Shown one piece after another: positions 1 through 42,520 of a DNA stretch of 42,520 bases. Location of the stretch: positions 1 through 42,520 of the IMG/VR virus record IMGVR_UViG_3300043395_002316; one strand, given 5' to 3'. The translations under genes and the position numbers were made by a program. Below the pieces are notes generated by a model, which was not told the DNA's origin, made no database searches, and was given only the letters and a program-made list of their open reading frames with translations. Within the stretch, counting starts at the first letter, position 1. Each line of letters opens with the position of its first letter. Source of the stretch: a virus.

Positions 1-30
1 CGAATAAAATTGAAAAATAAATATTTGGAA

Positions 31-1230
31 TTATGATAAAATTGTTGTACGGACTTTATCAATCCATTCTGTCTTATTATCAAATTTTTTCATATATGCT
101 TTAAGTTTCATAAACTCAGCATTACGCTCATCATATGAATCTTTTAAGATTTGTTTAACACATTTATCGAACTCATTTTTAGTAGAAACTCTATATTTGT
201 AATTAAGTTCTGGTGCCCAATCAGAATTTAAAATAGGTAATTTACCATAATCTACTGCTTGAAAAATAGAATATCCAAATGGTTCTTGGAAATATGCTCC
301 GTGGAATATTCCCCAATTTTTTAACATAAATTGATGATGAATTTCAGGGTCCCATTGATAAATATCAATATCCTTTAAAGTATATGTTGTAGTATCTCTC
401 AAATTTTTAACATCATATTGTGATGTTAAAGCATATCCTTTATGACCATTCAACCAGTGTAAACATTTTCTAGTTTCAGCACGAGAAGCGAATCCAATCT
501 TACCATTATCTATATGAGATGTTAGTGGTAAATTATGTACAAATTCATAAAAGTTAGGAATTGTTACTGTATAATTTGGGAAATCTTCTAAAAGAGAAGA
601 ATGATTGTTTCCAATCCAAATTCGTTTTTTAAATGTAACTAAAAAATCTTCATAAAATTCTTCGTCTACATTAGTTTGTAATTGTAATAAATCCAATTCA
701 GGTATTTTACTCAATACATTTCTAATATCCTTTGCGTACGCATGTACAAAAATATTTTTAAATTTATCCTCATAATGCCAAATATGTGGCCTTTTGTGAT
801 AGTGAGGATGGAGTACATGAATTTCGTTACAATTTTTTAACCACTCTTCAGTTATACTTGGGTCATCTCCGTGAAAGTGATATATTAATCCTTTTGGCAA
901 TGATTCTGGTTTAAAATTTATTGGTCTTTTTGAATCTATTAATAATCTCCAAGTCTTTTTAATAGGAAGTATAGGCCAAACATATTGTAAAAAATAATTT
1001 GTCCAAATATCAGAACCACCAACAATAGTGTTACCAGCACCAGTAGTGTATAAAATTCTGTTATGTCCTTTTCTTAAATTTTCTCGAGAATATAATTTAT
1101 CATCTTCTTCTAAAAAATCATTAATAATTGATGCAATATCGTTTGTTTCAATTTCGTTAGGATATTGTTCAAAATAACCTTCCAATAATTCAATTAATTC
1201 TTTTAATTTATCACCGGTAATTATTCCCAT
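31..1230 (-). CDS. GT-B fold (GT4-like) glycosyltransferase
   Basis: This 399-residue protein looks like a glycosyltransferase of the GT-B fold that would transfer a sugar from a nucleotide donor in the cytoplasm. Seen in the sequence: an N-terminal glycine-rich segment followed by GGSDIW (residues 71-76), as in the first Rossmann domain of GT4 enzymes, and a C-terminal EPFGYSIFQAVDYGKLPI stretch starting near residue 316. The latter matches the donor-binding E-x7-E region of GT4 enzymes in position, although the second acidic residue is Asp. The first 60 residues are helical and acidic and match nothing I know. It is the last gene of the tail-fibre/modification block, 16 nt after the 2OG-oxygenase gene, so it is probably co-transcribed with it. 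The acceptor is unknown; a virion protein or the host surface polysaccharide are both possible. Family call fairly sure, substrate not. Confidence 0.72.
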   Translation of the reverse strand: MGIITGDKLKELIELLEGYFEQYPNEIETNDIASIINDFLEEDDKLYSRENLRKGHNRILYTTGAGNTIVGGSDIWTNYFLQYVWPILPIKKTWRLLIDSKRPINFKPESLPKGLIYHFHGDDPSITEEWLKNCNEIHVLHPHYHKRPHIWHYEDKFKNIFVHAYAKDIRNVLSKIPELDLLQLQTNVDEEFYEDFLVTFKKRIWIGNNHSSLLEDFPNYTVTIPNFYEFVHNLPLTSHIDNGKIGFASRAETRKCLHWLNGHKGYALTSQYDVKNLRDTTTYTLKDIDIYQWDPEIHHQFMLKNWGIFHGAYFQEPFGYSIFQAVDYGKLPILNSDWAPELNYKYRVSTKNEFDKCVKQILKDSYDERNAEFMKLKAYMKKFDNKTEWIDKVRTTILS

Positions 1231-1246
1231 AATATTTTAAACTTAT

Positions 1247-1750
1247 TTATTTTATTTCAGTATAATGTAAAAATAATTGAATAACAAATTGGTCATCTTT
1301 ACATTTTAATATATCACGCCAATGTGCAGTTGTTCTACCATCAACTAATCCAGCCAATCCCATTATTGTAGGATACCCAACTTTACCATTTTCAACATTC
1401 GAATCTTCAACCCATAATGGCCATTCATTATCTAAATTTGTAAATATACAAACTGATATTGTCCAATCCAAATCTTCTCTATCTTTATGTGATGGTAATG
1501 TAGAGTCATTATTATATATTCTAATATATGGATTTGCAGTTTTTAATTTTTTGCCAGTTTTCTCCTCAACCATTGGTAAAAATCTACCTAATAAATACCA
1601 TGTTATAGGAGTATTTCCCCCATATGAATTTTTATAAAAACTGGTATCTTTTTCTAACGCAATCGTACCCTTTTCATAAAAATGAAAAAACTCTTTCATT
1701 ATATATTCACACTCGTATTCATTTAATATTTTACCTAAATCTAAATGCAT
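1247..1750 (-). CDS. 2OG-Fe(II) dioxygenase-like protein
   Basis: A 167-residue protein with the layout of a small 2-oxoglutarate/Fe(II)-dependent dioxygenase. The candidate iron ligands are His88 and Asp90 (in SHKDRED) and distal His143 (in TTAHWRD), with basic residues Arg145 and Lys149 behind it that could bind 2-oxoglutarate. Length and double-stranded beta-helix spacing fit the family. It has no C-terminal RxxxxxR motif of AlkB repair enzymes, so base repair is less likely than hydroxylation of a protein or sugar. It starts 3 nt after the stop of the prolyl-4-hydroxylase-like gene, so the two oxygenases form a translationally close pair. The substrate cannot be read from the sequence. 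Overall similarity to known families is weak; the call rests on the metal triad. Confidence 0.6.
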   Translation of the reverse strand: MHLDLGKILNEYECEYIMKEFFHFYEKGTIALEKDTSFYKNSYGGNTPITWYLLGRFLPMVEEKTGKKLKTANPYIRIYNNDSTLPSHKDREDLDWTISVCIFTNLDNEWPLWVEDSNVENGKVGYPTIMGLAGLVDGRTTAHWRDILKCKDDQFVIQLFLHYTEIK

Positions 1751-1753
1751 ATT

Positions 1754-2308
1754 TTATCTTTTAAATTTTGATTCTCTAATCCATATAACAGCAATATATT
1801 TAACTCCTTTTGTAACTGGTAATCCTGCATGTAAACTTTCGGGGTCTACTTCATCGTTTGGAGTTACATTACTCCACATAAGTAATCTACCAATACGAGG
1901 GGTAATTTTTAATTTTTTTGTTGGAAATTCAGTTTCACCCCCCTCGAAATCATCATTTAAATAAAATAAACAACTCATTATACGCTGACCACCTAAAGCC
2001 ATATGTTGTTCGTAGTATTCTTCGGTTTTATGAAAATAATCACAATGAATTTTAAATTCACCACCAATATCATATTTTACAATATGAACTTCTTCTTGAT
2101 TTTCAATAGGATTTCCTGTCATTACCGAAATCATTTTTTTAATTTTTTCGGTTAATTCATCATGTTCTCTAATCCAACTACCATCTGCTACTCGATAACC
2201 TTCTATTTTTTTACCCAAAGTACCTGCTGGTGCTAAATTTTTTGAACCAATTTGTATTAGATGTTTACATTCATCTGGCGTAAGAACATTATCTATTATT
2301 GTAACCAT
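1754..2308 (-). CDS. Prolyl 4-hydroxylase-like 2OG-Fe(II) oxygenase
   Basis: A 184-residue protein closely resembling the catalytic domain of prolyl 4-hydroxylase alpha subunits, which hydroxylate peptidyl proline using O2, Fe(II) and 2-oxoglutarate. Visible hallmarks: the metal pair His88-x-Asp90 (IHCDYFH), a GGxR segment followed by LFYLNDDFEGGETEFP (residues 114-129), distal metal ligand His160 and the 2OG-binding Lys170 in the typical HAGxPVxxGxKY arrangement. All three metal ligands and the lysine are present, so it should be active. P4H homologues are common in T4-like marine phages, usually with unknown targets. Here the gene is one gene away from an adhesin with three Pro/Thr-rich linkers, which makes those prolines the obvious candidate substrate (inference). 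A late-type promoter motif lies 18 nt upstream, so it heads its own transcript. Confidence 0.85.
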   Translation of the reverse strand: MVTIIDNVLTPDECKHLIQIGSKNLAPAGTLGKKIEGYRVADGSWIREHDELTEKIKKMISVMTGNPIENQEEVHIVKYDIGGEFKIHCDYFHKTEEYYEQHMALGGQRIMSCLFYLNDDFEGGETEFPTKKLKITPRIGRLLMWSNVTPNDEVDPESLHAGLPVTKGVKYIAVIWIRESKFKR

Positions 2309-2326
2309 TTTTCAATTGTATTATGT

Positions 2327-2336
2327 ATATAAATAT
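2327..2336 (-). promoter_or_regulatory. Late-promoter-like decamer ATATTTATAT
   Basis: The decamer ATATTTATAT reads on the minus strand 18 nt before the start codon of the prolyl-hydroxylase gene, in the 39-nt gap after the SGNH-glycosyltransferase gene. It is one of eight exact copies in this window, all before minus-strand genes. Assignment to the gp55 sigma factor is inferred. Confidence 0.5.
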
Positions 2337-2347
2337 ATATTATTTAT

Positions 2348-3805
2348 TTATTCATATTTTTGCAACCACAATGCAACATGATTATAAAATTTATTTGATT
2401 TAAAATTCGATACATCCCAATTCGGAAAATCTTTTTTTGCAAATAATGGGTCAACTGAATAATGACAAAAATAATGTTTATCGTCATCCAATTCATTTAT
2501 GTTTGGAATATATGTATTATCTTGCGATATACATTTTATTTTGTGATTATGACAAGCTATTTGAAATCCCGCCATAGCACACCACCAACCAAAACTATCA
2601 GTCGAATCCAAATCATCAACTATTTTTTCAGAAATTACAATAACATCATTTATAATTTTTTTTAATGTTCTTACATTTATAATAATCGGAACAAATCCTC
2701 CATCCATATATGAATAATCAGTATGTTCTAAATACTTTTCAATTTTATAAAAATTACTTTTAGATGGGTCTTTAATATGCATATGCCAATCTTCATATAT
2801 ATCACAAGTTATAACTTCATTATCTTTTGGTAAAATTCCATTATAAATTTTTAATGGAACTACATCACAATCTATTATACATAAAATAGTATCATCTGAT
2901 AATGTTTCTATCATATATTTCAATGGATAAAAAACATTTATTGCAGTGTAATGTGAATGTATTTTTGTTTCATCTAAATCTTTATGTATTCCTGGTAATA
3001 ATTTAGTTTTTAATCCAATATTCCACGGGATTGACATGAAAACATTACTATGTTTATTTCTATCCACCATAACAACAATTGAATTTGTTTCTGCATTTTT
3101 TCCATATATTAGTCTTTGAAAAAATTCAAATAATGATGTTTGAAACCTAAACATTTCTGCAGGAGCAGCAATTGGAATTGTTAATATTCTATTTGCGTTG
3201 TATGTTTTTATTTTTGTGTAAATATCGTTTGCAATTAATTTATATCCAATTGTATTTGGGTGATAGTCTCCACCTAAAAATGTATCAAATTTATTTACCT
3301 TTCTAGCACCATATTCCCAACAACTTTGCTTATTTTCCATTTCCCATTTTATTAAACCATCACTAACACATCCATCTATGTTAAGAAAATTAGTAAGATT
3401 TAAATGTTGATACTCTGAATATTGCAATTGTGAGAATGTTGGAAAAAATGAATTTAAAATAAAATAATTATACCCTTCTAATTCATTTATAATGTTACCA
3501 ACATCTATGATAGGGTCACCATCCTTTCGATATGGGTATGATAACATAACAATAATTAAATCATCTTTATCTAATAAAGATTTCCATTTAACTATATCTT
3601 CATAAATTTCATTATTTGATTTATTACAAAATGCTAAATTTACAAATGGTATATCAAATTTATTAGCCAAAAATCTCGGCCAACCATTCATTAAACGTAA
3701 ATAATCTATAAATAAATTTGGTGATATAACCTCCTTATATTGTATATCGTGCTCAACACCATGTCCTGCAGTCCAACTATCACCAAATGTAACTAATCTC
3801 TTCAT
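2348..3805 (-). CDS. SGNH/GDSL hydrolase fused to DxD glycosyltransferase-like domain
   Basis: A 485-residue two-domain protein. Residues 1 to about 200 are an SGNH hydrolase: block I is FGDSWTAG with nucleophile Ser10, and block V gives the Asp180/His182 pair (GGDYHPNTIGY). Such enzymes add or remove acyl groups on sugars. Residues from about 205 to the end look like a GT-A-type glycosyltransferase: a hydrophobic strand ends in IIDCDVVPL with Asp312-x-Asp314 as the metal/nucleotide motif, followed by YMDGGFVPIIIN near residue 367, as in many DxD enzymes. The fusion suggests one polypeptide that both glycosylates and (de)acylates the same acceptor. It sits between the proline-rich adhesin gene (12 nt upstream) and the prolyl-hydroxylase gene. 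No signal peptide is visible, so it acts in the cytoplasm. Both domain calls rest on motifs; the substrate is unknown. Confidence 0.7.
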   Translation of the reverse strand: MKRLVTFGDSWTAGHGVEHDIQYKEVISPNLFIDYLRLMNGWPRFLANKFDIPFVNLAFCNKSNNEIYEDIVKWKSLLDKDDLIIVMLSYPYRKDGDPIIDVGNIINELEGYNYFILNSFFPTFSQLQYSEYQHLNLTNFLNIDGCVSDGLIKWEMENKQSCWEYGARKVNKFDTFLGGDYHPNTIGYKLIANDIYTKIKTYNANRILTIPIAAPAEMFRFQTSLFEFFQRLIYGKNAETNSIVVMVDRNKHSNVFMSIPWNIGLKTKLLPGIHKDLDETKIHSHYTAINVFYPLKYMIETLSDDTILCIIDCDVVPLKIYNGILPKDNEVITCDIYEDWHMHIKDPSKSNFYKIEKYLEHTDYSYMDGGFVPIIINVRTLKKIINDVIVISEKIVDDLDSTDSFGWWCAMAGFQIACHNHKIKCISQDNTYIPNINELDDDKHYFCHYSVDPLFAKKDFPNWDVSNFKSNKFYNHVALWLQKYE

Positions 3806-3816
3806 TTAACTATTTT

Positions 3817-5097
3817 TTAAAGAGTATTACAAACTCCACCAGCAAAAAATTGACCACCACTAAAATATCCATAAGTTACACCATCAGAGAATATACCACT
3901 ATCATTAAACGGAGACCCATCAAAATTATAATAATATCTACCACTTATCAATTGAGACCATTGGTTTGAATATACAGTACCCCAAAAACTACCATATTGT
4001 GCATTAGTACATGCACTACCATCACTACCTGGGTCACCCATAGCAATTGCTATGTTATAATTCCAACTAGCAGGAGGTGGAGTATAATCCGGTGTAGGTG
4101 TAGGTGGTACATAATCTGGCGTAGGTGGTACATAATCCGGCGTAGGTGTAGGTGCGGTATAACAATATATTTCACCAGTACCTTTTGATAATCCAGCACC
4201 TGTATCTGTATTATAAACATACACATTATATCCACCCGCATTATTAGCTACACCTGTAAATGTATAGTAATTATATCCGCCGGTTGATGTAGTTGCGTAA
4301 CTAGATGGTGGACCACTTTGAATACTATATCCAACTTTATAATTTGATGAATTACCACCTGCAATATTTGTAATAATAATTCTACCACCACCATCATATC
4401 CGCCACCACCACAATCAATAGAAACATCAAATGTTATTGGGGCTATATACGTTGGCGTAGGCACCGTTGGTGTAGGTACTGCAGGTGGATAATAAGTTGG
4501 GGTAGTCGGTGGTGTATAGGTTGGAACTATTGGAGTTGGTGTGACTGTACAAACTGCACATGCTGCAGTAGGTGATGCACTTATAGTTCCTTGCCCATCT
4601 CTTCTAAATCTACGAGTATAACGAGTTCCATTACCATCTGTCCAAGCAGCATAAAATGGTGAAGTATCACCCAAATCATTAGTCACTACAAATGGTAAAT
4701 CTAATATTTTTGTAGCATCACATAAGGTAGTTCCATACACCGTAACCGTAATATTACCATAATCTCCACCATCACAAGCACTTTGTGCATCTGATGCAGC
4801 TATTGAAATAATTATTTGTGTTTCCGGTGTTGTAGGAGTTGGAGCAGTAGGTGGATAATATGTTGGAGTTGTTGGAACTTCGGGCGTATATATTGGTGTA
4901 TATGTTGGTACTACCGGAGTGGGAGTTGGTGTACCACTATATCCATAAAATTCTGACATTACATCTGGTATATCAAATTTAACAAGACCCGTTGCAGCTT
5001 TAGCAATAACATTGTACTGCCTCAATGAATTTGAAGTAGTACTCAACGCAGCTTTAATATCTGACATTTTTATAGGGCCTGAAGTTGGTAATGGCAT
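3817..5097 (-). CDS. Proline/threonine-rich modular tail adhesin
   Basis: A 426-residue structural protein that is probably part of the tail fibre tip. Residues 1-55 match the short phage tail module starting LPTSGPIKMSDI and ending in EFYGYSG, a module frequent in T4-like marine phage tail proteins. Three globular modules follow, each preceded by a Pro/Thr linker (residues 56-92, 186-220 and 314-343, each with 13 prolines). Modules one and three share an SAC...YG...TVY pattern and carry Cys pairs, resembling Cys/Tyr-rich modules seen in flavobacterial phage tails. The linker DNA is itself repetitive, for example around 4080-4160. Its start overlaps the stop of the giant fibre gene by one base (TAATG), so the two are translationally coupled and probably assemble together. 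The linkers are plausible targets of the neighbouring prolyl hydroxylase and glycosyltransferases (inference). Confidence 0.7.
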   Translation of the reverse strand: MPLPTSGPIKMSDIKAALSTTSNSLRQYNVIAKAATGLVKFDIPDVMSEFYGYSGTPTPTPVVPTYTPIYTPEVPTTPTYYPPTAPTPTTPETQIIISIAASDAQSACDGGDYGNITVTVYGTTLCDATKILDLPFVVTNDLGDTSPFYAAWTDGNGTRYTRRFRRDGQGTISASPTAACAVCTVTPTPIVPTYTPPTTPTYYPPAVPTPTVPTPTYIAPITFDVSIDCGGGGYDGGGRIIITNIAGGNSSNYKVGYSIQSGPPSSYATTSTGGYNYYTFTGVANNAGGYNVYVYNTDTGAGLSKGTGEIYCYTAPTPTPDYVPPTPDYVPPTPTPDYTPPPASWNYNIAIAMGDPGSDGSACTNAQYGSFWGTVYSNQWSQLISGRYYYNFDGSPFNDSGIFSDGVTYGYFSGGQFFAGGVCNTL

Positions 5098-8000
5098 TAT
5101 TTATTCCTTTTTAATTCCTCAATTTCCGATTTTAATTCTTTTATACTCTCAATAAGAAGTGCAACAATTTTATCATATTTAACTGCTTTATATCCATTAT
5201 CACGAGTAGCTACCAATTGTGGTAATACTTGTTCAACTTCTTGTGCTATTACACCAACATCATTACCTTTATTTGTATGTATATCTTCATAACCCTCTTT
5301 CCAATCATAAGTATATCCATTCAATAAAGATACTTTTTCAAGGGGATTTTGAATTCTTAACAAATTATCTTTTAATCTTAAATCGGATGAAGTATTTGCA
5401 GTAACATCGCCGGTTACCGTCAATCCACCACCGATTTTTACAAAATCAGTCTCATTTGCACGCTTTACTTCCAAATATTTAGAAGTATCATAGACAACTT
5501 GAAAACCACCTGCACACAATTCAGTTTTTGATACTGGGACTGATGCTGCAATTGAACTCAATAATGGTGTTCTCATATAAACACCAAAATCGGCAGGACC
5601 TGGTAAATTAGGTGCACTTAATATAGCAGCAGCATATATATCTTTTAATACCGGTTTTATGTAATATGTTCCAGCTTCTAATGTTACAGTTGTACTTAAT
5701 GTAAATGTGCCATAAGATGCATTCATCGTATATGTGCCGATTTGATGTAAAGTATTTACATATGAGTCTGGTTGAATTACATATTGGGTACCTGATGGTG
5801 TAATTAATCTAAATCCATATGAATAAGACCACTCCATTCGTTCCAAATATTTACCATGAATATCATCACCCGATGCAAAAAATTGATTACTACCGCCCGA
5901 TACTATTGCAGAAATTGTACAAGTTGAACCTATTAATGCATTTCCACTACTAATTGTAAAATTAGCTTCATCTACACCTAAATTTATATTAGAATTGGTA
6001 TATGAATATGTAGTACCCGAATGATTATCATACCATTCATAATTTGCAGGAACATTATAGTTGACAATATTAGTTTGTGAAGGGGTGATACTTCCGGCAG
6101 ATTTATCCGATAGTGTAGTATTTGCATTTACATCAACCACAACCGATGTACCATTATATAATTCCATTGCGGGCCTTGCAGCAGCCAATTGTAATTTTTT
6201 AGTACCAACCGATGCATATAAATTTGAACCATTTAAAACCCAATCACCAATAAATCCTTCCGTTGCAGTAATACGACCGGAAACATCCACATTAGCTGCG
6301 GTTAATTTTCCGTTCGAATTAATATTTGAATAAGTTGCACCACTTCCAATCGTTAAACTGCCACCGGTTAAAGTTAAATTTGTAGCAATAACTGCACCAG
6401 CAGGTGTTACTCTAAATGGAGCATCGGCAAAAGTTGCATTCCCCAAGTAAAGTCCGTTTGAATCTGCTTTAAAAATACTATTACCACTACCTATGGAAAT
6501 AATGCCAGCACTATTTAATACAGCACTACCACCGGTTAATGTTGTTGGCCCTAAAGTCCATCCACCAATTGTACCGGTTGCTGCTGAAATATCTCCTGCA
6601 AATGAACCTCCTGCTGCATTTAAATTACCACTAAAAGTACCACTACCATTAATTGTAAGATTTGAACCATCCCACAATAAAGAATTTGTTGCACTTTTTA
6701 AAGATAATTTATATTTTGTACCACCGTCATTTACTGAGCCTATAAAGATACCATTTACATTATATCCCTGTGAACCGACACTTGAACTTTGACCAATTGA
6801 AATATATGGATAAGCAGTTCCACCATTTAATGTTATATTAGCAGATGACACTCCACCATTATTATTTGTACCAACATTTAAAGTATTTTGTACATATGAG
6901 TCCTGAAATAAACCAATTTTAGCTGCTACAAAGAAATCCTGTGTACCTAACGATGTCCAAGCAGTAGATGATGGTTGTGATGGTGAACCATCTGCAGTAT
7001 TTGTTGCTACTGATGTATGAGAACGAGTAGCAGCATAATAAGTATCATATGGGGCAGTACCTGTCGAACTCCATAAAACTACATCTCGTCTACCAGTACC
7101 ATCTAACAATCCATCAGAGTATTGATATGCTCGACCCGATTGCCAAACTCCAGTATGAACAACACCAGGACCAGTTACACCATCTAATGTTACACTTATA
7201 ACATGACTTTGTGCAATTGCAGATGAAGTTATTCCTGCTGAAGTTTTATATTCAACATTAAATGTTATTGTTTCACCTGCCGTAGATGTTGGTGTTTTTG
7301 GTGTTATTGTACCATTATTATTATTTGTACTTCCAGCAGAAACACCTGAAATTTTAAATGTACTATTTGATGCAAGTGTAGATGAATATGTATAGGCATT
7401 CCCATTTTCAGTTACCGAAATGGTAATATTAGATGGTGATGCGTAAACTCCAGCAGTACTGCGTTTTATAGTTTGTGAGGATGGATTTAGTGTTATCACA
7501 ACTCCATTAGCACCATTCGTACCATTCGTACCATTCGTGCCATTCGTGCCATTCGTACCATTCGTGCCATTTTGTCCAACACTAACTTTTGTTGCAGTTA
7601 CAACAATAGTTTTTGTTTGTCCACCAGTACCCTCACTATCAGTATGTGTAATAATTAAAGATGCAGATGCTTCAGATTTTGTAGAATCTATAACCGAACC
7701 TGTCATATTTAATTGATTTCCAGTTATAGTTGGATTTGTAGAAAATCCACCATATGTACCAGACATGGATGTAAATCTATTCGTACTACCTTCCAATGCA
7801 GTGACAATCACATTACTTAATGTACCACTTTGTACACCAGATGAATTTGCAGTTACTGATTGCGCCTGTGGGGTTGCCGAAACAACAATAGTTGGAGTTG
7901 CTTTTTTAGCTTTTGTATAAGTTACAACTTTTGTTATATCGGTTGTATCACCTGCACCATCTTTATATCGTACCAATAATGATAACGAACCACTATCTGC

Positions 8001-10598
8001 ATCTAATCGTGTAATACCATAAGTTGCATCATCCGGTGTTGTATCATTTGCAATACAATTTGTTTCTGTTGCTGAAATGATATCCCATCTATTATTTGTA
8101 GTTAATCCTTCTTGTCTACTGATATCCTCACCACCAACTTTTACACTTACCGAACCACTTGTCAACACAAATGAACCACTCTCAACAAATCCAGTTGATT
8201 TAGCAGGAAGAGTTGCGTTTTCATTAGTAAGAGTTACTGATAATCCATCTAATATTTTGATTGGTGTAACTTTGATACTATCGGTATATTCAATACCATA
8301 ATCATCCGATGATGTAAAATGATATGTTGCAGAACCACTTAAATAATCAAATGATGAACCTGCAAGTGTATATGTAGAAACTCCAGTTGTAGGGTCAGTA
8401 TTTACAAATGTTAAACTTGCAGCAGTACCAACTTCACTTTCGGAATTTATAGTTATATTAGGGTTTAATGTACCTAAATTTTTTCGTTTAACATCAAAAG
8501 TTATTGATTGATTCGATGGATTAATTGATAAATTTGTAGCTTTATAAATAAATTGATTAGCAGTTGAAGATACAAATATACCTGGAGCATTATCACCATC
8601 TTCTAATCTATAAATTGTTTCATATTCTACTAAACCATCTGCAGATGCAGTATAAGTAATAAATCCAACTCTAAATAAATTAGATGTTTCGGTATCCAAT
8701 GAACCACTAAATTCATCAATTTGAACAACAAATCCATTATTAGATGAATCATGCGGTGCACCTGGATATTCAACACCACCCAATGCTAAATAATCAGCTT
8801 CACTTATGTAACTACCTGTTATATCATAAACCGAACGACCATATGTTATATCACCAACAATATTTTGACGAGTGGTTGAAAATCCGATTTGTTGAAAATG
8901 TGGATTTGCATGAGAGCCGGTAATAAATCTGAATGCGTTTCTATCAGATTGTATTGTTAAAATTTTAGTTGATGTTGGGTAATCATTACCACCATCAAAT
9001 GTAGCAGTTGAAAATACATCTACCGGAATATAATTGTTATTTATATCATAAAATTCAAATTTGAAATCAAATGTTTCAGTATTAATTTTACGCGGTATAT
9101 CTTGTATTAATACAAATTCATCAGGCGAAAATGAAGTTTCTTGTGCATTTTTTAAAGATACATTTGAAATATACCAATCAGAGCCACTTATATCAAATAC
9201 CAACTTTGCGTTAGAAGATGAAATTGGATTGGCAATTATATTTTGAGAAACTGTTTGACGAGTTTTGTAAATATCAGAACCACTAACAGTCAAAAATGTT
9301 TGTTGATAATCAGATGAACTTAAATACGCTTTTATGTATTCTGACCCATTTATTGAACCACTTAATAAGGTTTTAAATTCTAATGTGTATTCTACATCTT
9401 TTGAAATAACAAATGATTCCGATGTAATTAATTGCTGAATTCCACCCAAAGATGTATTATAATCAGTTTTTATTGAAGATTGTAGTATATCCACATTTAC
9501 CGAAACTGGATGTGCATCCGATGATGTTATCCAATAAGTTGATAAATTTGAATCAGTAAAATTACCATACGAAATTTGAGTATCGTTTGAAACGGTAACA
9601 TCTCTTAACAATTCAGTAGATTCTAATTTTGATTCTTGTACAAATTGATAATCGGTTACCTCATTACGAGATTTACGAAATACTTTTACTCTAGCAACAT
9701 CCCCAACGAATGTTTTAAGATTTGAAATATCAATTTTTGCAAACGAACCGGTAAGTGCAGAATCAGACACTGTCTGACCTTCAGTCCATTCAAATGATGT
9801 AGTGTATGGTGTTGATGGAAAATTTTGTACAATATTATTAACCGAATATGGTATATCAACTAAAACCTCTTTATTGTTCAATACCTCTTTTACAACCGGA
9901 GAATATCCAAGTGATGGAATTGTTATGGTATTATCATCTACCGAACCTGTCCAAAAAGAACCATCGGTTATTTTCAATTTATAAACCGTTCCTGCAGTCC
10001 AATTGGTAAGATTAGAACCCACTGCAGGTTGAAGAGCAATACCCTCTACCGAACCACTTTGAGTTACCGATGGGATAACCTTTGAAAATATGGGTTTAAC
10101 CAATTCTGATATGGAAACCGATGGTCTTCTATAAAAACGAACAGAATCCTCATTAGAGAGGTTTCTGTTGATTTTAAAGGTTCTTTCCCACTTAACATTA
10201 TAAACACCCTTCCAAACCTCTGGAACGGGTAAACGAGTACCATTTTTATCTATATACTCTTTTAACTCCCCCAATACCGTAATTTTACCGATTCCGATGG
10301 GAGTATCTGGATATACATGAACTGATATAAGAGTTGAAAGACCTTCATAATATTCCGGCGTACCATTACCCGGTTCGAAATATATTGGATTACCATCGAC
10401 ATCTAAAATTTCGATTTTTACTTCAGTTGTTTCTTTTAAAAAGTCAGAACCCTCAATTAAGAACCCATTTTTACCTCCGGTGAATGTTTCCTTAAATTCG
10501 GTGATTCTAAAAAAATCCGAATTAGGATTCGTATCAACTATAAAAGTTTGATAATTTGAAAGATTTAAAAATGGTGAGTATGATTTGATTATTGCCAT
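5097..10598 (-). CDS. Giant tail fibre with C-terminal S74 chaperone
   Basis: An 1833-residue long tail fibre or tailspike. The last roughly 100 residues are an intramolecular chaperone of the peptidase S74 family: SSDLRLKDNL carries the Ser-Lys catalytic pair, followed by GVIAQEVEQVLPQLV, the KAVKYDKIVALLIE segment and a C-terminal coiled coil. In this family the domain trimerises the fibre and then cuts itself off. Around residues 1007-1033 lies a short collagen-like Gly-Thr-Asn repeat. Much of the rest is Ser/Thr/Gly-rich beta structure with Ig-like repeats (roughly 600-1000) and TGxSLxIxSG-type beta-helix segments (roughly 1250-1500). The N-terminal ~150 residues probably attach to the baseplate. 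A clear AGGAG ribosome site precedes the ATG by 7 nt, with a late-promoter-like decamer further upstream. It heads the fibre operon. Fibre identity is secure; the receptor is unknown. Confidence 0.88.
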   Translation of the reverse strand: MAIIKSYSPFLNLSNYQTFIVDTNPNSDFFRITEFKETFTGGKNGFLIEGSDFLKETTEVKIEILDVDGNPIYFEPGNGTPEYYEGLSTLISVHVYPDTPIGIGKITVLGELKEYIDKNGTRLPVPEVWKGVYNVKWERTFKINRNLSNEDSVRFYRRPSVSISELVKPIFSKVIPSVTQSGSVEGIALQPAVGSNLTNWTAGTVYKLKITDGSFWTGSVDDNTITIPSLGYSPVVKEVLNNKEVLVDIPYSVNNIVQNFPSTPYTTSFEWTEGQTVSDSALTGSFAKIDISNLKTFVGDVARVKVFRKSRNEVTDYQFVQESKLESTELLRDVTVSNDTQISYGNFTDSNLSTYWITSSDAHPVSVNVDILQSSIKTDYNTSLGGIQQLITSESFVISKDVEYTLEFKTLLSGSINGSEYIKAYLSSSDYQQTFLTVSGSDIYKTRQTVSQNIIANPISSSNAKLVFDISGSDWYISNVSLKNAQETSFSPDEFVLIQDIPRKINTETFDFKFEFYDINNNYIPVDVFSTATFDGGNDYPTSTKILTIQSDRNAFRFITGSHANPHFQQIGFSTTRQNIVGDITYGRSVYDITGSYISEADYLALGGVEYPGAPHDSSNNGFVVQIDEFSGSLDTETSNLFRVGFITYTASADGLVEYETIYRLEDGDNAPGIFVSSTANQFIYKATNLSINPSNQSITFDVKRKNLGTLNPNITINSESEVGTAASLTFVNTDPTTGVSTYTLAGSSFDYLSGSATYHFTSSDDYGIEYTDSIKVTPIKILDGLSVTLTNENATLPAKSTGFVESGSFVLTSGSVSVKVGGEDISRQEGLTTNNRWDIISATETNCIANDTTPDDATYGITRLDADSGSLSLLVRYKDGAGDTTDITKVVTYTKAKKATPTIVVSATPQAQSVTANSSGVQSGTLSNVIVTALEGSTNRFTSMSGTYGGFSTNPTITGNQLNMTGSVIDSTKSEASASLIITHTDSEGTGGQTKTIVVTATKVSVGQNGTNGTNGTNGTNGTNGTNGANGVVITLNPSSQTIKRSTAGVYASPSNITISVTENGNAYTYSSTLASNSTFKISGVSAGSTNNNNGTITPKTPTSTAGETITFNVEYKTSAGITSSAIAQSHVISVTLDGVTGPGVVHTGVWQSGRAYQYSDGLLDGTGRRDVVLWSSTGTAPYDTYYAATRSHTSVATNTADGSPSQPSSTAWTSLGTQDFFVAAKIGLFQDSYVQNTLNVGTNNNGGVSSANITLNGGTAYPYISIGQSSSVGSQGYNVNGIFIGSVNDGGTKYKLSLKSATNSLLWDGSNLTINGSGTFSGNLNAAGGSFAGDISAATGTIGGWTLGPTTLTGGSAVLNSAGIISIGSGNSIFKADSNGLYLGNATFADAPFRVTPAGAVIATNLTLTGGSLTIGSGATYSNINSNGKLTAANVDVSGRITATEGFIGDWVLNGSNLYASVGTKKLQLAAARPAMELYNGTSVVVDVNANTTLSDKSAGSITPSQTNIVNYNVPANYEWYDNHSGTTYSYTNSNINLGVDEANFTISSGNALIGSTCTISAIVSGGSNQFFASGDDIHGKYLERMEWSYSYGFRLITPSGTQYVIQPDSYVNTLHQIGTYTMNASYGTFTLSTTVTLEAGTYYIKPVLKDIYAAAILSAPNLPGPADFGVYMRTPLLSSIAASVPVSKTELCAGGFQVVYDTSKYLEVKRANETDFVKIGGGLTVTGDVTANTSSDLRLKDNLLRIQNPLEKVSLLNGYTYDWKEGYEDIHTNKGNDVGVIAQEVEQVLPQLVATRDNGYKAVKYDKIVALLIESIKELKSEIEELKRNK
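7512..7574. repeat. 9-bp tandem repeat encoding a collagen-like Gly-Thr-Asn tract
   Basis: Six nearly identical 9-bp units (accattcgt or gccattcgt on the plus strand) run from 7512 to 7565, with a degenerate seventh unit. Read on the minus strand they encode Gly-Thr-Asn triplets in the tail fibre. The period is a multiple of three, so gain or loss of units would keep the frame and change only fibre length. Confidence 0.85.
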
Positions 10599-10615
10599 AA
10601 ATTTCTCCTATACTC

Positions 10616-10625
10616 ATATAAATAT
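10616..10625 (-). promoter_or_regulatory. Late-promoter-like decamer before the tail fibre gene
   Basis: ATATTTATAT reads on the minus strand, 17 nt before the tail-fibre start codon and just upstream of its AGGAG ribosome site. The 83-bp gap it lies in also separates the fibre gene from the divergent plus-strand ribbon-helix-helix gene, so a regulator binding here could affect both. Confidence 0.55.
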
Positions 10626-10681
10626 ACATTTTTTTAATACTTATTTGTAAAATACATAGAAATATATAGAAAGTTATAGAT

Positions 10682-10849
10682 ATGGAAAAACAACAATATA
10701 CAACAATTCAAATAAAAAAAGAAACCCACATTCTCTTACAAGATTATTGTAAGGAACATGGGTTTAAATTAAGTGGTCTGGTAGAGAATTTGATTAAACA
10801 ACGAGTTAATCAACCTAAACCTACAAATGTACTAAAGGTTAGAACTTAA
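10682..10849 (+). CDS. Small ribbon-helix-helix (Arc/MetJ-type) DNA-binding protein
   Basis: A 55-residue open reading frame, the only convincing plus-strand gene in the window. The sequence has the Arc/MetJ-type ribbon-helix-helix plan: a beta strand YTTIQIKKET (residues 6-15), helix A up to about residue 26, a Gly-Phe turn, and helix B (SGLVENLIKQRV, 31-42), followed by a short basic tail. Such proteins dimerise, and the paired strands enter the DNA major groove, usually as repressors. It is transcribed divergently from the tail fibre and convergently with the SbcD-SbcC fusion, and its last 11 bases overlap the end of that gene. Upstream DNA is A-rich with no strong Shine-Dalgarno. It fills a gap that would otherwise be empty, and its codon pattern reads as genuine protein. 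Target unknown; nearby promoters are obvious candidates. Confidence 0.72.
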   Translation: MEKQQYTTIQIKKETHILLQDYCKEHGFKLSGLVENLIKQRVNQPKPTNVLKVRT

Positions 10850-13800
10850 CCTGTGAGAATCCATTTATTTTTTTAATCTCTACTAAATTATCTACTACAT
10901 CTCTCATTGAATCAATATGAGAAATAATCATAACAAAATCGAATTGTGTCTTCAAATAGGTAAATAACATAAATAGGGATTGTAAATTCTCACTATCTAA
11001 TGTACCAAACCCTTCATCGATTACAAGGAAATTAGGACGAGGTAGATTACAAACATTGATTAGAGCAACTCTAATTGCAAGTCCTGATATAAATCTCTCC
11101 ATACCACTACACATCTCCAATGACCATCTTTGATTGCCATATACAAGGTATGCATTGATGTTTTTACCATCCATCTCTAATTGCATTCCAAACTCAACAA
11201 TTTGTGCAAGGATGTTGTTTACCTCACCTTCAATCATTGGAAGTGCCTTTTCAATCAATTCGTATGAAACACCATCTTTACTCAAAGAATTCAAATAATA
11301 TTCAAATAATTTGGAATGTTCTTCCAATTCTTTAACTTCGTTTATTCTACTTTCAATCGTTTCTTTTTGGTTTTGAAGTGCCGAAATTTTACCATTGTAT
11401 TTTAAAATCTCACCATTGATGGTTTTTAATTCATCTTTAACTGAATTAAGATTATTACGAACTTCGGTAATTTCTTCCCTAATTTCTTTATTTTTCTTAA
11501 TTTGTTCTTCATTTTTATAATACTCATCAATCAATTGTTGTTGTTGAGTAATTTGAGATTCTATTCTAACTTCTTCGGTTTCTTGGGTTGAAAGTTGATT
11601 ATGCAGTTGAGAGAGTTCTCTATCAACCTTATCTTCTTTTTCCTTAGCTTCTAACAAATTCTTCCAATCTGATTCGTATAATGAGTATTGGTTTATTTTT
11701 TCTTCTGCGATTTCATTTATACGAATTGCATCACCCCATTGTTCTAATACATCTGATAATTGGTCTTCTACATCTTTTTTGGATTCCAAAATAGTTTTAG
11801 AATTATCCATACAAATTTCACAATTTGGATTATATTTGTGAGATTCTAAATGTTCTTTCTTATCTTTTAAAGAATCTATTTTAATATCTAATTTTTCTAA
11901 TTCATGTTTAGATGTATTGAATTCCTTTCTACTAAATGTTAATAACTCAATTTTATCTTCTAAATCTTCTTCATCAAATCCATCGATAATTTCTTCCAAA
12001 GTTACTTGTAATTCTTCTCTTTGAGTAATTTTTTCTTGTATATTGCGTTTCGTAGTTTTTATTTCTTCTAACTTATCTTCAAGAGTTTTTAATCTCTTTT
12101 GCAATTCATCAATAGAAACTCCACTATCTGCATTTAATTTAACAATTTTCTCATTTAATTTAATAATTTGTTTATTATATCCCTCTTCTTTATCCTTCAA
12201 CTCATTTTGTTGAATATCCAATAATTTGTACTCCGTCTTATCAGCCTTTAATTGGGTTTGGATGTCGGCGAGTTTAGTCGTAAAATCATCACTCTTGAAT
12301 TTTTTGATAAGTGTTGCATTATCTCTATTCTCTTCTGCTGCAAGAGTGTATAATTTATCAAAAATATCTACTCCAATGAATTGAGAAAGAATTTCTTTTC
12401 TCTCACTTTGTGATTTATCAATGAATAGGGCGTTGTTTCCTTGTAAGGAAAGTGCAGTTAATACAAAATCCTCAAACTTACCCAAATACTTTTCGATGTT
12501 TTTATTTGTATCTCTTCTTTGTTCTCCATTTAGAGATTCAACTACTCCACCATCCTCTTTCCAGAAATTTACATTGACCGTAAGATTAGTTCCCTTTCGA
12601 GTCCATTTTGCCATACGCTCGATGTAGTAATCCACACCATCAATCTCAAAGTTAAACTTACAATAGAAATTATCTTTTTGATTATTTAGAATATTTTTAG
12701 AGGATGTAGTACGAGATGTTTTATCAAAGATACAAAATGCAAGTGCATCAAAAAGAGATGATTTACCTGATGCATTTGGTGCAAAGACACCCATTATACC
12801 CTGTGCTCTATCAAATCTTACTAAATTCCCTTCACCATAAGAAAACATATTTGAAAACTCTAATGTTTTAGGTGTCCAAAGAATATTCTCCGCAAGGTCA
12901 TCTGAATTGATTTTGGTATTTAATTCTTTATTGATGTCTGCAATCTTATCCAACTCATCATCTGTAAGTAGGTATTGTCTTTCTAAATAATCTCTAATTA
13001 GAGAATTTTGAAAAGTTTCATCCTTTACATTACCAACGATGTTTTTATTAAGTTTGGTATTGGTTTTTAATTGACCAATTGTATCGGTACGAGTTACGGT
13101 AACCTCATCTACATTAAACATCTTCTTTAACTCCGTAATATTGAGTTTCATATCCGATGGTTCGGTTGCAGTAAATCGTAATCTTAAACGTGGATACTTT
13201 GGTAATTTAGTATCAACTTCATCATATACCCATTGTGGGATTTGTCCATTAACTACATCGATTGTTAGGAATCCATAATCATTATGAATATGATGTTCGG
13301 TAAAAGTACGAGTATTTACATCCCAAAGTAAATAACCGTGGTCTTCCAACATTTCTCCGTGATTTTGTTGAACCATTGAACCCGCATATGCAATATGCTC
13401 ATACCCCGGTCCGAATGTTTGGCGTTTGTGAATATCACCCAACAATACCATATCAAACCCATCAAACATATTAACATTGAATGAGTTAGATGAAACAACA
13501 TAACCAATATCAGTTAAGGCTTTGTTGATTGGTCCGTGAAAAAGACAGATTTTGTTTTCACCTTTAATATCTTTCGCCAACGGCCAATTTTCCTTTTTAT
13601 CCAATATGGAATAAACGACAAAAGTAAGATTGTGAAAATTATAAACACCAGTATCACGCAAATAATGTATGCGAGGATTGTTAAGATTATCAATAATTGG
13701 CGTAAGAACATCTAATCGGTGTGAGTTATTTAAATTACAATCGTGATTACCTGTAATAAGAAATGTTTCTCTTAATTTTGAACATTCAGTTAAGAACCAA

Positions 13801-13997
13801 CTAATTTCTTGTACAAGTTCAGGTGACATTTCAGTTTTGGCATGAGCAATATCACCGCCAATATAAATAATAGAATCTTCGATTTTATCATCTTTTACTT
13901 GTTGAAGAAACTTATCAAATATCAAACGATATTCTTTATGTCTTTGTAAATTTCGGATATGTAAATCCGCTAAGTGGTAAATTTTGTTAATAACCAT
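10839..13997 (-). CDS. SbcD-SbcC (gp47-gp46, Mre11-Rad50) single-chain nuclease-ATPase
   Basis: A 1052-residue protein joining both subunits of the Mre11-Rad50/SbcCD complex, which processes DNA ends for recombination. Residues 1 to about 340 are the metallophosphoesterase nuclease, with motifs Asp11-x-His13, GGD49, GNHD (83-86), His154 in FHGP, and GDIH (187-190). This length is close to T4 gp47 (339 aa). The remainder is the Rad50/gp46 ATPase: Walker A APNASGKSS near residue 408, long coiled coils either side of a zinc hook CEIC near 725, then the SGMERF signature region and the Walker B VIDEGFG near 992. In T4, E. coli and most organisms the two parts are separate genes. No internal stop or weak linker suggests a broken frame. 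The start overlaps the stop of the upstream gene (TAATG). Expected role: replication-linked recombination and host DNA breakdown. Confidence 0.93.
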   Translation of the reverse strand: MVINKIYHLADLHIRNLQRHKEYRLIFDKFLQQVKDDKIEDSIIYIGGDIAHAKTEMSPELVQEISWFLTECSKLRETFLITGNHDCNLNNSHRLDVLTPIIDNLNNPRIHYLRDTGVYNFHNLTFVVYSILDKKENWPLAKDIKGENKICLFHGPINKALTDIGYVVSSNSFNVNMFDGFDMVLLGDIHKRQTFGPGYEHIAYAGSMVQQNHGEMLEDHGYLLWDVNTRTFTEHHIHNDYGFLTIDVVNGQIPQWVYDEVDTKLPKYPRLRLRFTATEPSDMKLNITELKKMFNVDEVTVTRTDTIGQLKTNTKLNKNIVGNVKDETFQNSLIRDYLERQYLLTDDELDKIADINKELNTKINSDDLAENILWTPKTLEFSNMFSYGEGNLVRFDRAQGIMGVFAPNASGKSSLFDALAFCIFDKTSRTTSSKNILNNQKDNFYCKFNFEIDGVDYYIERMAKWTRKGTNLTVNVNFWKEDGGVVESLNGEQRRDTNKNIEKYLGKFEDFVLTALSLQGNNALFIDKSQSERKEILSQFIGVDIFDKLYTLAAEENRDNATLIKKFKSDDFTTKLADIQTQLKADKTEYKLLDIQQNELKDKEEGYNKQIIKLNEKIVKLNADSGVSIDELQKRLKTLEDKLEEIKTTKRNIQEKITQREELQVTLEEIIDGFDEEDLEDKIELLTFSRKEFNTSKHELEKLDIKIDSLKDKKEHLESHKYNPNCEICMDNSKTILESKKDVEDQLSDVLEQWGDAIRINEIAEEKINQYSLYESDWKNLLEAKEKEDKVDRELSQLHNQLSTQETEEVRIESQITQQQQLIDEYYKNEEQIKKNKEIREEITEVRNNLNSVKDELKTINGEILKYNGKISALQNQKETIESRINEVKELEEHSKLFEYYLNSLSKDGVSYELIEKALPMIEGEVNNILAQIVEFGMQLEMDGKNINAYLVYGNQRWSLEMCSGMERFISGLAIRVALINVCNLPRPNFLVIDEGFGTLDSENLQSLFMLFTYLKTQFDFVMIISHIDSMRDVVDNLVEIKKINGFSQVKF

Positions 13998-15091
13998 TAT
14001 TTGTAATTGTTTCGGTTGAATATGAATTTTTGTCTTCCTAATAATTGATGATTAAAAAGGAATTTATCTTTATTATACTCAAAGTATTCGTATAATTGAG
14101 AATAACTCATATTATGTATTATATTTAAGTTTGATTTATATTGGTTTACTATATCAACATAATTTGTTTTAAGAGATAGGTCAAATATATCATCTGCCAT
14201 CCAAAATCCTAATTGTTTTAAATAAAAATTTATACCACTACTACCTAAAACTAATGGTATATTCATTGATATAAATGGATTCCATGTTTTTTCACTTAAA
14301 TGAATAGTATCGGTTGAAACTGATGTTTCACAAATTATACTAACATACGAATTGAGTGTGGATGGGAATGGTGGGTATTCCACATTAACGGCACCATTAC
14401 AACTTTTTTCAAAAGTGGTATCTAAAATTATAGGTAAATTTGAATCTCTAAATTCTTTCAATTTATCAGAGATTTCAGAATCATCATACGCTTTTGAAAA
14501 TCCACTGTATCCCACATATAAATCGGTATTTAATCCGATATCATATATGTGTTTCAATGTTAATAATCTTTCTACTTTATCAACTCCTACTATAAAATTA
14601 CCTTTCTTATGTCTCATTACATGTAAAAATGGACTAAATAATTCGGGTATACTATTAAAATAGGATTGACTTGCAGGCCTATATCTAAAATAATTAAAAT
14701 TTACATCAGCATCATCTAATGTAAATCTATTTGAAAATATAGTGTAATATTCAGTATTTGAATATGGTTGAAAATTATCAGTATCTACTATAAAAAATTT
14801 AATCTTATATTGTTTTGCAAGTTCTTCAATGGAATTAAAAAATAACTCCTGATTCCAATATGGAAAATATTGAATATCACAAAATACATAATCTCCCTCT
14901 TTTGGGAGTATAATATTTAGATGTTGTTTTAAATGTGATGGAAATTCTTCTTGTTTTATATGATAATGTTCGTAAATTAACTTATTATCACATTCATAAT
15001 AATTTAATTCTTCTCCTTCATTAAAATGAATTAAATTATACCACGGAATCCAACTTCCTCTGTTTATATGATGTGGAATTATATGAATCAT
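13997..15091 (-). CDS. Putative glycosyltransferase-like protein
   Basis: A 364-residue protein without a secure family. Its C-terminal half contains ICETSVSTDTIHLSEKTWN near residue 260, then a Pro-Leu-Val-Leu-Gly strand and LKQLGFW. This E...SEKT...P..LxG...L...GF pattern recurs in phage and giant-virus proteins that resemble fucosyltransferase/GT10-like or GT-B enzymes, where it would bind the sugar nucleotide. The N-terminal half is aromatic-rich with a Rossmann-like strand YVFCDIQYFPYW. It is oddly placed between two DNA-replication genes, overlapping the primase stop by 4 nt (ATGA) and the SbcD-SbcC start by one base, so translation of all three is coupled. A link to DNA glucosylation is conceivable from that context, but no T4 alpha/beta-glucosyltransferase motif is visible. 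The function is tentative. Confidence 0.45.
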   Translation of the reverse strand: MIHIIPHHINRGSWIPWYNLIHFNEGEELNYYECDNKLIYEHYHIKQEEFPSHLKQHLNIILPKEGDYVFCDIQYFPYWNQELFFNSIEELAKQYKIKFFIVDTDNFQPYSNTEYYTIFSNRFTLDDADVNFNYFRYRPASQSYFNSIPELFSPFLHVMRHKKGNFIVGVDKVERLLTLKHIYDIGLNTDLYVGYSGFSKAYDDSEISDKLKEFRDSNLPIILDTTFEKSCNGAVNVEYPPFPSTLNSYVSIICETSVSTDTIHLSEKTWNPFISMNIPLVLGSSGINFYLKQLGFWMADDIFDLSLKTNYVDIVNQYKSNLNIIHNMSYSQLYEYFEYNKDKFLFNHQLLGRQKFIFNRNNYK

Positions 15092-16029
15092 AAATTAAAT
15101 AATTTTTGTTTTATCACATCACTAAAATCAGTTTCCTTTGATTCTTTCAAAATTTCATTTACTTTTGAAAATCCCATTTCACCCGCATCTTTATCTGATG
15201 GAATTATATTTCTTACCGTTATACCTTGATTACCTAATTGAACTACATAATTTAATGCCTGTTGTTGTGCATCTTTATCTAATAAAATATTAATAGTTCG
15301 AACTCCTTTATCATATATATTTTCCATTAATTTTTTTGGAATAAATTTACCCAATATTGGAATTGCATTGCGTTTAACTGCCATTGCATCAAACGCACCT
15401 TCCACAATTGTAATTGGTTCATTCCAATTTATTTGGTTTTCAAACATAATAACATTCTTTGAAACCGGTGGGTTTTTGTATTTATATGGTTCATCTTCAA
15501 ATACCGAACGAGCTATAAAATAATTGAGTTTATTATTTGAATCATATGATGGAATAATAATTCTACCATTATACAATCCACCATCACAATAACCAATATT
15601 ATATCGTATAATATCTTCACGGGTTATTCCACGAACAGTTGCATAATGCATTACTTTTCTGAATGTTGGATTTACACCCTTCGGTTCTTTTAATAAAGTT
15701 TTAAATTCAGCAGGTAATCGTAATTCAATCTTTTCATCTTCCGAATCAGTTGAATATACAATATAATCATCACCATAAATTTCATAAAGTTTTTGTAATT
15801 TTCTAGCATCTACATGAAGTTTTCTCAATAACGAAGAAATTCGTTTTCCTTTTGCATCACATACCCAACAATGCCATTGTTGAGTTTCTAAATTAATTTG
15901 GAGTTTCTTTTTATGATGATGACAAAATGGGCAATGATGTGCTTGTTCATCTCCTTTTAAGGAAGAACCAGTACCCAATGTTTCATCTAAAATACCAATT
16001 ACAATAATTCTATCTCTTTGTGAGAGCAT
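15088..16029 (-). CDS. DNA primase (zinc finger plus TOPRIM)
   Basis: A 313-residue DnaG-type primase that makes RNA primers for lagging-strand synthesis; T4 gp61 is the functional counterpart (342 aa). The N-terminal zinc-binding domain has Cys33-x2-Cys36 and Cys54-x2-Cys57 in a CPFC...CWVC arrangement. The TOPRIM domain carries the catalytic Glu210 in VEGAFDAMAV and the Asp251-x-Asp253 metal pair in LLDKDAQQQ. All key residues are present. No helicase fusion is seen, so a separate helicase gene must lie elsewhere. It is the first gene after a 124-bp intergenic region with a palindrome and a host-type promoter candidate, and it is followed by two translationally coupled genes. It is probably expressed early or middle, unlike the flanking structural blocks. 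Confidence 0.9.
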   Translation of the reverse strand: MLSQRDRIIVIGILDETLGTGSSLKGDEQAHHCPFCHHHKKKLQINLETQQWHCWVCDAKGKRISSLLRKLHVDARKLQKLYEIYGDDYIVYSTDSEDEKIELRLPAEFKTLLKEPKGVNPTFRKVMHYATVRGITREDIIRYNIGYCDGGLYNGRIIIPSYDSNNKLNYFIARSVFEDEPYKYKNPPVSKNVIMFENQINWNEPITIVEGAFDAMAVKRNAIPILGKFIPKKLMENIYDKGVRTINILLDKDAQQQALNYVVQLGNQGITVRNIIPSDKDAGEMGFSKVNEILKESKETDFSDVIKQKLFNL

Positions 16030-16039
16030 AATTTATACA

Positions 16040-16081
16040 CTTTACAATGTAAAGATACGAAATATTTTCCAATATTCCAAA
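16040..16081 (-). promoter_or_regulatory. Candidate host-type promoter with overlapping palindromic operator
   Basis: On the minus strand TTTG (16081-16078), a 20-nt spacer and TATCTTTA (16057-16050) resemble the Bacteroidota sigma-factor consensus TTG-N17-23-TAnnTTTG, with a mismatch in the last base. The perfect palindrome CTTTACA-T-TGTAAAG (16040-16054) overlaps the -7 element, as an operator would. The primase start lies 11 nt downstream of the palindrome. No late decamer is present here. Confidence 0.4.
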
Positions 16082-16141
16082 TCTTTTTTCATAAAAAGTA
16101 AAATATTTTCCACTATAACATGGATTATATAAAATATTTTC
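16059..16141. repeat. Three spaced copies of AAATATTTTC before the primase
   Basis: The plus-strand sequence aaatattttc occurs at 16060-16069, 16101-16110 and 16132-16141, so all three copies lie inside the 124-bp gap between the GIY-YIG gene and the primase. The spacing is 41 and 31 nt. They may be regulator sites, but such AT-rich words can recur by chance. Confidence 0.4.
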
Positions 16142-16153
16142 TAATATACGAAA

Positions 16154-16600
16154 TTATTCGGAGATTTCCAAATCTTTTCTGAAAAACTTACCTAATAAGT
16201 TATCATTTAATGCTCTATCATCTGCTAATACATTATGAGCAAATTGTTCCTGCAATTCGTAATATGTAAGTGATTTTGTAGATGAACAAAATCGTAAGAT
16301 TCGTAATTCTAATTGGTCGTTATCGGAATCCTTAAACCAATCTTGTACTATTTTATTTGATGAACGATATGTTTTCCAATCCGATTCTTTTGTTATCATC
16401 TCATATCGTTTCATTCGTTTATCGGTTAAAGCAGCAATTTCTTTTTTACCAAAATTTCGCTTTCTAATTGATGCAACATTTTTCTTTCCGATATAATATT
16501 GACCAGTTTTTCCGTTTGTAATTTTATAAATAAATCCAATAGTGCCTTCTGGCATATCTGATAATTCTGTAATGTAACTTCCGTTATATATCCAACTCAT
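16154..16600 (-). CDS. GIY-YIG endonuclease (SegE-like)
   Basis: A GIY-YIG nuclease-domain protein of about 148 residues. Counted from the second Met (16600), it begins MSWIYNG and then shows GFIYKITNG...YYIGKKN, the paired GIY and YIG strands of the fold, followed by basic residues, an SDWKTYRSSN segment, and a conserved ELQEQFAHNVL helix that would hold the catalytic Glu. The domain organisation matches the SegE-like homing nucleases of T4-related phages. A longer form starting at 16621 is open. I prefer 16600 because family members usually begin close to the WIYNG strand and this reduces overlap with the sulfotransferase gene to 17 nt. Neither start has a strong ribosome site. It could be a free-standing homing enzyme or a repair/recombination nuclease. 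Confidence 0.75.
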   Translation of the reverse strand: MSWIYNGSYITELSDMPEGTIGFIYKITNGKTGQYYIGKKNVASIRKRNFGKKEIAALTDKRMKRYEMITKESDWKTYRSSNKIVQDWFKDSDNDQLELRILRFCSSTKSLTYYELQEQFAHNVLADDRALNDNLLGKFFRKDLEISE

Positions 16601-17156
16601 AGTTAAAAATTTTGAAATCATTTTGATATTTTTCTCTAACCCAGTCTTTCATCCAATCTTCATTATAATATTGTTTATATAATTTGTGAGTGTTTAAATT
16701 TGGATGTTTTTCCCACATTTTATTTCGATTTAAATGCGGTATTCGATTTTCTTTTATTTCAATTTTATTTAAAATATAATTTAAATCGTAATTAAGATTT
16801 TCGTATTTACCAACATATGAAATTTTTTTAGTTGGTGTATTTCCGTGATTTATATAATATTCTTGTGAAAAAAATAAAAAATCTAATGGGTCAATTGATT
16901 TTATGAAATTTGAAAATAAATTTGCTTTACCTTCTCGTTTTCTATGTTCAAACCAAGAAGCTAAACGGGTATATGGATTTCTAACAAATGTAAATATAAA
17001 ATATCCATCTACATTTTTTAATTCATTAAGTGTACCATGAGTAGTTATTTGTTCTGTCTCCGGTACACTTAATAAAATTTGAGATATTGAATTACCCGCG
17101 GTTTTGGGTATATGAATGTAAGCCCATTTATTTGGACGGTTAATGAGTAACCCCAC
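16584..17156 (-). CDS. Sulfotransferase (Sulfotransfer_2-like)
   Basis: A 190-residue cytosolic sulfotransferase-like enzyme that would move sulfate from PAPS to a carbohydrate or tyrosine. The 5'-phosphosulfate loop is IPKTAGNSI with Lys18; a His-Gly-Thr segment follows at residue 40; and the 3'-phosphate site is FVRNPYTRLAS with Arg59 and Ser67. The C-terminus ends in the family-typical Asp-Phe-x-x-Phe-x-Tyr. There is no transmembrane anchor, unlike eukaryotic Golgi members. It lies 12 nt after a small unknown gene and overlaps the GIY-YIG gene. Together with several glycosyltransferases in this window it suggests sulfated glycans on the virion or the host surface, though the acceptor is unknown. 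Confidence 0.82.
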   Translation of the reverse strand: MGLLINRPNKWAYIHIPKTAGNSISQILLSVPETEQITTHGTLNELKNVDGYFIFTFVRNPYTRLASWFEHRKREGKANLFSNFIKSIDPLDFLFFSQEYYINHGNTPTKKISYVGKYENLNYDLNYILNKIEIKENRIPHLNRNKMWEKHPNLNTHKLYKQYYNEDWMKDWVREKYQNDFKIFNYELDI

Positions 17157-17168
17157 TTGTTAAACGAT

Positions 17169-17354
17169 TTAGCGTTTTATTGAATCAGAATACTTTTTTA
17201 AATTTAGCTTACCACCTCTGGATTTTTCCAATTGTGTTTCAGATGGATTGATTTTTTTATAATCATAATCATCTGAAGAAATAGGAGTTCTATCCTTTTT
17301 TAAAGGTAATTTAGCAGCATCTGATTTTTTATATAATTCTTCTAAAGATGCCAT
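17169..17354 (-). CDS. Small lysine-rich protein of unknown function
   Basis: A 61-residue hydrophilic protein, rich in Lys, Ser and Asp, with no membrane segment or recognisable domain. It has a predicted helical start (SLEELYKKSDAAKLPL) and an otherwise disordered-looking basic body ending KYSDSIKR. It starts 2 nt after the stop of the preceding small gene and is followed 12 nt later by the sulfotransferase, so it belongs to that transcript. I do not recognise it; a small virion-associated or scaffold role is only a guess from its position after structural genes. Confidence 0.6.
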   Translation of the reverse strand: MASLEELYKKSDAAKLPLKKDRTPISSDDYDYKKINPSETQLEKSRGGKLNLKKYSDSIKR

Positions 17355-17356
17355 AA

Positions 17357-17566
17357 TTATTCTACGATTGCTTTATAGATTCTAACATTATCTAAATTAG
17401 AATATGTTCCATTTTCTAATCCTGCTTTGAATTCATCTACTAAACCTTCACCTGCTGCGAATACATTATATTCAGCAGTATTTGCTATTAATACATCTAA
17501 ATCTGCTTGTGAGATTGATGCGTTTACTACTTCACCTTTGTAATTTGAAATTTCGAAATTTGCCAT
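17357..17566 (-). CDS. Small acidic protein of unknown function
   Basis: A 69-residue acidic protein starting MANFEISNYKGEVVNASIS, with a beta-strand opening, a helix around residues 20-32, and a second helix containing LVDEFKAGLENGTY. No known family was recognised. It has a good AAGGA ribosome site 8 nt before the ATG and a late-promoter-like decamer further upstream, so it heads a late transcript with the next small gene, the sulfotransferase and the GIY-YIG nuclease. Its regular composition and ribosome site support a real gene. Confidence 0.65.
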   Translation of the reverse strand: MANFEISNYKGEVVNASISQADLDVLIANTAEYNVFAAGEGLVDEFKAGLENGTYSNLDNVRIYKAIVE

Positions 17567-17606
17567 TTATGTGTTCCTTTTTGTTAAGTTATACTAGTAA
17601 CCTTTT

Positions 17607-17616
17607 ATATAAATAT
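17607..17616 (-). promoter_or_regulatory. Late-promoter-like decamer ATATTTATAT
   Basis: An exact minus-strand copy lies 40 nt before the start of the small acidic protein, in the gap after the 360-residue structural gene. The leader is longer than at the other copies and contains the AAGGA ribosome site. Confidence 0.45.
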
Positions 17617-17618
17617 CA

Positions 17619-18701
17619 TTAAGTATCAAAACGAATCAAAAAATTAATATCATAATCTGGTAGATTTTTTATTGGTTTTGGTAATTTTGCAATTGCAACC
17701 ATATCACCATCATCATCAAATATACCAATTGTTGTAATATATGGTGCTAAATAAGAACCGGTTGGGTCTATTGAAGCAGATGTAAAGTAATCATCCCAAC
17801 CACCTATTGATGTACCAACTGAACCAGAATATTGTTCTTTTCTACTAATATCAGTTATTTCTTTTATTTTAACATTTTTAGAAGGTGATACATTTGTGAT
17901 TGTAGTGGTTTCAAAATTGTATGAACCACTTACTATTACATCAACTGCAGATGGATTTTGAGAATAGTTAAATTCACCAGCTCTAGCAGTAATTAATACT
18001 TCAGTTTCATAAATTGTTTGTGTAGAACGATATTCTAATGTATATGTTGATAAATCTACATCTGCAGTAAATACAATAACACCATCTGAATAGAAAACAT
18101 TACCATATGCCAACGCTTGTAATCCAATACCTTCAAAATTTAATTGTTTTTCAAATCGTATTAAGCTTTCTTCAAAATCAATAGATACTATATAAGCCGA
18201 ATCAGTATCACCATTTAATGTAAGGATTGCCGAACCTGTTATTAAATCAAAAATATTTGTTATAGATATTTCATATTGAATACCATCTTGTTCGATTGTT
18301 AAAATTTCGTTTTCTAAATCTAAATTAATAAGATTATATGTTGGTACTGGATTTACTAATTTTCCCCATCCATTATCAATATAAACTGTATTTGAACTAT
18401 CAGTTATCTTTATTGAACCTTTTTTTAGTTGTTCACCTAATTTATCTCTATCAACATCGATTACATAAATTGTATCTGATAATTGTCTTTCTTTTGATAT
18501 AGTTGCTGGATTTTCAACTACGCCAAATAAATTGATAACATTACCATCGAGTTGTGAATAGTATTTAGTCTTTATTGAACGATATAACGGGTCATTACCA
18601 TTCACTGCTATCGCTGGATATTCAGTTTGGTCAGCATTCCATAGTTTATAAACTTGGAATTTTCGTTTCGTTATATTTGATTTTGGTATTGTTTTTAACA
18701 T
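17619..18701 (-). CDS. Virion structural protein, paralogue of the next gene upstream
   Basis: A 360-residue protein built mostly of beta-strands with many Ser/Thr/Tyr residues, as in phage tail proteins. Its C-terminal part (ARAGEFNYSQNPS..., then YITTIGIFDDDGDMVAIAKLPKPI) is clearly related to the C-terminal part of the 404-residue protein at 18780-19994, so the two arose by duplication. The same ending occurs in structural proteins of marine T4-like phages, where no precise role is known. The start and middle differ from the paralogue. It is separated from the paralogue by a terminator and has its own late-promoter-like decamer, so it can be made at a different level. It is probably a baseplate or tail component. 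Confidence 0.65.
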   Translation of the reverse strand: MLKTIPKSNITKRKFQVYKLWNADQTEYPAIAVNGNDPLYRSIKTKYYSQLDGNVINLFGVVENPATISKERQLSDTIYVIDVDRDKLGEQLKKGSIKITDSSNTVYIDNGWGKLVNPVPTYNLINLDLENEILTIEQDGIQYEISITNIFDLITGSAILTLNGDTDSAYIVSIDFEESLIRFEKQLNFEGIGLQALAYGNVFYSDGVIVFTADVDLSTYTLEYRSTQTIYETEVLITARAGEFNYSQNPSAVDVIVSGSYNFETTTITNVSPSKNVKIKEITDISRKEQYSGSVGTSIGGWDDYFTSASIDPTGSYLAPYITTIGIFDDDGDMVAIAKLPKPIKNLPDYDINFLIRFDT

Positions 18702-18717
18702 AATAAATTCCCACTCT

Positions 18718-18727
18718 ATATAAATAT
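18718..18727 (-). promoter_or_regulatory. Late-promoter-like decamer directly after a terminator
   Basis: ATATTTATAT (minus strand) lies 16 nt before the 360-residue structural gene and only 8 nt beyond the terminator of the preceding transcript. This terminator-then-promoter order is a clear transcription-unit boundary. Confidence 0.55.
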
Positions 18728-18734
18728 ATGGAAA

Positions 18735-18759
18735 TAAAAAACCCCACCGAAGTGGGGTT
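18735..18759 (-). terminator. Rho-independent terminator with UUCG loop
   Basis: Read on the minus strand, AACCCCAC, a UUCG tetraloop and GTGGGGTT form a perfect 8-bp stem followed by a T-run. It lies 20 nt after the stop codon of the 404-residue structural gene and should end the tail operon transcript. Confidence 0.9.
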
Positions 18760-18779
18760 AATATGAAATAGTATTTCTA

Positions 18780-19994
18780 TTAGAAATCAAGTTTTACTTT
18801 GATTAAAACTTCCTTGTCAAATGATTTTGGAATTGGTTGTGATGTTTTTGCAACTGCAATCATTTCGTTTGCATCGTTGTATAAACCAACCGTTGTGATA
18901 AATGTTTTAGGGTCTCTTTCAAACGATGGGTTTGCAAAAGTTCCATCTGAACCACTTATGAATGTTGGGTTATTTGAGAAGTTAAATTCTCTATTTGTTG
19001 CTCTTACAAAGTAATGAGATGTAGAAACATTTTCAGTTCTTCTTGCTTCGAAATCACTACCGCCTTTAATTGCATTATATAATAAGAAATGATTTTTACC
19101 TTCATAATTAGTTCCATCGTATAAATCTTTACCACCGATTGAACCACTATCTTTTGATGTACCAATTAAATTATGTACTGCAGATGGATTAAGAATGATT
19201 AACCCCTGGTCAGGATAAAATAAACCTAAACCTTGTCCATTTGATGCAGTTAATGAATTTAATGTTGCTTCTGAATCGAATCCTAAATTTAATGAACCAC
19301 TACCAACATAGAATACTCTACCAGCTTTACCAACCGTATCAGAGAATTTCTTACCACTGTCATCGATTAATGTATGTACACCGGTAGAACCACTTAATGA
19401 TAATTCCCAGTTTCCTGCATCCATTTTCTCTTTGTATCTGGCACGCGATACATTGATTACATAGATATCTGATGAATCGTAAATTCCAGAAGCATCAGAT
19501 GAGAAGAATGTAAATAGTTCATCATCTTGTTCTAATAAAATTGAACGATATTGTGCATATGTTGCTTTTGTTGCCAATGTTGAATTACTATCAATATCTA
19601 AACTAACCGAACCACTACCATATTTATGGCCGTATGCAATTGCAAATTGAGTAGTTCCATCTGCAGAATCTGATACATTTACATAATAGTTTGATGAACC
19701 TGCTGCTGCTTGTGTAGATGATGTATAGAACGAATTTAATTGTCCTGCATCACCACTCCAAAGACCAGTAGTTACTACTTCAACTTTTCCGGTTACTTGG
19801 TCAAATTCACCAAATCTTTTATAGATACCAGTATTAATACTTCCACCTTGTGCACCTAATTTATCGCCACCGATTAAGTATTGGTTGATAATTTGTGATA
19901 ATTGCTCGGATGTTAAGTTCCCTTGTTGCGAATTTAAATACGCAGCCAATTCTTGGGTTAAATTAACACCGGCTTGTCCTGTAATTTGTGCCAT
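18780..19994 (-). CDS. Virion structural protein (tail/baseplate), paralogous pair member
   Basis: A 404-residue structural protein. The first 45 residues are a Gln/Asn-rich helical lead (TQELAAYLNSQQGNLTSEQL), followed by beta-rich Ser/Gly-dense domains. Its last 85 residues (ATNREFNFSNNPTF..., TTVGLYNDANEMIAVAKTS) match the C-terminus of the neighbouring 360-residue protein. Related proteins occur in tail clusters of marine T4-like phages without an assigned function. A GAGGA ribosome site precedes the ATG. It follows the 209-residue protein gene by 22 nt with no promoter between, so both share a transcript that ends at the terminator just downstream. A high-copy tail component is likely, given the good ribosome site and terminator, but the copy number is inference. 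Confidence 0.68.
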   Translation of the reverse strand: MAQITGQAGVNLTQELAAYLNSQQGNLTSEQLSQIINQYLIGGDKLGAQGGSINTGIYKRFGEFDQVTGKVEVVTTGLWSGDAGQLNSFYTSSTQAAAGSSNYYVNVSDSADGTTQFAIAYGHKYGSGSVSLDIDSNSTLATKATYAQYRSILLEQDDELFTFFSSDASGIYDSSDIYVINVSRARYKEKMDAGNWELSLSGSTGVHTLIDDSGKKFSDTVGKAGRVFYVGSGSLNLGFDSEATLNSLTASNGQGLGLFYPDQGLIILNPSAVHNLIGTSKDSGSIGGKDLYDGTNYEGKNHFLLYNAIKGGSDFEARRTENVSTSHYFVRATNREFNFSNNPTFISGSDGTFANPSFERDPKTFITTVGLYNDANEMIAVAKTSQPIPKSFDKEVLIKVKLDF

Positions 19995-20016
19995 ATCTTT
20001 TTAATTCCTCGTTTTA

Positions 20017-20646
20017 TTATCTTGGTTGTACATAAGTTACAGTTACTGGGATTGATTGAGAACCTCCAGTTTCGTTACCATATACTGTCAATGTTGTTTT
20101 AATTGTTGTTGTAATATTAGGATTAGGAATGAAAGTAAATGCCAATCCTCTTTCAACTGCTGCAGTTGTTGTGATTTCATCACCCAAGAAAACTGGGATT
20201 GTACCACTTCCTGCTGCTAAACCACTACCAACGATAGAACCTGCATTTTTATTAGCAAGAACTAATGTATATCCAGCTTGAGTATTTCCACTTGGAGATG
20301 TTGTTGGTGATAAGGAAACTTGTCCTGAATTTTGATTCACATTAATTTGTGGAACACCAAATTCTACTTTAGGAATTTTAACAGTACCTTTTGGTAAAGT
20401 TACCAATCTATATTTTAATACTTGTGTTTCATCCGGAGATGCTTCAGTTACTGGGATTGCTTTAATAGCAGCATCATAGTATGCAGAACCAAGTGGATGT
20501 GCCGGTTCGTATAGGGTATAATCGATTTCATCGTCACCCAATGCGAATTTTGTAATGTTTAACCCTTCACCTGTTGCTAATTTCTCTCTACCCTTTTTGG
20601 TAAGAATTGCATCAACGGTAATTTCGGTATTGTCTAAATAAGCCAT
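20017..20646 (-). CDS. Virion structural protein of conserved T4-like tail family
   Basis: A 209-residue protein whose N-terminus (FALGDDEIDYTLY, following ILTKKGREKLATGEG) is a signature I associate with structural proteins of T4-like phages from marine and Bacteroidota hosts. The C-terminal half is Thr/Ser/Gly-rich beta structure (residues about 115-209) like a small Ig or jelly-roll domain. It is preceded by an AGAGG ribosome site and a late-promoter-like decamer 26 nt upstream. It sits between the 1534-residue tail protein and the paralogous structural pair. The exact position in the virion is unknown. Confidence 0.65.
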   Translation of the reverse strand: MAYLDNTEITVDAILTKKGREKLATGEGLNITKFALGDDEIDYTLYEPAHPLGSAYYDAAIKAIPVTEASPDETQVLKYRLVTLPKGTVKIPKVEFGVPQINVNQNSGQVSLSPTTSPSGNTQAGYTLVLANKNAGSIVGSGLAAGSGTIPVFLGDEITTTAAVERGLAFTFIPNPNITTTIKTTLTVYGNETGGSQSIPVTVTYVQPR

Positions 20647-20672
20647 AATTTGTTTCCTCTTTTACTTTCAAT

Positions 20673-20682
20673 ATATAAATAT
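20673..20682 (-). promoter_or_regulatory. Late-promoter-like decamer ATATTTATAT
   Basis: An exact minus-strand copy lies 26 nt before the 209-residue structural gene, inside the 66-bp gap after the 1534-residue gene. An AGAGG ribosome site lies between it and the start. Confidence 0.5.
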
Positions 20683-20712
20683 AAGTATTTTTTAATTTTG
20701 TAATAATAAATA

Positions 20713-23700
20713 TTATTCTACCATCAATATTGGTTCTCCACTACCACGACCGGTATCATTTACCTTCAATGTGTTAGGATTAGTTGTAAATGTAACAACG
20801 GGTGCACCACCATCTAAAGTAGTTAATTGTGTTTGTTTTGAACCATTAAAGTACGAATTCTCTAATCCAGTCGATAAATCTCCCACATTTCTATAATGTG
20901 ATGGGAAATATCCATTTAATGGTGTAACTTCAACTATATCACCACCCACAATTGGATTTGTAGCATCCCAATCTAAAATAGTAACTTTTTGACGATAAAG
21001 AGTTTGACTAATATATTCAGTACCTACTCTCGGGTCTGTTAAATTAATATTTTGTGGTATATCTACTTTATATTGTTCTTTTATTTGGAATATCTTTTTT
21101 CTTGTTTTTGTAAGATTACCAAATAAATCTAATTCGGTTATTTGAGAATGTGAACCACTTGCCCATACACCAAATCCTTTATTTGTTATAGAATTTGGGT
21201 CCATTCCTACTTGGATGTATGAATCAGAATCATACTGTCCTTGTATAGAACCAGTAAATGTTGCATCAACTTTTATTGAAATACCACCCATATCAGAACC
21301 GGAATTTATTGTCATAAATCCATATTGAACCGATGTATCGTTTGTATTGATAGTAGTATCTAATCCAATATTTTCACCAATCAAATCGGATACATTAGTA
21401 TCAGTAATAGTTCCTTCATATTGTGGGTTTGTAACATCAAATAAAACATCTTGTGTTACTTTTAATGTAACTTCTTTTCCTTCAAATGTACCAACAATAT
21501 TTCTATCTTCTTCTGTATTAATAACAGTTTCTAAATCACTTTTTTCTGCTTTTGGTTTATTCCATTTAACTTTACTTCTTTCTAAAATATGTGGTTCAAT
21601 TAATAAACCAGAAGCAACTTTTGCTCGAGCAGGTACTAATGATTCTAGTGTATCAAATAATGATTTATCAATATAACGAACTAATTGAATATATTCATTA
21701 AAGTTTAAATCAAAACGTTGAAAATAATATTTTCGTAAACTATCTAATTCGGAATATCTGTCATTGTATTCATCTTGTGGATTTCCAATATAATCATCGA
21801 TATTAAAGTTACCTAATGATTTTAAGATATCCATATTAATCTCCTTAACTGGAGAAAAGAATAATCCCAATCTATCAGTATCTATTGGTGAATTATCATA
21901 TGATTTTTTAGTTGAACGCGATTTGTAATCTAATGAAATACCATTATTTGATGTGATTTCATTTCCTGCAAAATCATATTGAGTTTCAAATCGGAATTTA
22001 TTACCAACATTAAAACCAGATGATGGTACATTTGCAGTTACATCTCTATCATATGGAATATAGTTATATGGATATTCAACAATAGATTCAAAATTATTAG
22101 CAACGGATGATGTTTGGTATGCTTGAATATACGCAACATTTTTAATATCAACATCAATTCCTCTATTTTTAGGATATTCAAAGTCATTTCTAAATATCAA
22201 ATCGTGAGTAGATGCTGATATATGGTTTCCATCAATTCCATCCGGTATTAAAGTGTGATTTTCAATACGAGATTGTGATAGAGCAGTTGTCCATAATCTA
22301 ATTTCATCAATAGAACCTGTAAATGATGGATATGTTCCACCAATTTTCAATTCAGAACCACTTTTCCAAGAAGTTGAACCTTCTGGCAACGAAAGTTCTA
22401 ATGAACCAGAATTTCTAATTCTTCCATTGAAACCCTCTTTAACATATAAATCAAATATTTCACTTCCATTTGAAATAGTTTTATTTAATGCTATGTGATA
22501 AAAATCATCATAAAATATAGGTAAATCTTCAGTAGAAGCACTTTCAATTGTATCACTACCACTAATTGAAAATTTGATTCTTCCTAAATAATTTGAACCA
22601 CTTTCAATTTCCAATTTCCAACCATCGGTTTTAGCAATTACCTGATTTTGTTTTTGGGTGGTATTGATTCTAAATTCTATTGAATTTGGATGGTCACCAT
22701 TAAATTCCTTCCAATCAATTACGATATTTGATGAACCACTTAAATTTAATGCAGCAGTTCTATCTTCAAATGTAAATTGAGTAGTACCATCCGATGATGG
22801 GTCTTGCGGCCCACCGAACTCCATAATAGTTAATAATGAAGCAGGAATACCATAACAAGCCATTGCAGCATGTAATGCTCGTTTAGTTCCTTTATGTTTA
22901 TTAAGATATGGTAAGTTATTTAATAATCTTCTCCATATTTCACTTTGTCTATCCTTTCCACTCATCGATGAAACTTGTGTTCCATCTGAATGTTTACCAA
23001 ACGCATATTCCCAAAGATATTGTGATTGAACACCCATATCAGCATCCCATCCAAGAGATTCTAACATATGATAAACCAACTCATCTTTGATACCACTTTC
23101 GTATTTTTGTTCTAATTTTTTAGATTGTTGTAATCCTTTAATATGTGTCCATAAAATATCAAAGTGTTGGCCAATCATATTAAAGAATAATATGAATTCT
23201 TGACCATTCTCATCATCCTGAATATGTTGTGGTAAATTATTTACAAGATTTGATTTGTTAAATGTATCATAGTCTTCTGCAGATGTAATAATTCCACCAT
23301 ACCAATCAGATACCGAATCATCGGTTGATGCACTTAATTGAGTTTGACCTGCACCTGGATATGATAATGATGATGATTCAAAATATAAAAATTTCTCAAA
23401 TGCATCAAAATCATTTTTAACTTTTGATATTTTATTTTTATATGAATTTATTTCATTTAATGATGTTACCGAACCGGTCCATTCACTTCCTTCTGAAGCA
23501 GTAATAAACTTTTCAGTATAAAATTCAAGTAATCCAATTTTGTACATGAAATTATCTACTCGTTCTTTAGCAGATGAGTATTTAACAAAATTAGACCACC
23601 AATATTCTTCATTACCATCAATTAATAATCCATCAATTTCTATTTTGGATGTAGATATGAATTGAATATCTAAATTATCCAATGAAAATTCACTAGAACT

Positions 23701-25317
23701 TACAAATGTATTTATTAAATCAGTTGATGTTGTAGAACCACTAGCAATTAAATCATCAAGTATTTGATATCCAATATCATCACCAACATTTAAATCAAAA
23801 TTAGGTGTTAATGGAGTACAATTATTGGCTATTTCACCAACAATTGAAATTTGTTCAATCATTGGAATTGACTGAACTTTAGATATCCAAACTGTTTGGT
23901 TTTCTTGTACAGTGGTTGGTAATGGTTCGTATAGTTTTAAAACTAATGATTTTGGATTATTAGTTTTCTTTTTATATTTTTTACCGGTAGAATCAAACCC
24001 TTCCTCATATGTTGCAAAAGTTTCGGTATCGATTCCCCATGTTGCAATTAATTTATTATCACCCTCACCAAAATGTAAATAATGTGTTAATAAATTAGAT
24101 ATTTCATCTTTAAAAAATGATGTATTAAAATGAGTTGCAAACGCAGTTCTAATATCTGAAACTACTTTTCCTCTACGAAGTTTTAAATCACCTTTATCAA
24201 ACAATAATGTAATTTCTTCTACCTTACCTTCAGTTGCAGAATCACCTTCAATGTTAGTTGGAACTAATAATAATTTAAATTCAATTTTATCATTATCTTC
24301 ATTGAATGCTGTTTTTGATTTTTTTAAAACATCATTTACATTAAAAGTTGCTTTTCCTGCCGGAGAGAATCTACCTAATACAAATTGAGAATCTACTTTA
24401 CCAACATAAACATCGATAAAATTTGTATTAATCGATGCCCAACTAATATCAAATTCAACATCAAATCCTACAAAATCTTTTCCTTTTATTACTGATGGAT
24501 ATGTGATATTTGTTATATCTGGACCAGGTAAATATGTCTTTTGTATTACATTAATTGAGATTGTTTGCGGTGAACTACTTCCACCTCTATTAGATACTGA
24601 TTGTAAATAAAGAGTATGGCCACCTATACGATTCAATTCGTTTTGTGATAAGGTTAGAACACCATTTGTTGGTAGTTGTCTTTTAATACCACCCAAAGAC
24701 ATTTCAACATAATCAGAATTTGATGATGTATATGAAATTGATAATGGAGATGAATCGTTTATATTCCAACTAAATTGATTATCACTAACTGTTAATGTTG
24801 GTGCGTTAGGACCGGGTGCTATATCATTTTTTGTTGCTAATACATTTACATTTACACTTCCACCATTTAAATTTAATTGAACATCTTTGTTCGTATAATC
24901 GTTACCTAAAGCAGAAACAACTGATTTGTATTGTTCTCCATTACTTTGTCTTTCAAATTTAATCCAAGTAGAAGTTGTTGTAACCGAATTTTTACCAGTA
25001 ATATAACCGGTTTCATATTCAGTTTTGTATTTTAAAGCAGTACCACTATATACATCGGCATCTATATTTATGGTTGTACTATTGTTTGGTAATGGAGTGC
25101 TTTGTGATAATGTAAATGATAATGTATGTACGGGTGAATCACTTGATTCTATATTAGTTTGGCCACCTGTATTTTGATTTACAATAATGGTTCTATAAGT
25201 TTGAGTATCAATTTGTGGCGGCGTTGAATTACCTGCCGCACCACCTCCTCCACCGGATTGTGACCAACCATCTCCAATCATACCTTGAACTACACTATTA
25301 TAATTTGAATTTTCCAA
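20713..25317 (-). CDS. Giant tail/baseplate protein with LamG-like domain, TTG start
   Basis: A 1534-residue structural protein. Residues about 1-340 hold Ser/Thr-rich Ig-like repeats. A helical stretch around 640-840 contains EIWRRLLNNLPYLNKHKGT and CYGIPASLLTIMEFGGP, resembling baseplate proteins of the tail protein I type. Residues about 850-1020 look like a LamG/concanavalin-type lectin domain (IEFRINT..., FDLYVKEG, SIDEIRLWTTALS). The C-terminus (about 1130-1534) has another tail-associated helical region, then beta-structure. The reading frame opens with TTG: no in-frame ATG lies between the upstream stop and Met13, and a GAGG ribosome site sits 9 nt before the TTG, so the rare start is preferred. 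The lectin-like domain suggests sugar binding at the baseplate rim. It is probably a baseplate-to-fibre connector (inference). Confidence 0.72.
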   Translation of the reverse strand: MENSNYNSVVQGMIGDGWSQSGGGGGAAGNSTPPQIDTQTYRTIIVNQNTGGQTNIESSDSPVHTLSFTLSQSTPLPNNSTTINIDADVYSGTALKYKTEYETGYITGKNSVTTTSTWIKFERQSNGEQYKSVVSALGNDYTNKDVQLNLNGGSVNVNVLATKNDIAPGPNAPTLTVSDNQFSWNINDSSPLSISYTSSNSDYVEMSLGGIKRQLPTNGVLTLSQNELNRIGGHTLYLQSVSNRGGSSSPQTISINVIQKTYLPGPDITNITYPSVIKGKDFVGFDVEFDISWASINTNFIDVYVGKVDSQFVLGRFSPAGKATFNVNDVLKKSKTAFNEDNDKIEFKLLLVPTNIEGDSATEGKVEEITLLFDKGDLKLRRGKVVSDIRTAFATHFNTSFFKDEISNLLTHYLHFGEGDNKLIATWGIDTETFATYEEGFDSTGKKYKKKTNNPKSLVLKLYEPLPTTVQENQTVWISKVQSIPMIEQISIVGEIANNCTPLTPNFDLNVGDDIGYQILDDLIASGSTTSTDLINTFVSSSEFSLDNLDIQFISTSKIEIDGLLIDGNEEYWWSNFVKYSSAKERVDNFMYKIGLLEFYTEKFITASEGSEWTGSVTSLNEINSYKNKISKVKNDFDAFEKFLYFESSSLSYPGAGQTQLSASTDDSVSDWYGGIITSAEDYDTFNKSNLVNNLPQHIQDDENGQEFILFFNMIGQHFDILWTHIKGLQQSKKLEQKYESGIKDELVYHMLESLGWDADMGVQSQYLWEYAFGKHSDGTQVSSMSGKDRQSEIWRRLLNNLPYLNKHKGTKRALHAAMACYGIPASLLTIMEFGGPQDPSSDGTTQFTFEDRTAALNLSGSSNIVIDWKEFNGDHPNSIEFRINTTQKQNQVIAKTDGWKLEIESGSNYLGRIKFSISGSDTIESASTEDLPIFYDDFYHIALNKTISNGSEIFDLYVKEGFNGRIRNSGSLELSLPEGSTSWKSGSELKIGGTYPSFTGSIDEIRLWTTALSQSRIENHTLIPDGIDGNHISASTHDLIFRNDFEYPKNRGIDVDIKNVAYIQAYQTSSVANNFESIVEYPYNYIPYDRDVTANVPSSGFNVGNKFRFETQYDFAGNEITSNNGISLDYKSRSTKKSYDNSPIDTDRLGLFFSPVKEINMDILKSLGNFNIDDYIGNPQDEYNDRYSELDSLRKYYFQRFDLNFNEYIQLVRYIDKSLFDTLESLVPARAKVASGLLIEPHILERSKVKWNKPKAEKSDLETVINTEEDRNIVGTFEGKEVTLKVTQDVLFDVTNPQYEGTITDTNVSDLIGENIGLDTTINTNDTSVQYGFMTINSGSDMGGISIKVDATFTGSIQGQYDSDSYIQVGMDPNSITNKGFGVWASGSHSQITELDLFGNLTKTRKKIFQIKEQYKVDIPQNINLTDPRVGTEYISQTLYRQKVTILDWDATNPIVGGDIVEVTPLNGYFPSHYRNVGDLSTGLENSYFNGSKQTQLTTLDGGAPVVTFTTNPNTLKVNDTGRGSGEPILMVE

Positions 25318-25334
25318 ATCTAATTTCCTCTATT

Positions 25335-25640
25335 TTATAAATAATTGTGAACATATGGACTACTAGTGTCTCCATTACCATACCCACCACCACCATATGA
25401 TGAGCCACCACCTCCACCAGTTGAACCACCTGTTGGCGATACAATTTCGGATTTTATGATGTATGATTCGTTTGATGTTGCATTTGCACTTCTGACAGTT
25501 ATGGTTTTTGGTGATAATAATTCACTTTCCAAATATTGAAGAGTATGCGGTGTGGTATTCATAGTGTTGACACCATCAATATAGATTGAACCACCTTGTG
25601 GAGTGGAATTAACAGTAAATGTTATAGTTCTATTCGCCAT
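25335..25640 (-). CDS. Small PEGA-like virion protein with Gly-rich tail
   Basis: A 101-residue protein. Residues 1-65 read like a PEGA domain: NSTPQGGSIYIDGV...TPHTLQY, the compact beta fold usually found in bacterial surface proteins. The C-terminal 35 residues are a Gly/Ser/Tyr tail (several GGGG runs) ending in SPYVHNYL. The same kind of Gly-Ser-Tyr tail ends the 495-residue tail protein two genes upstream, so the two may share a docking mode. It lies 17 nt before the giant LamG protein gene. A near-match of the late decamer precedes it. No signal peptide is seen. Confidence 0.6.
   Translation of the reverse strand: MANRTITFTVNSTPQGGSIYIDGVNTMNTTPHTLQYLESELLSPKTITVRSANATSNESYIIKSEIVSPTGGSTGGGGGSSYGGGGYGNGDTSSPYVHNYL
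25336..25343 (-). promoter_or_regulatory. Core late-promoter-like octamer TATTTATA
   Basis: TATTTATA reads on the minus strand 18 nt before the TTG start of the giant tail gene, overlapping the last codons of the PEGA-like gene. It matches only the eight-base core of the decamer, so support is weaker than for the other copies. Confidence 0.3.
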
Positions 25641-25654
25641 AATCTTTTTCTTTT

Positions 25655-25664
25655 ATATAAGTAT
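25655..25664 (-). promoter_or_regulatory. Near-match late decamer ATACTTATAT
   Basis: This minus-strand sequence has one mismatch to ATATTTATAT. It lies 14 nt before the PEGA-like gene, in the 26-nt gap after the embedded glycosyltransferase. The spacing is similar to the exact copies. Confidence 0.3.
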
Positions 25665-25666
25665 TT

Positions 25667-26494
25667 TTATGGAAACAAAATTGGTTTTATTAATTCATCT
25701 TTTACCAAAGAATCATAAACATCTCTTATTGTTCCACCTTCTTCTTTATGTTTATTTGTTATTAATCTTATACAATCCCATTTATCAATATTTTTAAATT
25801 TATCGTTTCCCTGCCAATGATAATATGAATTTTCATTTTCTAATACCTCAAATTCCAATCCATAATATTCAACTATTCTTTGTAAAAGATGTTCACATAA
25901 ATAATGGGATATTAATGATTTATTTGAATTTAATTCTTCATTTTTTTCAATTAATATCGTTTCATTTTCCAAAAACCATTTTTTGAGTTTTTTATATGAC
26001 TCTACATAATATTGTAATAATCCATTATTTCCTTTCATTCTAACTAATCCGGTTGAAAAGGAAATACCAGTTTTAGAATTCCATTCTGGTATTTGTTTAG
26101 TAATATCAAATGTATTTAATATATCCAAACAATCTTTTGAATAACCATTTTGTTGTTTTTTTACAATCGTATCTACCCACACAAATGAGTTTGGATTTTT
26201 AAAAACTAATGGTGAATGTAAAAATACATCACCATCCAAAATTAAATAATCATCAATTCTATTTTCCCAAATATAAACTTTTAAATCATCATATAATGCG
26301 TAATCAATATGATTTGTAGTAAAAGTTTCATCCACATATTCACCCAATCTTTCAATAGCATCAGATGACCCATATAAAACCGTTGTGTAACCTAAATCTT
26401 TTGCCATTTGAATTGATACATAAAACATATCATAAACAAATGGAGAATGTAACTGATTTAAACCTTTTTGCTGTAACGCCCAAATTAATTTCAT
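25667..26494 (-). CDS. DxD (GT-A type) glycosyltransferase-like protein
   Basis: A 275-residue protein resembling bacterial glycosyltransferases of the DUF6734 type, which occur mainly in Bacteroidota. A hydrophobic strand leads into Asp87-Gly-Asp89 (DDYLILDGDVFLHSP), the metal/UDP-sugar motif of GT-A enzymes. An SFSTGLVRM segment with a small-residue turn follows, and a C-terminal HWQGNDK region could close the active site. There is no signal peptide or membrane helix. It lies 4 nt after a tail protein gene and 26 nt before the PEGA-like gene, inside the baseplate operon, so it should be made with the tail parts and may modify one of them. The family name is from memory and needs a search. 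Confidence 0.62.
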   Translation of the reverse strand: MKLIWALQQKGLNQLHSPFVYDMFYVSIQMAKDLGYTTVLYGSSDAIERLGEYVDETFTTNHIDYALYDDLKVYIWENRIDDYLILDGDVFLHSPLVFKNPNSFVWVDTIVKKQQNGYSKDCLDILNTFDITKQIPEWNSKTGISFSTGLVRMKGNNGLLQYYVESYKKLKKWFLENETILIEKNEELNSNKSLISHYLCEHLLQRIVEYYGLEFEVLENENSYYHWQGNDKFKNIDKWDCIRLITNKHKEEGGTIRDVYDSLVKDELIKPILFP

Positions 26495-26497
26495 TTA

Positions 26498-27985
26498 TTA
26501 TTGGATATTAAACATATTATCTTTATTTCCTAAATAATTTACATTACTAAAGGTTGAATCACCCCCACTACCATATCCACCACTACCTCCGCTATAGTAA
26601 TTAACACTACCACCACCGCCTGTATAAACCGGTTCTGGTTGTTTAACTGAAGGAGTTTCTTTTTTGATTTCTCTAATATCACCATCTACTGATAAAGAAC
26701 CCTCTATATAAGTTATCTCTTGTCCAGCATACTCATATATTTTCGTAAAATTAGATTGACCATATTTGTTTTTATATGTGACAGTTGATACATCTGCCCA
26801 ACCATACCATACTTTTGTAATTGTTTGAGTTTCGGTAGGAGTTGAATTTGCAGGTGCATTTGGTGGTAATGGTTGTTTTGGTGCTGATGCGGTTAGGTTG
26901 GCACTTTCGTATATACAACTACCATCATCTTCTTGTGCCAACGGGTTATAATTCAACGCATTTTTATCCATACAACCTCTAACAATCGGTTGTTTATTTT
27001 GCAATGCATCAGTTTGATAAGTAGTACCCGATGATATAGTTTTTAATATTTCTTTTGTAGCATCTAATGTTATCTGCTCATCGTGTGTTAATATATTATC
27101 TTCCTGTATAGTTTGGTTTGGTAAATATTTGTTTATAACATTAATTAAAATTGAATTTAATATTTCTAAAATTCTGTCTACCGATAATTCTACATCAATT
27201 TTAGCAGATGATGGTTTACCATATGTATTTGATAAAATATCATAATCTTTATTTTCGATATAATATTGTGCACCTTCTACTAATTTATCTTTAACTTGTT
27301 TAACAAATAATTCCCAACTTTGAATTTTAAATTCATTTTGAATTAATTTTACATAATTTTCACCAGATGAAACGGTACCATTTATAGTTAAAAATGTTCT
27401 CAATACATCTTCAACTTTAATAGATTCAACCATCGGTTTTACAAAATAAATTGTATCATCTCTAAAGTTTCCACCATTCAATATGATATTTAATCTTTTT
27501 TGTAAATCATCATATACTTTTTCATTTTCATCTTCCAATGGAAGAATTCTTATTTCAGTACGTGATGGAGAAATTTCATGTATCCATAATTTATCTTTAG
27601 CTATATCTTCTGAACCGATTCGTCTATTTAAAAGATTTATTTGAGTTTTGAAAATACCATTTGAGTAACCTGCTTCAGTAATAAGTTTTTCAATATCAAT
27701 AATATATTCATCTGCACCATTCATTCTTTTATTTGATGGTGTATTACTTAATAAAAAATATTTTCGTATGTTTTCAGTATCTAAATGAATATATCTAACC
27801 ATTTCACCAGAATCTCCTTGTGGTAACTGATTATCGTTTGAATCAAATAAAATGAATTCAATCATATCAGATACTCCAAGACCAAAGTAAGCCTTACCAA
27901 TTTCTCTCTCGAAAATAGTTCTATCTTTGGCATTTACTTTATACCCCTTTTTATCTATTATTTCTTTGAATCCCTTTATTGCCAT
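26498..27985 (-). CDS. Tail/baseplate protein with DDGSC Cys motif and Gly-rich tail
   Basis: A 495-residue structural protein. Residues 1-330 are mixed alpha/beta, with segments reading like a baseplate-attached module (FLTINGTVSSGENYVKLIQNE). At about residues 333-356 lies the motif CMDKNALNYNPLAQEDDGSC, a short Cys-bounded repeat that I know chiefly from surface proteins of marine Bacteroidota and algae, where it is often present in tandem. Here there is a single copy. A Pro/Thr linker and a beta-domain follow, and the last 40 residues are Gly/Ser/Tyr-rich. The first gene downstream is the glycosyltransferase. It is probably a baseplate periphery protein or adhesin. The motif hints at gene exchange with a Bacteroidota host. 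Confidence 0.65.
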   Translation of the reverse strand: MAIKGFKEIIDKKGYKVNAKDRTIFEREIGKAYFGLGVSDMIEFILFDSNDNQLPQGDSGEMVRYIHLDTENIRKYFLLSNTPSNKRMNGADEYIIDIEKLITEAGYSNGIFKTQINLLNRRIGSEDIAKDKLWIHEISPSRTEIRILPLEDENEKVYDDLQKRLNIILNGGNFRDDTIYFVKPMVESIKVEDVLRTFLTINGTVSSGENYVKLIQNEFKIQSWELFVKQVKDKLVEGAQYYIENKDYDILSNTYGKPSSAKIDVELSVDRILEILNSILINVINKYLPNQTIQEDNILTHDEQITLDATKEILKTISSGTTYQTDALQNKQPIVRGCMDKNALNYNPLAQEDDGSCIYESANLTASAPKQPLPPNAPANSTPTETQTITKVWYGWADVSTVTYKNKYGQSNFTKIYEYAGQEITYIEGSLSVDGDIREIKKETPSVKQPEPVYTGGGGSVNYYSGGSGGYGSGGDSTFSNVNYLGNKDNMFNIQ

Positions 27986-27999
27986 TTTATATTATTTTA

Positions 28000-28686
28000 T
28001 TATTGTGAACTTATGAAGTTAGAAATAGCGTTAGCAAAATCAGTTTGTGCTCTTGATAATTCAGTTTGCAATGAAACAATAGTTGAATTTGCTCTATCAA
28101 TAGCTTCTTTAGATTGTTTTTGAATTTCAACAAATGCCTCTTTTTCTGCGAGTAATCCTTGTAAAGCAGCTTCTCTTGAAACTCTTTCGATTGCCTCTTT
28201 AGAACCTTTTGTTAATGCTGTTTGTAAATCAACGGTAACTTGTTTTAAAGATTCACCCATCATATCTCTTTCGGTATCTGCGGATGCTTTTAATAATTTT
28301 TGTAAATCTAAATCTTTGTTTAATTTATCAATTTCAATACGAAGCGATTCATTTTCAGTTGTTAAATCATCTACTTCTTTTTGCAAATCTTTAATATTTT
28401 TAAGAGCAGCATCATATTGTGCCCTTAAATCATCGTAAGTTTCTTTTAAAACAACTGCCGGTGCATCTTTTTGTGGTGCACCAATTAATTCATCTACAAC
28501 AGTATCAACTGCTTTTACAAGTTGTTCTTCGTTGTAAATAGGGCGTTCAACATAACCAAAAGTTTCACCATCGGTATTTAATTTAGTATCAACTACAATA
28601 GTACCATCATCGGTTATTGTTTGGTTTAATGCTGCAGAACCACTTTTTAATAATTCTGATAATATGAATTCGTTATCTAATGCCAT
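28000..28686 (-). CDS. Coiled-coil structural protein
   Basis: A 228-residue protein dominated by heptad-patterned helix from about residue 75 to the end (LKETYDDL..., KDLQKEVDDLTTENESLRIE, ...LSRAQTDFANAISNF). The N-terminal 70 residues contain a short beta-rich head. It could form a trimeric fibre such as a whisker/fibritin or a tail collar rod, or serve as a chaperone for neighbouring tail proteins; no specific family motif settles this. It starts 1 nt after the stop of the DNRLRE-like gene and ends 14 nt before the 495-residue tail gene, so it is embedded in the baseplate operon. Confidence 0.62.
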   Translation of the reverse strand: MALDNEFILSELLKSGSAALNQTITDDGTIVVDTKLNTDGETFGYVERPIYNEEQLVKAVDTVVDELIGAPQKDAPAVVLKETYDDLRAQYDAALKNIKDLQKEVDDLTTENESLRIEIDKLNKDLDLQKLLKASADTERDMMGESLKQVTVDLQTALTKGSKEAIERVSREAALQGLLAEKEAFVEIQKQSKEAIDRANSTIVSLQTELSRAQTDFANAISNFISSQ

Positions 28687-28687
28687 A

Positions 28688-29749
28688 TTATTTTTCTATT
28701 AAGAATGTTAAATCTTTATCTGAAAAATATTCAATTATACCATTTCTATCAGTTTTGATTTCAACATAGTATTCTCTATTAGTTTCCCAATTTGATAAAT
28801 TTAATTTAAAGAAATTACCATTTTCATCACAACTTACTTTTGTATAATCACTAAATGGAATAATAACTTCATCAGTAACAACATCTTTAATTTGATAATA
28901 TGTTGATATTGGTAAGTATTTTACATCATTATATGCATACAAATTAGTATAAGTTTTTAGAGGATATTTTTCTCTACCAAAAACTCTGATTTCAGGAGTA
29001 CTTCCTTTTTTGTATCGTGTCTTTAATCTTTTGAATGTTACATGAATATCATCGGATACTAATTCTGATAATGAACCCGTTTCAAATGATGAATCATCCC
29101 AACCTATTCTAACTTTTGGTTGATATATAGTATTTGTTTCTTTAGAAAAGAATTTTAGTTGACCGTAATCGTTTGTATCGTTTTCTAAATTAGAATTATG
29201 TTTAATAACAAATCCATTATTTGGTAATGAACCGTCTAACCATAACTCTATTATATTTTTTACATTAACAGATAAATCAGATGATAAATAATCAAACGAT
29301 TGTGTAGATTCGATGACTGTGTACCATGTTCCACCTCTACCATTATATGAACCAGATGATTCTGGTGAAAGTGAATCGGCAAGTAACCAATTTGTACCGG
29401 ATGTTTTATGATTCCATGTAATCCCATCTGTGGTTATTTCATCAAAACGAGTACCAATACCCATTTCCCAACTTTGAGATACAGGATGAACATATAACGT
29501 GTAAGAAAGGGGTATTTCAGATGATTCACATTCATGTAGAATTAATTCTGCAGAATCCATTACAATATCTCCATTTGAAATTGAAGATGATAGTGAATTT
29601 AAATCAAATTGTATGAATGTGCGTGCAACATCTTTTAGGTTTCCATAATATGTTTTGGAAACTTCTAAAATTTCATCTAATCCAGTATTTTGTACTGGTT
29701 GTTGTAAGTAAATAGATGCATCTTTTGATGCTGTTAAAAAATGATACAT
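28688..29749 (-). CDS. DNRLRE/CBM-like virion protein
   Basis: A 353-residue protein whose first 230 residues look like a DNRLRE-type beta-sandwich. It has an early SKDASIYLQQP strand and then YYGNLKDVARTFIQFDLNSL, where the Arg-x-(Ile/Phe)-(x)-Phe-Asp core is the family hallmark. Aromatic strands (HPVSQSWE, ITWNHKTSG, IIELWLDG) follow. DNRLRE modules resemble carbohydrate-binding modules of bacterial surface proteins. The C-terminal 120 residues form a second beta domain. Its start overlaps the stop of the gp6 gene by one base. A sugar-binding decoration of the baseplate is plausible; this is inference from fold resemblance. Confidence 0.6.
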   Translation of the reverse strand: MYHFLTASKDASIYLQQPVQNTGLDEILEVSKTYYGNLKDVARTFIQFDLNSLSSSISNGDIVMDSAELILHECESSEIPLSYTLYVHPVSQSWEMGIGTRFDEITTDGITWNHKTSGTNWLLADSLSPESSGSYNGRGGTWYTVIESTQSFDYLSSDLSVNVKNIIELWLDGSLPNNGFVIKHNSNLENDTNDYGQLKFFSKETNTIYQPKVRIGWDDSSFETGSLSELVSDDIHVTFKRLKTRYKKGSTPEIRVFGREKYPLKTYTNLYAYNDVKYLPISTYYQIKDVVTDEVIIPFSDYTKVSCDENGNFFKLNLSNWETNREYYVEIKTDRNGIIEYFSDKDLTFLIEK

Positions 29750-31755
29750 TATACAACCCTCCCCTTAATATCTTGATTTGGGAACTTAACTTCAAATACC
29801 GATGGGTCTAACGATGGATAAACCATTTTACCTTTCGTTGCCGCTTGAATATTATATGAGTGTTTAGAATAATTACCCAAACATTTATTTACAATTTCAC
29901 ATTTTGGTACTGATTGAACTCCTTCAACTCCTGCAATCAATAATTCAACTTCAGAAAGATTGATAGCCATATTGAATGTCCAATTGTCAATATTGAAATA
30001 CTCTTTAAGTTCAGTAATACAACGAGTTAAAACTTCTCTTTTGTTATATCCACCATATACTCTTATTTCAAAATCAATACCAATATTAATAATAAATCCA
30101 TCTAACAAATTAACACCATCGGTTAATAAACGATATTCATTCATATATGTTTTTAAGTTTTCCTTAACTGCACGATTTAAGAATGCTAAATTTTTCTTTG
30201 AATCATATCCTAACACATATAAATTAATAGCAAATGGATTATTTTTTTCTGCTATATTATTTTTCTTACCTATTAAGAATTTTTGTACTTCTTGTTTGAT
30301 TTCATCTTCGGTAAGATTTTTATTTTTCAAATCAGTTACTAAACCAGTAAATTCATCTAATGATTCTGGGTTAGAAAGGATTGAAGATGGTGAATTATTA
30401 TCCAACTCCCCATCCGGTGCACAATATGCTTTTGCAATACCACCATACTTTGCTGGTAATGATAATGCTCTTACTTGATAATCTTTACGAGTTACTGCAC
30501 GATTTTGAGAACCAAAGTTTGCCAATGCGTTTTCTCTAATTTCTTCAATCGTTTCTTCACCTCTACCACCACTAGCAGGAGTTTCGTTATCAACTGCAAT
30601 CGATTGCTTCATTGCAGTATATAATCTTAATTGTTGTGATGTGAATGATGCCGTATCTTCGTCAAACTCAACTCTATCAATTTTAGTTAATTCACCTTTT
30701 GAAACATTTGATTCAACACCACCACCTACTAAATATGAAACTGTGAATTTACCTACTGGTGCTTGACCATATGTATTTGTTTTTAAGAAATTGGCAGGGT
30801 CAAATGATGAACCTAATTTATTTATAGATGAATTTAATCCCAATCCTACATTTTTAAAATTAGGAATAAGTGTTTCATCTGCAGTTGATATACCTCCACC
30901 AAATATAAGTGTGGTTGTATTATCTTCATTAATTTGTTTTACAAATCTACGAGATGTTTTTATTAATTTTAAAACATTTGGTACTGAATCTTTAAATTGA
31001 ACCAAATCTTTATCAGTTTGTTCGGTTGTAGGATAATCTACATAAACCATTTCTTGTGCAAGATATGGAACTTCATACCACTTATTTCCACTACTATCTC
31101 TTACATCGTAAATATCAATTACATTAGTGTTTGCAATAGTTATTTTAGAAAATTGTTCTGGGGTTGTAAATGTATATTCTTGTTGTTGTAACATACCCGA
31201 AATTGCATTTACATATTTTTTAACCAAATACATCGATGGAACTCCACCGGTTTTTTCATATATTGTAATTTCTCTTTCATCATCTGAATTAAAATCCAAT
31301 AATTCAGTTGTTCTAAACGTCACACCACTTGGACCAGATACTAACATACCTTCTTTGATACGAAGATAAAATTCCGGGTCAGGTCTAACATTTGTACCAC
31401 TTCCAATTGATGGTACTAATTGATAAACTGATAATCTAACTAAAGCGGGTGATGTTACTTTTGGCTTATATCCCAAATATTGTGCAAGTGCAACAACATT
31501 CGATTTATCTTCTGCATATAACATCATTGATTCTTTTAAGGAATCGTCTGTATAATATGAAAGAACATCACCTAAATAAGATGCCATTTCTATGAATAAC
31601 ATACCAGGTGATGATTCGTTAAAATCAGAATAAGTTTTAGGGAAATAAGTTTTTGCGTATTCAATTAAATTATCTCTAAATGACGAGAAATCTTTATTAA
31701 GATATTTTATATCTCTACCCTTATTACTTTTCTTTGTTATACTATTTAGTGCCAT
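29749..31755 (-). CDS. Baseplate wedge protein gp6-like (baseplate J family)
   Basis: A 668-residue homologue of T4 gp6 (660 aa), the wedge protein whose dimers form the continuous inner ring of the baseplate. The N-terminus (YLNKDFSSFRDNLIEYAKTYFP, then FNESSPGMLFIEMASYLGDVLSYYTD) is the characteristic gp6 opening in T4-like phages. The baseplate-J motif occurs near residues 395-430 (GRGEETIEEIRENA...RAVTRKDYQ). The C-terminal region carries the Ile-Asn-Leu-Ser-Glu-Val-Glu segment followed by VEGVQSV, typical of the family. It follows gp25 by 5 nt, the usual neighbour in T4-like genomes. Identity is secure. Confidence 0.92.
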   Translation of the reverse strand: MALNSITKKSNKGRDIKYLNKDFSSFRDNLIEYAKTYFPKTYSDFNESSPGMLFIEMASYLGDVLSYYTDDSLKESMMLYAEDKSNVVALAQYLGYKPKVTSPALVRLSVYQLVPSIGSGTNVRPDPEFYLRIKEGMLVSGPSGVTFRTTELLDFNSDDEREITIYEKTGGVPSMYLVKKYVNAISGMLQQQEYTFTTPEQFSKITIANTNVIDIYDVRDSSGNKWYEVPYLAQEMVYVDYPTTEQTDKDLVQFKDSVPNVLKLIKTSRRFVKQINEDNTTTLIFGGGISTADETLIPNFKNVGLGLNSSINKLGSSFDPANFLKTNTYGQAPVGKFTVSYLVGGGVESNVSKGELTKIDRVEFDEDTASFTSQQLRLYTAMKQSIAVDNETPASGGRGEETIEEIRENALANFGSQNRAVTRKDYQVRALSLPAKYGGIAKAYCAPDGELDNNSPSSILSNPESLDEFTGLVTDLKNKNLTEDEIKQEVQKFLIGKKNNIAEKNNPFAINLYVLGYDSKKNLAFLNRAVKENLKTYMNEYRLLTDGVNLLDGFIINIGIDFEIRVYGGYNKREVLTRCITELKEYFNIDNWTFNMAINLSEVELLIAGVEGVQSVPKCEIVNKCLGNYSKHSYNIQAATKGKMVYPSLDPSVFEVKFPNQDIKGRVV

Positions 31756-31760
31756 TTATA

Positions 31761-32192
31761 TTATCCTTGTATCGTAAATGTTATTTGTTGTGTATCAATT
31801 TGATTACCAACTGTAAATTGAATTGTCATATGTGCAGTATGATTATCTTTCATAGCATCTGTCATTTCAATATCGATTTCTTCAATGTTTATATATGGTA
31901 ACCAATAATTTACGTTGTTAGTTATTGTTTCTTGTAATTTGGTTTCAAAATCGTCATCCATTTGTTCAAAAAGAAGTTCATGTATTCCAGTACCAAAATT
32001 TGGTTGCATTACGCGTTCTCCTTTTCTAGTAAGTAAAAGATTTTTTAAGTTTGCTTTAGCTTGTTCAAACGAAGAAAATGCCTGATTAAAATAACCAGTG
32101 TTTCCTCTTTGTACAGGTAGAGTTATACCATAAGCATAATCGTTAAACTCTTTGGTATCCTTTACAATTTTTCTATCTAATACATACGCCAT
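31761..32192 (-). CDS. Baseplate wedge protein gp25-like
   Basis: A 143-residue protein of the GPW/gp25 family. T4 gp25 (132 aa) contacts gp6 and gp53 at the inner baseplate and helps to trigger sheath assembly; the family also includes the type VI secretion protein TssE. The signature is at about residues 53-77: LTRKGERVMQPNFGTGIHELL. An amphipathic helix and the final beta strands (AHMTIQFTVG, TQQITFTI) follow. It lies 5 nt upstream of gp6 and 2 nt after the small cysteine-rich membrane protein, so it is part of one tightly coupled unit. Confidence 0.92.
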   Translation of the reverse strand: MAYVLDRKIVKDTKEFNDYAYGITLPVQRGNTGYFNQAFSSFEQAKANLKNLLLTRKGERVMQPNFGTGIHELLFEQMDDDFETKLQETITNNVNYWLPYINIEEIDIEMTDAMKDNHTAHMTIQFTVGNQIDTQQITFTIQG

Positions 32193-32194
32193 AA

Positions 32195-32323
32195 TTATTT
32201 ACCTCCACATTTATCACACCCACATTTACCTTTTCTTAATTTATTAACAAAACGGCAAAGTTCATATCCACCAAAAGTGCAAGTTATTAAAAATAATATA
32301 ATCACTTCAAATGGCATAAACAT
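32195..32323 (-). CDS. Tiny membrane protein with Cys-rich tail
   Basis: A 42-residue open reading frame that fills the otherwise empty gap between gp25 and the 203-residue protein. It starts 1 nt after the stop of the upstream gene, with AAGAGAT as a ribosome site 5-6 nt before the ATG, and it stops 2 nt before gp25. The N-terminal half is one hydrophobic helix (PFEVIILFLITCTFGGYEL), then a basic turn (RFVNKLRKGK), then a cluster CGCDKCGGK with three cysteines spaced to bind a metal. The tight spacing and hydrophobic/basic layout support a real gene. An inner-membrane role in infection or lysis is possible but not shown. No family recognised. Confidence 0.65.
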   Translation of the reverse strand: MFMPFEVIILFLITCTFGGYELCRFVNKLRKGKCGCDKCGGK

Positions 32324-32324
32324 A

Positions 32325-32936
32325 TTATCTCTTAAATTTTTTAACCAATTCAGAATTATCTCTATTTAAAATTCTATCCAAACCGGCCAATCCGGTTGTT
32401 ATTCCTAACCCACCTTGTCTAGAACCACCTCCGGCAACCATATCACCATAACCCATCTTTGCAGCCATTTGATTTCTCATTGCTCCTAACCCTACTTGTG
32501 CTGTTACTGGATTATTAAATGAAATTGTTTCATCGATATCGGGTTCAACATCCATATAATTTGGAATATGAGTATTTGCATATCCTTCATTTATAGGTTG
32601 TTGTTGGAAATTATCTAAAATCGATGAACCACCACCAATTGGTCCTGCAGTTCTTTGTGCAGCAGTAAATGGTTGTGTTTGATTAAGAATTTCGTTTATA
32701 GTTGGATTTTTTGTGAATTGTTTTTGTTGTGTAGTTTGAACCTGTCTATCTTTTTGCAAAAGAGATTCTGCAAGAGCAAACGGGTCTTGTTCTATTTCTT
32801 CTACATTCGAAATAGCTCTTTCTTGTAAAACTTTCATCTTCTTTTCAACTTCTTCTTTTACTAATTTTGGAAGTTGTTTTTTGATTTCTTGTTCTACAAC
32901 CAACTTAATAATTTGTGCTAATTTTTTACTATCCAT
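32325..32936 (-). CDS. Conserved T4-like phage protein of unknown function
   Basis: A 203-residue protein with a strongly charged N-terminal helix (KLAQIIKLVVEQEIKKQLPKL, continuing to about residue 43), then a Gln/Asn-rich low-complexity middle with FTKNPTINEILNQT, and a Gly-rich segment (AGGGSRQGGLGITTGL) before a short basic end. The pattern suggests a helical bundle plus disordered tail, as in assembly chaperones or tail-associated proteins. I recognise no enzymatic motif. It heads the gp25/gp6 transcript behind a late-promoter-like decamer, which fits a role in baseplate assembly. Confidence 0.6.
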   Translation of the reverse strand: MDSKKLAQIIKLVVEQEIKKQLPKLVKEEVEKKMKVLQERAISNVEEIEQDPFALAESLLQKDRQVQTTQQKQFTKNPTINEILNQTQPFTAAQRTAGPIGGGSSILDNFQQQPINEGYANTHIPNYMDVEPDIDETISFNNPVTAQVGLGAMRNQMAAKMGYGDMVAGGGSRQGGLGITTGLAGLDRILNRDNSELVKKFKR

Positions 32937-32958
32937 TACAAAATATATTATTTTACTA

Positions 32959-32968
32959 ATATAAATAT
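32959..32968 (-). promoter_or_regulatory. Late-promoter-like decamer ATATTTATAT
   Basis: An exact minus-strand copy lies 22 nt before the 203-residue gene, in the 71-nt gap after the M15 peptidase gene. It would drive the gp25/gp6 segment. Only a weak 5-bp hairpin (32970-32982) is seen upstream, so the preceding transcript may read through. Confidence 0.5.
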
Positions 32969-33007
32969 ATCTTTTGAAGATTTTGGATAGTAAATTAAAA
33001 TCATTAT

Positions 33008-34027
33008 CTAACCCTTACGCTCATCTTCAGATAATGTATAGAATCCCCAATATTCCCAATGCCATGCTTCATCCATACCACCTCCATCAGCTAAACGATA
33101 TGGATTATACCATCCATACTTGGGACCATTTTTAGCCAACCAATAATAATTTTTAGAATGTTCTCTGGTATATTTAGCAGCAGATGGATGTGCACGGCCA
33201 ACACCTAATTCTTTTGCTTTTCGTTGTTGTGTTCCGCATATTTCACCAAAATCTATAGCAAGTCCCCACCCATGAGGTGAAGAACCGGGTTTTGCTGCAC
33301 TACCAGGACCGTATTTTTCATAACATGAAATTTGTCCTGCAATATCTCTATATGTGGATGATACTCTCCATTCTATCTTATCTTTTATAGCCTGTGCTAA
33401 CATTTTATTATATTGTTTAGCCGCTTCTATATGTAACATACCACTTCCATATGCCGAATCGATACGCATTAATTTTTTAGTATCCAATCTTCCATTTGAT
33501 TCATCTTTTGTAGAACCGGGTGGTCTTGGTGGTGCAGTTGCTCCTACATTTGAACCAATTACAGGCGGATTAGAATCGGTTTCTTCATCAGAACCACCTC
33601 CTCCACCATAAGAACGAGCTTCACGAGTAATTCTTCTAATATCTGCTGAAGTTAATGTTACTTCATTTGCTTCTAAATTTACTTTTAAATCAACCACAGT
33701 CATTTCGCGTGGAGTTTCCCATTCTTCACCAATTGGAACTTTTCCCAAAATTCTTTTAGTCTCACCTATTTCAGTATCCGGTGTATCATCATCTTTTTCA
33801 TTTTCATTTCTCAAATCCTCTTCAATAGCATCTTCTCCTTCTTCGATTACACCTTCAAATTGCTCATCCATACTATAACCTGTCCATGTTGCAGCACCGG
33901 GTATCGGTATAGGTGACGGTGCTATAAGTCCAGTTGTAAGATATACTCCTCCAACCGTTCGTAAATGCGATTCAATTTGACTTATTAACGCATTTAAAAA
34001 TATTTCACTATTATCGTTCGGTTTCAT
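33008..34027 (-). CDS. Peptidase M15 (VanY-like) peptidoglycan hydrolase with structural N-terminus
   Basis: A 339-residue protein. The C-terminal domain (about residues 195-330) is a zinc D,D-peptidase of the M15/VanY type: SSTYRDIAGQ, then SPHGWGLAIDFG with His249 and Asp256 (approximate numbers) as zinc ligands, and WHWEYW near residue 322 with the third His and the general base Glu. All the expected ligands are present. The N-terminal 180 residues are acidic and disordered, with a short TTGLIAPSPIPIPG and WTG segment that resembles the start of the neighbouring CHAP protein. No signal peptide is visible. It lies 3 nt after the CHAP gene and close to the spike gene, suggesting a tail-borne enzyme that opens the wall during entry, although an endolysin role is also possible. 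Confidence 0.8.
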   Translation of the reverse strand: MKPNDNSEIFLNALISQIESHLRTVGGVYLTTGLIAPSPIPIPGAATWTGYSMDEQFEGVIEEGEDAIEEDLRNENEKDDDTPDTEIGETKRILGKVPIGEEWETPREMTVVDLKVNLEANEVTLTSADIRRITREARSYGGGGGSDEETDSNPPVIGSNVGATAPPRPPGSTKDESNGRLDTKKLMRIDSAYGSGMLHIEAAKQYNKMLAQAIKDKIEWRVSSTYRDIAGQISCYEKYGPGSAAKPGSSPHGWGLAIDFGEICGTQQRKAKELGVGRAHPSAAKYTREHSKNYYWLAKNGPKYGWYNPYRLADGGGMDEAWHWEYWGFYTLSEDERKG

Positions 34028-34030
34028 ATT

Positions 34031-35236
34031 TTATTTACAATCTGGTGGTAATACAAATCCTAAATATTTTTTTGGAGTTTTTTGAAATACTCCACATCCA
34101 TTTCGATTAAATCCACCTCCACTTGTGTTTCCTTCAATTGTTATAACCTTTCCATTTACAACACCGGTTACTAATCCAATATGATGTGCATGAGATTCAG
34201 TTCCATATAATATTGCAGCTCCCACTTTTGGAGTTTTTGACCAATATCCATTTTTCTTTGCCCAAACCACCCAATTTTGACAACCTGATGAACCAGGGGG
34301 TGTTTTTATTCCTGCTTCTTTCCACCAAGTTGTAACTGCACCCGCACACCAATACCATCCTTCACCCGTTGATTTAACTTTTGCTTGGTTATTTAATCCT
34401 GCATTGGACATCATTGCATCAATTCTACCTGGTGCTGGTTTTTGAATACCACCCGGAAATCCACCATAATTTTTACCTGGCGGTGACCCAAATTCTACTA
34501 TACCAACATCTCTTTTTGCTGCAGCTACTGCTTTTACCCCAATAGGACATTTTATGATATCAGGTGTTAATGCTTCTACTGCAGCTATTTCTTCCGCAGT
34601 TAAAGGTGGTGATGGTGCATTTTTTACACCACTTTCTATTTCATTTTCTTTTAATGCTTTATAATCTTTAGCAGTTTCCCATTCAGCATCAGTTGCGTTT
34701 GGATTTGATAATACTGCATTTGCCGATTCAATTTCTTGTTTGGCTGCTGCTATATCTTCTGCAGTCATTGGTTCATCTTCTATGTTATCCAATTTTTTAG
34801 CAAGTTCTTCTGCTTGTTCTACCGGTATTAGATTTGTAGTATCAACTACTCCCCACTCACCAGTATTAGTTATTGAATTGGTAACTTGTGTAATATGAAG
34901 CATGACACCCGCCGGTGTTACTGTTGGTTTGGGTGGTGGAAATAAATTCATATTTGCACCTGTCCAATATGCTTGAAAAGCAGGACCTAAATTTGTAATA
35001 ATAGCATGTTCGCCTGATGCCTGTTGGTATGCGGTATTTAAAATTCCATTCAATACCGATTCCATAAGTTCAGTATTACCTTTAGATAATGTTATATTAT
35101 TTATCGTATCGTGTCCTCTTTTTATTAGAGAATCATATTCTAAAACTAATTTTTTTGCAAAATCTTCCTTTGAACCAATTGCGGATTGATTTCGCATATA
35201 ACTTAACATATTTTGCTTAAAAATATCGTAAGACAT
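34031..35236 (-). CDS. CHAP-type cysteine peptidase/amidase with structural N-terminus
   Basis: A 401-residue protein. The C-terminal ~170 residues form a CHAP/NlpC-P60-like domain. The nucleophile Cys is in YWCAGAVTTWW (about residue 297), the catalytic His in HAHHIGLVTG (about 349), and IEGNTS (about 367) provides the third polar residue. KVGAAILYG is the usual strand before the His. Such enzymes cut peptidoglycan peptides. The N-terminal ~100 residues (FAKKLVLEYDSLI..., AFQAYWTGANMNLFPPP) look like a tail-attachment module. The middle is an Ala/Glu-rich helical linker. It overlaps the stop of the spike gene by one base (TAATG), so it is probably made and assembled with it. It is either a tail-tip enzyme or a lysin. 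Confidence 0.78.
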   Translation of the reverse strand: MSYDIFKQNMLSYMRNQSAIGSKEDFAKKLVLEYDSLIKRGHDTINNITLSKGNTELMESVLNGILNTAYQQASGEHAIITNLGPAFQAYWTGANMNLFPPPKPTVTPAGVMLHITQVTNSITNTGEWGVVDTTNLIPVEQAEELAKKLDNIEDEPMTAEDIAAAKQEIESANAVLSNPNATDAEWETAKDYKALKENEIESGVKNAPSPPLTAEEIAAVEALTPDIIKCPIGVKAVAAAKRDVGIVEFGSPPGKNYGGFPGGIQKPAPGRIDAMMSNAGLNNQAKVKSTGEGWYWCAGAVTTWWKEAGIKTPPGSSGCQNWVVWAKKNGYWSKTPKVGAAILYGTESHAHHIGLVTGVVNGKVITIEGNTSGGGFNRNGCGVFQKTPKKYLGFVLPPDCK

Positions 35237-36492
35237 TATTCAGTAAAATTTTGTGTTGATAACATTTCTTTTAAACGTCTTTTCAAAGCGGTAAAATCGT
35301 TTCTATTTTCAGGACCAATTGCAGTAGGACCAGATGGTGTTTTATATACCTGTTCGACAACTAAATCTATTAAGTTTTCCAATAATTCTTTTAAAGTGTT
35401 ACCTCTAACTAATGGTTCTGATGGTTTATCGGTATTTGGTGATTTACCGCTTTCATCGGTATTTAAAAATATCTTACCATCGCCAGTTTTGATTGAAACA
35501 TTTGAACTATTTCTATCAGTTGTTATATTAACATCATCTCCAAAATCCAAATCTGCACCCAACCCACCATCAATTGAAAATTTACCATCCGAAATAAATC
35601 CATAATCTTTTTTGGAATGAAAAACCATTTCGCCTGTTTTAGATGAAATAATAATCTTACCACTATTGATTAATAAATGGTCATCACCTTTTAATGGATT
35701 TGGGTATGATGAAAATTTACTCGGTCCAATTGATGTTGTTGCTGTAAATGGAATTTGATATTCTCCACTTGACATTACAATAACACTACCGTCATTATTT
35801 ACTTCTTCTTCAGTTAAATCACCTTCTTTTAGATTTGTTAAACTTGATGAATCCTGCCTATTACGAATTATAATAGTTGGTGAATATACATTGTTTGCAT
35901 TATTATATGCACTAAAACGAATTGATTGACCAAAACGAGATTGTATTAGTTTATCACCCTCGTATAATTTTAATTTATTTACTGGATTGTGTTTAAAATA
36001 CGCACCCAATCCCAATGACTTATCAGAATCAGCAGAAGTTTCAGTTGCAGTACCGGTTTCAGAAACTGCTTTATAATCTGATTTACCACCTTGTTCTTTT
36101 TCTGAAAATAAAACATTAGCCTTATTTTCAGCTGCAGAACCTTTATTTAAAAATCCAGTTGGAATTCTTTGATAATAATCAACACTACCAATTTTAACTA
36201 ATTGTACAATTTCACCAATTATAGGTACTTCAAAATCAGTTGAACTTACCGGAGTGTATATTGGTAATATATCAACCGGTGTAATTAAATCATGATATGG
36301 TCGTATAACTACACCATAAACATTAGTATTATCTTTATCTGTAAAAACATTTTTAAATGCTTCAGTTTTTTGTAAACGCTTATGAGTTGAATCTAAAATT
36401 ACATCAACAACTACCCCAACCGGTAAACTTGATTGTACCGATTGTTTGTTTGTTTGTGATGTTGATAAAGATGATTGTATTCTTTGACTCAT
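35236..36492 (-). CDS. gp5-like baseplate central spike without lysozyme domain
   Basis: A 418-residue protein resembling the central spike of T4-like phages. Residues about 75-120 contain an OB-fold-like segment (FEVPIIGEIVQLVKIG). Residues about 265-345 repeat short beta strands with polar tips (LLINSGKIIISSKTGEMVFHS, then NVSIKTGDGKIFLNT), as in the intertwined spike helix of gp5/VgrG proteins. T4 gp5 carries a lysozyme domain between these parts; here there is none, and two separate wall hydrolases follow directly. The C-terminal 80 residues are helical and charged. It starts one base into the stop of the preceding gene. The assignment depends on motif style and gene order, and a structure prediction would settle it. 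Confidence 0.6.
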   Translation of the reverse strand: MSQRIQSSLSTSQTNKQSVQSSLPVGVVVDVILDSTHKRLQKTEAFKNVFTDKDNTNVYGVVIRPYHDLITPVDILPIYTPVSSTDFEVPIIGEIVQLVKIGSVDYYQRIPTGFLNKGSAAENKANVLFSEKEQGGKSDYKAVSETGTATETSADSDKSLGLGAYFKHNPVNKLKLYEGDKLIQSRFGQSIRFSAYNNANNVYSPTIIIRNRQDSSSLTNLKEGDLTEEEVNNDGSVIVMSSGEYQIPFTATTSIGPSKFSSYPNPLKGDDHLLINSGKIIISSKTGEMVFHSKKDYGFISDGKFSIDGGLGADLDFGDDVNITTDRNSSNVSIKTGDGKIFLNTDESGKSPNTDKPSEPLVRGNTLKELLENLIDLVVEQVYKTPSGPTAIGPENRNDFTALKRRLKEMLSTQNFTE

Positions 36493-36905
36493 TATTTTTT
36501 ATCCAATTTTTGCTTTAATTCTTCAACTTCATATGTTAATTCATCAACCTTATGTTCATGTACATCAACAACTTCTTTAGCAGTTTTTTCCAAATCACTC
36601 AACAATTGATTCTTTTCTTCATCCGTTAAAAATCCAACATCCCCATCTGCTTTATTTTGAGAACCAATAATTCTTTGTGCAATTGCTGCCATTTTAATAA
36701 GTGAATCATCATTTTTTACTGATGTGTCAATTAGGTCTTTTAGAATTGGTCCAATTACAGCCATATCACCTGCATGGCGTACCAATTTTCGCATTTCTGC
36801 TATTAGTTCAGAAATTCTTTGTTTTTTATTTTGTTGATTTTCGTAAATATCTTTAAATAATCCAGATAAGTTCTTACCGGGAAAGAGTTCAAAATCTATA
36901 CTCAT
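36492..36905 (-). CDS. Conserved small helical protein heading the spike operon
   Basis: A 137-residue, mostly helical, acidic protein starting MSIDFELFPGKNLSGLFKDI. A longer open frame reaches back to 36956, but that start lies inside the terminator hairpin and upstream of the late decamer, so the Met at 36905 is preferred. A repeated helix pattern (RISELIAEMRKLV, IGPILKDLIDTSVKNDDSLIKMAAIAQRI) and a C-terminal coiled coil (VDELTYEVEELKQKL) are visible. Similar small proteins occur in marine T4-like phages near tail genes, with unknown function. It could be a baseplate hub chaperone. Its stop overlaps the spike start. Confidence 0.65.
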   Translation of the reverse strand: MSIDFELFPGKNLSGLFKDIYENQQNKKQRISELIAEMRKLVRHAGDMAVIGPILKDLIDTSVKNDDSLIKMAAIAQRIIGSQNKADGDVGFLTDEEKNQLLSDLEKTAKEVVDVHEHKVDELTYEVEELKQKLDKK

Positions 36906-36926
36906 AATTTTATATATTAGTTCAAC

Positions 36927-36936
36927 ATATAAATAT
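36927..36936 (-). promoter_or_regulatory. Late-promoter-like decamer directly after a terminator
   Basis: The exact minus-strand decamer lies 21 nt before the preferred start at 36905 and 7 nt beyond the preceding terminator hairpin, the same arrangement as at 18718-18759. It should drive the spike/lysin operon. Confidence 0.55.
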
Positions 36937-36943
36937 ATGAAAT

Positions 36944-36974
36944 AAAAAAACCTCATTTTTGATGAGGTTTTTTA
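36944..36974 (-). terminator. Bidirectional-looking Rho-independent terminator
   Basis: On the minus strand AAAAAACCTCAT, a five-base loop and ATGAGGTTTTTT form a 12-bp stem flanked by A and T runs. It follows the 32-residue basic peptide gene by only a few bases and separates the lysis-like block from the spike operon. Its symmetry would also allow plus-strand termination. Confidence 0.85.
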
Positions 36975-36976
36975 TA

Positions 36977-37075
36977 TTATGTCTTTTTTTTAAAGATTCC
37001 GCGTTTTTGTTGTTCTTTGCGTGTTTTCTTTGCAATTTTTTTACGATTTGCATTTACTTTTTCTCTGTTTGTCAT
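36977..37075 (-). CDS. 32-residue strongly basic peptide
   Basis: A 32-residue open reading frame starting MTNREKVNANRKKIAKK and ending RGIFKKKT. More than a third of its residues are Lys or Arg, with almost no hydrophobic ones. The ATG overlaps the TGA stop of the Ntn-hydrolase-like gene (ATGA), the same coupling used by recognised genes in this window, and it ends just before the terminator, so it occupies the space exactly. Such peptides are found in virions (DNA- or RNA-binding) and as ribosome-associated factors; function here is unknown. The A-rich sequence could also be fortuitous, but the coupling argues for translation. Confidence 0.6.
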   Translation of the reverse strand: MTNREKVNANRKKIAKKTRKEQQKRGIFKKKT

Positions 37076-37887
37076 TTTAATTTTTTCACCTCTATTTTAA
37101 TTTTTGGTTCGTATCCTTTTGGTAATTCATTTCTAACACCATTAAAGGATTCCACTTTATCTTCAAAATATTCTATAATAAGAACTTTATCGGTCAAATT
37201 CATAATAGTTTGTGAAGATGTAAACATTTCCTCACCTTGTCTTCTCATATTCAATTGAGATTCTTTTGGGAAAAATTCCTTTCTCATTGCCTGAGCAATT
37301 TCTCTCCAATCTTCTACTTTATCAACTGTTTTTTCTGCTGATATTTTTCTCATTTTAGAAGAAAGATATTTTTCACCATGAGTATATCCAGCATCAGTAA
37401 ACATATGTCCGTGATTTGTTCTTACAACCGGATGTTCAACATTATGAACTGTTATGTCTGGTTTATGTTTTGAGGTAGTTTCGATACTCACCATTTTTTT
37501 AGGCGATGATATAAATGTATGTCCTTTAAGTGATAATTTAGATTTACCCTTATATGTTAATGCTGCTTTTACTGCATCTTTAAGTGTAGGTTGTTTGATG
37601 ATGTTTCTCATTTTATCACCATCCGGTCCCGGTTTACCACCCTTCTTTACAATTTTATGTTCTGCTTCATCATGTCCAACTAATAAGGCCGCATTAACAA
37701 CACCAATACCATTAGCATTCATACCCTCACTCCAATCGGTAATCATATCATGTAAATAGGCAACTTCAACACCATCTATAATAGTGTGAACAATTTCTAA
37801 TTTAGGTTTATATGCCCTATCTCTATTCTTTGCAAGAATAAATTTATCACCAACTTCTTTAGAAACTATAATACATTCGTTTATCAT
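37072..37887 (-). CDS. Ntn-hydrolase-like protein (C45/AAT family resemblance)
   Basis: A 271-residue protein resembling the N-terminal-nucleophile hydrolases of the acyl-transferase/choloylglycine hydrolase group. The start MINECIIVSKEVGD places Cys5 where the nucleophile would be after a short cut. Asn21-Arg-Asp-Arg follows on the second strand, and MNANGIGVVNAAL gives the Asn-Gly-x-x-Val-x-Asn region of the fold. SIETTSKH and VVRTNHGH add conserved-looking strands. The four residues before Cys5 would need removal to expose the nucleophile. Similar proteins occur in T4-like marine phages as uncharacterised genes. An amide bond, perhaps of a host signal molecule or peptide, is the expected substrate. 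It is followed by a coupled basic peptide gene. Confidence 0.6.
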   Translation of the reverse strand: MINECIIVSKEVGDKFILAKNRDRAYKPKLEIVHTIIDGVEVAYLHDMITDWSEGMNANGIGVVNAALLVGHDEAEHKIVKKGGKPGPDGDKMRNIIKQPTLKDAVKAALTYKGKSKLSLKGHTFISSPKKMVSIETTSKHKPDITVHNVEHPVVRTNHGHMFTDAGYTHGEKYLSSKMRKISAEKTVDKVEDWREIAQAMRKEFFPKESQLNMRRQGEEMFTSSQTIMNLTDKVLIIEYFEDKVESFNGVRNELPKGYEPKIKIEVKKLK

Positions 37888-37903
37888 TTTGACTAAACTT
37901 TTT

Positions 37904-38674
37904 TTAATATTTTTTAACTTGTTTGTATGCCAAAACTTTTTTTGGTTTCATTATGATTTCATTCCATAATGATGTTTTATTTTCTTTACATTCATCCCAA
38001 TTCCTACAAAGATTATTTTCATTGTCTGGATATGAGAATCTAAATAAATTTGCTGCTCGATTTCCTCTATCAGTTGCAAATGATTTTACATCTGACTGAA
38101 ACGCTGCAACTAAATTACCTTCTAATTTAACCAACACATTACTTTCCGGTCTAAAAAAATCTTTAGCTTGAACAGTAAAGGTTGATAAAGCAAATGTATA
38201 ACCTGATTCTAAACTGTCTTGTATATTTTTCAATCCTTGTAAAGATGTCCAATGATACGAAACAATATCTATATTAGAACTCTTATAAGTATCAATTGTA
38301 AACTTTTTATCTAATAAAATATATGGTTCAATTGCACCTCTACTAAAAAAGAAAGCAATTTTATCATTTTCAATATTAACTATATATTTTTTAAATTCAG
38401 TTTCAATCGCCCAAACTCTATGATTAACAAAATCTTCAATGAAATCTAATACATTTTTCTTTGTATGTTCATCATATAATTCGGTTTCAACATATAATTG
38501 ATAACCAAAGTATTTGTTTACCAATCCAATCAATTGAGGATTATCATCAATTTGTCCACCTCGCGTATCATACCCTTTCTTTTGTAATGCTAAAAATTCA
38601 TAGCATATATCTTTCCATTCCGGTATAGAATGAAAAGCTGATTCTGGCTTTTGATATCCTCTGATTGCGTACAT
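37904..38674 (-). CDS. Uncharacterised protein, possible ADP-ribosyltransferase-like fold
   Basis: A 256-residue protein with no secure family. The C-terminal half has features reminiscent of ADP-ribosyltransferases: SYHWTSLQGL near residue 140 (a His in place of the first-strand residue), FALSTFT near 163 (like the Ser-Thr-Ser strand) and SLWNEIIMKPKKVLAY near 240 (a Glu on the last strand). Between them is a FRPESNVLVKLEGNL strand pair. T4 itself carries ADP-ribosyltransferases that modify host RNA polymerase, so such an activity would fit a phage. The motif match is by eye and could be coincidental; another family with a Tyr-His-x-Thr start also looks like this. It lies 6 nt after the holin-like gene. 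Confidence 0.35.
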   Translation of the reverse strand: MYAIRGYQKPESAFHSIPEWKDICYEFLALQKKGYDTRGGQIDDNPQLIGLVNKYFGYQLYVETELYDEHTKKNVLDFIEDFVNHRVWAIETEFKKYIVNIENDKIAFFFSRGAIEPYILLDKKFTIDTYKSSNIDIVSYHWTSLQGLKNIQDSLESGYTFALSTFTVQAKDFFRPESNVLVKLEGNLVAAFQSDVKSFATDRGNRAANLFRFSYPDNENNLCRNWDECKENKTSLWNEIIMKPKKVLAYKQVKKY

Positions 38675-38680
38675 TTAATA

Positions 38681-39286
38681 TTACTCTTCGTCTTTTATTT
38701 TACCACATTTTAAACATTCTAATTCACCATCGTTATCAGAATCACCCCAAACGTGCTCACATTGTCTATGTGCAAAATATACATCAATCTTACCATCGCC
38801 ATCGAAATCAATACCATCCATAGTTCCATCCCCATCTTCATCTATTTCAATTCCTGTTCTTGGTTGTGGAGTAGATAGTGTTTGTTGAAAAGTATCATTT
38901 AATGTTGGTTCTGATTTTATATTTTCAATTGCTTGTGAAAATGCTATTGGAATTGCTGATGGTTGTGAAGAACCACTATCTGGCATATCTGATGTATTAC
39001 TCAATGATACTCCATCTTCTTCATCCATTTTTTGAACTAGCATCTTATCCTTATCAGTATCACTAAACCAATAATCTATAATCTTACCGTAAGAACCAAT
39101 GAAAGCACCTAACATTAATAGCAACAATTCTTTCCACTCTACCGATGCAGGTGTGTTTGTTTGTATTGCGGCAAAAATACCCCCAATAATTAATACGAAT
39201 GAACCCAATACTAACGCAGTAATGTACCATCTGCGTTTCATCATTGCGTTTAAAAGTTCTCTAAAACCAGTATTTTGATTTTCCAT
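38681..39286 (-). CDS. Holin-like membrane protein with calcium loops and zinc knuckle
   Basis: A 201-residue protein with two transmembrane helices (about residues 20-42 and 51-74), the second reading LLLLMLGAFIGSYGKIIDYWF, a pattern seen in some phage holins. A polar Ser/Pro/Gln linker of about 70 residues follows. The C-terminus then has three DxDxDG loops (Asp149-153, Asp160-164, Asp182-186), as in thrombospondin type-3 or dockerin calcium sites. The third is nested between Cys176-x-His178 and Cys191-x2-Cys194, which could bind zinc. Holins rarely carry such a domain. It may be a holin, or a membrane-anchored metal-responsive protein. A GGGAG ribosome site and a late decamer precede it. 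Function inferred, membrane topology likely. Confidence 0.5.
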   Translation of the reverse strand: MENQNTGFRELLNAMMKRRWYITALVLGSFVLIIGGIFAAIQTNTPASVEWKELLLLMLGAFIGSYGKIIDYWFSDTDKDKMLVQKMDEEDGVSLSNTSDMPDSGSSQPSAIPIAFSQAIENIKSEPTLNDTFQQTLSTPQPRTGIEIDEDGDGTMDGIDFDGDGKIDVYFAHRQCEHVWGDSDNDGELECLKCGKIKDEE

Positions 39287-39313
39287 TTTATGTAATCTCC
39301 CTATTTTTATTAT

Positions 39314-39323
39314 ATATAAATAT
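39314..39323 (-). promoter_or_regulatory. Late-promoter-like decamer directly after a terminator
   Basis: The exact minus-strand decamer lies 27 nt before the holin-like gene and 7 nt beyond the terminator that ends the carbamoyltransferase transcript. This is the third terminator/decamer pair in the window. Confidence 0.55.
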
Positions 39324-39330
39324 TGAAAAT

Positions 39331-39358
39331 AAAAAACCCAACAAAAAAGTTGGGTTTT
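39331..39358 (-). terminator. Rho-independent terminator after the carbamoyltransferase gene
   Basis: On the minus strand AAACCCAAC, a six-base loop and GTTGGGTTT form a 9-bp stem followed by a T-run. It starts about 20 nt past the stop of the carbamoyltransferase gene. Confidence 0.85.
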
Positions 39359-39378
39359 ATTTAATAAATATAGTATGT

Positions 39379-41094
39379 TTATTTTATTTTTTTCTTAATA
39401 ATATAGTTGTGTATTACTAATGTATCCATTTCGCAATTTAAAAATGTTTGAATTGCAGTTTCGGGGTCTAATACCATTGTTTGGTCTTTTAGATTAAATG
39501 AAGTATTCAACACAATTGGATATCCATTATCAATTTGTAATTGATTTAATAATTTATAGATACGAGTATGTTGTCTATTATTAAGAGTTTGAATACGAGC
39601 AGAACCATCAACATGAGTAATAGCAGGTAAATTTTTTCTATGCTCTTCTTTAACCTTAACAACTTGATTCATATATGGTACAAGATGTTTGTAATCAAAA
39701 TATTTTAGTCGTTCTTCTTCTTTTACAATTGGAGCAAAAGGTCTAAATCCTTCTCGTTTTTTAATTACACGATTTACCCTTGCTTTCATTTGAGGGTCTC
39801 TTGGGTTAGCAAGAATAGAACGATTGCCCAATGCTCGAGAACCAAATTCCATTCTTCCCTCAAACCAACCAATGACATTTCCATCAGTAATTTCTCTACT
39901 GATAATTGGAATAATTTCAGAGTGATTTTTATACTCATACCAAACATCATTTTTGTATTTTTCTAAAATTTGTATTACTTCGTCATTTGAATATGAAGGA
40001 CCTAAATATGGATTGGTATTTGTAATTCGTTTTTTATTATTTAATTCATTATACCAATAATATAATCCGGCACCGATTGCAGAACCTGCATCAGATGGTG
40101 CGGGAGGAATCCACAATCCTTTAAATGGAGTTAAATCAGTAATCTTCCCATTTGCAGTTCCATTATATGCACATCCACCACTTAAACATAGATTATTAGC
40201 AGGTCTTAATGCAATTGCACGATTTAATAACCTAAAGAAATATTTTTCATATATTATTTGAACTGTTGCTGCTAAATCTTTATGTTCTTGAGTTAATTCA
40301 TCTTCTGGTAATCTATTTAAAAGTTCTAAATGTGCACCCAATTTTACATTAAACATCATCTCATCTGACCAATCAAAGTCAAACATTTCCATATTCAACT
40401 CGAATCCACCATCTTCGATAGGTTGAATAATATCATCAAACTTTTTTAAATAAGTATATGGATTACCATATGGTGCAAGACCCATTACTTTATATTCACC
40501 TTCATTCGGTTTGAATCCTAAAAACGCAGTAAATGCAGAATAAAACATTCCCAACGAATGTGGAAAATCAATTGTTTGTAATTTTATAATACGATTTTCT
40601 TCACCATATGCAATAACGGCAGATTCCCATTCACCAACCCCATCAACAGAAACAATCATTGCTCTTTCGTAAGGAGATGTGTAATAAGAATATGCTAAAT
40701 GTGAAAGGTGATGTTCTGAATAAAATATGTTTGAATTTGGAAACATATTTTTAATTTCCGATTCTACATTTTTATAATCTTTTTTATTTCTATGTAGAAT
40801 TTGTTGTCTATGAATTTCTCTAAAAATTCCACCTCTTTTAGTTGATTGTGAAATTCTATCTAATTTAACTGCAGGGTTTTCATAAAAACAAACGGTATCG
40901 ATATTATCTGCCGTAATACCATTTTCTTCCAATAACCAATTTATAGTATTGATTGGAAATGCAGAATCGTGTTTAACGCCAGTAAAGCGTTCTTCTTCTA
41001 CGGCACCAATTACTTCACCATTTTTAATTAAAGCTGCTGCAGAATCATGATATCCACAGCTAATTCCTAATATATAACAATTTTTATTCATCAT
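39379..41094 (-). CDS. Carbamoyltransferase (NodU/CmcH family)
   Basis: A 571-residue full-length member of the O-carbamoyltransferase family (NodU, CmcH, TobZ), which activates carbamoyl phosphate with ATP and transfers the carbamoyl group to a hydroxyl. The N-terminal YrdC/Kae1-like part opens ILGISCGYHDSAAAL and has the metal site HHLSH near residue 130. Further motifs are SVDGVGEW, LCLSGGCAYNGTANG and DAGSAIGAG. The C-terminal domain contains EGRMEFGSRALGNRSIL and KKREGFRPFAPIV. All look intact. Phage members are thought to carbamoylate modified bases or sugars; no base-modification partner lies within this window. The gene overlaps gp55 by 11 nt and ends in a terminator. Substrates could be a hydroxymethylated base or virion glycans. 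Confidence 0.93.
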   Translation of the reverse strand: MMNKNCYILGISCGYHDSAAALIKNGEVIGAVEEERFTGVKHDSAFPINTINWLLEENGITADNIDTVCFYENPAVKLDRISQSTKRGGIFREIHRQQILHRNKKDYKNVESEIKNMFPNSNIFYSEHHLSHLAYSYYTSPYERAMIVSVDGVGEWESAVIAYGEENRIIKLQTIDFPHSLGMFYSAFTAFLGFKPNEGEYKVMGLAPYGNPYTYLKKFDDIIQPIEDGGFELNMEMFDFDWSDEMMFNVKLGAHLELLNRLPEDELTQEHKDLAATVQIIYEKYFFRLLNRAIALRPANNLCLSGGCAYNGTANGKITDLTPFKGLWIPPAPSDAGSAIGAGLYYWYNELNNKKRITNTNPYLGPSYSNDEVIQILEKYKNDVWYEYKNHSEIIPIISREITDGNVIGWFEGRMEFGSRALGNRSILANPRDPQMKARVNRVIKKREGFRPFAPIVKEEERLKYFDYKHLVPYMNQVVKVKEEHRKNLPAITHVDGSARIQTLNNRQHTRIYKLLNQLQIDNGYPIVLNTSFNLKDQTMVLDPETAIQTFLNCEMDTLVIHNYIIKKKIK

Positions 41095-41845
41095 CGAAAA
41101 CCTCGTCTTCTAAATTTATTTTTGAAGTATCTATCCAAAATGGTTTTTCTTTTACTGAAAAATCACCATTTTCCAAATATTCATTTAACATCTTTTTTTG
41201 ATGTTGTTTCATTATATTGACAACTTTTGTAATGTAATGAGTTTTACAATCAGTCATCTCTCTAATAAGTAGATATAAATGTTTTTTATTAAAATTTTCT
41301 ATATGGTCACTTCTTCTAAATAATTCTAAAACAGCATCTGCAATTTGAATATCTCTTTTCTTATTAAAAATGGTTGCTATGTGTTTATCCCAATATTCCA
41401 ACATTATATCTTTAAATTCTCTAAATTCAGTAGCTTCTTCTACTTCATAAAAATCATTTTCAGGGTTCCATGTTTCGGGCATTTCCGAAATTAATGCATT
41501 TTGTTTCCATCTTTTGAAATTTCCATTATTTTTTAGAATAAGATGGTTTTTTGCAATAATAGTAAAATATGAGAATGCTCTACCCTTACCTTCTTTGTAC
41601 ATATGCATCTTTTCAATCATAGTGGAAACCACTTCTGTTTGAATATCTTTTTTAGGTACATCAAAGTAAGAGAATTTAAATGTATTAATTACATTCTCTG
41701 CTAATTTTTCGAACGGATATTTAATTCGTTCTTCGTAAATTTTACTACGCTTGTTAGGGTCTTTACATTTATTATACTCCACTATTGCATCCTGTGCAGG
41801 AGTACCAAAATAAACTTTATCTTTTGGTTTTCTTGTTTTTGCCAT
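41084..41845 (-). CDS. gp55-like late-transcription sigma factor
   Basis: A 253-residue homologue of T4 gp55, the phage sigma factor that directs host RNA polymerase to late promoters. The N-terminus (TPAQDAIVEYNKC, followed by PFEKLAENVINTFKF) and the centre (GKGRAFSYFTIIAKNHLILKNN) match gp55 proteins of marine T4-like phages. The second stretch corresponds to the region-2 helices that bind RNA polymerase and the -10 element. The protein is longer than T4 gp55 (185 aa) because of an extra C-terminal helical section with a Lys/His-rich segment. The start is 3 nt after a small membrane protein gene. It is presumably the factor for the ATATTTATAT sites found before the structural operons. Confidence 0.88.
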   Translation of the reverse strand: MAKTRKPKDKVYFGTPAQDAIVEYNKCKDPNKRSKIYEERIKYPFEKLAENVINTFKFSYFDVPKKDIQTEVVSTMIEKMHMYKEGKGRAFSYFTIIAKNHLILKNNGNFKRWKQNALISEMPETWNPENDFYEVEEATEFREFKDIMLEYWDKHIATIFNKKRDIQIADAVLELFRRSDHIENFNKKHLYLLIREMTDCKTHYITKVVNIMKQHQKKMLNEYLENGDFSVKEKPFWIDTSKINLEDEVFDDE

Positions 41846-41848
41846 ATA

Positions 41849-42109
41849 TTATAATTCTCCACTTAAATCTTCAACAATATTTTTTAATTGTTCAAAAGTT
41901 GCACCTACCTCATCATCTTTTTCAAATGCTTCTCTGGTGTCAATATCTCTCATTTGTTGTAATGCAGATTCTACTTTAATTCGTGTACCTTCAATTACAA
42001 TCGTAAGAGTATCTTCTAATTCTTCGTTTTGTTTTAATAGATTTCTAACACCTAAACCTAAAATGATATTAAGAATACCAGATACTATTAATAAAATTGT
42101 GATTTCCAT
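41849..42109 (-). CDS. Small conserved membrane-anchored protein next to gp55
   Basis: An 86-residue protein with one N-terminal transmembrane helix (ITILLIVSGILNIILGLGV) followed by a charged helix (NLLKQNEELEDTLTIVIE) and an acidic region MRDIDTREAFEKDDEVGATF. This combination, including the Asp-Asp-Glu-Val-Gly segment, recurs as a small protein next to gp55 in marine T4-like phages. Function is unknown; the coiled-coil body facing the cytoplasm could dock a phage protein at the membrane. Gaps to the neighbouring genes are 3 nt on each side. Confidence 0.65.
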   Translation of the reverse strand: MEITILLIVSGILNIILGLGVRNLLKQNEELEDTLTIVIEGTRIKVESALQQMRDIDTREAFEKDDEVGATFEQLKNIVEDLSGEL

Positions 42110-42112
42110 ATT

Positions 42113-42487
42113 TTATTGATTTTTAATTGATGATTTAATATTACTCAATAATTCCAATTCATTTTGGAATACTGCCTTTTCAAATTCTTCTCTTTCCTTT
42201 TCAATATGTTCTCTAACAACTTTAATAACATAATCATTAAATGTTAAAGGTGATTGAGCCACATATGTAAATTTATGGTTTGTGATTGTAACCGATGTGT
42301 CACCAACCTTTACCCAATACCCCAATTTTTTATTTGAGATATAATATTTACCACTAATTGGTGCAGTTATACATTCGGTATCTTTTGCATCAAATAGTAA
42401 AGAAATAATATCAATAATCAACTCTTCATGCTCGGAAGGATGATATGCTGGAAAGAATTTTTCTCTAATGGTTTGAAATATGTTCAT
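42113..42487 (-). CDS. Conserved hypothetical protein upstream of gp55
   Basis: A 124-residue protein starting MNIFQTIREKFFPAYHPSE, with a mixed alpha/beta core (TECITAPISGKYYISNKKLGYWVKV...) and a long charged C-terminal helix (KVVREHIEKEREEFEKAVFQNEL). I do not recognise a family. Tight spacing to the membrane protein and gp55 genes suggests the three are co-transcribed. The 33 nt before its start show no clear promoter, and the transcript may begin outside the window. Confidence 0.6.
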   Translation of the reverse strand: MNIFQTIREKFFPAYHPSEHEELIIDIISLLFDAKDTECITAPISGKYYISNKKLGYWVKVGDTSVTITNHKFTYVAQSPLTFNDYVIKVVREHIEKEREEFEKAVFQNELELLSNIKSSIKNQ

Positions 42488-42520
42488 TGTATTAAAAGTT
42501 AGATTTTAGATTTTCTTTTG

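What the first reader, a model, noticed from the sequence alone, without database searches (positions are those of the whole stretch)
1247..5097. Possible extensin-like pathway: phage prolyl hydroxylase and glycosylation set beside a proline-rich tail adhesin
The adhesin at 3817-5097 has three Pro/Thr linkers with 13 prolines each, and the giant fibre has a collagen-like Gly-Thr-Asn tract. Directly downstream are an SGNH-glycosyltransferase fusion, a prolyl-4-hydroxylase-like enzyme with all metal and 2OG residues, a second 2OG oxygenase and a GT-B enzyme. In plants and algae, hydroxyproline in such linkers is O-glycosylated. The sequence shows the enzymes and the substrate-like repeats side by side; the enzyme-substrate link is inference. 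If true, the phage would build hydroxyproline-linked glycans on its own fibres.
Basis: partly seen in the sequence, partly recalled or inferred. Interest (0 to 1): 0.82.

Follow-up and report, generated by a model that had tools for sequence, protein, structure and literature searches.

The report
Phage hydroxyproline-glycosylation cassette beside Pro-rich adhesin
A group of tailed bacterial viruses appears to carry the tools that plants and slime moulds use to hydroxylate proline and attach sugar to it, placed next to a proline-rich tail protein; if confirmed, it would explain what at least some viral prolyl hydroxylases do.

Summary
The "SGNH-glycosyltransferase fusion" carries a domain over the cut-off of Pfam HPAT, the plant hydroxyproline O-arabinosyltransferase family; six phage relatives do too. 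The prolyl hydroxylase (P4H) matches Bacillus and algal P4Hs with catalytic residues intact. The second oxygenase is a confident 2OG fold and is fused to P4H in relatives.

In loci recruited by an unrelated neighbouring gene, an oxygenase follows the fibre in 4 of 4 with a Pro-rich adhesin and 1 of 27 without (p=1.6e-4). The closest relatives with a linker-free adhesin lack the whole cassette. Some relatives carry a GT60 enzyme (Skp1-hydroxyproline GlcNAc transferase family) instead of, or beside, HPAT.

Most likely: cytoplasmic hydroxylation, then O-glycosylation, of tail-adhesin linkers. The chemistry is untested.

The parts
5097..10598 (-). giant tail fibre, 1833 aa, C-terminal S74 endosialidase chaperone; its stop overlaps the adhesin start by one base; Pro-free (GTN)6 tract from residue 1011
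3817..5097 (-). Pro/Thr-rich tail adhesin, 426 aa, proposed substrate; N-terminal domain shared with linker-free homologues at the same place in relatives
4822..4926 (-). Pro/Thr linker 1 (residues 58-92, 12 Pro)
4444..4542 (-). Pro/Thr linker 2 (residues 186-218, 12 Pro)
4066..4155 (-). Pro/Thr linker 3 (residues 315-344, 13 Pro)
3191..3805 (-). SGNH/GDSL hydrolase-like domain (residues 1-205) of the 485-aa fusion; role on the glycan unknown
   Evidence: Lipase_GDSL_2 E=0.0011, below the family cut-off; separate gene in L127, L165
2348..3190 (-). HPAT-like glycosyltransferase domain (residues 206-485 plus stop), D-x-D at about 2864-2872; proposed hydroxyproline O-glycosyltransferase
   Evidence: (PF23452 E=5.5e-7, 29.7 bits, cut-off 23.9); weak GT-A fold model
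1754..2308 (-). prolyl 4-hydroxylase (184 aa), H88, D90, H160, K170 present
1247..1750 (-). second 2OG-Fe(II) oxygenase (OG2, 167 aa), H88, D90, H143, R145; fused to P4H in L005, L006, L193, L197, L199 and others

Best explanation
The genes at 1247-5097 form a substrate-plus-enzymes cassette. The Pro/Thr linkers of the adhesin that follows the fibre gene are hydroxylated in the host cytoplasm by the P4H, probably helped by the second oxygenase, and the new hydroxyproline residues are O-glycosylated by the HPAT-like domain, before or during tail assembly. The result would be stiff, sugar-coated polyproline-II spacers between the adhesin's globular domains, protecting the linkers and holding the binding domains away from the fibre. 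SHOWN: the genes, their catalytic residues, family membership by profile, gene fusions and linked inheritance. INFERRED: that the linkers are the substrate, that Hyp (not Thr or Ser) is the acceptor, which sugar is used, and the benefit.
For: HPAT profile over cut-off in window, L003, L127, L164, L165, L197 and L205 (best 47 bits over 73-257 of 307 and 46.5 bits over 7-249 of 307). P4H closest solved relatives are the B. anthracis P4H (7e-29) and the Chlamydomonas P4H (4e-22), active-site residues kept. Among 31 loci recruited by gp46/47, an oxygenase follows the fibre in 4/4 with a Pro-rich protein and 1/27 without (p=1.6e-4). L083 and L086 (83% gp46/47) carry a linker-free adhesin with the same N-terminal domain and go straight to the GT gene, with no HPAT, P4H or OG2. 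HPAT lies within two genes of P4H in 7 of 8 phage contigs, two of them near-identical, in three genomic contexts. Other members have GT60 (PF11397, up to 1e-37) between the Pro-rich gene and P4H, or beside HPAT; GT60 includes Gnt1, which adds GlcNAc to hydroxyproline of Skp1 (PMC6939170). P4H and OG2 are fused in both orders. Bacterial P4H relatives also sit beside Pro-rich ORFs (12 of 232 ORFs within 1.5 kb, 0 of 581 beyond).
Against: No biochemistry or proteomics. The window's own HPAT score is modest and covers about 136-247 of 307 positions; the AlphaFold model is poor (pLDDT 65). HPAT (GT95) is related to the serine galactosyltransferase family GT96 (PMC8012813), and GT60 includes a T. 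cruzi polypeptide transferase that uses Thr, so the acceptor may be Thr or Ser. P4H relatives at about 50% identity lie away from any Pro-rich gene in other phages, and complete phage Mel-JY01 has P4H but no comparable adhesin, HPAT or GT60. L197/L205 carry OG2-P4H-HPAT after a portal gene with no Pro-rich gene in view. L164 has HPAT with no P4H on the record. L006 and L193 have P4H but no HPAT or GT60 in view. The survey has few independent events, and the Pro threshold was set by me.
Confidence: 0.62

Rival explanations
1. P4H hydroxylates the linkers, but only to stiffen the polyproline helix; the glycosyltransferases act elsewhere, on Thr/Ser of the adhesin, on the fibre or on host glycans.
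For: Linkers hold about as many Thr as Pro. GT60 also includes a polypeptide GlcNAc transferase of T. cruzi, and HPAT is related to serine galactosyltransferases. L125 and L187 have poly-Pro linkers and an oxygenase with no HPAT or GT60 seen next to them. L006 and L193 have P4H and TP-rich linkers without HPAT/GT60 in view.
Against: Two unrelated GT families, both with members known to use peptidyl Hyp, recur beside P4H, and HPAT tracks P4H in 7 of 8 contigs.
Confidence: 0.22
2. P4H and/or OG2 modify a host or other phage protein (as P. putida P4H modifies EF-Tu) and the adhesin is a chance neighbour.
For: P4H without a Pro-rich neighbour is common in phages. OG2's fold neighbours include the P. 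putida P4H and PHD enzymes.
Against: Linked gain and loss with the linkers, and the same association in several separate P4H branches, phage and bacterial.
Confidence: 0.08
3. The oxygenases and glycosyltransferases hypermodify DNA bases (oxidation then sugar), as in other phages.
For: Phage glycosyltransferases that glycosylate DNA are known (work cited in PMC12619734).
Against: The oxygenase is collagen-type P4H by sequence and does not hit TET/JBP; the genes sit in the tail operon and track a protein repeat.
Confidence: 0.03
4. The cassette decorates another virion or surface component, and Pro-rich linkers and enzymes travel together only as parts of one horizontally moved adhesin module.
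For: L197/L205 place the enzymes after a portal gene with no Pro-rich gene in view; tail adhesin regions recombine often (established knowledge).
Against: Co-transfer does not explain P4H beside Pro-rich genes in distant bacteria or fusions of P4H with OG2 and with GT2.
Confidence: 0.05

Closest known systems
Skp1 prolyl hydroxylation/glycosylation (Dictyostelium, Toxoplasma: PhyA + Gnt1, GT60; PMC6939170)
   Same: Soluble P4H followed by a cytosolic glycosyltransferase on hydroxyproline; phage relatives L004, L005, L211, L127 and L165 encode P4H and GT60-family enzymes together.
   Different: Skp1 is modified at one proline; here repeats of a virion protein would be modified. The window itself has HPAT, and no GT60 was seen in it.
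Plant/green-algal Hyp O-arabinosylation (P4H + HPAT, GT95; PMC8012813)
   Same: P4H related to the Chlamydomonas enzyme, GT over the HPAT profile cut-off, Pro-rich repeat acceptor.
   Different: No secretory pathway, no Ser-Pro4 extensin repeats; HPAT is joined to an SGNH domain; sugar unknown; the elongating GT77 enzymes were not looked for.
B. anthracis P4H and BclA collagen (PMC8968730)
   Same: Closest solved P4H by sequence; [quoted passage not shown]
   Different: No Hyp glycosylation described there; the proposed substrate is collagen-like, not polyproline linkers.
Mimivirus L230/R699 collagen hydroxylysine glycosylation (PMC9546862)
   Same: Virus-encoded hydroxylase plus glycosyltransferase acting in sequence on a viral repeat protein.
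   Different: Lysine, collagen, virus of a eukaryote.
Glycosylated mycobacteriophage virions (Freeman et al. 2023, as cited in PMC12619734)
   Same: Glycans on phage virion proteins; phage-encoded glycosyltransferases.
   Different: No hydroxylation step; capsid and tail-tube C-termini.

Membership tests
HPAT / GT95 (PF23452) | profile score over the curated cut-off | tested here: met
   29.7 vs 23.9 bits for the window; relatives 24.7-47 bits; another putative GT of the window (25667-26494) does not hit it
HPAT / GT95 (PF23452) | GT-A fold with D-x-D | tested here: inconclusive
   D-x-D invariant; fold model pLDDT 65, best PDB hits are mostly GT-A enzymes but TM about 0.4
HPAT / GT95 (PF23452) | transfers arabinofuranose to peptidyl hydroxyproline | not testable with these tools
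   needs enzyme assay
Collagen-type prolyl 4-hydroxylase | sequence relation plus H-x-D...H and 2OG-binding K | tested here: met
Collagen-type prolyl 4-hydroxylase | hydroxylates peptidyl proline at C4 | not testable with these tools
   needs assay
GT60 (PF11397), for the relatives | profile over cut-off | tested here: met
   met in L004, L005, L127, L165, L211, L218
GT60 (PF11397), for the window's own lineage | GT60 gene present | tested here: not met
   no hit in the 287-kb record of the closest relative (G075); none among the window proteins scanned
2OG-Fe(II) oxygenase (OG2) | double-stranded beta-helix fold with H-x-D...H | tested here: met
   pLDDT 95, PDB neighbours include P4H/PHD-type enzymes; motif invariant
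Plant extensin substrate | Ser-Pro3-5 repeats | tested here: not met
   linkers are TP/PP/YPP type
Collagen | Gly-X-Y with proline | tested here: not met
   fibre tract is (GTN)6, no proline; Pfam Collagen below cut-off
TET/JBP-type DNA base oxygenase | Tet_JBP profile | tested here: not met
   window P4H hits only 2OG-FeII_Oxy_3 and 2OG-FeII_Oxy

The most novel reading that the evidence does not exclude
Hyp-O-glycosylation of polyproline linkers is a general prokaryotic modification of adhesins, encoded by phages (P4H with HPAT and/or GT60) and by bacteria such as Pseudoalteromonas (GT60 plus a GT2-PqqD-P4H fusion beside a Pro-rich protein) and perhaps Sphingomonas; the plant HPAT and amoeba GT60 pathways then have prokaryotic or viral counterparts.
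Probability: 0.35. Interest if true: 0.92.

Novelty: new variant of a known kind. Interest (0 to 1): 0.82.

Why it matters
[quoted passage not shown] This locus gives a concrete candidate substrate and a partner enzyme, so the question can be tested in E. coli. Hyp-O-glycosylation is documented in plants and algae and in the Skp1 pathway of protists; a phage version would extend it to viruses of bacteria, give a second virus-encoded hydroxylate-then-glycosylate system after the mimivirus collagen one, and supply soluble enzymes for making Hyp-glycosylated peptides.

Tried and rejected
HPAT fusion, adhesin and the L164 HPAT in the annotated phage collection: no match, so no cultured phage with the cassette was found. 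HPAT in bacteria: no relative in genome contigs and none in 299 genomes drawn from the phylum of P. rubra, but that search warns that nothing rang anywhere, so absence is not shown. A single-protein scan of viral contigs with the full fusion found nothing; an alignment of the domain did. Cultured phage Mel-JY01, the best isolate match for both baseplate gene and P4H, was read in four pieces: P4H present; no adhesin of this kind, HPAT or GT60; its only Pro-dense ORF over my threshold is a chitinase-annotated protein with 12 Pro per 40. Erwinia phage Y3 and Salmonella phage Sen-NF P4Hs: no Pro-rich neighbour. Five sister-clade P4H records, 364 kb: Pro-rich proteins in one only. DNA hypermodification considered and rejected on family grounds. 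Paper searches found no report of this system in the held library.

Full report
WHAT IS THERE. The window is a 42.5-kb fragment of a T4-like myovirus (baseplate, fibre and gp46/47-type genes). The finding's genes run on the minus strand with gaps of -1 to 39 bases: fibre, adhesin, SGNH-GT fusion, P4H, second oxygenase, then a putative GT. The adhesin's three Pro/Thr linkers are real and far outside the window's norm.

THE ENZYMES. The 485-aa fusion's C-terminal domain scores over the curated cut-off of Pfam HPAT, hydroxyproline O-arabinosyltransferase. Relatives confirm it more strongly: L127 3e-12, L164 4e-12 over residues 7-249 of 307, L165 6e-10; L003, L197 and L205 are also over the cut-off. 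A D-x-D motif is invariant. The structure model is too weak to carry weight alone, but its best hits are mostly GT-A enzymes. The P4H is closest among solved structures to the B. anthracis and Chlamydomonas P4Hs, with H-x-D, H and K kept. The second oxygenase has no Pfam hit, but its model is confident (pLDDT 95) and its fold neighbours include the P. putida P4H, PHD2 and the PBCV-1 hydroxylase.

THE LOCUS IN RELATIVES. The closest P4Hs in viral contigs (L002-L006, 55-79% identity) all sit downstream of a giant fibre and a Pro-rich protein with 16-32 Pro per 40 residues. Between them lie HPAT (L002/L003), GT60 plus a GT2 (L004, L005) or nothing (L006). In L005, L006 and L193 the P4H and OG2 are one protein; in L197 and L199 the domain order is reversed. 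L127/L166 and L165 carry Pro-rich adhesin, P4H with a second oxygenase domain, SGNH, HPAT, GT60 and the GT gene in one run.

AN ANCHOR-BASED TEST. To avoid selecting for P4H, I recruited loci with gp46/47, which lies upstream of the fibre, and extended fourteen of them. In 31 loci with enough sequence, an oxygenase follows the fibre in 4 of 4 with a Pro-rich protein and 1 of 27 without (p=1.6e-4). The exception, L088, has a different 2OG enzyme beside a linker-free adhesin. The best contrast is L083/L086, at 83% gp46/47 identity: related N-terminal adhesin domain, no Pro linkers, and no HPAT-P4H-OG2 cassette before the GT gene. This also shows that the GT gene at 31-1230 is not specific to the cassette. 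The four positives are few, and two of them (L125, L145) use a more distant oxygenase. On the P4H tree, Pro-rich neighbours occur in several separate branches (a quick tree with some long branches).

BACTERIAL COUNTERPARTS. Bacterial P4H relatives have Pro-rich ORFs among 12 of 232 ORFs within 1.5 kb and none of 581 further away (p=2.4e-7), though nine of the twelve come from related Sphingomonas-type loci and so are not independent. In Pseudoalteromonas rubra and two related genomes a GT60 gene precedes a GT2-PqqD-P4H fusion, beside a Pro-rich protein. PqqD-type domains bind peptide substrates in other systems (established knowledge), which fits peptide modification.

WHAT SPEAKS AGAINST. P4H is widespread in phages without Pro-rich adhesins: the about 50%-identity sister clade, cyanophage oxygenases and complete phage Mel-JY01. 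So P4H alone does not predict this pathway. HPAT's family is related to serine galactosyltransferases and GT60 includes another polypeptide transferase, so the acceptor is uncertain. L197/L205 show the enzymes without a visible Pro-rich partner.

MECHANISM. The best reading is cytoplasmic hydroxylation and O-glycosylation of adhesin linkers, working like the Skp1 pathway and resembling plant hydroxyproline-rich glycoprotein modification in its parts. Family membership is supported by profile for P4H, HPAT and (in relatives) GT60; activity is untested.

NOVELTY. In the open-access library searched, no paper describing phage Hyp-glycosylation turned up; one states that viral use of P4H 'remains cryptic'. 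I rate it a new variant of a known kind.

Noticed in passing
L218:4806-9081 (Pseudoalteromonas rubra); also L321, L322: GT60 gene, then a GT2-PqqD-P4H fusion (934 aa), beside a Pro-rich (PPPPP) protein on the other strand; GT60 found in 3 of 61 genomes sampled from the genus.
   Followed up: partly
L215, L235, L245, L259, L286 and others (Sphingomonas): P4H convergent with a large protein that looks filamentous-haemagglutinin-like and, where read (L235), holds long PAPAPA repeats.
   Followed up: partly
L197:3541-5531; L205:3424-5414: OG2-P4H fusion followed by HPAT directly after a portal-like gene in a different phage type; no Pro-rich gene in view.
   Followed up: partly
L125:19055-20716; L187:8079-9630: Pure poly-proline (PPPP) linkers paired with a distinct 2OG oxygenase and no HPAT/GT60 seen, suggesting that enzyme set and linker type go together.
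   Followed up: partly
L164:10001-18115: HPAT alone, with no P4H on the record, about 4 kb from a 1068-aa protein with collagen-like GPQ repeats.
   Followed up: partly
L211:6556-7260: Pro-rich protein with weak Hint/intein-like domain hits, next to a GT60-Gly_transf_sug fusion.
   Followed up: no
window 39379-41094: Carbamoyltransferase (both Pfam halves, E about 1e-65) in a tailed phage.
   Followed up: no
window 16584-17156: Sulfotransferase (Sulfotransfer_2, 2e-14).
   Followed up: no
window 25335-25640: Small protein with a borderline PEGA domain hit.
   Followed up: no

Follow-up and report, generated by a model that had tools for sequence, protein, structure and literature searches.

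Proteins in which Mre11 and Rad50 are joined in a single chain were described in 2011, when Mimivirus R555 was reported together with twelve others, including examples from a Bacillus phage, plasmids, bacteria and eukaryotes (Yoshida, Claverie & Ogata, 2011; PMC3175470). The same study placed the fusions in several lineages and used the T. maritima structure to predict a linker of 9–12 residues between the two parts. R555-like sequences were found to be common in aquatic metagenomes and were argued to be phage-borne, some of the scaffolds also carrying phage primases (PMC3175470). In bacteriophage T4 the two enzymes are encoded apart, as gp47 and gp46, with two small ORFs in between. Split pairs were also found in cyanophage S-CAM9 and in Bacillus, Staphylococcus, Vibrio, Moorella and Xanthomonas phages. 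These pairs and the SbcD/SbcC pair of E. coli are the same two enzymes as those joined in the protein described here, but they are made from two genes; most of their nuclease motifs have GHxH, and their signatures are of the SxGE form.

The window (the whole 42,520-nucleotide stretch of DNA that was analysed, IMG/VR record IMGVR_UViG_3300043395_002316) encodes a protein with both enzymes in one chain. Its parts, and the primase gene upstream of it, are as follows.

10839..13997, minus strand: fused SbcD-SbcC (Mre11/Rad50) gene, ATG start, 1052 aa, complete
13083..13997, minus strand: Mre11/SbcD phosphoesterase and capping domain, residues 1–305, from Pfam Metallophos and the model
12918..13017, minus strand: helix-loop-helix (HLH) at the place of the Rad50-binding HLH of Mre11, residues 327–360, helices from the model
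12876..12917, minus strand: linker from the HLH to the first Rad50 strand, residues 361–374, 14 aa
12282..12875, minus strand: N-terminal ATPase lobe, residues 375–572, with the P-loop at 406–414 and the Q-loop region at 517–519; AAA_23
11307..12281, minus strand: coiled coil with CxxC zinc hook, residues 573–897, long helices in the model
10842..11306, minus strand: C-terminal ATPase lobe, residues 898–1052, from sequence evidence
15088..16029, minus strand: DnaG-like primase gene, upstream of the fusion, phrog_47 DNA primase (2e-51)

The ORF reading of the window gives one uninterrupted frame for the fusion, whose ATG shares one base with the stop codon of the upstream gene. The SbcD nuclease is followed by the HLH, the linker and the SbcC ATPase with its CxxC hook, and an Mre11-like nuclease ahead of a Rad50-like ATPase in one frame is the defining trait of Mre11/Rad50 fusions. 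Both halves were matched by HMM search. In Pfam, Metallophos (residues 5–191) and AAA_23 (379–643) scored above the curated cut-offs and SMC_N (777–1043) below its own, while PHROG returned the SbcD family over residues 4–354 (2.4e-29) and the SbcC family over 284–1051 (2.7e-59). The protein also matches Rad50 and SbcC among PDB sequences. Sequence families, alignments, the AlphaFold2 model and the relatives thus agree with the initial annotation of this gene as a single-chain SbcD-SbcC fusion. That it belongs to a kind of fusion already described in 2011 is well supported (PMC3175470), which leaves its novelty much below what that annotation had implied.

Relatives were collected from IMG/VR, where a scan with the fusion protein gave 31 loci and a scan with an alignment gave at least 596 confirmed stretches, the best 80 of which were kept. 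The 117 loci considered include some contigs twice; conservation is reported for 78 distinct full-length sequences.

The phosphoesterase fold and metal-binding motifs of Mre11/SbcD are present in the nuclease half, the motifs lying exactly where they had first been read (D11-x-H13, GGD49, GNHD at 83–86 and GDIH at 187–190). The putative metal ligands are D11, H13, D49, N84, H154, D188 and H190. Invariance across all 78 sequences extends to D11, D49, H52, N84, H85, H154, D188 and H190 and covers 11 ligands and further motif residues in total, and H13 is kept in 76. One ligand is Asp for His: Asp188 occupies the place of the first His in the last nuclease motif, which is GHxH in most homologues. 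AlphaFold2 (single chain, 40-sequence alignment; mean pLDDT 72.9, pTM 0.43) modelled the nuclease and capping domain well, with Z of 20–24 against SbcD/Mre11 crystal structures; the Foldseek/VIA rows mostly cover residues 1–315, and the ATPase lobes were barely probed by structure.

In the same model the two HLH helices span residues 327–341 and 346–360 and the first Rad50 strand spans 375–382, and the VIA alignment rows for 3tho and 6s6v reach residues 362–363. The 14-residue linker is near the 9–12 residues predicted by Yoshida et al. (PMC3175470), and its length is 13–15 aa in every one of the 78 sequences. The capping and HLH regions are both kept, with a short linker ahead of Rad50, as expected of a fusion protein.

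The second half has the bipartite ABC ATPase (P-loop and Walker B) and the CxxC-hook coiled coil of Rad50/SbcC. All of the ATPase motifs listed in the initial annotation are there: the P-loop APNASGKSS at 406–414, CEIC at 726–729, SGME at 964–967 and LVIDEG with D994 and E995. N408, G411, K412, S413, S517 and Q519 of the N-terminal lobe are invariant in the 78 sequences, as are both cysteines of the zinc hook (window positions 11811–11822). The C-terminal lobe holds SGME, Walker B with the catalytic Glu (D994, E995), the D-loop residue D1001 and H1027, with SGME, D994 and E995 again invariant in 78/78. This lobe was poorly modelled (pLDDT about 30–55), and its assignment consequently depends on the sequence. 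Three motifs deviate from textbook form: the last nuclease motif has Asp188, Walker A has Ala406 in place of its first Gly, and the ABC signature reads SGME. The signature keeps its position but has one Gly replaced by Met, giving SGME where others have SGGE or SEGE and the textbook form is LSGGE/Q. With Asp188 for a metal-binding His and SGME for LSGGE/Q, activity may differ.

The window protein resembles R555 and R555-like proteins in its domain order, Mre11 HLH, short linker, aquatic phage setting and the presence of a primase on the same scaffolds. It also shares with R555 the motif GDxxH in place of GDxxD and an Asp at the position of Pfu Mre11 His206 (H52 and D188 in the window, both in 78/78), although GDxxH alone is not specific to the R555-like subgroup. 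R555 is longer, at 1351 aa, with a longer coiled coil, and its closeness was judged from the residues quoted in PMC3175470 only. Among deposited phages, Microcystis phage Mel-JY01 encodes a full-length fusion of 1066 aa (WWT39521.1) with 38% identity to the window protein. It has a primase upstream, separated from the fusion by a 57-aa ORF, and is annotated as ‘AAA domain containing protein’ rather than as a fusion. Tenacibaculum phages pT24 and PTm1, Chryseobacterium phage MA9V-1, Sphingomonas phage PAU and the 735-kb phage LR756501 likewise have both halves in one chain, with the SGM signature in most, and group with the fused sequences in the tree described below. They differ from the window protein in length (1202–1326 aa), in identity (about 25% or less) and in their gene surroundings.

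Taken together, these features make it highly probable that the window protein is a phage single-chain Mre11/Rad50 (SbcD/SbcC) nuclease-ATPase, for which we infer M2R2-like pairing and a part in end processing. Its most likely job would be that of gp46/gp47, i.e., the processing of ends for recombination-dependent replication, carried out as a homodimer equivalent to M2R2. A pair of chains would make up a counterpart of the M2R2 head, in which each HLH, through the short linker, docks in cis on the root of the coiled coil in the same chain. ATP-driven closure would then gate access of DNA to the nuclease, and the zinc hooks would join the coiled coils. Such a complex could trim or open DNA ends and so feed RecA in recombination-dependent replication and repair, as T4 gp46/gp47 do. 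The earlier suggestion that a covalent link would constrain how the predicted M2R2 complex assembles is a reasonable one.

The gene surroundings bear on this proposed role. Of the 111 loci with enough sequence, 108 have a DnaG-like primase upstream of the fusion, at a distance of no more than 200 nt in 65. In the window, the primase and fusion genes are placed inside a tail/baseplate region and not in a replication cluster. Eight larger relatives each gave one strong SbcC-family match (full-length phrog_77), located at the fusion; their extra SbcC-family matches were weak (1.5e-5 and 5e-4, over about 100–120 positions). The four relatives of 252–288 kb have no strong SbcC match other than the fusion, and each of them encodes RecA; one smaller record (<252 kb) has RecA as a partial match. 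None of the eight records is rated complete, so a separate second split pair, or RecA missing from the smaller contigs, may occur.

Several other genes of the window, all on the minus strand, were assigned. Between primase and fusion, 13997–15091 encodes a 364-aa protein with relatives in 31 related loci, many of them directly upstream of the fusion; it gave no Pfam or PHROG match, and its C-terminal part looks glycosyltransferase-like by eye only. Adjoining the primase is a SegE-like GIY-YIG homing endonuclease (16154–16621; Pfam 5.5e-24), with similar ORFs in 84 loci; a sulfotransferase-family protein is encoded at 16584–17156 (Pfam Sulfotransfer_2, 2.2e-14), with similar ORFs in 46. Directly downstream of the fusion is an 1833-aa tail-fibre-like protein with a C-terminal Peptidase_S74 chaperone domain (5097–10598), and a complete carbamoyltransferase is encoded at 39379–41094 (Pfam N and C domains, E <1e-60; PHROG Nol-like carbamoyltransferase).

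The position of the fusion gene among late structural genes, along with the annotation of T4 gp46/gp47 as also required for host-DNA degradation, raises the alternative that degrading host DNA or countering host defence, rather than replication, is the main task of the protein. We consider this unlikely, given that the conserved neighbour is a primase and that the large relatives carry RecA, both of which suit replication and recombination; moreover, the two kinds of task are not mutually exclusive.

It is also quite improbable that the chain is made fused but acts as two proteins, through proteolysis or through an internal start that yields extra SbcC. Met384, near the start region of SbcC, is found in 77 of the 78 sequences and a GGAG occurs at codon 369–370. 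However, Met384 is part of the first Rad50 strand-loop (FSNMFSYG), and translation beginning at this codon would yield a protein lacking the first Rad50 strand; the GGAG is about 40 nt ahead of the Met384 ATG, beyond normal spacing, and a start codon is absent where split SbcC proteins begin. No plausible site for an internal start producing a separate SbcC was found on inspection of the sequence and the 78-sequence alignment.

Finally, a sequencing or assembly error that merged two neighbouring genes has a negligible probability: split D and C genes do adjoin in many phages (9 bp apart in XaC1), so that the loss of one stop could fuse them, but such an error is ruled out, as is chance, by a full-length, uninterrupted fusion in 102 of the 117 related loci, from separate assemblies, to which are added the fused frames in the Mel-JY01, pT24, PTm1, MA9V-1 and PAU genomes and the conserved linker length. 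Of the remaining loci, 14 were cut by contig ends and the last carries an insert that breaks the gene; in none of the 117 is the fusion split into two plain genes. A stop and restart near residues 340–390, named at the outset as the observation that would speak against a fusion, occurs neither in the window nor in any of the 102 full-length relatives. The single-chain protein is real and is a fixed trait of an aquatic phage group that is abundant, and fused forms in deposited phages include the uncultured LR756508 and LR756501 in addition to the five genomes just named. In three relatives the D half was missed by phrog_100, but alignment of their frames shows full-length fusions, so the miss is no evidence of an absent D half.

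The interrupted locus is that of the 484-kb phage LR756508.1, in which a 305-aa ORF at 4671–5588 breaks the fused gene between the equivalents of window residues 193 and 199, in the region of the last nuclease motif. The insert has zinc-ribbon-like Cys pairs and a match to a TnsA-like endonuclease (Pfam 5.8e-6), and is probably a mobile intron or similar, although an Rfam search of it returned no intron family above threshold. An intein is not favoured, since an N-terminal intein Cys is missing from the tail of the first piece and the pieces do not share one frame with the insert.

Beyond phage records, a scan of cellular genomes gave four loci, one of them a short partial match. The other three are full-length fusions with 39–41% identity on MAG contigs of 11–20 kb, in bins assigned to Nitrosopelagicus, Chloroflexi and Gammaproteobacteria; these short contigs are probably phage contigs in the bins. 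A plasmid scan gave weak SbcC matches only, and at this sensitivity it did not pick up the Clostridium and Deferribacter plasmid fusions reported in 2011.

Whether the fusion arose once, as the initial annotation had asked, can be answered for part of its range. A tree was built from 24 fused and eight split sequences (661 columns), and a single branch with support of 99/99 separates all fused sequences from the split ones. The same branch was recovered with SH-aLRT values of 90 for the nuclease half and 93 for the ATPase half. The signature follows this division, with SGME in the fused sequences (SGMQ in PAU, GGME in MA9V-1) and SxGE in the split ones. Phage fusions sampled here form one group, a result limited by long branches, the small number of split sequences and the unrooted tree. 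The cases that Yoshida et al. reported from plasmids, bacteria, eukaryotes and a Bacillus phage are outside the tree, and support for a single origin thus extends to the sampled phages only. More speculatively, and with a low probability in our estimation, the sampled phage fusions may descend from one fusion event on a branch of their own, marked by SGME and Asp for His, in which linkage and altered signature co-evolved to give ATP gating unlike that of the split enzymes.

The known mechanism of Mre11/Rad50 is left unchanged by this finding. A natural fused Mre11/Rad50 that is rather short, at about 1050 residues, could nevertheless serve as a one-gene model for structural and single-molecule work, a convenience that stems from its fixed stoichiometry. 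Such fusions are now placed in identified phages, on 252–288 kb contigs with RecA and primase, in several isolates and in hundreds of IMG/VR contigs, which answers in part the question posed in 2011 of which aquatic viruses carry them.
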